A stretch of 64,000 bases of DNA, taken from the NCBI GenBank assembly GCA_903789495.1, contig CAIFEQ010000005.1, positions 34,329-98,328 on the forward strand, read 5' to 3'. The translations under genes and the position numbers were made by a program. The stretch comes from an uncultured Erysipelotrichaceae bacterium (GTDB lineage Bacteria; Bacillota_I; Bacilli_A; Erysipelotrichales; Erysipelotrichaceae). This document shows, piece by piece, positions 1-64,000 of the stretch (positions are counted from its first letter, which is position 1; each line of letters opens with the position of its first letter). A model generated the notes under the pieces. The model ran no database searches. It saw nothing but the letters and a program-made list of their open reading frames with translations, and had not been told where the DNA came from.

Positions 1-432
1 GTCCAGGTCATCCTCCATGATCTGGGTGACCTTGGCCAGACGCACTTCGGTATACCGCATGGCCGCGGCCGGATCATCATCGATCGAACCGTTGTTGCCA
101 TGCATGTCAATCAGCGGCAGCCGGACCTTCCAGTCCTGTGACATCCGGACCATGGCGTCATACACCGACGTATCGCCATGCGGATGGTAGTTGCCGATGA
201 CCAGACCGACTGTCTTGGCGCTCTTGCGGTAGGGGTGGTCCCAGGTATTGCCGTCATGGTACATGGCGTAGAGAATCCGTCTCTGCACCGGCTTCAGCCC
301 GTCCCGGGCATCCGGCAGCGCCCGTTCCTGAATGATGTATTTGGCATAGCGGGAAAAGCGGTCGCCCATGACATCTTCCAGCAGAGCGGGAATATAGGTT
401 GTCTGATCCTGTTCTTCTTTTTTCTTAGCCAT
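1..432 (-). CDS. parC: DNA topoisomerase IV subunit A, N-terminal part (truncated by window edge)
   Basis: Minus-strand translation from 432 reads [52 protein letters not shown], typical of the ParC/GyrA N-terminus; overlaps the end of parE. Confidence 0.9.
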
Positions 433-2362
433 GGGTTTCTTCCACCTTGAAGTCGTCCTCTAACGTGAAGGAGATGTTCTCCTCAATCCAGCGCCGGCGC
501 CGGTCCACCTTGCTGCCCATCAGCACCGACACCCGCCGGTCGGCCAGGACATCATCCTGGATCCCGACCTGGATCAGGGTGCGGCTTGCCGGGTCCATCG
601 TCGTCTCCCAGAGCTGGGTCGCATTCATCTCGCCCAGGCCCTTATAGCGCTGAATTTCAATCTTTCCGCCCCAGTCCTTCCGCAGGCTGTCGAGCTGTTC
701 ATCGGTATAGCAGTACTGTGTCTGCTTTCCCTTGGTCACCTTGTAGAGCGGCGGATTGGCAATATACACCATGCCATGCTCGATCAGCGGCCGCATGTAG
801 CGGTAGAAGAAGGTGAGCAGCAGGATCTGAATATGCGAACCGTCATCATCCGCATCGGTCATGATGATGATCTTGCTGTAGTTGCTTTCCCGGTAGTCGA
901 AGTCCGCCCCGACCCCGGCATCGATCGCATGGATCAGCGTGTTCAGTTCCAGATTCTTCTCAATCTCGCCCAGGGTGCATTTCTCGGTATTCAGCACCTT
1001 GCCCCGCAGCGGCAGGATCGCCTGGTAGCGGCTGTCCCGGCCCTGCTTGGCCGAACCGCCTGCCGAGTCACCCTCAACCAGGAAGAGCTCCCGCTTCGAG
1101 GCATCTTTGCTCTGGGCAGGGGCCAGCTTGCCGGAGAGCAGCTTCTCGCTCTTGCCGGCCTTGCGCCCCCTGCGCACATCCTCGCGCGCCTTGCGGGCCG
1201 CTTCCCGGGCCTGGGCCGCCTTCATCATCTTGCGGACCAGGCTGTCGCTCTGTTCCTTGTTTTCCTCCAGCCAGTAGGAAAGCCGTTCGCTGACCACCGC
1301 ATCCACGGCACTCTTGGCCTGCGGGGTGCCCAGCCGGCCCTTGGTCTGTCCCTCAAACTGCAGGATCTCCTCCGGTACGGAAATGGCCAGCACCGTGGTC
1401 AGCCCTTCCCGGACGTCGGAGCCTTCCAGGTTCTTGTCCTTTTCCTTGAGCAGCCCGTGCCGGCGGGCATAGTCATTGACCGCCTTGGTGAAGGCCGTCT
1501 TGAAGCCGACCTCATGCGTGCCCCCGTCCGCCGTACGCACCATATTGACGAAACTGCAGGTATTCTCCTGATAGTCATCCGTAAACGTAAAGGCACAGGC
1601 GACCTGGATATCCTGTGAGGAGCCGGTGAACTTCACCGGCTTCATGATCTGCGTGCGGTCCTCCGTCAGGTAGGACAGATAGGCCATCAGCCCGTCCTCA
1701 TAGCAGTACTTCTCGCTGACCGTCTTCCTGCCCCGCTTGTCCGTCACGGTCACTTCCAGACCGGAGAGCAGGAAGGCCTTCTCCTGGGCCTTCTCACAGA
1801 CCGTTTCATATTTGAATTCCGTGGTGGTGAAGATCGTCGGATCCGGTTTGAAGCGTACCGTCGAACCGGTGCGGTTCGTCGGGCCCAGATCTTCCAGCTT
1901 GCCGATCTTCTGATCGCCATGCTCAAAGCGCATGCGCACCAGCCGGCCGTCATGCGCCGACTCCACGACCAGCCACTCGCTCAGGGCATTGACCACCGAA
2001 GCGCCCACGCCATGCAGGCCGCCCGCTGTCTTGTAGCCGCCGGTCGATGAAAACTTGCCGCCGGCATGCAGCACCGTGAAGATGACCTGCAGCGTATTCA
2101 CACCCGACTCATGCATGCCATAGGGCATGCCCCGCCCTTCATCGCTGACGGTGCAGGAACCGTCCGCCTCCAGGGTGATGGAGATCTTCTTGCCATAGCC
2201 GTTAAGAGCCTCATCGACAGAATTATCCACGATCTCCCAGATCAGATGATGCAGGCCGGAACTGCCGGTCGAACCGATATACATGCCCGGCCGTTTGCGG
2301 ACCGACTCCAGTCCTTTCAGGATCGTGATGGAATTCTCTTCGTATGCCTCTTTCTGCGCCAT
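425..2362 (-). CDS. parE: DNA topoisomerase IV subunit B
   Basis: GHKL/TOPRIM type II topoisomerase B subunit ([39 protein letters not shown]); paired with parC. Confidence 0.93.
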
Positions 2363-2511
2363 GAATGCCTCCTCAACAGTCCCATATTATAACAAATGAT
2401 CTGCCTGTTTCCTTACGCTGTCCCGCACAGATTCCCCGCTGCCGCTGTCTGTTTGGCGAAAAGGCAATTCGGGCCTATAATCCGTCTGTAGTGTTCTGGA
2501 GGTAAATTTGC

Positions 2512-3393
2512 ATGAATCTGGATTCTTACCGCTATGACGGCAGCCGCCGGTTCCGCATCGCATCCGTTTCCACGGACGAGACTTCTCAGGCCGAGTCCAA
2601 GGAGCAGGCCGAAGAAGTCCTGAAGGAAAACGACAAGGCCCTGGATGAGCTGCAGCAGAAACTCTATGCTGAAAAGAAAGAAGGCCTGATCATTCTCTTC
2701 CAGGCCATGGATGCGGCAGGCAAGGACGGCACAATCGCCCATGTCCTGAACTGTCTGTCGCCGCATGGCGTCTATGAAGCCGCCTTCAAGGCCCCGACTT
2801 CCATTGAATTAAGCCATGACTATCTCTGGCGCATCAGTGCCCGGGTGCCGGCCAAGGGCGAGATTGCCATCTTCAACCGCTCGCAGTATGAGGATGTGCT
2901 GATCGGCCGGGTGCGGAAGCTCTATGAGGGGCAGGCCCATGCCGACCGGATTGATCTGGACAAGGTCATCGAGCACCGCTATGAGGACATCTGCGGCTTT
3001 GAGGAATACCTCTACCGCAACAGCGTGCGTACCGTGAAGATCTTCCTCCATGTCTCGAAGGAAGAACAGGCACAGCGCTTTCTGGACCGCATCAAGGAGC
3101 CGGAGAAAAACTGGAAGTTCTCGGCCGGGGATGTGGAGGAACGGCAGTACTGGGATGCCTATATGGATGCCTTCCAGGATGCCATCAACGCCACCGCCAC
3201 CGAGCACTGTCCGTGGTATGTCGTCCCGGCCGACCATAAGTGGTACATGCGCTACGTCGTTTCCGAGATCATCCTGCATACCCTGCAGGAGATGAACCCG
3301 CAGTATCCCACCGTCACCAAAGACCGGATGAAGCAGTTCAGCGATCTGAAGGAGCAGCTGGAAGCGGAAATAAAGGACAGAAAGAAAAAGTAA
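2512..3393 (+). CDS. Polyphosphate kinase 2 family protein
   Basis: PPK2 motifs: LIILFQAMDAAGKDGTI, FNRSQYEDVLIGRV, NWKFSAGDVEERQYWDAYMDAF. Confidence 0.9.
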   Translation: MNLDSYRYDGSRRFRIASVSTDETSQAESKEQAEEVLKENDKALDELQQKLYAEKKEGLIILFQAMDAAGKDGTIAHVLNCLSPHGVYEAAFKAPTSIELSHDYLWRISARVPAKGEIAIFNRSQYEDVLIGRVRKLYEGQAHADRIDLDKVIEHRYEDICGFEEYLYRNSVRTVKIFLHVSKEEQAQRFLDRIKEPEKNWKFSAGDVEERQYWDAYMDAFQDAINATATEHCPWYVVPADHKWYMRYVVSEIILHTLQEMNPQYPTVTKDRMKQFSDLKEQLEAEIKDRKKK

Positions 3394-3432
3394 GAGCGTG
3401 CTAGAATACGGGTGAACAGGGAGGAAGCGTAC

Positions 3433-4050
3433 ATGCTGAAGAATGTTCTGGTCTGTATCATTGCCTATCTGCTGGGTTCCATCCCCTGGGCGCTGGTCAT
3501 TGGCAAGGTATTCTACGGCAAGGATATCCGTACGGAAGGCAGCGGAAATCTGGGCGCTTCCAATGCCGGCCGGGTGCTGGGCAAGAAAGCAGCCATCTCG
3601 GTCACCCTGCTGGACGCCTTCAAGGTCGTGCTGGCCATGGCCATTGCCAGGGCCATCGCGCCGCAGATGATCATCTATGCCGGCTTATGCACCTGCATCG
3701 GGCACTGCTTCCCGGTCTTCGCCCAGTTTCATGGCGGCAAGGCGGTTGCCAGCAGCTATGGCCTGCTCTTGGGCATCTGTCTGTTTCTGAACGGACACTG
3801 GTTCTGGGGCTTCCTGTTTCCGATTCTCTGCTTCTTTGCCATCCTGTATCTCTGCCAGATGGTGTCGGTTTCCAGCCTCAGCTCGCTGCTGATCGAAGTG
3901 ATCACCAGCTTCATCCTGAAACAGGATCTGTCCATCTCCGTCTCCCTGCTGCTGTTATGGCTGTTTGTGGTCTACCGGCACCGGGGCAACCTGGAACGGA
4001 TCAGGAACGGTACCGAACGAAAGGTCACCTGGATCGGACGCAAAAAATGA
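3433..4050 (+). CDS. plsY: Glycerol-3-phosphate acyltransferase PlsY
   Basis: YLLGSIPWALVIGK, GSGNLGASNAGRVLG, GHCFPVFAQFHGGKAVA motifs; ATG at 3433 chosen. Confidence 0.93.
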   Translation: MLKNVLVCIIAYLLGSIPWALVIGKVFYGKDIRTEGSGNLGASNAGRVLGKKAAISVTLLDAFKVVLAMAIARAIAPQMIIYAGLCTCIGHCFPVFAQFHGGKAVASSYGLLLGICLFLNGHWFWGFLFPILCFFAILYLCQMVSVSSLSSLLIEVITSFILKQDLSISVSLLLLWLFVVYRHRGNLERIRNGTERKVTWIGRKK

Positions 4051-4075
4051 TTTCCGGCGCAGGAAATCATTTTTT
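4042..4075 (+). terminator. Intrinsic terminator overlapping the plsY stop codon
   Basis: AAAAAATGATTTCC-ggcgca-GGAAATCATTTTTT hairpin; the TGA stop (4048-4050) lies in the stem. Confidence 0.8.
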
Positions 4076-4138
4076 ATAGACTGCAGCAGCATTCTTTATG
4101 CCCGGGGCAGAGAGATTTGTCCTGCCAGCATGTTTTTC

Positions 4139-5686
4139 CTACAGCGGCATATTGCCGTGTTTTTTCGGCAGCCGGTTCACCCGCTTGCCCTGCAGGCTTT
4201 CGAAGGCATTGATCACGTATTTCCGCGTCTGGGACGGCAGGATCACATCATCCACATATCCTCTGGCGGCAGAAACGTACGGATTCATCATCGCTTCGTC
4301 ATATTCCCGGATCTTCTCCTGCCGCCTGGCTGCCGGGTCTTCCGCTGCCCTGATCTCTTTGGAGAAAATAATGTTGGCAGCGCCTTCCGCACCCATGACC
4401 GCGATTTCGGAACCCGGCCAGGCATAAACCGCATCTGCCCCCAAGGAGCGGGCACACATCCCGATATAGGCCCCGCCATACGCCTTGCGCAGAATCACGG
4501 TGACCATGGGTACGGTGGCTTCGCTGTAGGCATACAGCATCTTGGCCCCATGCCGGATGATGCCGCCGTATTCCTGGTCTTTGCCGGGCAGGAAACCCGG
4601 TACATCGACCAGCGTCAGCAGAGGGATGTTGAACGCGTCGCAGGTCCGGATAAACCGGGCGGCCTTGTCACTGGCATTGATGTCCAGGCAGCCTGCCATG
4701 AAGCTGGGCTGGCTGGCAATCACACCGACCGATTTTCCGTTCATGCGGATCAGGGCCGTGATGATGTTCCTGGCATAGTCCTGCTGGACTTCCAGATACT
4801 GCCCGCTGTCTGCCAGAGCCTGTACGACTTCTTTCATGTCATAGGCCCTGGCGGGATTCTCCGGCACCAGCTCATTCAGTTTCTCATCTTCCCGGTTCGG
4901 GTCATCTGAACAGGCACAGACCGGCGGCAGTTCATTATTGTTTGAGGGCAGATAGCTGAGCAGTTCCCGGATCTTCGCCAGACATTCGTCTTCACTGACA
5001 CAGGAGAAATGAGCACAGCCGGACGTCTTGTTATGCACAGCGGCACCGCCCAGTGCCTCAGCCGTGATTTCTTCACCGGTGACCGCCTTGATGACAGCCG
5101 GGCCGGTAATATACATCTGCCCGGTTCCCTGCACCATGAAGACAAAGTCGGTCAGGGCAGGAGAATACACCGCACCGCCGGCACAGGGTCCCATGATTAC
5201 ACTGATCTGAGGAATCACGCCGGAGGCGATGGTATTGTTATGGAAAATCCTGCCGAAGCCATTGAGGGCATCCACACCCTCCTGAATCCGGGCACCGCCG
5301 GAGTCATTGATGGAAATCATCGGTGCTCCCACCTTCAGCGCAGCTTCCTGACACTGACAGATCTTCTCGGCATGCATTTCTCCCAGCGTACCGCCCATGA
5401 CCGTGAAATCCCGGGAAGAGACGAAGACCAGTCTCCCATCGATCGTTCCGTGTCCGGTTACGACGCCGTCGCCAGGCACTTTTTTCCTGTCCATGCCAAA
5501 GCTGGTGCAGCGGTGCTGAATGAAGAGACCGGTTTCCACAAAGGAACCCGGATCCAGCAGCTTTTCGATTCTTTCCCGGGCGGTCAGCTTGCCCCTGGCG
5601 TGCTGCCTGTCTATGGCCTGCTGCCCACCGCCTGCCAGCAGCGTTTCCCGACGCTGCCGCAGATCTTCCTCTGCCGCCCGGCTCAT
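4139..5686 (-). CDS. Acyl-CoA carboxylase carboxyltransferase subunit (PccB/MmdA-like)
   Basis: Carboxyltransferase family: GKLTARERIEKLLDPGSF, INDSGGARIQEGVDAL, GPCAGGAVYSPALTDF, MGAEGAANIIF. Confidence 0.9.
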   Translation of the reverse strand: MSRAAEEDLRQRRETLLAGGGQQAIDRQHARGKLTARERIEKLLDPGSFVETGLFIQHRCTSFGMDRKKVPGDGVVTGHGTIDGRLVFVSSRDFTVMGGTLGEMHAEKICQCQEAALKVGAPMISINDSGGARIQEGVDALNGFGRIFHNNTIASGVIPQISVIMGPCAGGAVYSPALTDFVFMVQGTGQMYITGPAVIKAVTGEEITAEALGGAAVHNKTSGCAHFSCVSEDECLAKIRELLSYLPSNNNELPPVCACSDDPNREDEKLNELVPENPARAYDMKEVVQALADSGQYLEVQQDYARNIITALIRMNGKSVGVIASQPSFMAGCLDINASDKAARFIRTCDAFNIPLLTLVDVPGFLPGKDQEYGGIIRHGAKMLYAYSEATVPMVTVILRKAYGGAYIGMCARSLGADAVYAWPGSEIAVMGAEGAANIIFSKEIRAAEDPAARRQEKIREYDEAMMNPYVSAARGYVDDVILPSQTRKYVINAFESLQGKRVNRLPKKHGNMPL

Positions 5687-6603
5687 AAGGCCTCCAGATC
5701 GGCCAGTGTGCCAAGCGTGATGGTTCTGGCTTGGGGCAGGGTTCTTCTGATCAGTTTGGTCAGCACATTGCCCGGTCCGATCTCAACAAACGTATCGATG
5801 CCCTGCTCCTGCATCTTCTGCAGGGTACGGATCCACTGTACGCTGTGGCACAGCTGATGCATCAGCTCGGCGCGGATGGCATCCGGATCATCCTTCAGCA
5901 GAGAGGCATCCGTATTGGCTATTACCGGAATTCTGGCGGCCTGCACCGGTGTCTTCTGAATTTCCTCATTCAGTCCCTCCTGGGCATCGGCCATCAGCGG
6001 CGAATGAAAGGCCCCGGCCACCTGCAGGGGAACGGTGAACTTTGCGCCTGCCTCGTTCATGGCATCAGCGGCAGCGTCTACTTTTGCGGTTTCCCCGCTG
6101 ATGATGATCTGGCCGGGGCAGTTATAATTGGCCACCGTGACACCATAGCGGCTGGCGATTGCTTCGACTTTTTCCGTTGTCAGCCCGATGACGGCTGCCA
6201 TCGTGCCCGGATGGGCATCCGCCGCCTTCTGCATCAGTTCGCCTCTGCGCCGGGCAAGTTTTACCGCATCTTCAAAGCGCAGTGAACCAGCTGCGGTCAG
6301 TGCCGTGTACTCGCCAAGGCTGTGACCGGCCAGCAGAGCCGGTTCTGAAAGAGCATCCGGCCGCAGTTCCTTCAATGCCGCCAGTACTGCGATGCTTGCC
6401 GTCAGCAAGGCGGGCTGGGCATTATCCGTCCGATTCAGCGTCTCCTGTTCGCCCGCAAAGATCAGTCCGCTCAGGGAAAATCCCAGCGCTGCGTCTGCCC
6501 GTTCAAACACTTCCCTGGCTTTCGGCGAATGGTCATACAGATCTTTCCCCATTCCGATCGCCTGCGAGCCCTGGCCAGGAAAAACAAATGCTGTCCTGCT
6601 CAT
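5683..6603 (-). CDS. fabD: Malonyl-CoA:ACP transacylase
   Basis: FVFPGQGSQAIGMGKDLY, GHSLGEYTAL, GAFHSPLM motifs. Confidence 0.93.
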   Translation of the reverse strand: MSRTAFVFPGQGSQAIGMGKDLYDHSPKAREVFERADAALGFSLSGLIFAGEQETLNRTDNAQPALLTASIAVLAALKELRPDALSEPALLAGHSLGEYTALTAAGSLRFEDAVKLARRRGELMQKAADAHPGTMAAVIGLTTEKVEAIASRYGVTVANYNCPGQIIISGETAKVDAAADAMNEAGAKFTVPLQVAGAFHSPLMADAQEGLNEEIQKTPVQAARIPVIANTDASLLKDDPDAIRAELMHQLCHSVQWIRTLQKMQEQGIDTFVEIGPGNVLTKLIRRTLPQARTITLGTLADLEAL

Positions 6604-6728
6604 GATTCACACTTCCTTTATCTTTTCCAAAATGCAATGCTGAAGCTCTGGCTTTACGCTAGCACACACAGAAAAAGCATCTTAAGAACAGATTTCCGGT
6701 TTTTGTATGATAATGTGCAGAACAAAAA

Positions 6729-7112
6729 TCATTCCCGCCGCTCGGCTATGACAAAGGCAAAGGCATAATCCTGCTCATGTGAGATGGAAAGATGCAGATC
6801 GGTGATTCCTGCTTCATCCAGCAGTTTCTGCAGCTCTGCACCGATGACGATATGGGGACTGCCGTCTTTGGCATGTTTTGTTTCCACAATGCGGAAGTCA
6901 AAGATTTTTTCCTTCGTATGGGAGGCGACCGCCTTGAACACGGCTTCCTTGACCGCAAAGACAGAAGCGTAATATTCCGCTTTGCTGTTCGCTGCTGAAG
7001 CCTCCTTCCGTTCTCCCTCACTGAAGGTATTCTCTTCAAAAGCATCTGCCGTTTCCAGAATATGACTCATTTCCGGTATGTACACCAGATCTATGCCGAT
7101 CCCGATGATCAT
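6729..7112 (-). CDS. acpS: Holo-ACP synthase
   Basis: MIIGIGIDLVYIPEM, FAVKEAVFKAV, LSISHEQDYAFAFV. Confidence 0.92.
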   Translation of the reverse strand: MIIGIGIDLVYIPEMSHILETADAFEENTFSEGERKEASAANSKAEYYASVFAVKEAVFKAVASHTKEKIFDFRIVETKHAKDGSPHIVIGAELQKLLDEAGITDLHLSISHEQDYAFAFVIAERRE

Positions 7113-7960
7113 TTTCCGGCCCTCCCTTCCTGAGTGCGGAACAGATCCCGCACCGCCCTGGCAAATTCTGCCGGCTGGTCATATGCGCCATGATGAGAAC
7201 CTGGCAGAATGACCAGAGGCAGAGCAGTTCTTCTGGCAAGTTCCTGCGTCATTTTTCCCGTTATGAGCGCCGAACTGTTTTCTCCGATTCCGATCCAGGC
7301 ATCAGCCAGGCCGGCCAGCTTTTCATAGTGCGGATGACTGTGCAGCAGAGGAATCAGTTCCCGGGACAGAAAGACCCGGTAATTTTTCATCAGATGCGCG
7401 ATTTCCTCTGCCGTTGCCGGGAAAGCATCTTTTTCCCGCGGGCCCAGAATCTCCAGAACGGAAAGAGCTGCCTGATAGAAATGATGCAGAGACAGGCTGC
7501 GCAGAACGGACTGCATCAGCCGGTTAAAGACTGTATCCTCGGCAGCCAGATCCGGCAGAAACGGCTCATACAGCAGGCAGCCCTGCACAAGAGCCGGCTT
7601 CGTTTCCAGATACCGCATGACCGGGTCGCAGCCCGCTGAATGGGCCACGATCCGGCAGGGTCCGATGCGTTCTGTCAGGATGTGTATATCCTCCTGCTGC
7701 ATCTTCAGCGACCTGCCTTCAGATACCCGGTTGCGCCCATATCCCCGGCGGTCGAAGGTGACCACCTGATACCACTGCGAAAGAACCTGAGCGGTCCGGG
7801 AGAAATAATCCGCGTCCACACAGGCCCCGTGCACCAGCAGGACGGTCTGTCCTGCCTCACCATAGGTGCGGCAGCAAAGCGTCCCGCTGTGTACGGGACA
7901 GTACCACTGCCGATAAGATTCATTTGTCTGGTTCATTTTTTCATGATAGATATCATGCAT
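7109..7960 (-). CDS. Alpha/beta hydrolase
   Basis: TVLLVHGACVDADYF, FDRRGYGRN, VAHSAGCDPVM nucleophile elbow; 4-bp overlap with acpS. Confidence 0.8.
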   Translation of the reverse strand: MHDIYHEKMNQTNESYRQWYCPVHSGTLCCRTYGEAGQTVLLVHGACVDADYFSRTAQVLSQWYQVVTFDRRGYGRNRVSEGRSLKMQQEDIHILTERIGPCRIVAHSAGCDPVMRYLETKPALVQGCLLYEPFLPDLAAEDTVFNRLMQSVLRSLSLHHFYQAALSVLEILGPREKDAFPATAEEIAHLMKNYRVFLSRELIPLLHSHPHYEKLAGLADAWIGIGENSSALITGKMTQELARRTALPLVILPGSHHGAYDQPAEFARAVRDLFRTQEGRAGK

Positions 7961-8040
7961 GCGTGAATCCCGGCAGCGGCCGGCCTGAAAGCAGAAATCC
8001 TGCTGATCAGCAGAATGACGGCATGGTCCTGCCGGTATTC

Positions 8041-8622
8041 TTATTTGTTGAACACCACGGGATACAGCGCATCGCTGAAGGTATGCACAATGGCATCAAA
8101 CTCCTGCTGCGATTCCCGGAACCCCCTCTTCACCCAGGCCTGGATCAGGCCGAATTCCAGTCCGCCCAGACCGGCCGCCACATATTCTTCCGGCAGGTTC
8201 AGATATTCACTGACAGAACTGAGATGCCAGCATTCCCGGATGGTCTGGTAAAGACGCTGTTCAAAAGTCGGATCTCCGTTTTCGCTCATCAGCAGGGTCA
8301 GTTCCTTTCCATGGTCAGCCAGATATTTCGAGATAACGTCGGAATGCGGGACATTCCCCTCTTTCAGACCGTTCTTCCGGATCCAGTCCGGCGTTGTCTT
8401 CAGCTCGATCCGGCGGACGTTCTCCAGCAGATCGTCCTCGATTTTTCCGACCAGGTCTTCCTTGCTCAGGTAGTGGTAATAGAAAGTCGTTCTTCCGATT
8501 CCTGCCTTCTGACAGATATCCATCACATTGAAATGATCATAGCCGCGTTTTTCGAGCAGTTCAAAAAAAGCTGTCCGGATGTATTTTTCCGTTTCTCTGA
8601 ATCTTTCATCATTCTTGTTCAT
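8041..8622 (-). CDS. TetR/AcrR-family transcriptional regulator
   Basis: N-terminal HTH: IRTAFFELLEKRGYDHFNVMDICQKAGIGRTTFYYHYLSKEDL; divergent from the ACP/thiolase operon. Confidence 0.85.
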   Translation of the reverse strand: MNKNDERFRETEKYIRTAFFELLEKRGYDHFNVMDICQKAGIGRTTFYYHYLSKEDLVGKIEDDLLENVRRIELKTTPDWIRKNGLKEGNVPHSDVISKYLADHGKELTLLMSENGDPTFEQRLYQTIRECWHLSSVSEYLNLPEEYVAAGLGGLEFGLIQAWVKRGFRESQQEFDAIVHTFSDALYPVVFNK

Positions 8623-8814
8623 ATGGCCAGTACCTCCGCCGGCTGATTTGAACGAATTTCCTGAATCAGTACTAAAGATTGCTGTCCTGAAATTGTAATT
8701 TGTGGTTAAAGAAGAAAACGCTTGCAGCATTATCATATTTTCTTCTCATCCATTTTGCAAAAGGATCATGCGACAGCACCGGTGTCTGAATTCACAGAAA
8801 GGAGTGCCGTTTTT

Positions 8815-9078
8815 ATGGCTGACAATTCTTTGGAGAAACAGTTTCTGACCCAGGCTTCGAAGCTCCTCCGCGTACCGGAGAACAAGCTTTCTGCGTCGAC
8901 CAGCTTCGATACGGATCTGTATACGACTTCCCTGCACTTCTACGGCATGATGTCGATCGTCAGCAAGCTGACAGGGAAGAAGGTTACCTATCCCCAGATC
9001 AAAGCCTGCCATACAATCGGCGACGTTCTGAACCTGATGGGCAGCCTGGAAAGCCCGCAGGACAGCAGTAAGCAGTAA
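8815..9078 (+). CDS. Acyl carrier protein-like protein
   Basis: 87 aa, helical; TDLYTTSLHF in the position of the ACP DSL phosphopantetheine motif; C-terminal IGDVLNLM; first gene of operon. Confidence 0.65.
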   Translation: MADNSLEKQFLTQASKLLRVPENKLSASTSFDTDLYTTSLHFYGMMSIVSKLTGKKVTYPQIKACHTIGDVLNLMGSLESPQDSSKQ

Positions 9079-9098
9079 AGGAGGAAAACTAGGAAACT

Positions 9099-10385
9099 AT
9101 GGGTAAAGCAGCACGCAGCGTTTCCATCATCGGTGTCGGCTGCACCGTCATCGGCGACGTCCGCAAGAGCAAGGAAATCAAGGATTATACGGAACGTGAG
9201 CTGTTTGCGGAAGCCTGCATGAATGCCATGGAAGACGCGGGCATCAGCCCCAAGGAAATCGACGCCTTCTATGTGGGCATCAGCGGTCCGAACTATGATG
9301 CCAAGATCAAGAGCGCCTCGCCTCAGTTCGGGCAGTGGATCGGCATGAAGGGAAAGCCTTCTCTGTTCCATGACGAAGGATGCGGAACCGCCTGCTTCGG
9401 TCTGGAAGCTGCCGTCAACGCCATTGCCTCAGGCCGCTATGACTGCATCATCAGCGGCTCCGTCAATGTCAACACCTGTGTCCCGGTCAAGGGCTGCTAT
9501 CCGCCGTTTGTCCGCGGTCCGCAGTCCAATGACGCCCTCTGGGACAGCGTCTGGTCGGCAGCCGATCCGGCTTATGACAAGCCGGGCTATGGCGGCGGCG
9601 GGGCACTGGATGCCGATGTCGTCGACTACTGTGTCAAGAATCATGTCACGCTGCAGCAGATGGATGATGCCTATGTGAACTTCCTGCTGGGCAAGCGGAA
9701 GGAAGCGGTCATGAACCCGATTGCCGTCACCTGCAACATTTCCTTTGAAGAGGAAGCGAAGATGATGGGCTTCTCGGATCCGCACGATTACCTCAAGAGC
9801 GAAACCTTCAACCCCCGCATGGGAACCACCCTGCGGGCCAGATACATCGGTCAGACCAACGTCGATGCCGGAGCAGCCGTCATCGTCTGTGCAACCGAGC
9901 TGGCCGGGAAGTACCGCAAGGAACCGATTGAGGTGGCCGGCATCACGACCTCTACCTGCCTGGCGACCGGCCTGGCTGAATCGCCGGTGCCTTACAACGT
10001 CCAGATGTTCCAGGAGTGCTACCGGCAGGCCGGGATCACCGATCCCTACCATGAGATTCAGCTGATGAGCATTCATGACTGCCCGATCAATGTCATCGTT
10101 CCGGTTGCCGAGGCAGCCGGCTATCTGAAGACCGGTGAAGGCTGGAAGGACATGCTCAACGGCGAACTCAACTACAACGGCTCCAGGCCGATCAACACCA
10201 GCGGCAGCCGTACGCAGACCGGACATCCTCGTTCCGCCGCCTTCAACATCGAGCTGCGGGAATGCGTCCAGCAGATGCGCGGCGAATCCGGCGACCGGCA
10301 GGTCCGGGAGATTCCGAAGGCTGCAGCGCTGTGGGCCGGCGGCGCCGCCTATAATCTGGGCGCCTGCGTCCTGAAGAAACTTTAA
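9099..10385 (+). CDS. Thiolase-superfamily protein (SCP-x/BbsB-like)
   Basis: GCGTACFGLEAAVNAIASGRYD near the thiolase nucleophile, HDC motif, SGSRTQTGHPRSAA close to the thiolase C-terminal GHP motif. Confidence 0.85.
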   Translation: MGKAARSVSIIGVGCTVIGDVRKSKEIKDYTERELFAEACMNAMEDAGISPKEIDAFYVGISGPNYDAKIKSASPQFGQWIGMKGKPSLFHDEGCGTACFGLEAAVNAIASGRYDCIISGSVNVNTCVPVKGCYPPFVRGPQSNDALWDSVWSAADPAYDKPGYGGGGALDADVVDYCVKNHVTLQQMDDAYVNFLLGKRKEAVMNPIAVTCNISFEEEAKMMGFSDPHDYLKSETFNPRMGTTLRARYIGQTNVDAGAAVIVCATELAGKYRKEPIEVAGITTSTCLATGLAESPVPYNVQMFQECYRQAGITDPYHEIQLMSIHDCPINVIVPVAEAAGYLKTGEGWKDMLNGELNYNGSRPINTSGSRTQTGHPRSAAFNIELRECVQQMRGESGDRQVREIPKAAALWAGGAAYNLGACVLKKL

Positions 10386-10396
10386 GGAGGAAGAAC

Positions 10397-10804
10397 ATGG
10401 CAAGCATCGGACCTGTAATCAAGGAATGGTATGACTATCTGAATCAGGGAAAAATGATGGGCATGAAATGCCAGGACTGCGGCAGCATGGAATTCCCGCC
10501 TGTCCCGGTATGCGACCACTGCGGCAGCATGCACATGGAATGGGCAGAGATTGATCCGCATGGGGAAGTCTTCGCCATCAACGCCAATTCCACAGGCATT
10601 CATCCTTACACCAACGAAGTGTCCCTGTCCGGCTACCTCCGTTTCAAGGACGGAAACATCTTCATCGGCCGGATCGATAACTACGGCGTCGAACAGCAGG
10701 ATGAACTGATCGAACGGATTGCCAAGGAAGGCCCGCTGAAGGCGGAACTGGTTGTCGGACCGCTTGACGAGCACTTCAAGTATCCGTGGATTCACATCCT
10801 GTGA
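10397..10804 (+). CDS. Zn-ribbon/OB-fold protein (DUF35 family)
   Basis: MKCQDCGSMEFPPVPVCDHCGS Zn ribbon followed by an OB-like domain; directly follows the thiolase. Confidence 0.85.
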   Translation: MASIGPVIKEWYDYLNQGKMMGMKCQDCGSMEFPPVPVCDHCGSMHMEWAEIDPHGEVFAINANSTGIHPYTNEVSLSGYLRFKDGNIFIGRIDNYGVEQQDELIERIAKEGPLKAELVVGPLDEHFKYPWIHIL

Positions 10805-10824
10805 TAAAGGAGATTGAACGACAT

Positions 10825-11118
10825 ATGAAAATGGATGGCAGTTACCAGATCCATCTTCTGGTGATGGGGCAGTTTCAGGACGGTACCATGACGATCCATA
10901 CGGAACCGGATGGTTCGCTGTCGGGAACCCTGGCTGCGACGGATCAGACCTCTGCCTTCACTAACGGGGTACAGGATGGTGAGCATTTTGAGATAAACGT
11001 CAGAATCCGCGGAGCGGATATGGATCTGAAAGGCACGATCGACGAGAAAGGCATCCTGAATGCCGAAGCGCGCAAGGAATATCTGACCGTCATCGTGCGC
11101 GGAACCAGGGAAGGATAA
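10825..11118 (+). CDS. Small beta-rich protein of unknown function
   Basis: 97 aa ORF in the operon between DUF35 and crotonase; alternating hydrophobic strands. Confidence 0.6.
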   Translation: MKMDGSYQIHLLVMGQFQDGTMTIHTEPDGSLSGTLAATDQTSAFTNGVQDGEHFEINVRIRGADMDLKGTIDEKGILNAEARKEYLTVIVRGTREG

Positions 11119-11122
11119 AAAC

Positions 11123-11983
11123 ATGCAGAAAGCCAAACAGTGTCAGAGCCCGCGGATGATTCCCTTCCGGTCCTTTGACGAATACAAAAACAAATACAAG
11201 GACGTCATCAGTCTGGAGCGTTCCGAGAGCGGCGTTGTCACTGCGAAGTTCGTTCCCGATCCGGAACTGGGTGTCGCCCTCTGGGATTACCCGCTGCACC
11301 GGGGCATCGGCCAGCTGTGTGCCGATATCGGCCAGGATGCCGATACCTCCGTGCTGATCATCGGCGGCACCGGCAACAAGTTCATGGGCGTCGGCAAGAC
11401 CAGTCTGCCGGATGATGAGGAAACGCTGCGCTGGTCCACCTACGAGCATAGCTACTACGATGGCTGCAACATGGTGGAAGGCCTGGTCAATGATGTGGAG
11501 CAGCCGACCATCGGCGTCATCAACGGCTGGGCGGTGCATTCCGAGATTGCCCTGCTGTGCGACATCACCCTCATGGCCGATACGGCGACCATCATGGATC
11601 CGCACTTCTGCATCGGCGGCGGTCCGCCCGGCGACGGCATTCAGATTGCCTTCCAGGCCTGCATGGGCTACAAGCGTGCCAATTACGCGCTGCTGACCGG
11701 CAATCCGATCACGGCCAAGGAAGCCCTGGACATGGGCATGGTCAATGAAATCATGCCGGCCGACAAGCTGTATGCCCGGGCACAGGAGATTGCCGAACAG
11801 ATTGCGGCCAAGCCGAGAACCGGCGTCAGGCTCATGCAGCAGGTACTCCGCCAGCCGGTCCGTGAACTGATTGCCAAGGAACTGCGTGCAAACTTCGGCA
11901 GTGAGATGTGGTATCAGGTCATTCAGAATGTCCAGCATGACACCGCCTTCGCGGAGATGAACAAGAAGATCAAGCAGGAGTAA
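11123..11983 (+). CDS. Enoyl-CoA hydratase/isomerase (crotonase) family protein
   Basis: VLIIGGTGNKFMGVG, PTIGVINGWAVHSEIALLCDITLMADTA, GNPITAKEALDMGMVNEI. Confidence 0.85.
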   Translation: MQKAKQCQSPRMIPFRSFDEYKNKYKDVISLERSESGVVTAKFVPDPELGVALWDYPLHRGIGQLCADIGQDADTSVLIIGGTGNKFMGVGKTSLPDDEETLRWSTYEHSYYDGCNMVEGLVNDVEQPTIGVINGWAVHSEIALLCDITLMADTATIMDPHFCIGGGPPGDGIQIAFQACMGYKRANYALLTGNPITAKEALDMGMVNEIMPADKLYARAQEIAEQIAAKPRTGVRLMQQVLRQPVRELIAKELRANFGSEMWYQVIQNVQHDTAFAEMNKKIKQE

Positions 11984-12083
11984 TCCGGCTGACTGATCCC
12001 TTCATGCCAAGACTGCTTTCGGAGGACAGCACCTGAAAACCGTGCTGTCCTTCCGGACAGCAGCGCTTCCAGAATCTTCCCCA

Positions 12084-12110
12084 GCCATCCGCTGTCTGTC
12101 AGCGGATGGC
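12084..12110 (+). terminator. Intrinsic terminator
   Basis: GCCATCCGCTG-tctgt-CAGCGGATGGC followed by TTTGTTT. Confidence 0.75.
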
Positions 12111-12232
12111 TTTGTTTCCGAAGCACCTCCTGCTTTTCCGGCAGAGATGGGACAGCCTGCACGCATGTCTGATCTGCCGGACAGCATCTTCTCCGGTCTC
12201 AATCATAATATCCTTACAGATTTTCTCCTGGC

Positions 12233-12253
12233 GGCGGTCTTGATCGGACCGCC
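12233..12253 (+). terminator. Second plus-strand terminator-like hairpin
   Basis: GGCGGTC-ttgatcg-GACCGCC then GTTTTTC. Confidence 0.7.
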
Positions 12254-12278
12254 GTTTTTCTGATCCGCAGAACAGAAA

Positions 12279-12296
12279 AGAGCGGCGCACCGCTCT
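12279..12296 (-). terminator. Intrinsic terminator of the P-type ATPase transcript
   Basis: Minus strand AGAGCGG-tgcg-CCGCTCT followed by TTTTCTGTT. Confidence 0.75.
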
Positions 12297-12342
12297 TCCG
12301 ATTGACCTGTTACACTGCAGATGCAGTTGTGCAGAAATTTGT

Positions 12343-14217
12343 TCAGTTATGCAGCATGCGGGTGGAATTGATCACGCAGATCACCATGACCCCGACATCG
12401 GCGAACACGGCCCACCACATCGTGGCAATCCCGATGGCCGCCATGACCAGGCAGGCAATCTTGACGACGATCGCAAAGATCACGTTCTCCCAGACAATCC
12501 GCAGGCACTTGCGGGCAATGCGGATGGCTGTCGGGATCTTGGCAATGTCATCATCCATCAGGACGATGTCGGCGGCCTCAATTGCCGCATCCGATCCCAT
12601 GGCGCCCATGGCAATCCCCACATCGCTGCGGGAGAGGACCGGGGCATCGTTGATGCCATCGCCCGCAAACGCCAGGGTTTCCTTGGGATTCTTGGCAGCC
12701 AGCAGCTTTTCGATCTCCGTCACCTTGTCCTGCGGCAGCAGCTGGGCATGATATTCATCCACGCCCGCTTCCGCCGCGATGGCGGCGGCCGACTTCTCGG
12801 CATCGCCCGTTAACATGACGGTCTTATGGACCCCGGCTGCCTTCATGGCCGCGACTGCTTCTCTGGCATTGTCCTTGATGCGGTCGGAGATGAGGATCGA
12901 GCCAAGATACCTGCCATCCCGGGCCACATAGAGAATGGTGCCCGGCTCCTGGCATGCTTCATAGGCCACGCCCGCTTCCTGCATCCAGCGGCCGTTGCCG
13001 ACATAGACGGTTCTGCCGTCCACGGAGGCTCTGACGCCATGGCCGGCCTTTTCTTCGACCTGGCTCACCCGGGTCTCATCCACATCCCGGCCATAGGCCG
13101 TACGCAGACTGCGGGCGGCCGGATGGGTGCTGTAGCTTTCCGCCAGCGCCGCGTTTTCCAGCAGTTCCGCTTCCGTGATGCCGGCAGCCGGATGAATGGC
13201 GGTGACTTCGAAGACCCCGCGGGTCAGGGTGCCGGTCTTGTCCATGACCACCGTGCCGGTCTTGGCCAGAGCTTCCAGATAGTTGGACCCCTTGACCAGG
13301 ATGCCCTTGCGGGAAGCGCCGCCGATGGCGCCGAAGAAGGTCAGCGGCACGCTGACGACCAGGGCGCACGGGCAGCTGATGACCAGGAAGGTCAGGGCCC
13401 GCTGCACCCAGGTGCCGAAATCCCAGCCCTGTCCGCTCAGGCCCAGGATCAGCGGCGGAATCACCGCCACGGCCAGAGCACTGTAGCAGACCACCGGGGT
13501 ATAGACCCGGGCAAACCGGGCTGTGAAGTTCTCCGCCTTGGCCTTCTTCATGCTGGAGTTCTCCACCAGATCGAGGATCTGGGAAGCGGTAGACTCCCCG
13601 AATTCCTTCGTCGTACGGATCTTCAGCAGACCGTTGTTGTTCACGCAGCCCGAATAGATGCTGTCGCCGGGCCGGACATCCTGGGGCAGACTCTCGCCGG
13701 TCAGGGCGGCGGTATTCAGGGTTGAGACCCCTTCGGTCACGACCCCGTCAATCGGCACCTTCTCGCCCGGCTGGACGACAATGACCGTCCCGATTTCCAC
13801 CGTATCGGGATCGACCTGTTCCAGACTGCCGTCCTCCTTCTCGATGTTGGCGTAGTCGGGACGGATATCCATCAGATCGCTGATGGACTTCCGCGAACGG
13901 CCGACCGCGATGGACTGGAACAGCTCGCCGATCTGGTAGAAGACCATGACCGCGACGCCTTCCGTGCTCTCGCCCAGGATCATGGCCCCGATGGTGGCAA
14001 CCGACATCAGAAAGTTCTCATCAAAGACCTGATGGTTGCGGATGCCTTTCCAGGCCCTGATCAGCACATCCCCGCCGGCGATCCAGTACGGGACCAGCAT
14101 CAGCAGGCGGAAAATCCACTCCGGCCAGTCTGTGAAGTGCTGCAGCGTCAGCAGGACGCCCAGCAGCACCACGGCCAGAATGATTTTCTTCAGCATTTTC
14201 TTCTGACGATCCGTCAT
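12343..14217 (-). CDS. Heavy-metal translocating P-type ATPase (Zn/Cd/Pb type)
   Basis: CPC transmembrane motif (ISCPCALVVSVP), DKTGTLT, GDGINDAPVL; no N-terminal HMA domain in this frame. Confidence 0.92.
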   Translation of the reverse strand: MTDRQKKMLKKIILAVVLLGVLLTLQHFTDWPEWIFRLLMLVPYWIAGGDVLIRAWKGIRNHQVFDENFLMSVATIGAMILGESTEGVAVMVFYQIGELFQSIAVGRSRKSISDLMDIRPDYANIEKEDGSLEQVDPDTVEIGTVIVVQPGEKVPIDGVVTEGVSTLNTAALTGESLPQDVRPGDSIYSGCVNNNGLLKIRTTKEFGESTASQILDLVENSSMKKAKAENFTARFARVYTPVVCYSALAVAVIPPLILGLSGQGWDFGTWVQRALTFLVISCPCALVVSVPLTFFGAIGGASRKGILVKGSNYLEALAKTGTVVMDKTGTLTRGVFEVTAIHPAAGITEAELLENAALAESYSTHPAARSLRTAYGRDVDETRVSQVEEKAGHGVRASVDGRTVYVGNGRWMQEAGVAYEACQEPGTILYVARDGRYLGSILISDRIKDNAREAVAAMKAAGVHKTVMLTGDAEKSAAAIAAEAGVDEYHAQLLPQDKVTEIEKLLAAKNPKETLAFAGDGINDAPVLSRSDVGIAMGAMGSDAAIEAADIVLMDDDIAKIPTAIRIARKCLRIVWENVIFAIVVKIACLVMAAIGIATMWWAVFADVGVMVICVINSTRMLHN

Positions 14218-14248
14218 CGCGGTACCTCCCTGCCGGTGAATATGATGT

Positions 14249-14467
14249 TCAGTGTCTGACTTCGCAGTCCGGTTCGACCCTCTTGCAGGCCTCTTCGACG
14301 TTCTTCATGACCTGCTCGCAGTCCGCGCCATCCTTGAACTCGATTTTCATCTTCTGGGTCATGAAGCTGACCGTCGCCTTGTCGACGCCTTCCACCTTGT
14401 TGGCAGCGTCCTCCATTTTCTGAGCACAGCTGGCACAGTCGACATAGATTTCATAGTTCTTTTTCAT
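14249..14467 (-). CDS. Stand-alone heavy-metal-associated (HMA) domain protein
   Basis: 73-codon ORF, YEIYVDCASCAQKMEDAANKVEGVDKATVSF; CxxC motif; same strand as and directly upstream of the ATPase. Confidence 0.88.
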   Translation of the reverse strand: MKKNYEIYVDCASCAQKMEDAANKVEGVDKATVSFMTQKMKIEFKDGADCEQVMKNVEEACKRVEPDCEVRH

Positions 14468-14492
14468 GCTGCAGTCTTCCTTTCTGATTTGA

Positions 14493-14557
14493 ATGAACAT
14501 ATTCACATTTGTTCATATGTTTGATTCTATGATAGGACCCTATATGGTCCCTGTCAA
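14493..14557 (-). promoter_or_regulatory. Promoter and candidate metal-responsive operators for the HMA/P-ATPase operon
   Basis: Minus strand TTGACA (14557-14552), 17-bp spacer, TATCAT (14534-14529); spacer holds GGACCNNNNNNGGTCC; downstream ATGAACA-N10-TGTTCAT dyad. Confidence 0.7.
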
Positions 14558-14603
14558 CAGGCTTGCTGTAAAAGTCCGGAAAAGGCAGAAAAAAACCGGA
14601 TGA

Positions 14604-14966
14604 TCACTCCGGCTTTTCCAGCTTCGGCTCTTCCTTCTGCGAGAGTCTGAGATGGCGGCCCAGTTCGTCCTCCACCATTTCATATTCCGTACCCTCGGGC
14701 TGATTGAGCACCGCGCCCAGCAGCGGTTCGATCGAACAGGCGGTATGCAGATCCACCACCAGATCGTTGTCGATATGGTTGAGATAGCCCTGTGTATCCC
14801 CGTCCCCGACGGCCCGCCAGCCGCTGTCATTTCTGCCATAGGGTTTTTCCCGCCAGAAATACTTCAGCCTGCGCTGGCCGCTGAAGACCGAACGGGTCAT
14901 GATCATGGTATCCGTCAGGGAATCCGGATCGAGAAGCTTTTCCTGTTTCTGCTTTTTCTTTGCCAT
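14604..14966 (-). CDS. DUF2185 (Imm33-like) domain protein
   Basis: DTMIMTRSVFSGQRRLKYFWREKPYGRNDSGWRAVGDGDTQGYLN resembles DUF2185. Confidence 0.6.
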   Translation of the reverse strand: MAKKKQKQEKLLDPDSLTDTMIMTRSVFSGQRRLKYFWREKPYGRNDSGWRAVGDGDTQGYLNHIDNDLVVDLHTACSIEPLLGAVLNQPEGTEYEMVEDELGRHLRLSQKEEPKLEKPE

Positions 14967-15087
14967 TTTCTGTTCCTTCCCGGCCCTGATGCAGTCCCTG
15001 CCGTCAGGCCGCTGTCTTTTCTATCATCTCCGATCTGTCCGTTTCCGGCAATGCCTGCCAGACAGATCGCTCGTTCTGTCTTCTGTG

Positions 15088-16647
15088 TCAGGAAGTTTTG
15101 GAATAGGTGGTCTGCCCCTGCAGAACGGTCCTGAGAACCGGTATGGAGCAGATTTCCGCAACCGGACAGGTATCGAGATCTCTGCCCAGCACCGTGAAGT
15201 CGGCTTCACAGCCTGTTTCCAGCCGGCCGGTCCGGTCCGCCAGGCCCAGAGCTTCTGCCCCTCTGATGGTCCAGGCGTCCAGTGCCTGGGAAACGCTCAG
15301 GGCCGCCTCCGGATTCAGGGCCCGGGTCACCTCGGTACGGCTGCGCCGGCTGACGGCCAGCTGAATGCCTGTCAGAGGCTGCGGGGCCTGCCGGGCGGCA
15401 TCGGAGCCATCTGCAAACCGAGTGCCTGCCTGCAGCGCGGCATAGGGACAGAGAGCGGCAGCCCGCTGACTGTCCAGCAGACAGGCAGACAGAGCGGCCA
15501 GTTCCTCGATATCCAGCGAACGGCCATAGCAGTCCAGCTTCAGATCCGTCAGTCTGCGGATCTGCTCGGGCCGGATCAGCTGCGGATCCAGCAGGGCATC
15601 ATGCAGAGGATTGCCCGGCAGAACTTCATCCTGGAAGACCCAGAGCAGCTGGTCCAGGGCTTCGTCGCCATGCGCCTCGGCCAGTACCGGCATGTTGAAG
15701 CGGTGGGCCAGGGATACATACAGCTGCAGATCTTCATCTTTATAGCTGAGGGTCCCGCAGGAATCCGGCTGATCGGCATAGGCCGCAGTCAGCACCGCCG
15801 CATGCTGCTGCAGCGGACCATCCAGCACCAGCTTCAGCGGTCCGATTTCAAACAGCCCTTCCCCCATGCCGGAAGTATAGCCTTCGTTCAGAAAACCCAC
15901 ATAGTCCTGCAGGTCGGTAAAGGAGCACTGTTCCTGCACACGCACCGCCAGACGTTCCTGATGGCTGGCCTTCATGAAGGCATCGGTGACCAGACGCCAG
16001 TCGGGCACCAGGGACAGGAAGTCATCACTGCCCGCTGTCGTGATGCCGCAGGCAGCCGCCCGGGCAGCGCCGGCTTCCAGATACCGGACCAGCTCTTCCG
16101 CGGCCGGTTTCGGCCAGGCCTTACGCACCTGCTCCAGGGCCCTGCCGCTGAGCAGACCGCTTTCCCGGTCCGTGTCCGCTGACCCATCATTTAATCCGGC
16201 CAGTTCCAGGGCCTTGGTGTTCAGGGTCATGTGTTCACCATCCGCATGCACCAGACAGATCGGGATCTGCGGATCGATGCGATCCAGATCCGCCCTGCCC
16301 GGCGTATCGTTCAGAACTGCCGGATCATAGCCGCCGGCAACCAGCCAGCTGCGGGTACGGACGGCCTGTTCCTTTTCTTCCTGCAGACGTTCCAGGACTT
16401 CCCGGCCGCTCTGACAGGCGGAAAGATCCGGCAGACAGGCAGAAGCCCCCAGTGCCAGAAGATGCAGATGGGAATCCACGAAGCCGGGATATACCCAGCC
16501 GCCCTGCAGGTCGATGATGTTGTCCTGCGGGGCTTTATGCTGCAGAATGTCCTGATCGCTGCCGAAGCGCAGGAACACCCCGTCAGAAACCAGAAAGGCG
16601 CTTTCCCGGCGCCGGCTGATATGAGCATGAATATAGGCGGTTGCCAT
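15088..16647 (-). CDS. Amidohydrolase family protein (YtcJ-like)
   Basis: YPGFVDSHLHLLALG, ADGEHMTLNTKALELAG, C-terminal TGRLETGCEADFTVLGRD. Confidence 0.87.
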   Translation of the reverse strand: MATAYIHAHISRRRESAFLVSDGVFLRFGSDQDILQHKAPQDNIIDLQGGWVYPGFVDSHLHLLALGASACLPDLSACQSGREVLERLQEEKEQAVRTRSWLVAGGYDPAVLNDTPGRADLDRIDPQIPICLVHADGEHMTLNTKALELAGLNDGSADTDRESGLLSGRALEQVRKAWPKPAAEELVRYLEAGAARAAACGITTAGSDDFLSLVPDWRLVTDAFMKASHQERLAVRVQEQCSFTDLQDYVGFLNEGYTSGMGEGLFEIGPLKLVLDGPLQQHAAVLTAAYADQPDSCGTLSYKDEDLQLYVSLAHRFNMPVLAEAHGDEALDQLLWVFQDEVLPGNPLHDALLDPQLIRPEQIRRLTDLKLDCYGRSLDIEELAALSACLLDSQRAAALCPYAALQAGTRFADGSDAARQAPQPLTGIQLAVSRRSRTEVTRALNPEAALSVSQALDAWTIRGAEALGLADRTGRLETGCEADFTVLGRDLDTCPVAEICSIPVLRTVLQGQTTYSKTS

Positions 16648-16703
16648 GTGTTTTCTTTTCCAGTCCTGCTCTATTATAGCCGGAACAGGCAGGCATCACA
16701 AAA

Positions 16704-16726
16704 GGACCTGCCCGTTGGACAGGTCC
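16704..16726 (-). terminator. Intrinsic terminator after aspA
   Basis: GGACCTGTCC-aac-GGGCAGGTCC then TTTTGTG on minus strand. Confidence 0.7.
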
Positions 16727-16742
16727 CAGGGTGAGGAAACGG

Positions 16743-18173
16743 TTATTTCTTGATGGTGATGCCCTTATGCGGCTCGGTCAGCTTCATGGGATCCAGGATC
16801 TCCGAAAGCTCTTCGTCGCTCATGCCGCATTCCTTTCTGGCCAGTTCACGCACCGGCACATTGGTCTTCAGGGATTCCTTGGCAATGGAAGCCGCCTTCT
16901 GATAGCCGATATACGGAGCCAGGGCGGTGACGATGCCGACACTCTGCTCCATCAGGTACTCGCAGCGTTCCTTGTTGGCAGTGATGCCGTTGATGCAGTG
17001 TTCGACCATGGTATCTGCGGCATTGGCCAGCAGATCGATGGACTGGAACAGGCAGTAGAAGGTCACCGGCTCAAACGCATTCAGTTCCAGCTGGCCGGCC
17101 TCGACCGCCATGGAAATCGTCACATCGTTGCCGACGATCTTGAAGCAGGCCTGGTTCATGACTTCCGGAATGACCGGATTGACCTTGCCCGGCATGATGG
17201 AGGAACCGTTCTGCATGGCCGGCAGATGAATCTCATTGAGACCCGTGCGCGGCCCGGAGGACAGCAGACGCAGGTCGTTGGCAATCTTGGAGCAGGCCAG
17301 CGAGGCGTCCTTGACCGCCGAGGATACCGCCGCGAAGCTGTCGGTATGCATCGTGCCGTCGATCAGGTCTTCGGCCTGCGTGAACTTCATGCCGGTCAGC
17401 TTGGAGATCTGCGGGCAGATGGCCTTGAAGTACTTCGGATTGGCATTGATGCCGGTGCCGATGGCGGTACCGCCCATGTTCAGCACATGCATTTCCTGAG
17501 CGGCCGTCTTGATTCTTTCCCGGCTGCGGGCAATCGCATCGGCATAGGCGCGGAATTCCTGCCCCATGCGCATCGGTACGGCGTCCTGCAGCTGGGTGCG
17601 GCCCATCTTCATGACCTTGTCAAAGGCACGTGCCTTCTTGCGGAAAGCCTTCTCCATGCTGTTCAGCGAGGCATCCAGACGCTTGAGCAGGACCAGGGTT
17701 GTGATCTTGCCGGCCGACGGAATGATGTCGTTGGTCGACTGACCGCGGTTCACATGGTCATTGGGATGCACGATGGTATAGTCGCCCGGCTTGCCGCCCA
17801 GGTGCTTGATGGCCACGTTGGCAATGACCTCATTGGCATTCATGTTCATGGAGGTGCCGGCGCTGCCCTGGATCGGATCCACGATGAAGCTGTCCAGGTA
17901 CTTGCCGGCAAGGATCTCGTCACAGGCGAAGATGATCGCATCAGCCCGTTTCTTATCCAGTTCGCCGGCCGCCAGGTTGCTCATGGCGCAGGCCTTCTTG
18001 AGGACGGCCAGACTGCGGATGAACTCCGGATGCAGACGCTGACCGGTCATATCGAAGTTTTCCTTGGCACGCAGGGACTGGACACCGTAAAGGGCATCCA
18101 CGGGAACCTGTTTGGTTCCTACCGAGTCAGACTCAGACCGGTAGGCAGGCTGATCTGTGGTTTTCTTTGCCAT
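16743..18173 (-). CDS. aspA: Aspartate ammonia-lyase (class II fumarase/aspartase superfamily)
   Basis: DPIQGSAGTSMNMNANEVIANVA, VNRGQSTNDIIPSAG, GSSIMPGKVNPVIPE signature. Confidence 0.88.
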   Translation of the reverse strand: MAKKTTDQPAYRSESDSVGTKQVPVDALYGVQSLRAKENFDMTGQRLHPEFIRSLAVLKKACAMSNLAAGELDKKRADAIIFACDEILAGKYLDSFIVDPIQGSAGTSMNMNANEVIANVAIKHLGGKPGDYTIVHPNDHVNRGQSTNDIIPSAGKITTLVLLKRLDASLNSMEKAFRKKARAFDKVMKMGRTQLQDAVPMRMGQEFRAYADAIARSRERIKTAAQEMHVLNMGGTAIGTGINANPKYFKAICPQISKLTGMKFTQAEDLIDGTMHTDSFAAVSSAVKDASLACSKIANDLRLLSSGPRTGLNEIHLPAMQNGSSIMPGKVNPVIPEVMNQACFKIVGNDVTISMAVEAGQLELNAFEPVTFYCLFQSIDLLANAADTMVEHCINGITANKERCEYLMEQSVGIVTALAPYIGYQKAASIAKESLKTNVPVRELARKECGMSDEELSEILDPMKLTEPHKGITIKK

Positions 18174-18304
18174 GTTAACGTTTCCTCCTGGCGCTTCTGA
18201 AGCGCTTACATATTTCTCTCTTTACTATGATATAGAACAGTATTATATTCAAGATGTTAAATAAATATAGTTATTATAATAATTTTCTAATTAAAGGAGG
18301 GCAC

Positions 18305-19267
18305 ATGGTAGACATCTTTCATTACAAGGATCTGATCATCACAATCAGCCAGGAACAGAGCTTTTCCAAAGCGGCCAAGAAACTGCATATTCCCCAGCCT
18401 TCCCTGAGCGTCATGGTGCGCAAGATCGAGGAGGAAATCGGTCTGCCGCTGTTTGATCGCACCAGCAAGCCGATCCGTCTCACCGAGACGGGACAGGAGT
18501 ATCTGCGCTGCGCCACCGATATCGGTCAGGTGGAGAAGACCTTCGGCAACTACATCGATGCGGTCTCCAACCTGCAGACCGGCACCCTGCGGGTCGGGGC
18601 CAGTCAGATGCTGTCGGACCTGGTGCTGCCCCGCTTCCTGGGCGGTTTCCTGAAGAAATATCCCGGCATTGAGATTCAGCTGACGGATGACAATTCCGTC
18701 GCTCTGAAGGATGCTCTGGCGGAAGGCCGTCTGGATCTGATCATCGACAATCAGACCATGGATGAGCAGATCTTCGAGCATCAGCCCCTGCGCACTGAAC
18801 ATCTGCTGCTGGGAGTGCCGGAATCCTTCCCCTCCGGCAAGAAGGCTGCGGGTGCCCTGAAAGGCGATGACATTGTCTATGACCGGGTGGACTACAGCCA
18901 GCCGATCCAGTTCGATATCCAGGCCTTTGCCGGCGATCCTTTCGTCCTGCTGACCCGGGAGAACAAAACCCGGCAGCTGGCCGATGCCTACTTCCGCCGG
19001 GAGAACTTCGAGGCCCGGATCGTCCTGGAAGTCGACCGGATGTCGACCAACTTCCGCTATATCCGCCTCGGGGTGGGCGACGGCTTCGTCACCGACACCC
19101 TGGTCAAGAACCTGCAGAGCAGCTGGCAGCGGGTGCGCTTCTTCCGGGTGCCCATGAGTGAAAAACGGGAGGTCTGTATCTTCTACAAACGCTCCCGTTA
19201 CTATTCGCGTGTCATGCAGGTCTTCGTGCAGGAACTGTCTGCCTTCATGAAGGAAAAAAGCGAGTGA
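18305..19267 (+). CDS. LysR-family transcriptional regulator
   Basis: HTH: FSKAAKKLHIPQPSLSVMVRKIEEEIGLPLFDRTSKPIRLTETG; divergent from aspA; RBS AAAGGAGGG. Confidence 0.9.
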   Translation: MVDIFHYKDLIITISQEQSFSKAAKKLHIPQPSLSVMVRKIEEEIGLPLFDRTSKPIRLTETGQEYLRCATDIGQVEKTFGNYIDAVSNLQTGTLRVGASQMLSDLVLPRFLGGFLKKYPGIEIQLTDDNSVALKDALAEGRLDLIIDNQTMDEQIFEHQPLRTEHLLLGVPESFPSGKKAAGALKGDDIVYDRVDYSQPIQFDIQAFAGDPFVLLTRENKTRQLADAYFRRENFEARIVLEVDRMSTNFRYIRLGVGDGFVTDTLVKNLQSSWQRVRFFRVPMSEKREVCIFYKRSRYYSRVMQVFVQELSAFMKEKSE

Positions 19268-19277
19268 TCGCTTTTTT
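19254..19277 (+). terminator. Bidirectional terminator between convergent genes
   Basis: AAAAAAGCGA-gtga-TCGCTTTTTT; includes the LysR stop codon and abuts the stop of the minus-strand gene. Confidence 0.8.
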
Positions 19278-20150
19278 TCAGGGCTGCGGCGCACCGCCGC
19301 TGTCCGGGGCTGACTGGGACTGTACGGGCTGGGCTTCGGTGGTACTGCCGTGTTCGACCTTCTGGCCGTCATTGAGCATGATGGTCTTGTCCGAGACTTC
19401 CACGGTTCCGCCGGCTTCCATGTTCTGCTGTCCGGTATGGAAGGTCAGATAGCCGCCTTCCAGAATGACATCGCCGGTTTCTGCCAGCATGCCGCTGCCA
19501 TCGGCCTGGATGGAGACGATGGAATCCTCGCTCTGCACGCTGCCGGTGCTGCAGATGCCGCTTTCGGCAGCGCTGATGGTCAGCACCGCATCCGTTACCA
19601 GCACATCGCCCTCACAGACGATGCCGCTGCCCTGCTGACTGCAGATGGTCAGACTGCCGGAACCGGAGACGGTCAGGCTGACGGTGCTCCAGACGGCAGC
19701 CGTGCTCACGGCATCCGTACCGGCCTGGGTGCTCAGCGCATTGCTGGTGCCAAGATCAGCCGTCACAGTCAGCGAACCGGCGCTTTCCACATGGAGAGCC
19801 GGACTGTCCTGACTGGTGACTGAGAAGTTATCCAGCAGCAGCCGGACATCCGCATCTCCGGCCGCCACCGTGATCGAACCGCCGGAAAGACTGCCTTCCA
19901 GCACATAGGTGCCGCCGGCACTGATCGTCAGGACACCGTCTGTATAGTCTGCTCCGCTGCCTTCGATCGTTGCCGTGCCGCCGGAAAAACTGATCGTGGT
20001 GGCATTTTCCGTATCATACAGTTCCGCCTGCAGAGCAGCCGTCTGTTCGGCACGCTGCGTCGCGTCTTCTTCAGCCGCCTGTGTCTCGGTGGCACTGCAG
20101 CCGCCCAGCAGCATTCCTACTGTTGCCAATGTCCATAAAACCTTCTTCAT
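19278..20150 (-). CDS. Lipoprotein with Cthe_2159-like carbohydrate-binding beta-helix domain
   Basis: Lipobox LLGGCSA; repetitive TDGVLTISAGGTYVLEGSLSGGSITV...DAVSTAAVWSTVSLTVSGSGSLTI. Confidence 0.75.
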   Translation of the reverse strand: MKKVLWTLATVGMLLGGCSATETQAAEEDATQRAEQTAALQAELYDTENATTISFSGGTATIEGSGADYTDGVLTISAGGTYVLEGSLSGGSITVAAGDADVRLLLDNFSVTSQDSPALHVESAGSLTVTADLGTSNALSTQAGTDAVSTAAVWSTVSLTVSGSGSLTICSQQGSGIVCEGDVLVTDAVLTISAAESGICSTGSVQSEDSIVSIQADGSGMLAETGDVILEGGYLTFHTGQQNMEAGGTVEVSDKTIMLNDGQKVEHGSTTEAQPVQSQSAPDSGGAPQP

Positions 20151-20821
20151 AGCTCCTGTTTCTTCGTGTCACCCAGCGCGCAGGCAACCGTCAGATTGCC
20201 GTTGCGGGTGCGCAGAGCGTCCAGCATCTGCTTCTCCTGTGCTGCATCCCTGAGACGAATGCTGTATTCCAGCTGGTAGAGTGAACCCATGTTGGTGGTT
20301 TTCACCGACAGCAGCCGGCAGCGGCTGGTATACTGCTCGAAGATATCATCGAAGACATTCGTATAATCCAGATCTTCCGGGATGGTGATGCGCAGACTGC
20401 GCTCCTCGGTATCCCGGCGGTAGATCGACAGCCGGCTTAACAGCAGAGCCGAAGCCGCACAGACGACGGTCAGGAACAGGGCAAAGCCGACCTGTCCGAT
20501 CCCGCAGGCCAGGCCGGTCGCCATGGCCAGAAAGATCACGACGATGTCCGAAGCCTTGCCGGGCAGCGACCGGAAGCGGACCAGCGAGAAGCTGCCCGCT
20601 ACCGCAACCCCGACACCCAGATCGCCATTGACCAGCAGGATCACCGACATGACCACGCCCGGCAGCAGCGTGACGGCCAGCAGGAAGTTCCGGGACGGAT
20701 TTTCCAGCCGCCGGTACAGCAGGGCGATCAGGACGCCGCAGAGCAGCGCACAGAGATAGGCGGTCAGTACGGATGATATTCCAAGCTGTGTGCCAGTTGT
20801 GCTGAAGATAGAACTGAACAT
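20147..20821 (-). CDS. DUF4956 family membrane protein
   Basis: Hydrophobic N-terminal half with SFSLVRFRSLPGKASDIVVIFLAMATGLACGIGQ; next to a VTC-domain gene. Confidence 0.8.
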   Translation of the reverse strand: MFSSIFSTTGTQLGISSVLTAYLCALLCGVLIALLYRRLENPSRNFLLAVTLLPGVVMSVILLVNGDLGVGVAVAGSFSLVRFRSLPGKASDIVVIFLAMATGLACGIGQVGFALFLTVVCAASALLLSRLSIYRRDTEERSLRITIPEDLDYTNVFDDIFEQYTSRCRLLSVKTTNMGSLYQLEYSIRLRDAAQEKQMLDALRTRNGNLTVACALGDTKKQEL

Positions 20822-21549
20822 ATGGTTTCCTCACTTTCTGCCCTGCCATAGACCGGTCTCGTCTGATGCAGTACCTGCCAGGCGGTGCCGTATTTGGAGA
20901 AGGCAGACGGCCGGGCCTGGATGACGCTGAGTGCCCGGGCCAGCCAGAGAGGATAGCTGTCAGCTATCTTGATCTCCATCAGACAGTCCCTCGGCAGCAC
21001 CAGCAGCCGGTCCCTGCCGGAAGGATGCAGGTGAAGATCCGTGATGCGCCAGCGGATGTTCCGGTCGAAGGTAATGCGGACCGCCGGATCGTCCACCGCC
21101 TGGTAGGCCACACGGTCATAGGCGATGTACATGCGCGGCTGCGGCTGATAGAGCTGGTAGATGTAGTTGAACTCCTGCCCCATCTGCCCCTGCTCTTCCC
21201 CAAAGGGAACGCCGGCCAGCCAGGCATCCAGCTGCTCCGCGTTCAGCACCATCCGGCGCTTGCTGCTGCGGCCGCGGTATTTCTTCTTGACCTCCAGGAA
21301 CAGCGGATCGCCGCTCTCCGGATGGCCATAGGTACGGATGCGCAGTTTTTCCCGGTAGGCGGGTTTGTCCAGAGACTTCCGGATCAGCCGGTCGTCTTCG
21401 GTATCCAGGTAGAGATTCTGCACGGTATAGACCGGATAGGCATCCTTCCGGATGTCCTCCTGAACCAGCCGGCAGAAAGCCTCCGCCTGTTCCCGGGTGA
21501 GGTGATACTTCTGTTCGGTCCTTTCAAAAACCTGTGTCTTCTGTGCCAT
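20764..21549 (-). CDS. VTC-domain (polyphosphate polymerase-like) protein
   Basis: FERTEQKYHLTREQAEAF, NLYLDTEDDRLIRKSLDKPAYREKLRIRTYG, EVKKKYRGRSSKRR, MEIKIADSYPLWLARAL. Confidence 0.87.
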   Translation of the reverse strand: MAQKTQVFERTEQKYHLTREQAEAFCRLVQEDIRKDAYPVYTVQNLYLDTEDDRLIRKSLDKPAYREKLRIRTYGHPESGDPLFLEVKKKYRGRSSKRRMVLNAEQLDAWLAGVPFGEEQGQMGQEFNYIYQLYQPQPRMYIAYDRVAYQAVDDPAVRITFDRNIRWRITDLHLHPSGRDRLLVLPRDCLMEIKIADSYPLWLARALSVIQARPSAFSKYGTAWQVLHQTRPVYGRAESEETICSVLSSAQLAHSLEYHPY

Positions 21550-21642
21550 GAATCTCTTCCTTTCACGTCCATGTTAGGCAAGAGATTCGAATTTTCCTTG
21601 AATGGTACCTGAACTTTCGGTGAATTCCGTGCCGACAAAAAA

Positions 21643-21658
21643 GCGGCTGTACAGCCGC
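21643..21658 (-). terminator. Intrinsic terminator after the GNAT gene
   Basis: Perfect palindrome GCGGCTGTACAGCCGC followed by TTTTTT on minus strand. Confidence 0.65.
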
Positions 21659-21685
21659 CCGCTTCCGTTCATGCTGGCATGGAAT

Positions 21686-22456
21686 CTACCCATTCCGCCA
21701 GAGAATGCGCACCTCATGATACTGTTCGTTGAAGCCGATGGCGTTGATGACGGCCTGCCGGTCATAAGACCCGTCCCGGGTCACCACCAGCCGGCTGACG
21801 CTGTCATCGGCATGGTAGATGATGGCCGCCACGACGCCGGTAAAGGTCTCCAGGGGCTCTTCCGGACCGACCACATAGGCATCCTGAAAGGCGCCGTCTT
21901 CCTGCAGAATTTCCTCGACATAGCCGTAATTGCAGGGATAGACGGTGTCATCAAACTGCTCATGCAGGGAGCCGCAGGGCCGCTCTATTGTTACCGTCAC
22001 CTGCCGGCCCAGCAGCTGTTTTCCCAGCAGGTACTCCATGGGAATGGTGGTCAGGCCCTGGGCGCTGATCGGCTCGCCGCAGACCTCAAAGCCGAAGTCT
22101 TCATAGATCTTCCTTGCCTTCGGTGCACTGTTTACTGTAATCCGGGAAACGTGGCGCTGTTCGGCATCCCGGATCAGCTCCTGCAGCAGGGCGTGGCCGA
22201 TGCCCTGGTTCCGGTATTGAGGCAGCACAAAGCAGAGGGCCAGATGATCCTCGTCATCGTAGCCCAGCACACCCGTCATCTCCTGCTCTTCAAAAGAGGC
22301 CAGATAGTTCAGGGTCCGGCCCTGGTTTTCGATAAAGTCAAAGACCGCGTGCATCCCCTGTTCATCCAGCCCCAGGCCGTCGGTATTCAGAAACGCTTCC
22401 CAGGCCAGTTTCTGAGCCTGGTCTTTTTCCTGCGGGGCGAGCTGACGGATCTTCAT
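21686..22456 (-). CDS. GNAT family N-acetyltransferase
   Basis: LALCFVLPQYRNQGIGHALLQELIRDAEQRHVSRITVNSAPKARKIYEDFGF. Confidence 0.85.
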   Translation of the reverse strand: MKIRQLAPQEKDQAQKLAWEAFLNTDGLGLDEQGMHAVFDFIENQGRTLNYLASFEEQEMTGVLGYDDEDHLALCFVLPQYRNQGIGHALLQELIRDAEQRHVSRITVNSAPKARKIYEDFGFEVCGEPISAQGLTTIPMEYLLGKQLLGRQVTVTIERPCGSLHEQFDDTVYPCNYGYVEEILQEDGAFQDAYVVGPEEPLETFTGVVAAIIYHADDSVSRLVVTRDGSYDRQAVINAIGFNEQYHEVRILWRNG

Positions 22457-23259
22457 CAGATCTCCAGCTCCCGGTCATACAGGGGCACGGCATCCTTGAG
22501 GACCTTGTCCTGCAGGTCCTGACTCCAGTCCATGACGATGATCTGGGTCTTGGGGGCCGCGGCCTGCCCGGCTTCCAGGATCTGTCTGGCTGCCTTGGCA
22601 TCCTTCTTGTCCTGCTCGACGATCAGGGCGATCCCCTGCCCGCCTTCGGAACTGACGGCCTGTTTCAGCCAAAGCCGGCTGACCCCCGGCAGCTGAGCAC
22701 AGGCGTCATAGACCGCATTGGCCAGTGCCGTGGGATAGAGCTGGGGTTCCCGGAAAGTCACCTGACCGCTGAGCGGCGAGGCCGCCTTCTGGGCCATGGT
22801 TTTGGGCGTCTTCCCGTCCGCCAGCAGCAGCGCCAGCTTCCGGGGCAGCACGAGGTTGGCATCCATGGGGTTGATGACCAGACCGCTGGTATTGGGCTGC
22901 ATCTGCAGCATCTGCCTGTAATTGCTCAGGCGGCGCACGGTGAACTGCACGTTTTCCGGCAGCTGCTTCATCCGGTGGGCCTGGTCGATATCCGTAAACA
23001 GGGGCAGGAACTGCTTGCCGTCCTTGGTATTCAGCATCAGGAACTTCACGCCGGCCGTCTTCGGCAGACGCTTCTTGCCGTTGGCCAGCGTCACCGGCTT
23101 CACATCGAGGATGATCGGGGCCAGCAGACTGGCCTTGAGCAGCTGCTGGAACAGCGCTTCCTGGTTCTCCTCCGTCTTATTCTCCTTCACTTCGGCCAGG
23201 AGCTTCTTCAGCTCCGGGTTCTGAATCTTCTTCTCATTGATGGTTTCAATCTTTGCCAT
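22456..23259 (-). CDS. SseB family protein
   Basis: SseB-like N-terminal half (FLMLNTKDGKQFLPLFTDIDQA, GLVINPMDANLVLPRKLA) and C-terminal half. Confidence 0.7.
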   Translation of the reverse strand: MAKIETINEKKIQNPELKKLLAEVKENKTEENQEALFQQLLKASLLAPIILDVKPVTLANGKKRLPKTAGVKFLMLNTKDGKQFLPLFTDIDQAHRMKQLPENVQFTVRRLSNYRQMLQMQPNTSGLVINPMDANLVLPRKLALLLADGKTPKTMAQKAASPLSGQVTFREPQLYPTALANAVYDACAQLPGVSRLWLKQAVSSEGGQGIALIVEQDKKDAKAARQILEAGQAAAPKTQIIVMDWSQDLQDKVLKDAVPLYDRELEI

Positions 23260-23336
23260 GTTTTCTCACCGCCGTCCATTATAGCAGGCCGGACCGGATG
23301 CTGGCAGAGACATCCGGGAATGACTATAATTCGGGT

Positions 23337-23900
23337 ATGAAAAAGATTAAGTGGAACTCGCCGGTGATCCTCTGGTTTGCCCTGATCTCCGGCGCTGCGC
23401 TGCTGGCCAGCAAGCTGACCGGCGGTCTGACGAATCAGCTGTTCTTTTCCGTCTACCGCTCCTCGCTCTCGCCGCTGTTCTTCGTGCGTCTCTTCGGCCA
23501 TGTGCTGGGACATGCCAGCCTGGAGCATTATGCCAACAACATGGTGATCTTCCTGCTGGTCGGTCCCCTGCTGGAAGAAAAGTACGGCAGCCGGCAGCTG
23601 CTGTCCATCATTGCCACCGTGGCAGTTGTGACCGGCGTGGTCCATCTGATCCTGCCGGGGAATACCGCTCTGCTGGGAGCCTCGGGCGTGGACTTTGCGT
23701 TCATCCTGCTGGCGTCGGTCACCGGCAGCCGGAAGAACAACGAGATCCCACTGACCCTGATCATCGTGGCAGTGATCTACATCGCCCAGCAGATCTATGC
23801 CGGCGTCACCGTCAGCGACAATGTGTCGCAGCTGACCCACATCATCGGCGGCTCGATCGGCGCTCTGTACGGCATGGCCCTGTCCAGAAGGAAAAACTGA
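23337..23900 (+). CDS. Rhomboid family intramembrane serine protease
   Basis: Hydrophobic; HASLEHYANNMVIFLLVGPLLEEKYG, catalytic GASGVDFAF, late LTHIIGGSIGALYG. Confidence 0.85.
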   Translation: MKKIKWNSPVILWFALISGAALLASKLTGGLTNQLFFSVYRSSLSPLFFVRLFGHVLGHASLEHYANNMVIFLLVGPLLEEKYGSRQLLSIIATVAVVTGVVHLILPGNTALLGASGVDFAFILLASVTGSRKNNEIPLTLIIVAVIYIAQQIYAGVTVSDNVSQLTHIIGGSIGALYGMALSRRKN

Positions 23901-23928
23901 AGATTAAGATTGCCTTTATACAGCTGAC

Positions 23929-23945
23929 GTTCACCTGAAGTTCAC
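23929..23945 (+). promoter_or_regulatory. Direct-repeat operator candidate upstream of htrA
   Basis: GTTCAC-ctgaa-GTTCAC, 11-bp centre spacing as used by OmpR/PhoB-type regulators. Confidence 0.4.
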
Positions 23946-24008
23946 ATAGCCGACATACATTGATCCTTGCTTAACCTTAAGAACTCTTGAGGAAGGAGAC
24001 TGAGCAAA

Positions 24009-25244
24009 ATGAGCGAAAACGAAAAGCAGGAAATGCAGGAAAATGTCCAGGAAACCACAATTCCCGAGTCTGCTCCTGTCAGCAGTCCGAAACCGGCACC
24101 GCAGAAGAATCATACGGTGCTGAAGACCCTGCTGGCAGCCGTGATCTGCTTCGGAGCCGGCTACGGCGGCGCTGCCGCTGCGATCAGCCGCAATACGAAT
24201 ACGTCTGCCGCGGCCACTTCGGAGACCACGCAGAGCGCGTCCTCGACGGCGGATTCGGGCAGCACGCAGACCGTGTCCACCTCGGAAGAGGAAGAACTGA
24301 CCATCCGGGAGATCGCTGAAATCGCCGCGCCCTCCGTGGTCGTCATCAACACCACGGTGACCTCGACGACCAGCGGCATCTTCGGGACGGAGAGTTCCAC
24401 CACCAGCCTGGCCGGCAGCGGCGTGATCATTTCCTCGGATGGCTACATCATCACCAACAACCATGTCATCGAAGATGCATCGGAAATCCAGGTCAGCACC
24501 TATGACGGCACGGATTACACCGCCGAGCTGATCGGTACCGATTCCAAGACCGATATCGCGGTGATCAAGATCGATGCCACGGACCTGACGGCCGCAACAA
24601 TCGGTGACTCTTCGGCCATTGCAGTCGGCGATACCGCCGTGGTCATCGGCAACCCGCTGGGCACGCTGGGCGGTACGGTTACCGCCGGCATCATCTCCGC
24701 GACCGATCGGACGGTCACCATCAACAATGAGGAGATGGATCTGATCCAGACCGATGCGAGCATCAACTCCGGCAACTCCGGCGGCGGTCTGTTCAACGGC
24801 AAAGGCGAGCTGATCGGCATTGTCAATGCCAAGGACTCCGGCGTGACCAGTTCCGGCACGATCATCGAGGGTCTGGGCTTCGCCATCCCGATCAATACCG
24901 CCTATGATGTCGCCCAGCAGCTGATCGAAAACGGCTATGTGACCGACCGGGCCACCATCGGGGTGACCCTGCAGACGCTGACGCAGGACTACAACGGCTA
25001 TCAGGCCGGTGTCTACATTGCAGGCATCACCGAAGGCGGCGCTGCGGAAGCGGCCGGCCTGCAGGTCGGCGACCGGATCATTGCCATCGATGGCAATGAG
25101 GTCAGTTCCTATACCGAGATCTCCTCTTATCTGAAGACCAAGGCAGTCGGCGACCAGATCACGATCACCGTGGTCCGGGACGGGGAACAGCTGGACTACA
25201 CCCTGACACTGACAGCACCGATCGTAACCAGCAACAGTAACTGA
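24009..25244 (+). CDS. htrA: S1C (HtrA/DegP-like) membrane-anchored serine protease with PDZ domain
   Basis: SGVIISSDGYIITNNHVI, DIAVIKID, INSGNSGGGLFN, C-terminal PDZ GGAAEAAGLQVGDRIIAIDG. Confidence 0.92.
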   Translation: MSENEKQEMQENVQETTIPESAPVSSPKPAPQKNHTVLKTLLAAVICFGAGYGGAAAAISRNTNTSAAATSETTQSASSTADSGSTQTVSTSEEEELTIREIAEIAAPSVVVINTTVTSTTSGIFGTESSTTSLAGSGVIISSDGYIITNNHVIEDASEIQVSTYDGTDYTAELIGTDSKTDIAVIKIDATDLTAATIGDSSAIAVGDTAVVIGNPLGTLGGTVTAGIISATDRTVTINNEEMDLIQTDASINSGNSGGGLFNGKGELIGIVNAKDSGVTSSGTIIEGLGFAIPINTAYDVAQQLIENGYVTDRATIGVTLQTLTQDYNGYQAGVYIAGITEGGAAEAAGLQVGDRIIAIDGNEVSSYTEISSYLKTKAVGDQITITVVRDGEQLDYTLTLTAPIVTSNSN

Positions 25245-25260
25245 TACTGATTCCGAAGGA

Positions 25261-25304
25261 AAAGCGGGAAGTACTGATCCGCTCAGGACTTTCCCGCTTT
25301 TTTC
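25261..25304 (+). terminator. Terminator between htrA and the downstream minus-strand gene
   Basis: AAAAGCGGGAAGT ... ACTTTCCCGCTTTTTT. Confidence 0.7.
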
Positions 25305-25480
25305 GTGTTTTCCCGCGGTTTCTTTTCCGGCCAGGCGCCGCGCACCAGCAGGATCAGGGCGATGAGAATCAGGGCCAGACTCAGCCAGTACGGCAGATCC
25401 GGCATCAGCCGTTTCAGCAGCAGATACAGCAGATACAGGCCGACGCCGACAATGACGTCGATTTTCTTTTCCCGTTTCAT
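25283..25480 (-). CDS. Small membrane protein, unknown function
   Basis: 65 aa with two hydrophobic segments; stop overlaps start of the upstream SGNH gene. Confidence 0.65.
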   Translation of the reverse strand: MKREKKIDVIVGVGLYLLYLLLKRLMPDLPYWLSLALILIALILLVRGAWPEKKPRENTKKAGKS

Positions 25481-26796
25481 TCCGTAACCTCCTCTTCCGT
25501 GGTCTGCACTTCCTCCTGCTCAGCAATGCTCTCCGCCGCGGCAGTGGTCGCGGCCGGTGTTTCCGTGGCGGCTGCCGGCGGATCGGTGGCCGCCGGCGCT
25601 TCCGTCGTCGGCGCTGCTGTCGGGCTCGGCGTGGCGGTTTCTGCCGCAGCCGAAGTGGCAGGAGCGCTGGTTTCCGGGGCTGCCGTGGTGGCCTCTGCGG
25701 TCGGCGAAACGGTCGGTGATGTGGCAGGCGTCGGGGAAGCCGTCGCCGTGGCCGTCGGCGTCACGATCGGGGATGCGCTCGGCGTCGAAGAAGCCGTCGC
25801 CGTGGCTGTCGGGGTCGAGGCGTTTTCTTGCGCATTGTCGCTGGTACTGACGTCTTCTGTAAACTCCGAATCGGTCAGCGGGTTGATCTGGATCAGCCCG
25901 TCCGGCACGCCGATGATGGTCGGAATGTCTGCCAGCGGTTTGGGCCGGTCATCCTCGGTGATACAGGCATGCGTGCGGATGCAGGCAAACAGAGCCTGCA
26001 GCCCTTCCTGGGCCAGATGCAGTCCGTCACCGGCCATATAGCCGTTCCGGGCAAAGCCGGTCTCTTCATCCTTCAGCGCCTCGGCCGAGTTCAGATACTT
26101 CCAGTCATTGTCCTGACACATCTGGGCAATGGCTTTGTTATAGGCATCGATCTGCGTCATGGTCACATTCGGATAGCTCCGCTTCTGGGCGACAGGCGGA
26201 ATGGAATTGACGATGATGTCGACAGAGGGATAGGCGTCGACAATGGCCTGAATCTGTTTTTCATAGCGGGCAATGAAGGAGGTGGCATCGGTGGAAGAAC
26301 CATACAGATTGTTGGTGCCGAAGGTGATGATCACCCGTTCCGGCTGCAGGATCTGCACGGCTTCCGGCATGGTATAAAGGCCGGTGGAGAACTCCATGCA
26401 TTCAAGGGTGCTGATGGCATCAATGCCCATGCCCACAACTCCGATGGTATTCTCCTTGCCCGTAAAGGTTTCCTCCGTATCCGGATCCAGGATCCGCATG
26501 AACCGGGCGGTATTGGAATCTCCGAGGAACAGGGTGCTGTCCACATAGTCCTGACCGGCATCTTCCGTCAGTGCCAGCACGGTATTGCCATACTGCGAAA
26601 CATCCAGCACCCCGGCACTGGCATCATAGTCCTCATCACTGATGATGCTGGCTGAGGCACTCGCAGCGGGCTGGGCGGAAGAATGCTGTGAGGCAAAGCG
26701 CACACACAGCGAAACGATCAGTACCGCCGCCAGCCCCAGCAGGGCCATGCTGGCTGGCTTGATGATGATGTTTTTCCCCCGGACGCGGATCTTCAT
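25477..26796 (-). CDS. SGNH/GDSL hydrolase with N-terminal anchor and Thr/Ala/Pro/Ser-rich C-terminal tail
   Basis: DSTLFLGDSNTARFM (GDSN), ITFGTNNLYG, AGDGLHLAQEG; C-terminal PTATATASPTP repeats. Confidence 0.85.
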   Translation of the reverse strand: MKIRVRGKNIIIKPASMALLGLAAVLIVSLCVRFASQHSSAQPAASASASIISDEDYDASAGVLDVSQYGNTVLALTEDAGQDYVDSTLFLGDSNTARFMRILDPDTEETFTGKENTIGVVGMGIDAISTLECMEFSTGLYTMPEAVQILQPERVIITFGTNNLYGSSTDATSFIARYEKQIQAIVDAYPSVDIIVNSIPPVAQKRSYPNVTMTQIDAYNKAIAQMCQDNDWKYLNSAEALKDEETGFARNGYMAGDGLHLAQEGLQALFACIRTHACITEDDRPKPLADIPTIIGVPDGLIQINPLTDSEFTEDVSTSDNAQENASTPTATATASSTPSASPIVTPTATATASPTPATSPTVSPTAEATTAAPETSAPATSAAAETATPSPTAAPTTEAPAATDPPAAATETPAATTAAAESIAEQEEVQTTEEEVTE

Positions 26797-26849
26797 GCCT
26801 TCATTTTAGCGTACCGGCATACGGATGGGAAATCCGTAAAGTACAGGTA

Positions 26850-27518
26850 TTGAATCTTTTCCTGATTGTTATAAAATACGGACAAATGACAGAAACCAGA
26901 AAAGAAAACGCAGAACAGAAACACCAGCAGATCAACTATGAAGGCGATGCCCTCAAAGTCATCGGGGATGCCTTTTACCGCGGCATCGGAATGACCGCCG
27001 ATTACCGGCAGGCCTTCCGCTACTACCGCAAAGCCTGGGAGTCCGGCGGCAACGTCCGGGCCCTGGCCATGATGGGAATCTGCTACGAACTTGGCCGCGG
27101 TACAGCCAGGGATCTGCGTCAGGCCAAGCAGTGCTATGAACAGGCCAGCGAACATGATGATGTCCTGGCGACGGTCCGGCTTGGCGATCTGTACTGGAAC
27201 GGCGCCGAGGGCATGCTGATGAAGGATCAGACAGCGGCTTCTGAATTCTATCTGGATGCGCTGGAGGAACTGGACCGGGAAGACGGCGGCTGGTATGCAC
27301 CGGATGTCTTCATGCGCATCGGCCGATGCCTGGAAAACGGGGTCGGTGCCGCCCGGGATGCCCAGAAAGCGTGTGTCTTCTATGAAAATGCGGCCGAAGG
27401 TTTCGCCAACCGCATCGAGCAGGGTGATATTGCCTGCGAAAGCAGTCTGGAAGAAGCCGAAACCCGGGCTGAGGAGTGCCGCAAAGCCGTCCGAAAAACC
27501 GAAGAGGCAGATCAGTAA
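26850..27518 (+). CDS. Sel1-like repeat protein
   Basis: Repeated AFRYYRKAWESGGNVRALAMMGICYELGRGTARDLRQAKQCYEQASEHDDVLATVRLGDLY. Confidence 0.83.
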   Translation: MNLFLIVIKYGQMTETRKENAEQKHQQINYEGDALKVIGDAFYRGIGMTADYRQAFRYYRKAWESGGNVRALAMMGICYELGRGTARDLRQAKQCYEQASEHDDVLATVRLGDLYWNGAEGMLMKDQTAASEFYLDALEELDREDGGWYAPDVFMRIGRCLENGVGAARDAQKACVFYENAAEGFANRIEQGDIACESSLEEAETRAEECRKAVRKTEEADQ

Positions 27519-27528
27519 AAGACAGAAG

Positions 27529-27568
27529 CTGCAGAAAACCTGCTCATGGTAACGAGGTTCTTCTGCAG
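27529..27568. terminator. Bidirectional terminator
   Basis: CTGCAGAAAACCT ... AGGTTCTTCTGCAG followed by TTTTT. Confidence 0.75.
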
Positions 27569-27572
27569 TTTT

Positions 27573-29132
27573 TCATTCTGCCCTTTCCGTAATGTCCGGA
27601 CGGACCTGTCCGTCCTTTTCTTCTTCCAGCATCCGCAGGATCAGCTGGCAGTACAGACGCTCGTCCTCTGTTTCCAGCCGCGTGCCGAGCAGCTGGTAGA
27701 TGTGTTCCATCCGTTCTTCCAGCGTGGACCGGTGCAGATAGAGTTCCCGGGCGCAGCGCGAGACATTCATCTGATTCTTCAGAAAGCACTGCAGGGTCTG
27801 CCGGTAGCTGATCTTTTTGTTTCGGTCGTGCTCCAGCAGGCGTTTCATGCCTTCGGTGCAGAGATCGGCTGCCGTGAATCCTCCGGCTGCACATGCCAGC
27901 ATGTAATCCAGCCGGATGGTTTCAAAGCGAAAGACGGTTTCCTGCCCGCGGGAGGACAGCGGTCCCCTTTCCACGGCGCAGACCGCCTTGCGGTAAGCCG
28001 TGCGTACTTCCCAGAGATCTTCAAAGGGATCGCTGACGCCGATCAGAAAACCGATTTTCTGCACCGTCGGGATGATCCGCTGCAGCACATCCTCCAGCCT
28101 GTTCTGCTCCCCTGCCGGCAGAATCATCACGATTCTTTCCTGAAACAGCAGAAGCAGGGCTTCCGGCACCAGATCGTGCAGGGTTGAAATCAGGTAATCC
28201 GGATTGACCACCGGCTTCTGTTCCCGGTCCGTCACGGCCAGGCATACCCAGCGGTCCGGATCGGATGTCAGGTTCAGGCTGTCCCGCATCGCCTGATGCA
28301 GAAGTTCATGGCTGACTTTCTGGCCTTCCAGCAGTGCCGTGATGGCGCGTCTTGCCGGTGCGGTGCGGCGTTCTTCTTCGCCGGAGAGGGCCTCCATGGC
28401 CCGCTGCACATAGGCGGCCAGATACGAAAGCAGCGAATAGGCAGTGCGGGTGAACCTGGTGCAGTCCTCCGTCATGGACAGGCAGCCGGCAAACTGATTC
28501 CGACGGTAGAAATTGATGCCATAGACGCGGCTGCAGCCCGGATCATGCAGCAGGAAAGTCTGACCGCCGAAGCTGTTTCTTTCCTCCATGATGTGCATGC
28601 GGTCGATATATTCCGGAGGAATGCTGCGGCCGCGGTAGAGCTGCCAGGGATGCTCCGGATGATCCTGCTCAGGCAGAACCGCACCCAGCAGATCCATATG
28701 CGCATTGACGACCGACATGGGATTGCCGATGAAGGGAGCGCTTGCCAGCAGGAACTCTTCCACATCTGCGCCTTCCGTGAGAAGATTCTGCAGCGTTTCT
28801 TCCCAGGCCTGGTATTTGAGAAAGACCGCCTGCAGGAGATTGAACGCTCTGCCGGCAGGCTGAGGTTTCGCAAAAGCGAGGACCGGACGGCCGGCTGTTT
28901 TCCAGACCGGAGGAATTTCCCCGCCGTTCAGGACCGGCAGACATCCGGCAGGCAGTTCCTGCGGTGCCGGCATGGTTCCAGAAACCAGCAGGACGCAGTG
29001 GTCCGGCATGTCCTGTCCGGCTTCAAACAGAGCCGCCGCCCGCAGATTCCTCTCATCCGGCAGCCGGCCGCTGCAGCGGACCTCTTCCTGCTGCAGAAGT
29101 TCCTGGCAGATCAGATGTGCACTCAGTTTCAT
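27573..29132 (-). CDS. PucR-type (C-terminal HTH) transcriptional regulator
   Basis: C-terminal ISYRQTLQCFLKNQMNVSRCARELYLHRSTLEERMEHIYQLLG typical of PucR HTH_30 domain. Confidence 0.85.
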   Translation of the reverse strand: MKLSAHLICQELLQQEEVRCSGRLPDERNLRAAALFEAGQDMPDHCVLLVSGTMPAPQELPAGCLPVLNGGEIPPVWKTAGRPVLAFAKPQPAGRAFNLLQAVFLKYQAWEETLQNLLTEGADVEEFLLASAPFIGNPMSVVNAHMDLLGAVLPEQDHPEHPWQLYRGRSIPPEYIDRMHIMEERNSFGGQTFLLHDPGCSRVYGINFYRRNQFAGCLSMTEDCTRFTRTAYSLLSYLAAYVQRAMEALSGEEERRTAPARRAITALLEGQKVSHELLHQAMRDSLNLTSDPDRWVCLAVTDREQKPVVNPDYLISTLHDLVPEALLLLFQERIVMILPAGEQNRLEDVLQRIIPTVQKIGFLIGVSDPFEDLWEVRTAYRKAVCAVERGPLSSRGQETVFRFETIRLDYMLACAAGGFTAADLCTEGMKRLLEHDRNKKISYRQTLQCFLKNQMNVSRCARELYLHRSTLEERMEHIYQLLGTRLETEDERLYCQLILRMLEEEKDGQVRPDITERAE

Positions 29133-29398
29133 ACCGTTCTTCCTTTACCCCTTTTTTCTGCGGGGTTCTGAGGTCATAATACCTGCTTTTGCAGGATTTC
29201 AGAAGCCTTGGCTGGAAATTATCATGAAAGCAGCAGCCGCTGCTCAGGCAGCAGACTGGCCCTGTTTCCGGACCAAACCGCCGGATGAGTGAAAGATCCG
29301 CTCTTAAAAGCACAGACAGTATGCCGCAGATCCGCGGGTATTTCATGGGTTCTTCCGGCGGGAAGTCCGGAATGCAGGCAGAAAGGAAGAAAACGGAT

Positions 29399-30301
29399 AT
29401 GTTTATTTTCAAGGATCAGCCGGCCCTGGTTACGGGCGGCGCCAGCGGCATCGGACTCGCCATTGCCAGAGCACTGGGCGAAAAAGGATGCAAGGTTGTC
29501 ATCGCCGACTACGATGAAGAGGCACTGAAGACCGTCAGCGACGGTTTTCCCGGCACTCTGATGACCATCAAGCTGGATGTCCGCGACCGGGAAGGCTGGA
29601 AAGCCGCCAAGGAAAAGATTGAAGCAGAATTCGGCCCCCTTGCCATCCTGGTCAACAATGCCGGTGTCATGGACAAACCGGGGCTGGCGATGTCCAAGTC
29701 AGGTCTGGTCGATTATTCGTTTGAACAGTGGGACCGCATGATTGCCATCAACCTGACCGGTGCCGCCAACGGCATCATGACCTTCGGCGGCGGAATGCGC
29801 GACCGGCAGTTCGGCCACATCGTCAATACCTGCTCAACGCAGGGCCTGATCCCGACAGCCGGCGTGCTCGGCTACTCGGTTGCGAAGAACGGCCTGGTTG
29901 CCCTGGGCGAAGCACTGCGGGATGAACTGGCCCCCAGCCACGTCGGTGTCACCAACCTGGTGCCGGGCGTAGTCGCTACGCATCTGGCCTGGAACGAGCT
30001 GAAGCAGGAAGGCGTGGAAATGCCGAAGTTCACCCTGCCCGGCGGCATGGATCCGGCGGATGTTGCCGCCATGGTCATCGACGGCATTGAAAACAACAAG
30101 CCGTTTGTCATCACCCATGGCGAATATGCTCCGTACTACAACGAGCGCGTCCTGCGCATCCAGGCAGCCTTTGCCGAAACGCCGGTCAGCGCCAGCTATG
30201 ATCCGACCAAGCCTCTTGCTGGTACACGGGAATGGGCGGCCGGTGAGCTGAAGAAGGAACAGATGGAAGCTGCCGCAGCGGCAGAAAAGAAGGATGCCTG
30301 A
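29399..30301 (+). CDS. SDR-family NAD(P)-dependent oxidoreductase
   Basis: ALVTGGASGIGLAIARALGEKG, ILVNNAGVMD, GYSVAKNGLVALGEAL. Confidence 0.93.
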   Translation: MFIFKDQPALVTGGASGIGLAIARALGEKGCKVVIADYDEEALKTVSDGFPGTLMTIKLDVRDREGWKAAKEKIEAEFGPLAILVNNAGVMDKPGLAMSKSGLVDYSFEQWDRMIAINLTGAANGIMTFGGGMRDRQFGHIVNTCSTQGLIPTAGVLGYSVAKNGLVALGEALRDELAPSHVGVTNLVPGVVATHLAWNELKQEGVEMPKFTLPGGMDPADVAAMVIDGIENNKPFVITHGEYAPYYNERVLRIQAAFAETPVSASYDPTKPLAGTREWAAGELKKEQMEAAAAAEKKDA

Positions 30302-30852
30302 TGGTTGACGCCAGCCGTGTCATCAATCCGGCCAGCCTGCCGGAATCCCTGTGGCTGGGAAAAATCCCGGTCGTCATGGTGCATCACATTCATGTGCTGG
30401 TCAGTGATCTGCAAGAAGTCCGCCAGACCATCGAAGCCATGCCGGGCGTGGAAAAGGCTGAACTGCACGATGTGCAGGCCTTCAACGGCGAACTGGCCCT
30501 GATGGTCTATGCCAGGCCGGTCAGCGTGGAATTCATCCAGGTGGTCAATCCGGAAATCGGCAATGCCCGCCTCATCAAAGATGAACCACTCGGTTTCAAT
30601 GCCCTCGACTTCCTGGTCAAAGACCGCGATGCGGCCGTCAATGCCGCAAAAGAGGCAGGTTTCATTCTGACGGGTGAGATGGTCATCTACGGCTGCCGGG
30701 AAATCTGGATGCGTCATCCCGGTCTGAATCTGAACGTCGAATTCATGACCATGCCGCCGGCTGGTTATGTGCCGGGAACAGATCCGGAAAAGGACAAGGC
30801 CAAAGTCTGGATCTACGGTCTGGACGGAACCGAAAACCTGTATTTCGAATAG
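30301..30852 (+). CDS. VOC (glyoxalase-like) family protein
   Basis: VHHIHVLVSDLQEVRQTIEAMPGVEKAEL ... NALDFLVKDRDAAVNAAKEAGF; TGATG overlap with the SDR gene. Confidence 0.65.
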   Translation: MVDASRVINPASLPESLWLGKIPVVMVHHIHVLVSDLQEVRQTIEAMPGVEKAELHDVQAFNGELALMVYARPVSVEFIQVVNPEIGNARLIKDEPLGFNALDFLVKDRDAAVNAAKEAGFILTGEMVIYGCREIWMRHPGLNLNVEFMTMPPAGYVPGTDPEKDKAKVWIYGLDGTENLYFE

Positions 30853-30948
30853 ATACTGTCCTGTTGCCTATCATGTAGCCTCCAGTTTCAAAGAAGACCC
30901 GGGTGCTGCCGGATCTTCATGCATGGCATCCTTGTGTCCATGCAGCAG

Positions 30949-30977
30949 ATAAATCCTGAAATTTCTTCAGGATTTAT
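30949..30977 (+). terminator. Intrinsic terminator after SDR-VOC
   Basis: ATAAATCCTGAA-atttc-TTCAGGATTTAT then TTGTTTTC. Confidence 0.8.
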
Positions 30978-31001
30978 TTGTTTTCTGCATGGTATGGTCT
31001 G

Positions 31002-32264
31002 TTATTCAGCCTGATCAGACACCAGCACGGGAAGCGTCGATCCGCCATACGGCATGATCAGAACTTTTGCCTGCTTACCCTGTTCTGCCAGCGCCGCATC
31101 AAAAGCAGACTGTACTGAGTCAAATGGTTTCATGAAGGCATGTCTGACCATTGCCGGTGCCATGTCGGATACCAGATAGATGGAAGCTTTCTGTTCCACC
31201 AGGGCAATGGCTGCCGCCTTGTGACCGCCCAGACGGAACTCCCGGTTCAGGTGATCAATGAGATCCTGCGGTTTTTCCGCCTCCAGCAGCCATTCTTCAA
31301 AGACCGGATTGCCATAGCCTTCCCGGCAGGAACCGACCAGAATGATCGTGCCGCTGTCCTTTACGGCATGCGCGGCATTGTCCAGTGCCTTCTGCGTCTG
31401 GTAGAGATTGATATCCTTAGGCGAACCGCCCTGCGAAACCACGACGATATCCGCCTTTTCGGCAATGGGAATCTGGTACAGCTGATCCAGATAGCGGCAT
31501 CCTTCGCAGTGGGCCTGCACGGCATCGCCGGCAAAGGCTCTCAGAATCCGATGCTGCTCATCCAGCACAACGTTCAGGATGAAATCGATGCCGGTCATCT
31601 TGCCGGCTTCTTCAATATCCTGCCGGACCGGATTCGTATCGAGATTTCCGGCATGGGCTTCTTCCCGCACCATCATGCGGTGGTTGCTCTGAATGGCCTG
31701 CCAGGTAGAGATACCAGGCATGACCGCCTTAGCACCGCCGGAATAACCGGCAAAATAATGGTATTCAATATTGCCCAGGCAGATCAGCCGGTCCGCTTCC
31801 ACCGCCGGCCGGAAGAGATCCACCGGTGTACCCCGGCTGGTGATGCCCACATGCACCACATCATCCTGATCGCTGTCGAGACAGCGGATTTTCTGAGAGA
31901 CTGCTTCACCGGCCAGTTTGCTCTGTTCTTCTTTCGTCTGCTTACGATGACTGCCCAGGGCAAAAATCAGCGTAATATCCTTGTCCTGAATGCCGCAGGC
32001 ATGCAGTTCCTCCAGCAGAACCGGCATGACCTCCCAGGTTGGCATGGGCCGGGTGATATCGCTGGTAATGATGGCCACGGTTTCACCGGGCTGAACGATC
32101 TCATTCAGCCGGCCGGTGCCGATGGGATGCTCCAGGGCATAACGCACTTCTTCTGCACCGGTCCGTCCATGCGGAACCGGATTGGCATGCAGAACGCCCA
32201 GGACATTCTCATCGTCCATTTCCAGCAGCTGAGACGTATCCCCGATGTTAAGACGGATCTTCAT
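31002..32264 (-). CDS. larA: LarA-family (nickel-pincer lactate racemase-like) protein
   Basis: TSDITRPMP, ALGSHRKQTKEE, GNIEYHYFAGYSGGAKAVMPGISTW. Confidence 0.85.
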   Translation of the reverse strand: MKIRLNIGDTSQLLEMDDENVLGVLHANPVPHGRTGAEEVRYALEHPIGTGRLNEIVQPGETVAIITSDITRPMPTWEVMPVLLEELHACGIQDKDITLIFALGSHRKQTKEEQSKLAGEAVSQKIRCLDSDQDDVVHVGITSRGTPVDLFRPAVEADRLICLGNIEYHYFAGYSGGAKAVMPGISTWQAIQSNHRMMVREEAHAGNLDTNPVRQDIEEAGKMTGIDFILNVVLDEQHRILRAFAGDAVQAHCEGCRYLDQLYQIPIAEKADIVVVSQGGSPKDINLYQTQKALDNAAHAVKDSGTIILVGSCREGYGNPVFEEWLLEAEKPQDLIDHLNREFRLGGHKAAAIALVEQKASIYLVSDMAPAMVRHAFMKPFDSVQSAFDAALAEQGKQAKVLIMPYGGSTLPVLVSDQAE

Positions 32265-32290
32265 ATACGGCCTCTCAGTCAGTCTGAAGA

Positions 32291-33121
32291 TTACTTTTCT
32301 TCCACACTGACGCCGATATGATAGAAGCGGCCGCACTCCGGAACCAGAAGTCTGGAAGCGGATTTTTCTGCCATGACCTTGCCGACTTCGGCAAAATAGG
32401 CGTCTGTTTTTTCCCTGCCCATTTTCTTTAGCAGCATATCGTAATGCGCAGGAATCACCACCGGTGCATGGTACCGCAGGAACAGTTCAGCCAAAGCAGC
32501 GGGTTCAACCTGAACCCCCTTCACCCGTCTGCCTGCCTGCCGGATGAGCAGATCCGGATGGAATTCATCCGCTCTGAGGAAAGCGTCATTCCAGAAGGTT
32601 TCCCCGGCCACCTCCATGATCCGGAAATTATCGCCGGTCACCAGGCTGAAATCCAGGCTTTCCACAGAGCCCCAGATATCGCAGGCCTGATGTCCTTCCA
32701 GACCGACCGCGTTCTTTGCTATGTCATCGCTCGGCGCATAGATCCGGCCGCCATTGTTGTTATGCTTGGCCCGGTAAGCGTACAGGGTAAACTCCGGGAA
32801 GTGGAACATTTCTCCGGGCGTCGCCGGAATCAGATTGTCATAGGGAATATGATGGAACTTCATCACATCCATGGCGCAGAAAGCACCCACGATGACCTTG
32901 GAACTGAATTTCTTCACCAGATAGCCGACATCAATGTCATGGTCAAAATGAGCATGGGTAAGCAGAATATAGTCTGCTTTCTGGATCGTCTCCAGCCACT
33001 TTTCGTTATCGGTTCTGGAAAAGTAGGGATCCATCAGAATGGCCGTGCCGTCTGAAAGAATGATTTCATGGCACATGCCGCTGCCGTCAAAACCGCGAAT
33101 TGTGATACCGGATTGCATCAT
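32291..33121 (-). CDS. MBL-fold metallo-hydrolase
   Basis: LLTHAHFDHDIDVGYLVKKF metal-binding motif; AGGAGG upstream of ATG at 33121. Confidence 0.85.
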   Translation of the reverse strand: MMQSGITIRGFDGSGMCHEIILSDGTAILMDPYFSRTDNEKWLETIQKADYILLTHAHFDHDIDVGYLVKKFSSKVIVGAFCAMDVMKFHHIPYDNLIPATPGEMFHFPEFTLYAYRAKHNNNGGRIYAPSDDIAKNAVGLEGHQACDIWGSVESLDFSLVTGDNFRIMEVAGETFWNDAFLRADEFHPDLLIRQAGRRVKGVQVEPAALAELFLRYHAPVVIPAHYDMLLKKMGREKTDAYFAEVGKVMAEKSASRLLVPECGRFYHIGVSVEEK

Positions 33122-33351
33122 ACCAGTCCTCCTGTATGGAATCATGCCAATGATTTTGCTGTTACACTGCTCGGGAAATACGGCTGACTTCTTACGCTTT
33201 CATTATAGGAAGAAAACGTTTCCTCCCGCCATCAGAAAAATAAATGATTCATAGGTTTTGCTTATCTGCTGCCATATGTGATTGTTCAGATTGGCTGAAA
33301 CCGGCAGAAATAAATGTCTGGTACGTTCTGTACTTTGCGGTCAGCCCTGCC

Positions 33352-33389
33352 AGCGGAAAAGCCGTCCTGTCGAGAACGGCTTTTCTGCT
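33352..33389. terminator. Long hairpin, probable terminator
   Basis: AGCGGAAAAGCCGT-N10-ACGGCTTTTCTGCT. Confidence 0.6.
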
Positions 33390-33445
33390 GAATCAGATCT
33401 GCCGGCAGAAGGGATCATGCTGGCAGGTCTGACTGAAGAACGCTG

Positions 33446-34618
33446 TCAGTCAAATTTCCGGCGGTTTTCCGCGTATTCGTCCTTGATCTGCTGCAGCAGT
33501 CCGTCGGTGGTCAGAATATCCGCATAAGTACCGGCAATGCACTTGGCCCCGACCAGCACGGCGGTATGACCGGCTTCGGTCTTGCCATAGTCCACAAAGG
33601 TCTGTGTGTGGGAAGAAGTTCCTTCCGGCACAAAGGCCACCCGGATGCAGGAGCCGGGGATTTCGTGCATCACATTGCCGAAATCCGTCGAGCCTGTCTT
33701 TTCCCGCGGTTTGGCAATCTGCGGGGCATGTACCAGTTCGGCATTCTGCATCAGCAGATCATTCAGCTTGTAGGAAGGAATCTTGTTCAGGCAGGTCGTG
33801 CCCTCTTCCACGTCGACCGAGACATCGGCGATCAGTGCGGCACCCTGGAAGATCTTCTCTACCCGCCGGCAGACTTCCGCCAGCGTATGGCCGGAGAAAG
33901 AACGGATGCTGAAGCTGCCGACCGCCCTGGCCGGTACGACGTTGGCCGGACCGGGCAGCTCTTCCACGGTATAGTGCATGCGCACGTCATCCGGGACATG
34001 CTCGCGCAGGAACTCAATGCCCTGGAAGGCAATCAGCAGGGCATCGAAGGCACTTCTGCCCTTTTCCGGTGCCAGGGCCGCATGGGCTCTGGTGCCGTGA
34101 TAGGTGACCGTATAGGAGCGGGCCGCCAGATTATGCACATCGACCTGCGTATTGGGACCGCCGTGCATCATCAGTGCGGTATCCAGTTCCTTGAAATAGC
34201 CATTTGCCAGCATGTCGATCTTGGACCCTCTGGTCTCTTCGGCCGGCGTGCCGTAGACCACCAGGGTAAACGGTTCCCGGAAGCCATACTCTTTCAGAGC
34301 CACGGCCGCGCCGACGCAGGCTGGCCCCTGCAGGTTATGCCCGCAGCCATGACCCAGCCCCTCCAGGGCATCATATTCCGTCAGGATGCCCAGGGTCGGA
34401 CCGCCTTTGCCGTTCTGGTAAACGGCCCGGAAAGCCGTCGGCCAGTTCTTCAGGCCGCGTTCCACCGCAAAGCCGTGCTGTTCCAGATAATCTTCCAGCA
34501 GACCGCTGGCAAAGACTTCTTCGCCGTCATATTCAGGATGATCATGGATCTGATCGTTCATGGCCAGAAGGTCTTCCTTCTGGTCTTCAATCAGTCTGAA
34601 CAGTTTTTCCTTGTCCAT
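33446..34618 (-). CDS. M20-family amidohydrolase/peptidase
   Basis: LTEYDALEGLGHGCGHNLQGPACVGAAVALKE, YGTPAEETRGSKIDM, HAALAPEKGRSAFDAL. Confidence 0.9.
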   Translation of the reverse strand: MDKEKLFRLIEDQKEDLLAMNDQIHDHPEYDGEEVFASGLLEDYLEQHGFAVERGLKNWPTAFRAVYQNGKGGPTLGILTEYDALEGLGHGCGHNLQGPACVGAAVALKEYGFREPFTLVVYGTPAEETRGSKIDMLANGYFKELDTALMMHGGPNTQVDVHNLAARSYTVTYHGTRAHAALAPEKGRSAFDALLIAFQGIEFLREHVPDDVRMHYTVEELPGPANVVPARAVGSFSIRSFSGHTLAEVCRRVEKIFQGAALIADVSVDVEEGTTCLNKIPSYKLNDLLMQNAELVHAPQIAKPREKTGSTDFGNVMHEIPGSCIRVAFVPEGTSSHTQTFVDYGKTEAGHTAVLVGAKCIAGTYADILTTDGLLQQIKDEYAENRRKFD

Positions 34619-34639
34619 GGCAGGTTTCCTTTCGTCTTA

Positions 34640-36061
34640 TCACATCGGTCCATAGCCGATCATGTTGGCGATGCTGACCAGGACGCAGCCGGTGAGCACC
34701 CAGATGAGGAACCGCTTCCAGAAGAACTTCATCCACTTGTCATACGGAACGTTGCAGGCGGAGAGGTTGCCCATCAGGGCCGTGGAAGTCGGCAGGATGT
34801 AGTTGCAGAAACCATCACCGAAGTTGAAGCAGAGAATGGCAGTCTGTCTGGTCATGCCGATCAGGTCGGCCAGCGGGATGAACAGTGGCATGACCGCTGC
34901 CGCCTGGCCGGAGCCGGAGGTGATGAAGACATTGACCAGGATGTTGGCCAGGAACATGGCGGGTGCCTGCAGCCAGGACGGCACGGTCGTCAGACCGCCG
35001 GCCAGGGCGTGGATGATGGTATCAATGATGTTCCCGTCCGCCAGGATCAGGGCAATGGCCTGAGCCATGCCGATGATGATGGCGGCATTCATCATGGTCT
35101 TGCAGCCCTCGGAGAACTTCCGGGCAATGTCATTGGGATGGTAGCCGGCAATCAGACCGATGGTGATGGCATTGTAGATGGCTGTTGCCGCGAAGTTCTT
35201 CATGCCCCAGCCCCAGTTGATGCCGCCGACCACGTTCAGGATCATATAGCCGGTGAAGGCTGCCAGGCAGGCCCACTTGCGGCCGTTCATGGTGCCGAAG
35301 TCATCCAGACTGGTGGAACGGATCGGGTTCTGGCGGTCCAGTTCATACATCGGGGAGGCCTGGGGGTTTTTCTTGACCTCCAGGGCATACCGCGTGAGCA
35401 TGATGGCGGTCACCACATAGTATACGGCGAAGCACACCCAGCGGTAGCCGATGCCGGAGTACAGCGGCAGTTCCGCAATCTGCTGGGCCACGATCGTGGT
35501 GCTGGTATTCAGCGTGCCGGTGGAAAAGCCGACCGCGCCGCCCAGCAGCAGGATGCCGACGCCGACAATGGAGTCAAAGCCCATGGCCAGGGCCATGGAC
35601 ACCAGCACCGGCGAGAAGGCAATGAACATGTTGACGCTTTCCACCGTGCAGATCAGCGCGAAGACCAGCATCATGGCCGGAATGAAGACCTTGGTCTTGC
35701 CTTCAAACTTGCGGGCAAAAATGGCCACGAACGACTGCAGGGCGCCGGTCGAGGTCAGCGTATAGAACGCTCCGCCGACAAACAGGATGCAGAAAATCAG
35801 ATCTGCTTTCTTGATGAAGGCATTGACGATATAAAGCGGAATCAGGAAGGGATTGACCGGCGTGCGGTCAATGTAGGAGAACTGGGTCGGATCGACGACC
35901 TCGATGCCCTGGGCATTTTCCACCCGGACATAGGCCCCGGCCGGCAGGATCCAGGTCAGGATGACCGCAAAGAGAATGATCAGCAGAATGATAATGAAAG
36001 AGTGCGGGACGGCAAAATGCTTCTTCTTCACCTGTCCCCCGGAAGCAGCAGCTGTACTCAT
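34640..36061 (-). CDS. YfcC-family permease
   Basis: Multi-TM; AVPHSFIIILLIILFAVILTWILPAGAY, GFSTGTLNTSTTIVAQQIAELPLYSGIGYRW. Confidence 0.82.
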   Translation of the reverse strand: MSTAAASGGQVKKKHFAVPHSFIIILLIILFAVILTWILPAGAYVRVENAQGIEVVDPTQFSYIDRTPVNPFLIPLYIVNAFIKKADLIFCILFVGGAFYTLTSTGALQSFVAIFARKFEGKTKVFIPAMMLVFALICTVESVNMFIAFSPVLVSMALAMGFDSIVGVGILLLGGAVGFSTGTLNTSTTIVAQQIAELPLYSGIGYRWVCFAVYYVVTAIMLTRYALEVKKNPQASPMYELDRQNPIRSTSLDDFGTMNGRKWACLAAFTGYMILNVVGGINWGWGMKNFAATAIYNAITIGLIAGYHPNDIARKFSEGCKTMMNAAIIIGMAQAIALILADGNIIDTIIHALAGGLTTVPSWLQAPAMFLANILVNVFITSGSGQAAAVMPLFIPLADLIGMTRQTAILCFNFGDGFCNYILPTSTALMGNLSACNVPYDKWMKFFWKRFLIWVLTGCVLVSIANMIGYGPM

Positions 36062-36212
36062 GATGACTCCCCTTTCTGTATCTCCGGTCTTTCGTAACCG
36101 GTTACAAGCCAAATATAGCCGGCTGCTCTGACCATTTTTTCGCAAATATCCGGATCTGAGATGAAGAAAAACTTCATTTCGATTAGAATGATGGCAGCAG
36201 GAGCTGATATTC

Positions 36213-37157
36213 ATGGCCGTCAAGGAACAGCTGTATATCTGTACAACGGCGCAGTATCATTCCATCACCAGAGCCGCCGAAGTTCTTTATATTTCCCCTT
36301 CCGCCCTCAGTGCCTATATCCGCTCCATTGAAAAGCAGTACGGGGTCCGGCTGTTTGAGCGGCGCGGACATCAGATGATACCGACCGAAGAAGGCCGGGA
36401 ATATATTCAGCGGGCCGAAAAGATCATTGACCTGCAGAAGGAAATCAACCAGGTGCTGAACCAGAAGGAAGGCATTCCGGTTACGCTTTCCCTGCAGACC
36501 CGCCGGGCAGTGGACATCATGTCGGCCATCCTGAAGGGATTTGCCCGCCAGTACCCTGGCAGCCATCTGGAAATCCGCGAAGAAGGATTCAGCGAAATAA
36601 GACAGTCCCTGGAACTGCGGCAGTCCGATGCCGCTCTGTGCAACGGTTCTCTGGAATGTCCCGGCATCAGCCGGCAGACCCTGCTGGAAGAACCGATCAT
36701 CGCCTGCGTGCCGGCCGGCTTTGCCCTGAACCGGAAAGCCTTCCGTTCCGAAAAGCAGAAGGGTCTCTGCCTGCATTTTGAAGATCTGGTGCAGGAAATC
36801 CTGATCCTGCCCAAAAAAGATGAGAGTCTCCGCCACGTGATTGATGCGCGGCTGGAAGCGGAAGGCATCCGCATCGCCCGGTATCAGGAAGCCCAGAACT
36901 TCCTGACCATTCAGTCCATGATTCAGGCCCAGCTCGGCTGCGGCTTCTCCCGTCTTGGCTATCTGTCGCATCTGCATCGTCCCGGGGTTCTGTACTACTA
37001 CGTCGACGATCCCTGCTGGAGCGACACCCTGGATTTCTTCAGCCGGCCGTCCTTCCCGGATGAAAAGATGCTGGAAAGGCTGCGGATGATCACACTGCAG
37101 GCATGCCGGCGCACTTTTGTCAGAGGCCAGGCTCTGATCTGCCAGCCGCAGGAATAG
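36213..37157 (+). CDS. LysR-family transcriptional regulator
   Basis: HSITRAAEVLYISPSALSAYIRSIEKQYGVRLFERRGHQMIPTEEG; divergent from YfcC/M20. Confidence 0.9.
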   Translation: MAVKEQLYICTTAQYHSITRAAEVLYISPSALSAYIRSIEKQYGVRLFERRGHQMIPTEEGREYIQRAEKIIDLQKEINQVLNQKEGIPVTLSLQTRRAVDIMSAILKGFARQYPGSHLEIREEGFSEIRQSLELRQSDAALCNGSLECPGISRQTLLEEPIIACVPAGFALNRKAFRSEKQKGLCLHFEDLVQEILILPKKDESLRHVIDARLEAEGIRIARYQEAQNFLTIQSMIQAQLGCGFSRLGYLSHLHRPGVLYYYVDDPCWSDTLDFFSRPSFPDEKMLERLRMITLQACRRTFVRGQALICQPQE

Positions 37158-37282
37158 CTGTGAGGCGCGCAGCAGCAGAAGAAAAAGAACCGGGAAACAG
37201 CGCAGAAATCCTGATCCGGAACTGGAAATCAGTTTACCGGAAGACCGAATTATGGTAGTATATTTAGGCAACCAATCGGTAC

Positions 37283-37373
37283 GCAAGAATACCCAAGTGG
37301 TTGAAGGGGCAGGCTTGGAAAGCTTGTAGACCTGTAAAAGGGTGCCAGGGTTCGAATCCCTGTTCTTGCGCCA
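37283..37373 (+). tRNA. tRNA-Ser (anticodon GGA)
   Basis: GCAAGAA...TTCTTGC acceptor stem, anticodon loop CTTGGAAAG, long variable arm, GGTTCGAATCC T-arm, encoded CCA. Confidence 0.95.
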
Positions 37374-37383
37374 TGCTAAACTG

Positions 37384-37403
37384 AACCGCATGAAAATGCG
37401 GTT
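37384..37403 (+). terminator. Intrinsic terminator of tRNA-Ser
   Basis: AACCGCAT-gaaa-ATGCGGTT then TTTGTTA. Confidence 0.8.
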
Positions 37404-37601
37404 TTTGTTATGTTCCGGAGTTCAAAGTGAGGGAAAAATCTGACCTGAATCTAAAAACCGCAGGCTGTCACGTCTGTGTACTGTCTTCCCAGCCGGGTTT
37501 ATGTTCAGCCGCAGCACTCAGGACCTGCAGGTCGAAATGAAATGAACAATATCAGGATCAGAACCCGTATATTTTTCAATGTTGTATCGATCAAGAACTG
37601 C

Positions 37602-37900
37602 CTAAGCATACGCTTTGACCGGATAGCCCATGATCTGCCGCGTATCTGTCCGAAAGCTCTTGATCAGATCGATCTCGTCATCTGACAGACAGCCATGATC
37701 AAGACAGTCGATCAGTGCCGCAAAATTATCGTATGCAGCGTTGCTCTTAAGTTTTTCTTTTCTGCCTGCACCCATTCTGTCTGTCCCTCAAGCTCATCCA
37801 ACTTCTTCAATGTCATCATAACGGTACACTCTGGCAGAAGCAATTTCAGCGTTATCATGATTCTCCTTGCGCCTGTCCGGAATTTTCAGTTTTTCATCTC
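37602..37900 (-). pseudogene. Degenerate coding remnant
   Basis: Minus-strand protein-like pieces in different frames: DNAEIASARVYRYDDIEE / LDELEGQTEWVQAEKKN / LKSNAAYDNFAALIDCLDHGCLSDDEIDLIKSFRTDTRQIMGYPVKAYA*. Confidence 0.5.
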
Positions 37901-37970
37901 AGTTCAGATTCTGCATCTGCCTTCAGTGTCATAAGAAACCGCAGGCTGTCGGCTGCTTTCCATCAGAAAA

Positions 37971-37990
37971 CGGAAGCCCGAAGGCTTCCG
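37971..37990 (-). terminator. Intrinsic terminator of the dehydratase/activase locus
   Basis: Minus strand CGGAAGCC-TTCG-GGCTTCCG then TTTTCTG. Confidence 0.8.
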
Positions 37991-38005
37991 CTCATCTGTT
38001 CTGTT

Positions 38006-39664
38006 TCAGTTCTGACTGCCCAGCTGTTCCAGGGCAATCAGGGCTGCCCCGATGGAACCGCACAGCTGACTGTCCGGCGAGGTATGCAGCGGACTGTTCA
38101 GCTTTTCCTGCAGACACTGCACCACTCCCTGGTTGCGGGCTACCCCGCCGGTCATCAGATAGACCGGCTGACAGTCCAGGCGCGCAGCCAGAGAGGCCGT
38201 CTTGGCCGCAACAGCCTTGTTCAGGCCGTGGATGATATCTGCCGTAGGCGTGTTCTGGGCAACCAGTCCGACTACTTCCGACTCGGCAAAGACCGTGCAC
38301 ATGCTGGTAATGGTCAGATCATTCTGCCATTCCAGTCCCTTCTTTGACATCGTCTCCATGTCCAGACCAAGAGCCCGGGCCTGCATCTCCAGGAAACGGC
38401 CGGTACCGGCGGCGCACTTGTCATTCATGATGAAGTTCAGGACACTGCCCTTTTCATCAATGCAGATGACCTTGGAGTCCTGGCCGCCGATATCGATGAC
38501 GGTACGGGCATCCGGATCCAGGTAATGAGCCCCGCGGGCATGACAGGTGATTTCCGTCACGGACTGACCGGTCACCCCGGTGGTCTCCCGGCCATAGCCG
38601 GTCGTCACGATGGCGGCCAGATCGCTTTCCTGCAGCCCGGCATCCTGCAGGGCCAGGGACAGGGCCTTCCGGGCCGTTCCCGCCGCACCGGATCCGGTCG
38701 GGATGATGGCCCGGCCCAGGATCTTCCGGCTGCCGTTCATGATGACGGCATCGGTGCTGGCCGAACCGCTGTCAATGCCGGCAGTATAGACATTCTCATC
38801 AGTTACCATGTCTGCATGTTCCTCCATGGGATACAGTTCTTCACGGAAGGCTTCCAGGCGGGTCTTCATCTGCCCGCTGGAGGACGGAGTCGTATCGGTT
38901 TCAATCTTGAGCACCGGCACGCCGGCATTTTTCTTTTCCATCAGATATTCAAATCCGTAGAAGTCACAGAATTTGATCGTGTGGAAGATCACACCCTTCA
39001 GATGCCCGTTCTGGGTGATCTACCGGGGACTGTGATACCACATCCGCATGCAGGGCAGCGGCTGGTTCAGCAGAGCCTGGGCATACCACACATAGAAGTC
39101 CCCCTGCTCTTCGCCGTTCAGCCAGCGGGTGCCGGTGCAGGTCTGATTGACGATCGGCACCTGACCGAAGGTCTTCTCGATCTGCCGGACCAGCTGCTGA
39201 CCGCCATGGGCACCGGTAAGACAGATGTAATCCTGCTCGGGCAGCACCGGCGGTTTCTCTTTCTGCCTGCGGTAGGCGGCCAGCGTGGCATCTGGATCAA
39301 ACGTCCTGCCGCTGAAGGCTTCATAGGCCTGAACCAGATCCTGCAGGGAGCTGGCCAGCAGCCGGATCTCGGCCTCCCCTTTCTTGTGCGGCAGCGGCAG
39401 GAGGTAGATGAATTCCAGCTGCGGATCCGCCTTGAGCACATCATAGATCCGGCGGGTGCTGTCACAGCAGTCCGTCAGCACCAGGCGGGTGATCTGCTTT
39501 GCCTTGACTTCCTCGATGACAGCCTTGGCAAAACCGCAGAGATTCTGGTGGGCACAGCCGTCGGCACAGTCAAAGTTCAGCGGGCTGGGATCCAGCCGCC
39601 GGACTTCTTCCTGAAAGCCGGCAAACAGTTCCACCGGGGCATAGCGGCAGGTTGTATAGATCAT
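38006..39664 (-). pseudogene. 2-hydroxyacyl-CoA dehydratase D-type subunit fused to dehydratase activase, interrupted by in-frame TAG at 39020-39022
   Basis: Same reading frame on both sides of one TAG: ...PLPCMRMWYHSPR*ITQNGHLKGVIFHTIKFCDFYGFEY...; downstream activase motifs GIDSGSASTDAVIM, DIGGQDSK, NDKCAAGTGRFLE. Confidence 0.75.
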
Positions 39665-40929
39665 TTCTTCAGCATCTCCAGGAAAGCTTCGAGTCTTGTC
39701 AGCATCTGTCCGTCCCCCGCATTCATGCGGTCTACCCCGTCGCCGTTGAGCACCAGGGTCGGGAATCCTCTGGCTTCGAGTTCCTTCTTGATCAGGGCGC
39801 TGGCCCCGCATGTTTCCTTGCAGCCCCAGTGGCAGAACAGCACCACGCCGTCTGCGCCGGTCTGCTGTGCCATTTCCGCAGCCGCCGCAATGCGGTCCTG
39901 CACCGGACCGTTGTAGGGATTGTAGACCAGGCGGGAAGCCATGTAGCGGTACGGGTCGGCAGGATCAAAGACCTGCCAGTTGTCATAGCCCAGTTCGGTC
40001 GCCAGGATCTGCTGATCCGGGCGGAAGTTGAAGAGTTCTCTGACGGAGGCCTGCCAGAACGGATTCGAGTGCATCCAGAGCAGACGGATGCTGTTTTCCG
40101 GGGCGGCCGGGGCATTCTGATAATCCTGAAGCAGCAGCCGGGAGTATTCCAGAGCTTCCGGCGTGCCCAGCATGTTATGGACCATCAGGCCTTCATAAAG
40201 CTCCGAGGTCAGATCGGTCGCAAAGGCTCTGGTGCGCCGGTACGGCAGCGTCGCCCTGACATTCTCAATGGTCGCTGCGGAACGCTGAACCGCTGCCTGC
40301 AGCCGGGCCGGATCCATTTTCCGGCCCAGGTGCTCTTCCAGGGCGGCCTGGATCTCTTTCAGCTGGGCGGCCACATAGTCGACTGAGGTCTCATTCTTGG
40401 TATACGGCACATCCAGGTAATACTGCGGCCGGCCGAAGATCTGGGCCAGCGTGCGGAAGGTCAGGTTGTTGGCATCACAGGCCAGCGAGGTGTTCAGAAT
40501 GCAGCCCGGGGCAGCCATGACACCGTTCAGGGCGGCTCCCATGACGACCTTGTGATAGCTGCAGTAGGTTTCCGGCACTCCGGCCGCTTCGGCGGCTTCG
40601 ATGAAGGGATGCTCGCTGCCGGCGCCGTTGAGATAGGTGGAATACATCTCTGCACAGATCGGGTGCAGGTCAAAAGCCTGCAGCAGTTCACAGGGCATGA
40701 AGATGCTCACCAGAGCGGCCTGATCCATATGGGAGTAGCCGGCAATCATGAAATGCATGCAGGCCGAGGCAAGATACTGCCGGGAAGGCGGTTTCTTTTT
40801 ATCCGGGAAATGATCCTGATACCAGCCAAAAACCCGGTAGGCCCGCAGAATCCACTGCCGGGCTGATGCCGGGTCTTCTGGTATCTTCCGGCCGACGAAC
40901 TGGCCGAACTTTTCTACCACTGTGCTCAT
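39661..40929 (-). CDS. 2-hydroxyacyl-CoA dehydratase family subunit (HgdA/HgdB-like)
   Basis: SRQYLASACMHFMIAGY, LLWMHSNPFWQ, GADGVVLFCHWGCKETCGASALIKKELEARGFPTLVLNGDGVD. Confidence 0.85.
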   Translation of the reverse strand: MSTVVEKFGQFVGRKIPEDPASARQWILRAYRVFGWYQDHFPDKKKPPSRQYLASACMHFMIAGYSHMDQAALVSIFMPCELLQAFDLHPICAEMYSTYLNGAGSEHPFIEAAEAAGVPETYCSYHKVVMGAALNGVMAAPGCILNTSLACDANNLTFRTLAQIFGRPQYYLDVPYTKNETSVDYVAAQLKEIQAALEEHLGRKMDPARLQAAVQRSAATIENVRATLPYRRTRAFATDLTSELYEGLMVHNMLGTPEALEYSRLLLQDYQNAPAAPENSIRLLWMHSNPFWQASVRELFNFRPDQQILATELGYDNWQVFDPADPYRYMASRLVYNPYNGPVQDRIAAAAEMAQQTGADGVVLFCHWGCKETCGASALIKKELEARGFPTLVLNGDGVDRMNAGDGQMLTRLEAFLEMLKK

Positions 40930-41004
40930 GGGTTCTCTCCAGACTGCGGACATCTTACCATGGATGTCAGAAATGCAGACAGGACAGATAAACTGTTTTG
41001 TCGA

Positions 41005-41247
41005 TCAGGGACGGGTGCTTTCGATGAACCACTTGTCCTTCTCCAGGAACAGGTTCCGGCGCTGGCCCCGGATCAGGCAGACATAGCGGATGCCGCAGCC
41101 GCCGACCGGCGAAGCCCGCCGGCTGACCTCCAGGATCTTATCGATCCGGTATTTGCGGCCGTTGTCCCAGCAGAGATACAGCGGTTCGATCTGGCCGCTG
41201 CGCCGCTGCAGCAGCACGACATCCACATAGCGTTTATAAAGCTCCAT
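41005..41247 (-). CDS. Small conserved-looking protein overlapping the Y-family polymerase gene
   Basis: 80 aa ORF; start overlaps the polymerase stop by 14 bp, same strand. Confidence 0.65.
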   Translation of the reverse strand: MELYKRYVDVVLLQRRSGQIEPLYLCWDNGRKYRIDKILEVSRRASPVGGCGIRYVCLIRGQRRNLFLEKDKWFIESTRP

Positions 41248-42511
41248 GCAGACTCATCTTCCTTCCCTGGAAATAGCCGACCGGATGCACGGTGTGGTCC
41301 TCCTTCGGATTGAATTCCGTCAGCGGGCGGTCCATGAGCGTACAGGCCCGGCGTACGGCATAGTACCCGTACCGGTCCCGGATCTCCTCCATGGCCGCAT
41401 CGATCTGCCGTTCCTTTTCGTAGGCTTCCTCATCCCGGAACAGGGACAGCTGCCGGCCGCCGTTCAGAGGGCGCAGGTGGCTGAGTGACAGCCCGAAGGC
41501 CCGCAGCGGCTGATCCAGGCAGAGCTGTTCCTGCATCAGACGCATGGCCCCTTCCGTGATCTCCTGGCTGACGGCGGTATAGCGGCCCAGATCCCTCTGA
41601 CAGCCATACCAGTCCAGGCCGCTGGAACGGGCAAAGACCGAGAGCACTTTCCCCTCCATGCCTGCATCCCGCAGCCGGGAGGCAACCGACTCGGCAATCA
41701 CATAGCAGACCGGCTTCAGTTCCTCCAGACTGCTGACGTCATGGATCATGGTCATCGAATTGCCCACCGACTTGACCGGCACCTGCACCGTATTTTCCTG
41801 GACCGGGCTGGGATCCAGGCCGTTGGCAAAGGCATGGATCATTTCCCCGGCAACCCCCATGGCTTCCTTCAGGAAGGAGACCGGATATTCGGCCAGTTCG
41901 CCGATGGTATAGATGCCCCGCTGCGCCAGCTTGCGCTCCGTGGCCGGGCCGACATACAGCAGATCGGCGGCCGGCAGAGGCCAGACCTTCTGCTTATAGT
42001 TCTCCGGCGTGATCACCGTCAGGCCGCTGGGCTTCTTCATATCGCTGCCCAGCTTGGCAAAGGCCTTGTTCCAGGAAACGCCGACCGAGACCGTCAGGCC
42101 GATTTCCTGCAGGACCTCCTGCTGGATATGCGCCGCCAGCTCCACCGCATCCCCGCAGGGATTCGGATAGTCCGTGCAGTCCAGCCAGGCCTCATCCAGG
42201 CCGAAGGATTCCACCTGCCCGCTGTAGCGGCGGTAGATGTCCTTGACCAGATTGGTGTAGTAGGTGTAGTCGTCATAGGCCGGCGGAATGATGAGCAGAT
42301 CCGGACACAGCTGCCGGGCATCCCGCAGACTCTGGCCGGTCTTGATGCCGCATTTCTTGGCCAGATCATTCTTGGCCAGGATGATGCCATGCCGCTTCTC
42401 CTCATGCCCGCCGACGGCCATCGGCACCTCCCGCAGAGCCGGGTATTTCATCTCCTCGATCTGGGCATAGCAGTGATTGATATCCATGTGAAAGATGATG
42501 CGCTGCTTCAT
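41234..42511 (-). CDS. Y-family DNA polymerase (DinB/UmuC-like)
   Basis: IIFHMDINHCYAQIEEMKYPALREVPMAVGG, VESFGLDEAWLDCTD, VSVGVSWNKAFAKLGSDMKKPSGLTVI. Confidence 0.92.
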   Translation of the reverse strand: MKQRIIFHMDINHCYAQIEEMKYPALREVPMAVGGHEEKRHGIILAKNDLAKKCGIKTGQSLRDARQLCPDLLIIPPAYDDYTYYTNLVKDIYRRYSGQVESFGLDEAWLDCTDYPNPCGDAVELAAHIQQEVLQEIGLTVSVGVSWNKAFAKLGSDMKKPSGLTVITPENYKQKVWPLPAADLLYVGPATERKLAQRGIYTIGELAEYPVSFLKEAMGVAGEMIHAFANGLDPSPVQENTVQVPVKSVGNSMTMIHDVSSLEELKPVCYVIAESVASRLRDAGMEGKVLSVFARSSGLDWYGCQRDLGRYTAVSQEITEGAMRLMQEQLCLDQPLRAFGLSLSHLRPLNGGRQLSLFRDEEAYEKERQIDAAMEEIRDRYGYYAVRRACTLMDRPLTEFNPKEDHTVHPVGYFQGRKMSLHGAL

Positions 42512-42542
42512 AAGTTCTCCTGCGGTTTCATTATAGGCAGAG

Positions 42543-42622
42543 ATGTTGCACAATTCAATTATTTATGCAACATATCGGCCATCGGCATTTGCAATGTGAT
42601 GCATTTTCCCTATAATAAGGAT
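42543..42622. promoter_or_regulatory. Divergent promoter/operator region between polymerase and LexA-like repressor
   Basis: Perfect dyad ATGTTGCA-N15-TGCAACAT (42543-42573); plus-strand TTGCAA-N16-TATAAT; minus-strand TTGAAT-N17-TATAAT. Confidence 0.7.
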
Positions 42623-43216
42623 ATGGAACTCAAGGAGATCATCCGGGAATACAAGAACAAGACCGGCATCAGCGACAGCGAGCTGGCCCGCCGCATGGGC
42701 GTCGACCGTTCCACGGCCATGCGCTGGAGCAGCGGCAGCGTGAAGCGGCTTTCTGCCGAGACCATGGAAAAGCTCAGCAGTCTGGTCGGCTATAACGTCG
42801 AACCGCTGCTGAAAGGCATGGACATTGCCGTCCGCCTGCCGGTGCTGGGCTATGTCAAGGCCGGCTATGACCTGTTTGCCCAGGAGAACTACCTCGGCGA
42901 AGAGGAGGCCTCGCTGGCCGACCGGCGGCAGGGCGACTATTATCTCAAGGTCACCGGCGATTCCATGAGCGGCGTGGGCATCATGGACGGTTCTCTGGTC
43001 CTGGTGCGGCAGTGCAGCCAGGTGGAAAGCGGCAGAATTGCCGTCCTGCTGATCGGCGACGAAGTCACCGTCAAGCGGGTGCTCTACAAAGGGAACATGC
43101 TGATCCTGGAAGCGGCCAATCCGGAATATGAGAACCGCTACTTCACGCCGAAGGAAATCCGCACCCTGCCGGTGCAGATCATCGGTCAGGTGCTGGCCTG
43201 CCGGACCACGTTCTAG
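42623..43216 (+). CDS. XRE-type HTH + S24 peptidase (LexA-like) repressor
   Basis: N-terminal HTH ISDSELARRMGVDRSTAMRWSSG; VLGYVKAGYDLFAQEN (Ala-Gly), GDSM nucleophile, VTVKRV lysine. Confidence 0.9.
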   Translation: MELKEIIREYKNKTGISDSELARRMGVDRSTAMRWSSGSVKRLSAETMEKLSSLVGYNVEPLLKGMDIAVRLPVLGYVKAGYDLFAQENYLGEEEASLADRRQGDYYLKVTGDSMSGVGIMDGSLVLVRQCSQVESGRIAVLLIGDEVTVKRVLYKGNMLILEAANPEYENRYFTPKEIRTLPVQIIGQVLACRTTF

Positions 43217-43270
43217 TGCATTGCAAGTCCTCTGCTGAACGGCTAATATAGGTGAGCGAGAGGATTTTTT

Positions 43271-44308
43271 ATGCTGAAGACAAGTGACTTTGACTATGAT
43301 CTGCCCAAGGAGCTGATCGCGCAGACACCGCTGAAGGACCGTTCCGCCAGCCGCATGATGGTGGTGCACCGGAACAGCGGCCGGCTGGAGCATAAGCATT
43401 TCCGTGATATCGTGGATTACCTGCATGCAGGGGATGTGGTCGTCCGCAACAACACCAAGGTCATCCCGGCCCGTCTCTATGGCACCAAGGAGGAGACCGG
43501 CGCCCATGTCGAGGTGCTGCTGCTGCGGCAGCTGCCGGATGATGTCTGGGAATGTCTGATCGGCAATGCCCATGTGGTCAAGCTGGGCACGGTCATCAGC
43601 TTCCATGACGGCCGGCTGAAGGCACAGTGCGTGGAAGTGGAAGACAAGGGCCTGCGCAAGATGAAGATGCTCTATGAAGGCATCTTCAATGAGATTCTGG
43701 AAGAACTGGGCAATGTGCCCCTGCCTCCGTATATCCATGAGAAACTGGATGATCCCGACCGCTATCAGACGGTCTATGCCAAGGTAGAAGGTTCGGCCGC
43801 GGCACCCACGGCCGGGCTGCACTTCACGCCGGAAATCTTTGCGCAGCTGCGGGAAAAGGGCGTGCTTATCGTCGATATCACCCTGCATGTGGGCATCGGC
43901 ACCTTCAAGCCGATGGATACCGAAAACGTCGAGGAGCATCAGATGCATTCCGAGGTCTACTTCATGTCGAAGGAAGCCGCGGATGCCCTGAATGCCGCCA
44001 AGGCAGAAGGCCGGCGCATCGTCGCCATCGGCACAACCTCCTGCCGCACCCTGGAGTCGGTCTGGAACCGCTTCGGCCGCTTTGAGGAATGCTCGGGAGA
44101 AACCACGCTGTTCATCTATCCCGGCTATACCTGGCATACCGCGGACTGCATCCTGACCAACTTCCATCTGCCCAAGTCGACGCTGATCATGATGATCAGC
44201 AGCTATGCAGGCAAAGACCTGGTCTTCCGGGCCTATCGGGAAGCCGTCGAACAGAGATACCGGTTCTTCTCCTTCGGCGACTGCATGTTCATCACCGATG
44301 AGGAATAA
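43271..44308 (+). CDS. queA: S-adenosylmethionine:tRNA ribosyltransferase-isomerase
   Basis: DFDYDLPKELIAQTPLKDRSASRMMV, GSAAAPTAGLHFTPEI, TNFHLPKSTLIMMISSYAG. Confidence 0.95.
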   Translation: MLKTSDFDYDLPKELIAQTPLKDRSASRMMVVHRNSGRLEHKHFRDIVDYLHAGDVVVRNNTKVIPARLYGTKEETGAHVEVLLLRQLPDDVWECLIGNAHVVKLGTVISFHDGRLKAQCVEVEDKGLRKMKMLYEGIFNEILEELGNVPLPPYIHEKLDDPDRYQTVYAKVEGSAAAPTAGLHFTPEIFAQLREKGVLIVDITLHVGIGTFKPMDTENVEEHQMHSEVYFMSKEAADALNAAKAEGRRIVAIGTTSCRTLESVWNRFGRFEECSGETTLFIYPGYTWHTADCILTNFHLPKSTLIMMISSYAGKDLVFRAYREAVEQRYRFFSFGDCMFITDEE

Positions 44309-44981
44309 AGAGGAATATTACCGCTATCTGCAGCAGCGCAAGGCCCTGCCCCGCAGGAACTACTACCAGCTGTCGCTGCAGGAAAAGCAGCAGATTCAGC
44401 AGGACAGCAGGGGGCAGAAGCCCAGGCTCCTGCTGCATGCCTGCTGTGCCGTCTGTATGGGCTGGCCGCTGGAGTTTCTGCTGGATACCTTTGCTGTGGA
44501 TATTTTCTACTACAATCCCAATATCTGGCCGCAGGCTGAATATCAGAGAAGGCTGGAAGAAGTGCGCCGGGTCCTGCAGGAAGAATACCCGGGGCAGATA
44601 CAGCTGATTGCCGGCCCCTATGACAATGCGGCCTATACCGTGGAGCAGCTGGCTCCCTATAAGGACGATCCCGAAGGCTACCGGCGCTGTTTCCTCTGCT
44701 ATGCCCTGCGCCTGCAGGAAGCCTTCCGCTATGCGGCTGAGCATGACTACCCCTATCTGACCACCACCCTGACCGTATCCCGGCAGAAGGACAGTCAGAA
44801 GATCAACGAAATCGCCGCCGGACTGCAGAGACAGTACCCGCAGGTGCATTACTTCTACAGCGACTTCAAGAAGGCCGGCGGGCAGCAGAAAACAGATGAA
44901 CTGGCGGCAAGACGTCAGCTCTACCGGCAGGACTACTGCGGCTGCGTGTATTCCTGGGAAGAGCGCTTTCTGGAAAAATAA
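44298..44981 (+). CDS. queH: Epoxyqueuosine reductase QueH
   Basis: LLLHACCAVC, FYYNPNIWPQAEYQRR, RRCFLCYALRLQEA, YRQDYCGCVYSWEER. Confidence 0.92.
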   Translation: MRNKEEYYRYLQQRKALPRRNYYQLSLQEKQQIQQDSRGQKPRLLLHACCAVCMGWPLEFLLDTFAVDIFYYNPNIWPQAEYQRRLEEVRRVLQEEYPGQIQLIAGPYDNAAYTVEQLAPYKDDPEGYRRCFLCYALRLQEAFRYAAEHDYPYLTTTLTVSRQKDSQKINEIAAGLQRQYPQVHYFYSDFKKAGGQQKTDELAARRQLYRQDYCGCVYSWEERFLEK

Positions 44982-44983
44982 AA

Positions 44984-45012
44984 GCAGAACAGCATGCCTG
45001 CATGTGTTCTGC
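44984..45012. terminator. Bidirectional terminator
   Basis: AAAAGCAGAACA ... TGTTCTGCCTTTTTT. Confidence 0.75.
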
Positions 45013-45023
45013 CTTTTTTCTGC

Positions 45024-45515
45024 TTATCGGGAAATCTTTGCTGTCTGGGCCGCAAAGCGCTGGCCATAGGTGACAAAGAGCTCTTTGAAGGCCTCCTTGT
45101 CCGGGCTGACTTCCACCGGCCCGTAGTGAATGACCGGTGCCCCGCAGGAGCCGCCGGAAGAATACACCATCATGCCGTAGACCAGCAGATGACGCAGGAT
45201 GTCCACGATGGTATCCGAGGCACCGCCATGGATGTACTGCTCGGTCGCAAAGGCACCGCCCAGCTTGCCGGCCAGATTCAGCTTGCCGGCTTTGTGTTCC
45301 ATCCACGTATAGAACTTTGCGCTGGGCCCGCCGGCATAGACGGGACTGCCGAAGACCACCCCGTCGCAGCTCTTGACATATTCCTCATCCACTGCATCGA
45401 TGGAGAAGGCTCTGGCTTCAACGCCTTCCACTTTCTGCATGCCTTCGACAATGGCTTCTGCCATGGCTGAGGTATTGCCGGAAACCGATTCATAGAGCAC
45501 TGCACACTTTGTCAT
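45024..45515 (-). CDS. Flavodoxin-family protein
   Basis: AVLYESVSGNTSAMAEAI FMN-binding loop; DGVVFGSPVYAGGPSAKFYTWME. Confidence 0.87.
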   Translation of the reverse strand: MTKCAVLYESVSGNTSAMAEAIVEGMQKVEGVEARAFSIDAVDEEYVKSCDGVVFGSPVYAGGPSAKFYTWMEHKAGKLNLAGKLGGAFATEQYIHGGASDTIVDILRHLLVYGMMVYSSGGSCGAPVIHYGPVEVSPDKEAFKELFVTYGQRFAAQTAKISR

Positions 45516-45547
45516 ATGTTTTCTCCTCCGCTCTGATTGTAGCAGAT

Positions 45548-46306
45548 TTACTGCGGCTTCTTCAGCCGGGCCAGCACCGCCACCCGCAGCTTCTGCGGTG
45601 CCGCCAGCATGAGCCGGCTGGACATGCCCGGAATCAGGATCACCCGGCTGCTCTGGCTCAGCCGCACCGCTTCTTCCGCCGCCTGAGAGGCGCTGAGGAT
45701 CGGACCGCGGGCCTTGGAACCGGCCTTGGCAAAGAAACCGGTCCGGACCGGGCCGGGGCAGAAACACTGCACCTTCACACCGGTTCCCTTCGCTTCCCGG
45801 GCCACCGCTTCGGTGTAGCGCACCACAAAGGCCTTGCTGGCATAGTAGCAGGCCGCATACGGGCCGGCCTGAAAGGCGGCTGTGGAGCCGATATTCAGAA
45901 TCTGCCCGCAGCCCTGCTGCACCATGTCCTTCAGAAACAGCTTGGTCAGCGACATCAGGGCCACATCATTGAGCAGCACTTCCCGCTCTTCTTTTGCCAC
46001 ATCTGTTTCCCAGCTGATGCCGGACGAACCCATGCCGGCATTGTTAACCAGGATCCGGATGTCCATATGCAGCGCCCCGGCCTGCTGATACAGCTGTTCT
46101 GCCGCACCGGGCCGGGCCAGATCCAGAGGCAGCACCTCCACCCGCACGCCATAGCGGCCGCTGAGGCGCCAGCGGACATCCGTCAGCCTGTCCGCATGCC
46201 GGGCATTCAGGATCAGATCATAACCCTGCCTGGCATAGACTTCCGCCAGAGCCGCTCCCAGTCCTTCACTGCCGCCGGTGATCAGAACCGTCTTCATCCC
46301 TGTCAC
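45548..46306 (-). CDS. SDR-family oxidoreductase
   Basis: VLITGGSEGLGAALAEVYARQGYDLILNAR, ILVNNAGMGSSG, YYASKAFVVRYTEA. Confidence 0.88.
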   Translation of the reverse strand: MTGMKTVLITGGSEGLGAALAEVYARQGYDLILNARHADRLTDVRWRLSGRYGVRVEVLPLDLARPGAAEQLYQQAGALHMDIRILVNNAGMGSSGISWETDVAKEEREVLLNDVALMSLTKLFLKDMVQQGCGQILNIGSTAAFQAGPYAACYYASKAFVVRYTEAVAREAKGTGVKVQCFCPGPVRTGFFAKAGSKARGPILSASQAAEEAVRLSQSSRVILIPGMSSRLMLAAPQKLRVAVLARLKKPQ

Positions 46307-46324
46307 CTGCCTGAAAAAAGGGGA

Positions 46325-46624
46325 TCACTCCCCTTTGCCGTCCAGGGCGTTGAGCTGATGGGTCAGCTCATCCACCACGGACAGATTGGAACGCAGAATA
46401 TCCATCAGTTCGCTGGCGCCGGTCATATCAGCGCCATCCGCCGCATGCCGGTAGTACAGCTCCCCCAGCTTCTCATAGGTGCGGCTGATATACTTCTGGT
46501 GATTGCCGATCTGCGAACGCAGCTCCATCTTGCGGCGCTGCCTGTTCAGAAACGAAAGGCCCTGCCGGGAACTGTCCTGTACGGTCTGCCAGAAATCCTT
46601 CTTATCTTCACTCATGTCTGTCAT
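46325..46624 (-). CDS. Small protein of unknown function
   Basis: 99 aa ORF, overlaps the end of the TetR gene. Confidence 0.6.
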   Translation of the reverse strand: MTDMSEDKKDFWQTVQDSSRQGLSFLNRQRRKMELRSQIGNHQKYISRTYEKLGELYYRHAADGADMTGASELMDILRSNLSVVDELTHQLNALDGKGE

Positions 46625-47183
46625 CCTTTCTGCATGATTTAATCATATTCTTGACCATCTTCTCAATTTCCTCAAGCTGAACTTCCGGCCGGGAGGTCAG
46701 ATCCGCAATGCCCCCGATCAGCATCCGGGCAAAATTCTCCGGATCGGGGATATCCGTTTTCTGCATCCGATTGCCTTCTTCCAGCAGGGCGGTCAGAAAC
46801 TGCGCCGCTGCCTTCTTGGCCGAAACCATGCTGCGGAAGGCCAGAATGGAGAAATCGCCGCCGCTGGTTTCCTTGGACAGCTGGTCCCACATCAGCCGGA
46901 ACTGCACGACAGCATTGTCGATGAAGTCATTCAGCCGCTTCTCATAGGTACCGCTGGCCATCTGGCTCAGCGTCTCCCGCAGCTGCTGGCTGTATTTCTG
47001 ACTCACCGCTTCGATGACGTCATCCATGGAATTGAAATAATAGTAAAACTGGCCTTTGGCTACGTTGCCTTCCTTGACAATGGCATTCACCGTGGTCTGC
47101 ACAACGCCGTTTTCCTGAAACAGCTTCTGGGCAGCATTGATGAATTCTTCTCGACGGCCGCGGGGATCATCCTGTGCTTTCAT
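46608..47183 (-). CDS. TetR/AcrR-family transcriptional regulator
   Basis: FINAAQKLFQENGVVQTTVNAIVKEGNVAKGQFYYYFNSMDDVIEAV. Confidence 0.88.
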   Translation of the reverse strand: MKAQDDPRGRREEFINAAQKLFQENGVVQTTVNAIVKEGNVAKGQFYYYFNSMDDVIEAVSQKYSQQLRETLSQMASGTYEKRLNDFIDNAVVQFRLMWDQLSKETSGGDFSILAFRSMVSAKKAAAQFLTALLEEGNRMQKTDIPDPENFARMLIGGIADLTSRPEVQLEEIEKMVKNMIKSCRKDDRHE

Positions 47184-47269
47184 CCGCGTCACCTCTTCGG
47201 AACCAGTCTAACAGGTATTTGACCGTCGGTCAATTCTTTGCCAGACAGGGATCATGCTATAGTAAAGCC

Positions 47270-48049
47270 ATGATTCTGCGCTGTCCGCTCTGTCATCAGG
47301 AGCTGCAAAAAGAGGAACATCGTTTTGTCTGTCCCAACGGCCATTCCTTTGACCGCGGCCGGGGCGGCTATGTCAACCTCAGCCTGCGGCAGTCAGCCGG
47401 GCATGGCGACGAAAAACGCATGGTCAGAGCCCGCACCGCCTTCCTGCAGACCGGCAACTATGCCTTCCTGAGACAACGGCTCGTCACATTGCTGAGTGAG
47501 GCGCATCCGCAGGTGCTGGCAGATCTTGGCTGCGGGGAGGGCTACTACACCAGTGCCTTCCCGGCAGCGGAGAAGTATGGTTTTGATCTGTCCAGAGATG
47601 CGGTGGCCTATGCGTCCCGGCACGATCCAAGTACCCAGTATGTGGTGGCCAGCAGCGCCCAGCTGCCGCTGAAGGAGGCGTGCCTGGATGTCTGTGTGGT
47701 CTGCTTTGCCCCTCTCTTTCCGGAAGAAGCTGCCCGGGTGCTGAAACCGGGCGGACTGCTGCTCAGCGTGCATCCCGGACCCCGGCATCTCTATGCCCTC
47801 AAGGAAGTGCTCTATGAGCAGCCCTATGAAAACAGTGCGCAGATCCCGGTTCCACCGGGCTTTACACGCATCCATCAGGAGATCATCCGCAGTACATTTC
47901 TGCTGAAACAGGAACAGCTGGAGGCCCTGCTGGCCATGACCCCCTACCTGCACCGCACCCCGAAAAAAGGTCTGCAGAAGCTGCAGACCATCGCCGAGCT
48001 GAACATGCAGGCAGAGTTTCTGATCACGCTGGATCAGAACCCGGAATGA
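47270..48049 (+). CDS. RlmA-like 23S rRNA guanine methyltransferase
   Basis: Zn-binding N-terminus MILRCPLCHQELQKEEHRFVCPNGHSFDRGRGGYVNL; LADLGCGEGYYT SAM motif. Confidence 0.85.
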   Translation: MILRCPLCHQELQKEEHRFVCPNGHSFDRGRGGYVNLSLRQSAGHGDEKRMVRARTAFLQTGNYAFLRQRLVTLLSEAHPQVLADLGCGEGYYTSAFPAAEKYGFDLSRDAVAYASRHDPSTQYVVASSAQLPLKEACLDVCVVCFAPLFPEEAARVLKPGGLLLSVHPGPRHLYALKEVLYEQPYENSAQIPVPPGFTRIHQEIIRSTFLLKQEQLEALLAMTPYLHRTPKKGLQKLQTIAELNMQAEFLITLDQNPE

Positions 48050-48270
48050 CCTTGGATTGCCCGGAAGGCTGCTGTGAAGCCTTCTCCGTTTTCATTTCCT
48101 GCTGTTCCTGTCATATGGAATGACGATATGCCGGACTGCCCGAAGTCCTGTTTAGACGGTAACGGTACTCCTCAGAACATTATCGAGAAAGGACGATTCA
48201 GCCTGATTTTCAGCCATTTCCGCGGCATCGGTTTCTTCAGAGTGTGAGGCTGACATCGTGCCTTTATGGA

Positions 48271-48352
48271 TAAAAATATGCATCTATGCATATTTTTTAC
48301 TGGTAAAAATCTGCGCTGTTGCATATTTTTTACCGGTAAAAATATGCATTCC
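48271..48352. repeat. 33-bp tandem repeat, about 2.4 copies, upstream of the DUF4143-type ATPase
   Basis: TAAAAATATGCATCTATGCATATTTTTTACTGG / TAAAAATCTGCGCTGTTGCATATTTTTTACCGG / TAAAAATATGCATTCC. Confidence 0.8.
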
Positions 48353-48402
48353 TTTGTTTTCGAGGTATGATGACTGTAGATGAATACGGAAGGCGGTAAT
48401 CT

Positions 48403-49722
48403 ATGTTAAAGCGGGAAGCAGATCAAAAGCTGCAGGATTTCTGCAGCATCAGTTCTCATAAATGTTTAGTGGTGCGCGGAGCCAGACAGGTCGGCAAAAC
48501 CTGGTCAGTCCGGAAGCTGGGCAACAGTGACCTTTTTGACTCATTTATAGAAGTGAATTTTCTGGAACAACCGGATCTGAAGGAAATATTCAGCGGAAGT
48601 CTGGACGTGAATTCCCTGCTGCTGAATTTTTCCGTATACATGCCGGGGCACGAATTCATTCCCGGAAGAACGCTTTTATTCCTTGACGAAATCCAGGAAT
48701 GTCCAGAAGCAATTACTTCGCTGAAATTCTGGGCAGAAGATGGCAGATTCCGTGTCATTGCAAGCGGATCCATGATGGGAATCGATTATAATCGTCCCTC
48801 CTCTTATCCGGTTGGCTCTGTTGAATATCTGAATATGAAATCGCTGGGATTCCGTGAATTTCTCTGGGCACTCGGGATCAAGGAACAGGTTATCTCTGTA
48901 TTGGAGAACTGCTGTATAAACGGTACTCCCGTGCCTGATGCGATACATGGGCAGATGATGAAATATCTAAGACTGTATATGACTGTTGGCGGCATGCCGG
49001 AAGTTGTTCAGTTATATGTTGATCAGAACAATATGCAGAAGGTAGATGAACTTCAGCGTGCACTGCTGGAAGATTACCGGAATGACATTGCGCATTATGC
49101 ACCACCAGCTGTCAAGATCAAGGCGGAACAATGCTATTTCTCACTGAGTGATCAGCTTGGAAAGGAAAACCATAAGTTCCAGTATTCTGTAGTGGAACAC
49201 GGCGGTACAAAGAGAAAATTTGGCAATGCTCTGGATTGGCTCTACAGTGCAGATCTTGTTATTGCCTGCCATAAAGTATCCTGTGTGGAAAGCCCTCTGG
49301 AAGCTTTCGCAAGTGAAGATGATTTTCGCCTGTATCCTTCAGATATCGGGATGCTGACTGCCATGTATGATTATTCGCTCAAGCAGATGCTGATTGCAGA
49401 AGCGGATCGTACAAATGCAAAGCTGGGGCAGGCAAAGGGAGCTATGTATGAAGCGCTTATTGCATGCATGCTGAATCACAAAGAAAATCGAAAGCTGTTC
49501 TATTATAAAAATGATACTACCAAGACGGAGATAGAATTCCTTCTCTCCTCACCCCAGGGCGTGATTCCCGTCAAAGTCAAAGCCGGCAATAATCGCTCCA
49601 AATCTCTGGATCGAATCTTGAAAAAAACCGACATTCCATACGGTTATAAACTGATCTCCGGCAATGTCGGATTTGCCGAAAAGAAGAGAACTATGCCGCT
49701 ATATATGGCCATGTTCCTGTGA
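48403..49722 (+). CDS. AAA_14/DUF4143 ATP-binding protein
   Basis: Walker A GARQVGKTWSV, Walker B TLLFLDEIQECPEAI, C-terminal GAMYEALIACML...FYYKNDTTKTEIEFLL. Confidence 0.88.
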   Translation: MLKREADQKLQDFCSISSHKCLVVRGARQVGKTWSVRKLGNSDLFDSFIEVNFLEQPDLKEIFSGSLDVNSLLLNFSVYMPGHEFIPGRTLLFLDEIQECPEAITSLKFWAEDGRFRVIASGSMMGIDYNRPSSYPVGSVEYLNMKSLGFREFLWALGIKEQVISVLENCCINGTPVPDAIHGQMMKYLRLYMTVGGMPEVVQLYVDQNNMQKVDELQRALLEDYRNDIAHYAPPAVKIKAEQCYFSLSDQLGKENHKFQYSVVEHGGTKRKFGNALDWLYSADLVIACHKVSCVESPLEAFASEDDFRLYPSDIGMLTAMYDYSLKQMLIAEADRTNAKLGQAKGAMYEALIACMLNHKENRKLFYYKNDTTKTEIEFLLSSPQGVIPVKVKAGNNRSKSLDRILKKTDIPYGYKLISGNVGFAEKKRTMPLYMAMFL

Positions 49723-49971
49723 ATGACAGAAAATGACAGGACCATGATTTACTGAAACATGGATACAGGTATATTTGCGCGGCTGAAGGATGCCATATCT
49801 TTATAGATGTGACATACATGTTATAGATGTGACTGCCGCAGATCGTTTTCTGAAAGTTATGACCTGTGCCTGCTATTCGTGGGAAAGAAGAAACTGAGAA
49901 AGAACATCTGCCTGAAAACCGCAGGCAGTCAGCATATATTGAATCACTGTGAGAACCGAGGAGAATCAATC

Positions 49972-50139
49972 ATGTTGAAAAGATTTGACGTGGTAAAAGA
50001 ACAGCATATTTCGGGCGGCATCATAAAAATCATCGTCGACAGAGAAACAGGAGTCCATTATCTGGTGGGGAGCGGTTCCGGCATAAGTGGAATGACCCCA
50101 CTGCTGGATAAAGACGGCAAAGTGATTGTGCAGAAATAA
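49972..50139 (+). CDS. DUF6440-like small protein
   Basis: 55 aa: IKIIVDRETGVHYLVGSGSGISGMTPLLDKDGKVIVQK. Confidence 0.65.
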   Translation: MLKRFDVVKEQHISGGIIKIIVDRETGVHYLVGSGSGISGMTPLLDKDGKVIVQK

Positions 50140-50248
50140 TCCCCATTCCCTGGTCATAACAAAGCATCTGAACCTCCGGATCAGTTCCATCAGGCGATGC
50201 GGCTGAATCACTGATGACGGCAGCGGACCCGGCCGGAAAAACGGAAAA

Positions 50249-50279
50249 GCCTGATCCCCTGTCAGACAGGAAATCAGGC
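50249..50279 (-). terminator. Terminator-like hairpin downstream of the fumarase genes
   Basis: GCCTGAT...ATCAGGC with inner CCTGTC/GACAGG then TTTTCCGTTTTTCC on minus strand. Confidence 0.6.
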
Positions 50280-50342
50280 CTTATGGTGCGCTTCAGGAGC
50301 TGACCCGATAGGCGGGTTCACCTCATTATCTGGGTCAATGTT

Positions 50343-50870
50343 TTATTCTTCGTAGATGTCGTTGCCCAGGGTATCGATGCCCACAAAGCACGGGAAGTCC
50401 TTGACCGTCATCTTCACGATGGCTTCGGAGATCAGATCTTCGAAGGCCACCGGCTCGACCTTGACGATGCTCTTGGACAGCAGCGCAGCCGCACCGCCCA
50501 CGGCGATGAAGTAGATGGCCTTGTTGCGGATGATAGCATCCTTGACGGCCTGGCTGCGTCTGCCCTTGCCGATCATGCCGGTCAGTCCGTCATCCAGCAG
50601 CATCGGGGTATAGGGATCCATCCGGGTGCTGGTGGTGGGACCGGCCGCCCCGATGGGATGATTCCCGAAGCCCGGGGTCGGACCGACGTAGAAGATGATC
50701 TGATCATGGATGTCGAACGGATACGGCTTGCCGGCATCCTTCAGTTCCTTCAGCCGCTTGTGCGCCGCATCCCGGGCCGAATAGATGTCACCGTTGAGAT
50801 ACACGGTATCGCCCGCCCGCAGCTTTTCCCGCGTGGCCAGATCCAGCGGCAGTGTCAGTGTATATTTCAT
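50343..50870 (-). CDS. Fe-S fumarate hydratase beta (C-terminal) subunit
   Basis: LPLDLATREKLRAGDTVYLNGDIYSARDAAHKRL, HPIGAAGPTTSTRMDPYTPMLLDDGLTGMIGKG. Confidence 0.9.
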   Translation of the reverse strand: MKYTLTLPLDLATREKLRAGDTVYLNGDIYSARDAAHKRLKELKDAGKPYPFDIHDQIIFYVGPTPGFGNHPIGAAGPTTSTRMDPYTPMLLDDGLTGMIGKGRRSQAVKDAIIRNKAIYFIAVGGAAALLSKSIVKVEPVAFEDLISEAIVKMTVKDFPCFVGIDTLGNDIYEE

Positions 50871-50871
50871 C

Positions 50872-51717
50872 TCAGATCACCATCCTTGCATGCCGGCAGA
50901 CATGGCAGCACATGTTGACTGCCACCGGCAGACCCGCAATATGGGTCGGATAATACTCAATCTGCACCTTGAGGGCGGTCGTTTCGCCATGCAGGCCGGC
51001 CGGGCCGACATGGAGCTGATTGGCCGCTTCCAGCAGTTCATCTTCCAACGCCTTGTAGCGGGGATCGGGATTGCTCTGGTCAATCGGTCTCAGCAGGGCC
51101 CGCTTGGCCAGATACGCACTGGAATCAAAGGTACCGCCGATGCCGACGCCGACGATGAACGGCGGGCAGCTGTTGGGACCGGCTTCCTGAATGGCATGCA
51201 GCACGAATTCCTTCACGCCCTCGACGCCGTCTGCCGGCGTGAGCATGGCAGACTTGGACTTGTTCTCGGAGCCAAAGCCCTTGGCCATGACTTCAATGAC
51301 GACCTGATCCCCCGGCACGATGGAACTGTAGATGACAGCCGGGGTGTTGTTCTTGGTATTCTTGCGGTCAAACAGCGGATCAGCGACGACAGATGCCCGC
51401 AGATGGCCGTCCGTATAGCCTCTGCTGGTGCCGCGGTTCACCGCTTCGATCAGCGAGCCTCCTGTGAAATGCACCTCCTGACCCGCCTGAATCCAGACGA
51501 TGGCCATGCCGGTATCCTGACAGATCGGAATCCGCTCCTTCTTTGCGATTTCCGCATTCTCCAGCAGCATTTCCATGGCTGTCCTGGCTTTTTCGGTGGT
51601 TTCCCGGGCCGCCCCGGCCTTCAGGCCTGCCAGAATCGGCGGGTCATATTCCACGGCGATCTTCTGGAAAGCCTGAGCGATCTGGTCTTCCACCAGTGAA
51701 ACATCAACGTCTCGCAT
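50872..51717 (-). CDS. Fe-S fumarate hydratase alpha (N-terminal) subunit
   Basis: ERIPICQDTGMAIVWIQAGQEV, GGSLIEAVNRGTSRGYTDGHLRASVVADPL, PPFIVGVGIGGTFDSSAYLAKRALL. Confidence 0.92.
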   Translation of the reverse strand: MRDVDVSLVEDQIAQAFQKIAVEYDPPILAGLKAGAARETTEKARTAMEMLLENAEIAKKERIPICQDTGMAIVWIQAGQEVHFTGGSLIEAVNRGTSRGYTDGHLRASVVADPLFDRKNTKNNTPAVIYSSIVPGDQVVIEVMAKGFGSENKSKSAMLTPADGVEGVKEFVLHAIQEAGPNSCPPFIVGVGIGGTFDSSAYLAKRALLRPIDQSNPDPRYKALEDELLEAANQLHVGPAGLHGETTALKVQIEYYPTHIAGLPVAVNMCCHVCRHARMVI

Positions 51718-51783
51718 TTCAGTCCTCCTTCATACATCTATACAGTAACAGAGCGCTGTCGGAAATGAAAGCGATTACCGGTC

Positions 51784-51810
51784 CTTGCACTGTCAGTGTG
51801 TGAGTGCTAA
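51784..51810 (+). promoter_or_regulatory. Upstream CIRCE-like element (degenerate left arm)
   Basis: CTTGCACTG-N9-GAGTGCTAA versus TTAGCACTC-N9-GAGTGCTAA; overlaps TTGCAC-N17-TAAGAT promoter. Confidence 0.65.
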
Positions 51811-51816
51811 GATGGT

Positions 51817-51843
51817 TTAGCAGTTTCCTGTTAAGAGTGCTAA
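51817..51843 (+). promoter_or_regulatory. Downstream CIRCE-like element
   Basis: TTAGCAGTT-N9-GAGTGCTAA, perfect right arm, immediately before the htpG RBS. Confidence 0.8.
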
Positions 51844-51859
51844 AAAAGGAGGTACCAGC

Positions 51860-53989
51860 ATGGCAAAGAAACAATTCAAGGCCGAGTCGAAGAGACTCCT
51901 GGAGCTGATGATCAATTCGATCTACACCAACAAGGACATCTTCCTGCGGGAGCTGATCTCCAACGCCAGCGATGCCCTGGATAAGCGGTATTACCTGTCC
52001 CTGACCGATCCCGGTCAGAAGGCTGACAAGAAGGATCTGAAGATCACGATCGAGCGGCATCCGGAGGACCGGACCCTGGTCATCGAGGATACCGGCGTCG
52101 GCATGACGGCGGAGGAACTGGAAAAGAACCTGGGCACGATTGCCCGCAGCGGTTCCGCGGAATTCCGGGAACAGCTGGAGAAATCCAAGAGCGACAAGAA
52201 CATCGATATCATCGGGCAGTTCGGCGTCGGCTTCTACAGTGCCTTCATGGTGGCCAAGACTGTCACCGTGGAATCCCTGTCGGTCACGGATCCCCAGGCC
52301 CATATCTGGACCAGCTCCGGCCAGGACGGCTATACCATCCGGGAAGCCGACCGCAGTCAGCCCGGCACCCGGATCACCCTGTCTCTCAAGGATGACAGCG
52401 ACGACGTGAAGTATTCCGACTATCTGGAAGAATACCGGATCCGGGAACTGGTGAAGAAGTATTCCGACTATGTCCGCTGGCCGATTCAGATGGCCGTCAC
52501 CAAGACAGGCACCGATCCCAAGGACAAGGACAAGACTGTCGTCTCCACGGAGATCGAGACGCTCAACTCCATGGTGCCGCTGTGGAAGAAGTCCCGCAGC
52601 AAGATCAAGCCGGAGGAATATAACGAATTCTACAAAGCCAGATTCAATGACTATCAGGATCCCCTGAAGGTCATTCATTATTCGGTGGAAGGCACCCTGT
52701 CCTACTCCGCCCTGCTCTTCATCCCGAAGAAGGCTCCGTTCAACTTCTACAACACCGACTTTGAACCGGGTCTGCAGCTCTATTCCAAGGGCGTGTTCAT
52801 CATGGACAAGGCCAAGGCTCTGCTGCCCGACTGCTATCGGTTCGTGACCGGCCTGGTCGACAGCGATGATATCTCCCTGAACATCTCCCGCGAGACGCTG
52901 CAGGAAGACCGCCAGGTCAAGGCCCTGGCCCGTTCCATTGAAAAGAAGATCACCAATGCTCTCGAAGACATGCTGAAGAATGACCGCAAGACCTACGAGG
53001 ACTTCTTCAAGGAATTCGGTCTGAACCTGAAGTATGACATCTATAAGACCTTCGGTGCTTCCAAGGACCAGCTGCAGGATCTGCTGCTCTACCGTTCCAG
53101 CAAGGACCATGCCTATACCACGCTGAAGGAATATGAAGAACGCATGCCGGCAGAGCAGAAGGAGATCTACTTTGCCTCAGGCAAGACCATGGCCGACATC
53201 GACAAGCTGCCGGTGCTGGAGAAGGTCAGAGCCAAAGGCTATGAGGTGCTCTACTTCACCGACAACATCGATGAATTCGTCATCACGATGATGCGGGATT
53301 ATCATGACAAGGCCTTCAAGAACGTCAGTGATGCCGACCTGGATCTCAGCTCCGAAGCCGAGAAGAAGAGCCAGCAGCTGGTGCAGGAGACCAACCAGGA
53401 TCTGCTCAGTGCCATGCAGAAGGCCCTGAAGGATCAGGTCAAGGAAGTCCGCATCTCGTCCCGTCTGGACAAGGATCCGGTCTGTCTGGTTTCGGAAGCC
53501 GGCCTTTCCATTGAGATGGAAAAGGTCCTGTCCCAGGATCCGGCCAATCAGGGGCTGAAGGCCGAGAAGATCCTGGAGATCAACCCGGATCATCCCCTGT
53601 TCCGGGCCCTGCAGAAGGTCTACCAGGCCAACCCGGCTGCCCTGGATTCCTATGCCGGTGTTCTCTATGACCAGGCCCGGCTGATCGCCGGTCTGCCGAT
53701 TGAGGATCCGGTGGACTATACCCGCAAGATTGCCCAGCTGATGGTCAACGCCGCGGATCAGGATGCCTCGAAGCCGCTGACTTCCCCGGAAGAGGACAGC
53801 CCGTCCAGGGCCGTCCACGATACCGGCCTGGTCGATGCGGCCGGCATGCCGATCACCGCTGAGGACCGCAAGCCGGAAGAACCGGCCAAAGAAGCAGCGC
53901 CGGACGAAGAACCTGCGCAGGAAACAGAAGAGCCAGCCGCAGAAGCAGAACCGCAGCCGGATGCCCCGCAGCAGAAGCCGGAAAACTGA
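51860..53989 (+). CDS. htpG: Hsp90-family chaperone HtpG with acidic C-terminal extension
   Basis: FLRELISNASDALDKRYYLSL, VIEDTGVGMTAEEL, IGQFGVGFYSAFMVA; tail KPEEPAKEAAPDEEPAQETEEPAAEAEPQPDAPQQKPEN. Confidence 0.94.
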   Translation: MAKKQFKAESKRLLELMINSIYTNKDIFLRELISNASDALDKRYYLSLTDPGQKADKKDLKITIERHPEDRTLVIEDTGVGMTAEELEKNLGTIARSGSAEFREQLEKSKSDKNIDIIGQFGVGFYSAFMVAKTVTVESLSVTDPQAHIWTSSGQDGYTIREADRSQPGTRITLSLKDDSDDVKYSDYLEEYRIRELVKKYSDYVRWPIQMAVTKTGTDPKDKDKTVVSTEIETLNSMVPLWKKSRSKIKPEEYNEFYKARFNDYQDPLKVIHYSVEGTLSYSALLFIPKKAPFNFYNTDFEPGLQLYSKGVFIMDKAKALLPDCYRFVTGLVDSDDISLNISRETLQEDRQVKALARSIEKKITNALEDMLKNDRKTYEDFFKEFGLNLKYDIYKTFGASKDQLQDLLLYRSSKDHAYTTLKEYEERMPAEQKEIYFASGKTMADIDKLPVLEKVRAKGYEVLYFTDNIDEFVITMMRDYHDKAFKNVSDADLDLSSEAEKKSQQLVQETNQDLLSAMQKALKDQVKEVRISSRLDKDPVCLVSEAGLSIEMEKVLSQDPANQGLKAEKILEINPDHPLFRALQKVYQANPAALDSYAGVLYDQARLIAGLPIEDPVDYTRKIAQLMVNAADQDASKPLTSPEEDSPSRAVHDTGLVDAAGMPITAEDRKPEEPAKEAAPDEEPAQETEEPAAEAEPQPDAPQQKPEN

Positions 53990-54002
53990 CGGAACAAAAC
54001 AT

Positions 54003-54044
54003 GCCCCGATCGTTTCGGATGATCCCGGAACGGCCGGGGTTTTT
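54003..54044 (+). terminator. Terminator after htpG
   Basis: GCCCCG ... CGGCCGGGG followed by TTTTT. Confidence 0.6.
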
Positions 54045-54100
54045 GCGTGTCAGGGAATTCAGCGCCTGGCGGCAAAGGAAACAGGCAGGAGGTTCCCGCT

Positions 54101-55075
54101 ATGGTTTCCACCCGAATTGTGTCCATCACCAGCCAGCTGCAGGCCGGCGTCGAAAAGCTGGCCGCCAGTGATGCGTACCGCTCCTACCTGCGGCTGATGT
54201 CCCGGCTGTCGTCCTACAGTGTGAACAATACGATTCTGATCTGGATGCAGAAGCCGGACGCCACCTTCGTCGCCGGCTATAAGACCTGGCAGACCGAATA
54301 TCACCGTTTGGTGAAGCGCGGCGAGAAAGGCATCCGCATCTACGCGCCGGTGCACCGGATCCGGCAGACCGGGGAAGAAGATCCGGATGAGGAGGAAGAG
54401 GATATTCTCTACTATCGGGCAATCTACGTCTTTGACATCAGCCAGACCACCGGGCAGGAGATTCCCCTGCTTGCGCATCCCTGGCTGAAGGACAATGTCC
54501 GGGGCTATCAGAAAATGCTGAAGGCGCTGCTGCAGACCGCCCCGGTGCCGATTCATTTCGGCCCGATCGCCGGCCGGGCCAACGGGTACTATGATCCCGT
54601 CCGGCGTCAGATTCTGATCCGGGAAGACCTGCCTCAGCTGCAGGCCATCAAGACCATCCTGCACGAGACCGCCCATGCCATCCTGCACGATCCGTATCCC
54701 TTCCGGCAGGATAAAGAAAAAGACCGCCGCAGCCAGGAGGTGGAAGCGGAAAGCACCGCCTACATCGTCCTGTCGTATTTCGGTCTGGATACGTCTGCCT
54801 ATTCGTTTCCCTATATTGCCGGCTGGTGCAGCAGTGCGGCTCTGCCCGAGCTGCGGGCTTCCCTGAGCCGCATCAGTACGGCCAGCTCCTATCTGGTCCG
54901 CCGGCTGGAAAAGGCCCTTACGGCTGCGAAGAAGACGGCTGCGGTTTCTTCTCCGGCAGCTGGGCCAGAACGACCGCCGCAAACATCAGAGCGCATCCCA
55001 GCAGCTCGCCTGCTTGCAGGGTCTGGTGCAGAAACAGGTACCCGAATACCGCTGAAAATACCGACTCCAGACTGA
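54101..55075 (+). CDS. ArdC-like N-terminal domain + ImmA/IrrE-like metallopeptidase-motif protein
   Basis: LMSRLSSYSVNNTILIWMQKPDATFVAGYKTWQTEYHRLVKRGEKGIRIYAP (ArdC-N); ILHETAHAILHD (HExxH). Confidence 0.8.
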   Translation: MVSTRIVSITSQLQAGVEKLAASDAYRSYLRLMSRLSSYSVNNTILIWMQKPDATFVAGYKTWQTEYHRLVKRGEKGIRIYAPVHRIRQTGEEDPDEEEEDILYYRAIYVFDISQTTGQEIPLLAHPWLKDNVRGYQKMLKALLQTAPVPIHFGPIAGRANGYYDPVRRQILIREDLPQLQAIKTILHETAHAILHDPYPFRQDKEKDRRSQEVEAESTAYIVLSYFGLDTSAYSFPYIAGWCSSAALPELRASLSRISTASSYLVRRLEKALTAAKKTAAVSSPAAGPERPPQTSERIPAARLLAGSGAETGTRIPLKIPTPD

Positions 55076-55814
55076 GAATCAGAGAAGCCGCAGCCGGGTC
55101 GGTTCTCCGCTGCCCGAGAATCTGACAGGTATAGGCCACGCCGCTGGAAAAGATGCCGGCATAGAGCACCGACTTCAGGGCACCGCCGATGGCAGTCAGA
55201 GAAGGCTTTTCCAGCACCAGCATCGGAATCAGACAGACCAGCCCGGCCGTCAGGAACTGCAGACAGGACAGCCTCGCCCCGTCGGCAGAAGACGCATAAT
55301 GATCAATCACCGTGATATGCACGGCAAACAGAAGAGCACACAGGATCAGGAAGAAATCCCCGCGGGCCAGGTGCAGGCCGCTGTTCTGCCCGCTGAGGAA
55401 ATACAGGGCAGCCGCTGCCATGACCTCGCAGATCCAGATGCTCTTTTTCACGTGCTTGCCCAAAAGCAGGCTGAGCACCGGCACCAGGACGACATACAGA
55501 CTGGAGAGAAAACCCGCCTTGCCGATGACATCGGTATAGAGAATGCCATACTGCTGGCACATGCTGGCAGCTGCCAGGGCCAGGCCCATAGCCACACCGC
55601 CCTGCTTCAGAACCGGCTTATCCCAGGAACGGTCCTGCGTATTCTGGATCCGGTCCAGCAGCGGCATGATTGCAAACAGGAAAACCGCAGCGATCAGGCT
55701 GCGCAGGCAGTTGAAGGTCCAGGGACCGACATAGTTCATGCCGTCGCTCTGAGCCAGGAAGCCAAGGCCCCAGATCATCGCGGCAAGCAGACATAACAGA
55801 TAGTTCTTGTTCAT
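54918..55814 (-). CDS. DMT/EamA family transporter
   Basis: Ten hydrophobic segments; LLAAMIWGLGFLAQSDGMNYVGPWTFNCLRSLIA, LILSLESVFSAVFGYLFLHQ. Confidence 0.9.
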   Translation of the reverse strand: MNKNYLLCLLAAMIWGLGFLAQSDGMNYVGPWTFNCLRSLIAAVFLFAIMPLLDRIQNTQDRSWDKPVLKQGGVAMGLALAAASMCQQYGILYTDVIGKAGFLSSLYVVLVPVLSLLLGKHVKKSIWICEVMAAAALYFLSGQNSGLHLARGDFFLILCALLFAVHITVIDHYASSADGARLSCLQFLTAGLVCLIPMLVLEKPSLTAIGGALKSVLYAGIFSSGVAYTCQILGQRRTDPAAASLILSLESVFSAVFGYLFLHQTLQAGELLGCALMFAAVVLAQLPEKKPQPSSSQP

Positions 55815-57190
55815 TGGGTCCGCCTCTCTTCGGCCTGGGCCAGGATTTCCGGATGCTGAAGCTGGCGCTCCAGGCATTCCCGGATATAGCCGCGGTGGAA
55901 TTCGGTATCCTTCCGGGACGCTCCCAGCATGCCATAGCCGGTGCCCCGCTGGAGATAATCATCGCTGACCACCCGGTATTCCCGGTCCATCTGCAGGGGC
56001 TGGCCGCTGATCTCCAGCTGATGCGTATCGGCATGAATGCGGACATTGTGGCTGAAAGACAGGGTCCCCAGGACCGTGCCCCGGTAGCCTGCTCCTTTGC
56101 CGCTCTGGTGGATGAAGGCAGAATTCTGCGAGGCTTCATAAGCCTGCTGAATCTGCCGGCCCAGCCAGACGACTTCGGTGGGCATCAGGCCGCTGGGCGA
56201 GGTCTCCAGCAGATGAATGCGGCTGATTACCGGCCCGATCGGGCCGCTCAGAATGCCGTTGTTGATCAGGGCCAGATCGCAGTCCGGCGCCTCTGCCAGC
56301 ATGCTGTCGCAGACCGCATTGACCGCGGGGCATTCCTGAAAGGCATCGAAGTCCAGCACCCGGCCGATCGTATACAGTTTCTCGGACAGGTTCCAGCGGC
56401 CCAGTTCATTCTGTTCCTGCAGCACCTGTTCACAGACGGGATCCGGCGGGAAGCTGTTGGGCAGGTTGACCGAAAGACAGGAACGCACCCGGAGGTCATC
56501 CGTCAGTTCCAGGGTCGTCTTGCCCAGCATCTGCCCATAGCAGCCGCTCTGATGGATCCAGGTCGAACCGATCTGCAGGGGCAGGCTCATGAAGGTATGG
56601 GTATGGCCGCCGATGATCACATCGATGCCCTTCACCTGCTCGGCGATCTGCCGATCCCGGTACAGGCCGGCATGCGAGAGCAGGATGCACAGGTCATACA
56701 TGCCCGCATGGGTACTGATCTCATCCTGAATGCTGTCGAAAGGTACCGCCGTATGGACGCCGGCATGGTTCATGAATTCCAGCGGCCCGTTGATCCAGTA
56801 CGGGGAACAGCCGATGAGCAGCAGCCGCAGCCCGTTCCGCTGCAGCAGGATGGAAGGCTTCACCTGGCCGATCCGGCCGCCCTGCAGGTTGGTCAGATTG
56901 GCCGACAGCACCGGCAGGCCCTGTTCAGACATCCGGGTCAGATTGTCGACACCGGAGAGAAATTCATTATTGCCGACGGCCATGGCATCCACCCCCGCCG
57001 CCTGCAGCAGCTTGATGCCGCCGACGCCATGTGTGCCGTTGACCATCGGCGAACGCCAGTCACAGAAATCCCCGCCGTCCAGGAACAGATCGCCCGGACC
57101 GCGGTGGGTGCGCACGTAGCCGGCCAGGCCGCAGAAAGAGCGGAAGCTGGCGTGGATATCATTGCAGTGCCAGATGACCAGCTTCTTCAT
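55811..57190 (-). CDS. UshA-like 5'-nucleotidase/metallophosphoesterase
   Basis: WHCNDIHASF, FLDGGDF, AVGNNEF, IIGGHTHTFM metallophosphatase motifs. Confidence 0.88.
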   Translation of the reverse strand: MKKLVIWHCNDIHASFRSFCGLAGYVRTHRGPGDLFLDGGDFCDWRSPMVNGTHGVGGIKLLQAAGVDAMAVGNNEFLSGVDNLTRMSEQGLPVLSANLTNLQGGRIGQVKPSILLQRNGLRLLLIGCSPYWINGPLEFMNHAGVHTAVPFDSIQDEISTHAGMYDLCILLSHAGLYRDRQIAEQVKGIDVIIGGHTHTFMSLPLQIGSTWIHQSGCYGQMLGKTTLELTDDLRVRSCLSVNLPNSFPPDPVCEQVLQEQNELGRWNLSEKLYTIGRVLDFDAFQECPAVNAVCDSMLAEAPDCDLALINNGILSGPIGPVISRIHLLETSPSGLMPTEVVWLGRQIQQAYEASQNSAFIHQSGKGAGYRGTVLGTLSFSHNVRIHADTHQLEISGQPLQMDREYRVVSDDYLQRGTGYGMLGASRKDTEFHRGYIRECLERQLQHPEILAQAEERRTQ

Positions 57191-58371
57191 CTGTCATCGT
57201 GCTCCGTAAAGTCCTGATCGAAGGTGATCACGGCATACAGCTTTTCGGGTTCCCTGGCCAGCACGGCGTTCACGGTGCTGCGGACCTGATCCTTCGTTGT
57301 CCGGCTGTCATAGGGAATGACCACGTCAAAGACCAGATTGGTATGGGTGGGACCGGTGACCATCCGGAAATCATGCATCTGCAGGCTGGGATCCAGATCT
57401 TCCAGGGCATGCTTGATCTTCTTGCGGTAGCTGTTTCGTTCCGGATCGCTGAGATCCACCGGATCCATGTGGATGGTCATGATGATGTGCAGCTGTTCCT
57501 GAATCTCCCGTTCCGCCTCATCGATGACATCATGAGCGGCCATGAAATTCATGCTGGCATCGACTTCCGCATGCACGGAACCGATCATCATGCCTGGTCC
57601 GTAGTCATGGACCAGCAGGTCATGGATGCCGATGATTTCCGGATGGGAACGCATGATGGCTTCGATCTTCTCCACCAGTTCGCTGCTGACCGGCTTGCCC
57701 AGCAGCTGATCTACGATCTCGCTGAGGATGGAATAGCCGGAAAGGAAGATGAAGACTGCCACGATCACCCCAGCAATGCCATCAAACGGCACGTCCGGGA
57801 AGAAGAACGCCAGCAGCATCGCCCCGATGGTCACGGCGGTGACCAGGACGTCGTTGCGGGAATCCTGGGCGGTAGCGATCATGGCGGTGTTATGGATTCT
57901 GTTGCCGATGGTCCGGTTGAAATTTGCCATCCAGAGCTTGACGAAGATCGTGACCACCAGGGCCAGCAGCAGCGGCCAGGAAAAGGAAATCGGCGAAGGC
58001 GTACGGATCTGATCGATGCTCTGACGCAGCAGTTCCCAGCCGACCACGAAGATGAAGATCGAGACGACCATGGAGATCAGATACTCAATCCGGCCATGGC
58101 CGAAGGGATGTTCCTTGTCGGCCGGCTTGGCGGCCAGCCGGTAGCCGAACAGCGTGATGATGCAGCTGAAGCAGTCGGACAGGTTGTTGAAGGCATCCGA
58201 CAGCACGGAGACTGCATGCATGGTAACGCCGATCAGGATCTTGACAGCGAAAAGAATCAGGTTGCAGACGATGCCCGTCAGACTGCTGAGCGTACCGTAG
58301 TTCAGCCGTACCGACTCATCCTGCACCTGATCCGGATTCTTCACAAATCTTTGAATCAGCCACCTGGTCAT
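57187..58371 (-). CDS. Cation diffusion facilitator family transporter
   Basis: VSVLSDAFNNLSDCFSCIITLFGYRLAAKPADKEHPFGHGRIEYL signature. Confidence 0.93.
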   Translation of the reverse strand: MTRWLIQRFVKNPDQVQDESVRLNYGTLSSLTGIVCNLILFAVKILIGVTMHAVSVLSDAFNNLSDCFSCIITLFGYRLAAKPADKEHPFGHGRIEYLISMVVSIFIFVVGWELLRQSIDQIRTPSPISFSWPLLLALVVTIFVKLWMANFNRTIGNRIHNTAMIATAQDSRNDVLVTAVTIGAMLLAFFFPDVPFDGIAGVIVAVFIFLSGYSILSEIVDQLLGKPVSSELVEKIEAIMRSHPEIIGIHDLLVHDYGPGMMIGSVHAEVDASMNFMAAHDVIDEAEREIQEQLHIIMTIHMDPVDLSDPERNSYRKKIKHALEDLDPSLQMHDFRMVTGPTHTNLVFDVVIPYDSRTTKDQVRSTVNAVLAREPEKLYAVITFDQDFTEHDDR

Positions 58372-58390
58372 AACAGATAACGAACGTATT

Positions 58391-58918
58391 TTAGCGCATC
58401 CACTGATATTTATCCATGCTGCGGGCGCGATGCAGCGGCTGGATCTGCTGCAGACCGGCGGCGCTGTACAGGGGTGCGGCCAGGAAAGTCACATACTGCA
58501 GCCCGGCCAGCCGCCGGGACAGGGTGTCCGGACCGGCAAAGAGCAGAGCGCTCTGAGGCACCAGCAGAACCAGCACCAGAGCGAGCAGCACAAAGGCGGA
58601 AAGAAGACGGAATCCGCCTGCCAGGTCTGCCCTTCTGTCCGCCGCCCAGAGCGCGGCACAGAAGACATTGCAGAGCTCCACACCCGCCAGCAGTTCCCAG
58701 TTCCAGCCGCAGACCGACAGACAGACCAGCATCAGCACCGCCAGGCCGGCACACAGGGGCAGCTGGCGCAGCAGGACAGCAGGCGCATGAGCCTGCACAG
58801 CCAGATAGACCGCTGCCAGGGCACAGAAGACCGTCATGGCCGCATAACCGTCGGCCAGATAGGCATAGGCCAGCAGAACCATGCCGGCATCGATGAGAAA
58901 CTTTTCTTCCTGGGTCAT
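58391..58918 (-). CDS. Multi-pass membrane protein of unknown function
   Basis: 175 aa, strongly hydrophobic with several TM segments. Confidence 0.65.
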   Translation of the reverse strand: MTQEEKFLIDAGMVLLAYAYLADGYAAMTVFCALAAVYLAVQAHAPAVLLRQLPLCAGLAVLMLVCLSVCGWNWELLAGVELCNVFCAALWAADRRADLAGGFRLLSAFVLLALVLVLLVPQSALLFAGPDTLSRRLAGLQYVTFLAAPLYSAAGLQQIQPLHRARSMDKYQWMR

Positions 58919-58992
58919 AGATCTTCCCTCCTGTTTCTGACTGTCTGCAGTATAGAAGCGGTTTCTGTTTTCACTGTCCCGGATCTGGTACA

Positions 58993-59985
58993 ATGAAGGA
59001 AATTCCGGAGGTCTGTGCCATGCTGCGATCCGATGCCGGTTCCCGTGCCCTGATGCTGCTGAAGATTCTGAAAGAGCAGACGGATGAAGAGCACCCCATG
59101 AAGATGCCCGAATTGCTGGCGGAACTGAGTGCCCGCGGCATCCAGGCAGAACGGAAGGCGGTCTATCAGTCGGTAAAGACCCTGAATGCCTGCGGCTTTC
59201 AGGTCGTCTATACCCGCTGCCAGGGCGGCGGCTACTACCTGGTGCATACCTTCACGCCGGCGGAAATCCTGCTGCTTGGAGATCTGCTGAATGATTCCGG
59301 CTGTCTGGATGAAAAGGCCTGCCAGAGTCTGATTCAGCGGCTGCGCCGGGAACTCAGTGCAGAGCAGAACCGGCCCCTGCGCTTCAACCGCTGCCAGGCG
59401 GCCCAGGATCCGGACATCCTGGCCAAGATGACCTGCATCCTGGAGGCCATTGCCAGGGCCTGTCCGCTGGAATTCACCTACTTTGAACGCACCCTGCAGG
59501 AAAAGCGGCACTACCGCCGCAACCGGCAGGTCTACCACCAGATTCCCTATGCCCTGCTGGCCAGGAACGGCCATGTCTACGGCATCTTCTATTCCCAGAA
59601 ACATCAGGGCTTCGGCACCTACCGCCTGGACCGGATGGATCATCTCAAGCTTGTCGATGAACCTGTCCGGCTGGTACCGTTCGATCTGTCCTCCTACCTT
59701 GAGAGCAGCTCCGAGATGTACGGCGGCCGCGCCCGGACCATTACAGCCGTCTTTGACCGCAGCCTGGAATTCATCGTGCTGGACCGCTTCGGCGACAACC
59801 TGATCGTCTCGGCGGTGAATGAGAAGACCTTCACCGCCAGCTTCCGGGCGGCCATCAATCCGCCCCTGATCGGCTGGCTGCTGCAGTTTGCCGACCACAT
59901 CACCATTCTGAAACCTCAGTCTCTGGCAGATCAGCTTCGCGACATCGGTGCTGCTCTGCTGGGAAAATATGAAAGGAAGGTCTGA
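58993..59985 (+). CDS. WYL-domain transcriptional regulator
   Basis: N-terminal HTH MPELLAELSARGIQAERKAVYQSVKTL; WYL-like PYALLARNGHVYGIFYSQKHQGFGTYRLDRMDHL. Confidence 0.85.
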   Translation: MKEIPEVCAMLRSDAGSRALMLLKILKEQTDEEHPMKMPELLAELSARGIQAERKAVYQSVKTLNACGFQVVYTRCQGGGYYLVHTFTPAEILLLGDLLNDSGCLDEKACQSLIQRLRRELSAEQNRPLRFNRCQAAQDPDILAKMTCILEAIARACPLEFTYFERTLQEKRHYRRNRQVYHQIPYALLARNGHVYGIFYSQKHQGFGTYRLDRMDHLKLVDEPVRLVPFDLSSYLESSSEMYGGRARTITAVFDRSLEFIVLDRFGDNLIVSAVNEKTFTASFRAAINPPLIGWLLQFADHITILKPQSLADQLRDIGAALLGKYERKV

Positions 59986-59987
59986 CT

Positions 59988-60716
59988 ATGGAACAGGAAA
60001 AGCTTCAGCAGTTTCAGGACATTCTTGACCATGCCCGGCGCTGCGTCTTCTTCACCGGTGCCGGCGTATCCACCGACAGCGGCATTCCGGATTTCCGCTC
60101 CCAGGATGGGCTCTACAACCAGAAATACAAATATCCCCCGGAGCAGATCATCAGCCGTTCGTTCTTTGAGGCCAATCCGGAAGAATTCTACCGGTTCTAC
60201 CGGGATCGGATGCTGGTGCTGGACGCCAAACCCAATGCCACCCATCTCTTCATGGCGAAAATGGAGGAAAAAGGCACCTGCCTGGGGGTGGTCACGCAGA
60301 ACATCGACGGCCTGCATACCGCAGCCGGTTCGAAACACGTCGATGAGCTGCATGGCTCGATCCTGCGCAATTACTGCATGAAGTGCGGCACCTTCTATGA
60401 TGCCCGGTTCATCAAGAACTCCACCGGCATCCCGCACTGCCCGAAGTGCGGCGGCATCGTCAAGCCGGATGTGGTCCTGTATGAGGAATCCCTGGATGAT
60501 GACGTCGTGACGTCCGCCATCCGCAAGATCAGCAGTGCGGATGTGCTGGTGGTGCTGGGCACCTCCCTGGTCGTCTATCCCGCTGCCGGGCTGATCCGCT
60601 ACTTCCATGGCGACAAGCTGGTGCTGATCAACCGCACGGCAACGCCCTACGATGAAAATGCCGATCTGCTCATCCAGGCCTCCTTCTCGGAAGTCTTCCC
60701 CTATCTGCACTGCTGA
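59988..60716 (+). CDS. cobB: Sirtuin, NAD-dependent protein deacylase
   Basis: VFFTGAGVSTDSGIPDFRSQDGLY, TQNIDGLH, ELHGS, zinc cysteines CMKCG/CPKCGG, GTSLVVYPAAGL. Confidence 0.93.
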   Translation: MEQEKLQQFQDILDHARRCVFFTGAGVSTDSGIPDFRSQDGLYNQKYKYPPEQIISRSFFEANPEEFYRFYRDRMLVLDAKPNATHLFMAKMEEKGTCLGVVTQNIDGLHTAAGSKHVDELHGSILRNYCMKCGTFYDARFIKNSTGIPHCPKCGGIVKPDVVLYEESLDDDVVTSAIRKISSADVLVVLGTSLVVYPAAGLIRYFHGDKLVLINRTATPYDENADLLIQASFSEVFPYLHC

Positions 60717-60724
60717 AAGAAAAA

Positions 60725-60757
60725 GCACCGGCATCTGACGTCCTGTCAGAGCGGTGC
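60725..60757 (-). terminator. Terminator of the mntP transcript
   Basis: GCACCG..TCTGAC / GTCAGA..CGGTGC with TTTTTC tract on minus strand. Confidence 0.6.
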
Positions 60758-60769
60758 ACCGCTTTAGAT

Positions 60770-61324
60770 TCAGAAAACCCCCAGATGTTCCAGCAGGATC
60801 TTGAAGCCCATGGCAATCAGGACAATCCCGCCGGCGATCTGGGCTTTTTCCTTGAAGGAATAGCCCAGCCTGGCTCCCAGGCGGATGCCGCAGTAGGAAA
60901 AGCCGAAGGTGATCAGACCGATCGACAGCGCCGTCGGCACAATGTCCACTTCCATGAAGGAGAACATGACGCCCGTCGCCAGGGCATCGATGCTGGTGGC
61001 CACTGCCATTGTGAACATCTTCTTCCAGCCGAAGTCCGCATCCTCATTTTCCTTTTTGCGGGCGCCGCGGATCATGTCAAGGCCGATATAGCAGAGCAGG
61101 AAGAACGCGATCCAGTGATCGACACTCTCAATGATGTCCCGGAACCGATAGCCAAGGAAATAGCCCAGTGTGGGCATCAGGGCCTGAAAGCCCCCGAACC
61201 AGAGTCCGGCGGACAGAGCCTGCCGGTTAGTTGCCCGGCCGGCCGCCAGCCCCTTGCAGATGGATACCGCAAAGGCATCCATCGAAAGACCTACCGCAAT
61301 GACCAGTATCTCCCAGAATTCCAT
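60770..61324 (-). CDS. mntP: Putative manganese efflux pump MntP
   Basis: MEFWEILVIAVGLSMDAFAVSICKGLA, AVATSIDALATGVMFSF. Confidence 0.9.
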   Translation of the reverse strand: MEFWEILVIAVGLSMDAFAVSICKGLAAGRATNRQALSAGLWFGGFQALMPTLGYFLGYRFRDIIESVDHWIAFFLLCYIGLDMIRGARKKENEDADFGWKKMFTMAVATSIDALATGVMFSFMEVDIVPTALSIGLITFGFSYCGIRLGARLGYSFKEKAQIAGGIVLIAMGFKILLEHLGVF

Positions 61325-61398
61325 GCTGTCTTCCGTAAACAGAAAACAAGGTACCATAACAGGCACCCTGTTTCAATATACAGAATGAAGATTAAGAT

Positions 61399-61908
61399 TC
61401 AGGCTTTCTTCCCGCTCATGGACTTCCGGAAGGCCTCTTCCACATAGGCTTTGGTCTCTTCCCGGTTCATGTTCATGGCCACGGCACATTCATTCAGCAG
61501 ATAGCCTTCTGCCTTGGCAAAGTATTCATCATCAATCGAAGCCAGCTTGCGGTGATTCTCGGCCCGCTTCTTGTTGCGCAGATAGGAGGTCTTCAGGATG
61601 CAGAACAGGTCTGCCAGGTCATCCCCCTTCAGCAGGGCCGCATACTGACTCTTCATGTTTGCGGACTTGTTTTCCAGGGTATCCAGATCCTTCAGCTCCG
61701 CAAACAGCTTCTCGATCTGTTTCCGGCTCGCCACCGGGCGCAGATGACCGCCCTTGTTGGCAACCGGAACCACCATCTTGGTCTGTGCATCACCGGGAAA
61801 ATACGGTTCCAGGAGATAGCACTCCTCACCGTTAAAAGAAGATGTCGTGGTACCCGTCACACGACACACATTTCTCCGATAGACAACAATGTCATTGACT
61901 TTATACAT
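61399..61908 (-). CDS. CarD-like transcriptional regulator
   Basis: N-terminal YKVNDIVVYRRNVCRVTGTTTSSFNGEECYLLEPYF with the CarD/TRCF RID-like fold pattern; helical C-terminus. Confidence 0.83.
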   Translation of the reverse strand: MYKVNDIVVYRRNVCRVTGTTTSSFNGEECYLLEPYFPGDAQTKMVVPVANKGGHLRPVASRKQIEKLFAELKDLDTLENKSANMKSQYAALLKGDDLADLFCILKTSYLRNKKRAENHRKLASIDDEYFAKAEGYLLNECAVAMNMNREETKAYVEEAFRKSMSGKKA

Positions 61909-61985
61909 TGAGTGCCTCCCGCCCCTTCAGACTGCCTCTATTTTACCACAGAAAAGGCCGTTTTTGAACCGGAGGTTTTATATTG

Positions 61986-63200
61986 CTAAACAATCTGTAA
62001 GATGAAGCACTTCAGGTAGGCGGTTTCCGGCACCCCGTCCAGAACGGGATGATCGGGAGCGGCCTGGCGCGCTTCGACAATCCGGAACGAGACCCCTGCC
62101 TCCAAAGCTGCTTCATGCAGCATCTTCTGGAATTCACTGCGGCTCATGAAATGCGAGCAGCTGCAGGTCACCAGCCAGCCGCCCCGGGGCAGAACCTGCA
62201 TGGCCAGACGGTTGAGCCGCTGGTAGCCGCTGTGGGCATGGGCGACGGTCTTCCGGCTGCGGGTGAAGGCCGGGGGATCGAGAATGATGAAATCCGGCTT
62301 CCGGGCCGCCTTCTTCTGTTCCTCAAGATACGCAAACATATCGGCCTGCACCCACTGCACGGACAGGTCATTGAGGCGGGCATTGACCGCTGCCGTCTGC
62401 AGCGCTTCCCCCGAGATATCCACGCCGGTCACGGAAAGGGCCTGTCCTCTGGCGGCATTCAGGGCAAAGGCCCCGGTATGCGTGCATATATCCAGGACCC
62501 GCCTGCCGCGGGCCAGCCGGCGTACGGCCAGGCGGTTGTATTTCTGATCCAGGAAGAAGCCGGTCTTCTGCCCGTTTGCCACATCGGCTTCGTAAAGCAG
62601 ACCGTTTTCCAGGATCTGCCGCACCGGATCCGGAGCGGGCTTTCCGATCGCAGCCCAGCCGACACAGTCGCTCAGGCCTTCCTTCTGGCGCAGCGGTCCT
62701 TCACTGCGCTCATAGATGCCTTCCAGAGACACGCCTTCTGCGGCCAGCTCTTCCGCCAGCAGGCGGTAAAGCAGCTGCTTGCGCTGTTCCATGCCGCAGG
62801 ACAGGATCTCACTGACCAGCACGCTGCCATAGCGGTCCACAGTCACACCCGGCAGCCCGTCCGCTTCACCATGGATCAGACGGCAGTTCTGCCAGTCTTC
62901 CGCCATGACACTCTGCCGGTAATGGATGGCATAGCGGACCCGGCGGCGGAAAAAGGCCTCGTCAAAGATCTCATTGGCATTGCGGGACAGCAGACGTACC
63001 CGGATCTGCGAGGTCTTAGACCAGAGGCCGGTGCCCAGATACTGATCCCGGACGCCATGCACATCCACCAGACTGCCGTTTTCCACCTGTTCCGGCTGGT
63101 CAGTGATCTCATCTGCATAGATCCAGGGATGGCCGTCCTGGCAGCGCAGCGTCTGTTTCCGGCTCACCCGGATGACCGGATAGGATCTTTCCTGTTTCAT
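61986..63200 (-). CDS. RlmI-like 23S rRNA (cytosine-C5) methyltransferase with PUA domain
   Basis: HPWIYADEI PUA, NGQKTGFFLDQKYNR, VLDICTHTGAFALNAA, IILDPPAFTRSR, VTCSCSHFM. Confidence 0.9.
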   Translation of the reverse strand: MKQERSYPVIRVSRKQTLRCQDGHPWIYADEITDQPEQVENGSLVDVHGVRDQYLGTGLWSKTSQIRVRLLSRNANEIFDEAFFRRRVRYAIHYRQSVMAEDWQNCRLIHGEADGLPGVTVDRYGSVLVSEILSCGMEQRKQLLYRLLAEELAAEGVSLEGIYERSEGPLRQKEGLSDCVGWAAIGKPAPDPVRQILENGLLYEADVANGQKTGFFLDQKYNRLAVRRLARGRRVLDICTHTGAFALNAARGQALSVTGVDISGEALQTAAVNARLNDLSVQWVQADMFAYLEEQKKAARKPDFIILDPPAFTRSRKTVAHAHSGYQRLNRLAMQVLPRGGWLVTCSCSHFMSRSEFQKMLHEAALEAGVSFRIVEARQAAPDHPVLDGVPETAYLKCFILQIV

Positions 63201-63245
63201 ATTCCTGTCCCCCTCACAGGAACAACACTACCACAAGAGAAAGAA

Positions 63246-63280
63246 AAAGCGGTGAAGCACATTGCCTCATCGCTTTCTGA
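63246..63280 (-). terminator. Intrinsic terminator after the BMP lipoprotein gene
   Basis: AAAGCGATGA ... TCACCGCTTTTTCTTTC on minus strand. Confidence 0.7.
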
Positions 63281-63297
63281 CAGTTCGCTGAGAAGAC

Positions 63298-64000
63298 TCA
63301 GTTCTGATAATCCACCGTCACCAGCGTGGAATCCGTCACCGCAGTCGGTTCGATTTCCGTGTCGTTGTTGATGGTGATTTCGCCGCTGGCAACCTTCTCA
63401 TACAGAGCCTCATACTGCTCCTTGGTGAAGGTCGCGAAACGCCAGCTGGCATCGTCGGTCGGCAGGCCGGTCGCGCCTTCGGCAGCGCCCAGGTTCGCCG
63501 TGGTACCGGCATAGTCTTCCGGCCAGGTGCCGCCGTTGTCATACAGAGCGGTCAGGGCATCCGTGGTGGTTTCCTTCAGCTTCTTCTCGGCCGAAGTCAG
63601 AACCGTCTCGCTGTCCAGGACCTGGTCGACGTCGACGCCGATGGACATGCCGCCCTCATCCTCAGCAGCCTTGAAGACAGACTCATAGAGCTTGCCGCCG
63701 CAGGCGAAGACGATCTGGGTGCCGTCCAGGTACCAGGAATCCATCTTGTTGTACAGGTCATCGGACGGTGCGAAGGCACCGGCATAGTAATACTTGATGT
63801 TGACGTTGACACCCAGTTCTTCAGCCGCTGCTGCAGCACCCTGGATGTAGCCGTAGCCGTAACGGATGACGGCCGGAACCGCCATGCCGCCGCAGAAGCC
63901 CAGCTCGGTATAGCCATCCTGGACCACTGCATAGCCAGCGAAGTAGCCGGCTTCTTCTTCCTTGTAGATGATGCAGTGCACGTTGGAGCTGGTCTTGTAG
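63298..64000 (-). CDS. BMP-family ABC transporter substrate-binding protein, C-terminal part (truncated by window edge)
   Basis: YKEEEAGYFAGYAVVQDGYTELGFCGGMAVPAVIRYGYGYIQGA, FACGGKLYESVFKAA, IGVDVDQ. Confidence 0.88.
   Translation of the reverse strand, partial: YKTSSNVHCIIYKEEEAGYFAGYAVVQDGYTELGFCGGMAVPAVIRYGYGYIQGAAAAAEELGVNVNIKYYYAGAFAPSDDLYNKMDSWYLDGTQIVFACGGKLYESVFKAAEDEGGMSIGVDVDQVLDSETVLTSAEKKLKETTTDALTALYDNGGTWPEDYAGTTANLGAAEGATGLPTDDASWRFATFTKEQYEALYEKVASGEITINNDTEIEPTAVTDSTLVTVDYQN

Follow-up and report, generated by a model that had tools for sequence, protein, structure and literature searches.

An acyl carrier protein–thiolase–DUF35 operon of an uncultured Erysipelotrichaceae bacterium and its possible role in the cleavage of beta-diketone-like compounds

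Analysis of a 64,000-nucleotide stretch of the genome of an uncultured Erysipelotrichaceae bacterium (hereinafter, the window) revealed an operon whose products, as we suppose with a probability of about one half, constitute an ACP (acyl carrier protein)-dependent thiolase/DUF35 acyltransferase complex, which would cleave a beta-diketone-like substrate and transfer the acyl group to the ACP. The combination of the ACP, the thiolase and the DUF35 protein is not an oddity of the window genome: together they form the core of a module that is widespread, though patchily distributed. The window operon itself is a divergent variant, distinguished by an HDC instead of an NDF catalytic loop in the thiolase, by a crotonase of the retro-Claisen type and by a divergent run of TetR, hydrolase, AcpS, FabD and carboxyltransferase genes. 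A literature search that extended to few subscription papers retrieved no description of such a module.

Gene organization and properties of the encoded proteins

Positions 8815-11983 of the plus strand hold five ORFs, encoding an ACP, a thiolase-like enzyme, a DUF35 protein, a small protein and a crotonase (Table 1); their coordinates and families, as named in a preliminary description of this DNA, agree with our ORF and profile analysis. The intergenic gaps are 20, 11, 20 and 4 bp in the direction from ACP to crotonase, and most of them contain purine-rich stretches resembling Shine-Dalgarno sequences. The divergent TetR gene had been recognized correctly as well, and a TetR gene is divergent from the thiolase gene also in several related loci. 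The search for a TetR operator in the control region yielded one unremarkable 9-nt inverted repeat and nothing else. As to the limits of the locus, the five genes and the TetR gene do belong to it; however, the minus-strand run reaches further, up to the genes of FabD and of an MmdA-like carboxyltransferase.

Table 1. Coordinates of the features of the locus, numbered from the first letter of the window
Feature	Position	Strand	Remarks
MmdA-like (methyl)malonyl-CoA carboxyltransferase/decarboxylase alpha subunit	4139..5686	-	4-bp overlap with FabD gene
FabD/MdcH-like malonyl-CoA:ACP transacylase	5683..6603	-	sole FabD in genome
AcpS-type phosphopantetheinyl transferase, probable ACP activator	6729..7112	-	4-bp overlap with hydrolase gene
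Alpha/beta hydrolase, probable pathway member	7109..7960	-	homologue in locus L124
TetR regulator	8041..8622	-	TetR_N 1e-9; divergent from ACP operon
Intergenic control region common to TetR and ACP	8623..8814	.	perfect 9-nt inverted repeat 8710-8718/8738-8746
Dedicated ACP, 87 aa, predicted phosphopantetheine Ser39 (TTSL)	8815..9078	+	Ser invariance, predicted fold, PDB matches
SCP2-type thiolase-like enzyme, 428 aa, Cys95 nucleophile, H326-D327-C328 loop, G375-H376	9099..10385	+	profile, alignment, tree
DUF35 (ChsH2-type) zinc-ribbon/OB partner, 135 aa	10397..10804	+	zf-ChsH2 1e-7
Small beta-rich protein, 97 aa	10825..11118	+	free-standing version of domain C-terminal on DUF35 in genome G509
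Crotonase-fold protein, 286 aa	11123..11983	+	ECH_1 3e-23
Strong terminator-like hairpin	12083-12111	+	12-bp stem; closes five-gene operon

The generic PP-binding profile matches the window ACP at 0.007 only, which is under its cut-off; the assignment is nevertheless secure, because it is supported by the ACP family profile (3e-8), by the predicted fold and by the structural matches. In the AlphaFold model (pLDDT 86.8) the protein folds, as was expected of a genuine ACP, into four helices (residues 2-18, 39-53, 59-63 and 68-78), helix II opening at Ser39, and the closest solved structures are those of ACPs (TM 0.7-0.88). The motif around this serine does read TTSL, but what had been taken for a departure from DSL is the norm of the family: the serine is kept in 65/65 family ACPs, and the lack of an Asp in front of it is a trait of the family.

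The thiolase-like enzyme matches the Thiolase_C_1 profile (5e-23) and bears the SCP2-type signature (nucleophilic Cys, HDCF loop, GHP) except for the Phe, its HDC being followed by Pro. Cys95, G375 and H376 are invariant in all 90 aligned thiolases; the catalytic loop is NDF in 88 of them, HDC occurring in the window only. In the tree the enzyme groups with the thiolases of the ACP-linked family, to the exclusion of the remaining DUF35 thiolases (a clade of 25 rows, the window included; support 100/99), its place inside this clade being unsure because of its long branch. Its identity to the relatives is about 40% at most: none exceeding 41% was present in 273 genomes of the family or in the 391 from the class to which G680 belongs, nor was there any among the matches listed in a scan of genome contigs. 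Because of the long branch and the different catalytic loop, the window enzyme may catalyse a reaction other than that of its relatives.

The DUF35 protein carries the zinc motif C-x2-C-x10-C-x2-C, and its PDB matches are ChsH2, PhlB and 3IRB. The 97-aa protein, for which only unknown function had been stated, can now be regarded as a detached domain, fused to DUF35 in G509 (alignment score 95 against a shuffled mean of 27, sd 5.3, max 70); among 295 genomes it is present in G000 and G509 only, and its structure predicted from the single sequence has a pLDDT of 42, too low to be of use. As for the crotonase, the fold had been named correctly, yet by sequence the protein resembles beta-diketone/6-oxocamphor hydrolases rather than a hydratase. 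Its closest solved relatives are the retro-Claisen beta-diketone hydrolases of the crotonase superfamily Alr4455 and 6-oxocamphor hydrolase (E 4e-28 and 5e-28), the next group of matches being at about 4e-20. In the alignment the window protein agrees with the site of 6-oxocamphor hydrolase at the His and at the PGDG Asp, and its His/His/Asp site and its nearest relatives point to the same group. We know of no ACP or thiolase partners of these two hydrolases, and a crotonase gene was found in none of the 59 genomes reached through the window thiolase.

Conservation of the module in other bacteria

We compared 64 homologous thiolase loci with sufficient flanks, taken from other bacteria, for the most part inhabitants of the gut (Lachnospiraceae, Oscillospiraceae, Erysipelotrichaceae, as well as Streptococcus and Collinsella). 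DUF35 is encoded in all 64 of them, an ACP gene lies beside the thiolase gene in 63, and a phosphotransacylase (Pta) and/or a butyrate-kinase-like (Buk) gene is present in 60, the conserved order being THIO-DUF35-ACP-PTA-BUK. The pairing of ACP with thiolase is therefore more than chance, and the ACP of such a cluster, initially considered unusual, is a part of a module conserved in many species. The exact five-gene order of the window occurs nowhere else among the loci examined, so the expectation that relatives would share the arrangement was borne out for the ACP–thiolase–DUF35 core only. The suspected link of the ACP to the thiolase/DUF35 pair is further corroborated by gene fusions: thiolase-DUF35 (9 ORFs), DUF35-ACP (G205, G355, G583-G585), ACP-CocE hydrolase (L053; score 187 vs. 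shuffled 26, sd 4.7) and DUF35 with the 97-aa domain (G509). On account of these fusions the thiolase, DUF35, the ACP, the CocE hydrolase and the 97-aa domain very probably work together.

Phosphopantetheinyl transferases of the AcpS or Sfp type are also linked to the pathway in the relatives: AcpS lies within the same operon in 12/64 loci, and in others an Sfp-type enzyme adjoins the thiolase. This gives weight to the earlier remark that acpS is situated some 1.7 kb from the window ACP gene. This gene, one of two AcpS genes of the window genome, is 49-52% identical to those of G509 and of contig C17. The phosphotransacylase of the relatives keeps the SRG stretch of phosphotransacetylases, and their kinase passes the butyrate kinase cut-off. 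Other neighbours in the related loci are a vinyl-phenol-reductase-like FAD_binding_2 protein, NADH/FeS modules, OFA-type monocarboxylate MFS transporters and PucR regulators. The Pta and Buk genes are absent from the window operon and occur elsewhere in the window genome with other ACPs, two more ACPs of the pathway type being found on other contigs next to CocE, kinase and AcpS, and Pta genes.

Proposed function and its alternatives

For the thiolase/DUF35/ACP system we infer a physical complex, modification of the carrier, and the following reaction, direction and substrate. AcpS would place the phosphopantetheine arm on Ser39. In a retro-Claisen reaction on a beta-diketone or a C-acyl compound, Cys95 of the thiolase would attack at the keto group, bind the acyl group in thioester form and hand it over to the arm of the ACP, docked by DUF35. 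The acyl-ACP rather than acyl-CoA substrate proposed in the preliminary description would agree with this scheme. In most relatives phosphotransacylase should turn acyl-ACP into acyl phosphate, and the butyrate-kinase-like enzyme should turn the latter into the acid and ATP. For the window genome two exits of the acyl group from the ACP are conceivable, either via FabD (to CoA, then to MmdA) or via Pta and kinase encoded on other contigs, and the crotonase would hydrolytically cleave the same or the following beta-diketone. The alpha/beta hydrolase has a 30% identical homologue adjoining the Buk gene in L124, which is suggestive only. The participation of the MmdA-like subunit (857 bits with TIGR01117, cut-off 999) is uncertain, as is that of FabD, both being assigned to the pathway from their position and from the lack of fatty acid synthesis genes in a 95% complete assembly.

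The ACP-dependent model is supported by the conserved gene order with the near-constant presence of ACP and of Pta or Buk, by the fusions and the pathway-linked transferases, by the invariance of Ser39, Cys95 and His376 together with the predicted ACP fold, by the SRG stretch, the butyrate kinase assignment and the affinity of the crotonase to beta-diketone hydrolases, and by the combination, in the window genome, of two other pathway-type ACPs with the lack of a ketosynthase. One more argument is provided by PhlABC, the 2,4-diacetylphloroglucinol acyltransferase, where PhlC transfers acyl groups between C-acyl compounds without CoA (PMC6392133) via an equivalent Cys. Like the window system, PhlABC combines a DUF35 subunit with one of thiolase fold that possesses the nucleophilic Cys and the GH His, but it includes a KAS III-like PhlA, whose gene is missing from the window locus, and does without ACP, Pta or kinase. 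The absence of Pta and Buk from the window operon speaks against the model as applied to the window, and CoA may still be used by the complex.

The kinase and phosphotransacylase are reversible, which tells against a firm choice of the cleavage direction; as every step is reversible, the system might work in the building direction, which we consider rather unlikely. Kinase and phosphotransacylase would then load a short-chain acid on the ACP at the expense of ATP, and thiolase/DUF35 would join it to an acceptor by C-acylation of the Claisen or Friedel-Crafts type, as PhlABC does, giving an acylated product, malonyl-ACP being supplied by the window FabD and MmdA. PhlABC is indeed a biosynthetic acylase of the DUF35/thiolase kind, ACPs usually serve synthesis, and FabD is part of the divergent run; on the other hand, no ketosynthase was found, other polyketide genes were not seen in the vicinity, and the neighbours in the related loci look catabolic.

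It is improbable that the enzyme depends on CoA and belongs with BbsAB, the SCP2 thiolases or the aldolases (Ltp2/Sal), the ACP being adjacent to it by accident or for regulation. The fold family and the partner are the same, and the HDC loop is shared with SCP2 thiolases and with the archaeal acetoacetyl-CoA thiolase on its DUF35 scaffold; the latter, however, uses CoA and has no ACP, and no HMG-CoA synthase gene was seen at the window locus. The constancy of the ACP and its fusions to DUF35 or CocE speak against such a reading. BbsAB, a similar thiolase and DUF35 pair, acts on a CoA ester, benzoylsuccinyl-CoA; membership in this type, which had been cited as a precedent, is rejected, since the window proteins fall far below the cut-offs of NF053628 and NF053627 (45/750 and 21/250 bits) and there is no bbs gene context. 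The same holds for the Ltp2/Sal steroid side-chain aldolases, also thiolase-fold enzymes with DUF35, which lack an ACP and perform Tyr/Cys retro-aldol cleavage with a YDHF or YDCY motif (PMC12329534): the window reads IHDCPI, its relatives NDF, and the nucleophilic Cys is kept.

A housekeeping role of the ACP, AcpS, FabD and carboxyltransferase in fatty acid synthesis, with the thiolase genes as chance neighbours, is very unlikely even though acpS and fabD are classic FAS II families, because no PF00109 ketosynthase was found in the window genome (95% complete; 14/14 control genomes positive) and FabD occurs in 2/70 genomes of the genus, the other copy (G025) lying within a full FAS II cluster and being only 37% identical, and, besides, the ACP motif is not DSL and the ACP stays with the thiolase in other taxa.

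Some further systems resemble the ACP-dependent cleavage proposed here. In Clostridium scatologenes, the anaerobic phloroglucinol pathway proceeds through beta-diketone intermediates and gains energy via acyl phosphate and acetate/butyrate kinase; it is CoA- and lyase-based, and the main text of its description does not contain the words "acyl carrier" (PMC10470551). Its enzymes differ from those of the module, and in the neighbourhoods that we examined nothing matched the pathway recurrently, so we rejected phloroglucinol degradation. Malonate decarboxylase and citrate lyase cleave C-C bonds in catabolism with the help of an ACP of their own, and MdcH of the former is FabD-like; the ACP of malonate decarboxylase carries a distinct prosthetic group (PMC5534430). 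Their catalytic subunits are different, and they work without thiolase, Pta or kinase; neither these subunits nor mdcB/citG-type prosthetic-group genes are present at the window locus; a transferase of the AcpS or, in related loci, of the Sfp type is found instead.

In general, ACPs are known mainly from biosynthesis, and the few catabolic uses, such as those in citrate lyase and malonate decarboxylase, do not, to our knowledge, feed carrier-based ATP synthesis. We tentatively suggest that in the module a carrier protein replaces CoA in the thiolytic cleavage of beta-diketone-like compounds, that acyl-ACP yields acyl phosphate and then ATP through a dedicated phosphotransacylase and kinase, that the module has spread horizontally among gut anaerobes, and that dedicated phosphopantetheinyl transferases are matched to its non-DSL carriers. 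Direct tests are possible in named, isolated hosts of the module: Dielma fastidiosa, Eubacterium plexicaudatum and Streptococcus ovis. If true, the line of ACP, thiolase, phosphotransacylase and kinase would represent a novel mode of energy conservation from C-C cleavage that recurs in bacteria of the gut and the rumen.

The window operon and its acyl carrier protein

The five plus-strand genes of the preliminary description, encoding an ACP-like protein, a thiolase, a DUF35 protein, a 97-aa protein and a crotonase, are all present at the positions in the table, with intergenic gaps of 4-20 bp and a terminator-like hairpin 3' of the crotonase gene. Family search placed the thiolase in the SCP2 type and the DUF35 protein among the ChsH2/DUF35 zinc ribbons (motif C-x2-C-x10-C-x2-C), and also assigned the crotonase and TetR; it gave no family match for the 97-aa protein.

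Coordinates of the genes discussed
Feature	Sequence	Coordinates	Strand
ACP	window	8815-9078	plus
Thiolase	window	9099-10385	plus
DUF35 protein	window	10397-10804	plus
97-aa protein	window	10825-11118	plus
Crotonase	window	11123-11983	plus
TetR	window	8041-8622	minus
Alpha/beta hydrolase	window	7109-7960	minus
AcpS	window	6729-7112	minus
FabD	window	5683-6603	minus
MmdA-like carboxyltransferase	window	4139-5686	minus
Short-chain dehydrogenase, glyoxalase/VOC-like genes	window	29285-30852	plus
2-Hydroxyglutaryl-CoA dehydratase D-component genes, BadF/BcrA ATPase	window	38006-40953	minus
ACP-CocE/PepX-type hydrolase fusion	locus L053	3046-5199	minus
DUF35 gene with 97-aa copy	genome G509, locus L122	7187-8004	

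Taken alone, the ACP scores under the Pfam cut-off (17 bits vs. 20.8), and a profile built from related ACPs matches it at 3e-8. The AlphaFold model, obtained with 58 homologues (pLDDT 86.8), has four helices (2-18, 39-53, 59-63, 68-78), helix II beginning at Ser39, and its best PDB matches are ACPs (TM 0.7-0.88). The ACP-like protein is thus, by prediction, a real ACP. The serine is invariant in 65/65 family ACPs. The motif does read TTSL instead of DSL, as had been noted. This is typical of the family rather than a defect, since the tabulated family motifs have Ala, Thr, Ser, Lys or Asn, and not Asp, before the serine.

Elsewhere in the window, the short-chain dehydrogenase gene is directly followed by the glyoxalase/VOC-like gene (translation judged by eye). 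The first ~53 residues of the BadF/BcrA ATPase ORF match the C-terminal end of an HGD-D domain, which hints at a frameshift or a fusion with the preceding gene.

Distribution and fusions of the module

The thiolase-DUF35-ACP combination singled out in the preliminary description proved widespread: a pattern-based scan of the thiolase alignment against ~85,000 species genomes gave at least 80 loci (34-39% identity). Among the matches listed, the 64 loci with enough flank contain DUF35 in 64, ACP in 63, a Pta-like phosphotransacylase in 57, a butyrate-kinase-like gene (Buk) in 54 and AcpS in 12; the most frequent order in these matches is thiolase-DUF35-ACP-Pta-Buk, and their hosts are Lachnospiraceae, Oscillospiraceae, Erysipelotrichaceae, Clostridium, Streptococcus and Collinsella. 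The module occurs in 9/273 genomes of the window's family and in 1/391 of the class of genome G680, the sole carrier being G680 itself; such patchiness suggests horizontal transfer. One locus, L018, has a shared kinase and phosphotransacylase between two thiolase-DUF35-ACP sets, which differ in type.

The tree groups 25 family thiolases, the long-branched window enzyme among them, in a single clade (100/99) that is distinct from other thiolases of the order. Cys95, Gly375 and His376 are invariant in 90/90. The catalytic loop reads NDF in 88/90 and HDC in the window thiolase alone; as SCP2 thiolases have an HDCF loop (PMC12329534), the window enzyme has kept their extra loop Cys, whereas its relatives lack it.

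Fusions tie the module proteins to one another. Thiolase-DUF35 fusions were found in 9 distinct ORFs and DUF35-ACP fusions in genomes G205, G355, G583, G584 and G585; the DUF35-ACP fusion of locus L119 matches zf-ChsH2, OB and PP-binding in Pfam. The CocE/PepX-type hydrolase of L053 carries an N-terminal ACP domain, and its gene adjoins a thiolase-DUF35 locus. The C-terminal copy of the 97-aa protein in the G509 DUF35 gene explains the window gene as a detached DUF35-associated domain. In the G509 gene, a TAG codon lies in frame downstream of the zinc ribbon; the gene is either damaged (a pseudogene), misassembled or recoded. Phosphopantetheinyl transferases, AcpS or Sfp-type, accompany the module; an Sfp-type gene adjoins the thiolase in locus L120 (PF01648), and L125 and L126 have one there too, judged by eye.

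Proposed reaction and pathway

The evidence for the module consists throughout of sequence and structure prediction. The thiolase-fold protein PhlC, in complex with a DUF35 protein, performs CoA-free acyl transfer through its active Cys (PMC6392133). With an ACP partner, the simplest reaction would be retro-Claisen cleavage, the acyl group being handed to the phosphopantetheine arm; phosphotransacylase and kinase would then yield ATP. The phosphotransacylase keeps its SRG stretch, and the module kinase exceeds butyrate kinase cut-offs. The window crotonase, which none of the 59 other genomes found via the thiolase contained, is nearest to the beta-diketone hydrolase Alr4455 and 6-oxocamphor hydrolase (4e-28, 5e-28); the site His and PGDG Asp of the latter align with it. 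Because of this crotonase, a beta-diketone is favoured as the putative substrate.

The neighbours in other genomes (a vinyl-phenol-reductase-like FAD_binding_2 reductase, NADH/FeS modules, a monocarboxylate MFS transporter, PucR) look catabolic; the opposite direction, in which an acid would be loaded onto the ACP for C-acylation, is possible but less probable. Upstream of the thiolase in loci L091, L121, L080, L092 and L094, vinyl-phenol-reductase-like FAD, NuoG/GltD-like and NuoF-like FeS proteins recur, as do flavodoxin-fold FMN reductases; they may provide the pathway with an electron-transfer step.

The divergent minus-strand run comprises TetR, the hydrolase, AcpS, FabD and the MmdA-like gene, with 4-bp overlaps at hydrolase/AcpS and FabD/MmdA. 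A fatty acid synthesis role for the window ACP, AcpS and FabD appears unlikely, since no ketosynthase (PF00109) was detected in the window genome (95% complete, 60 contigs; 14/14 control genomes positive), FabD occurs in 2/70 genomes of the genus, and the window genome has one FabD and only two further ACPs, both of the pathway type. The second FabD of the genus, that of G025, shares 37% identity with the window's and is part of a complete FAS II cluster. The absence of FabD from 68/70 genomes of the genus suggests that most members are without FAS II.

On another contig of the window genome, C17 (L117), Buk overlaps a second AcpS; an MFS gene, an ACP and the start of a CocE gene are also present there. 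A further contig, C49 (L118), has CocE, ACP, MFS and Pta. The two CocE genes are paralogous, with 92% identity over the part sequenced, and both follow a 98-aa ACP gene that is identical on the two contigs. CocE shares 46-51% identity with thiolase-near CocE genes in G355, G584 and G585; the C17 kinase shares 75% identity with that of the G509 locus. We infer that the window operon, C17 and C49 may represent one pathway divided over three places.
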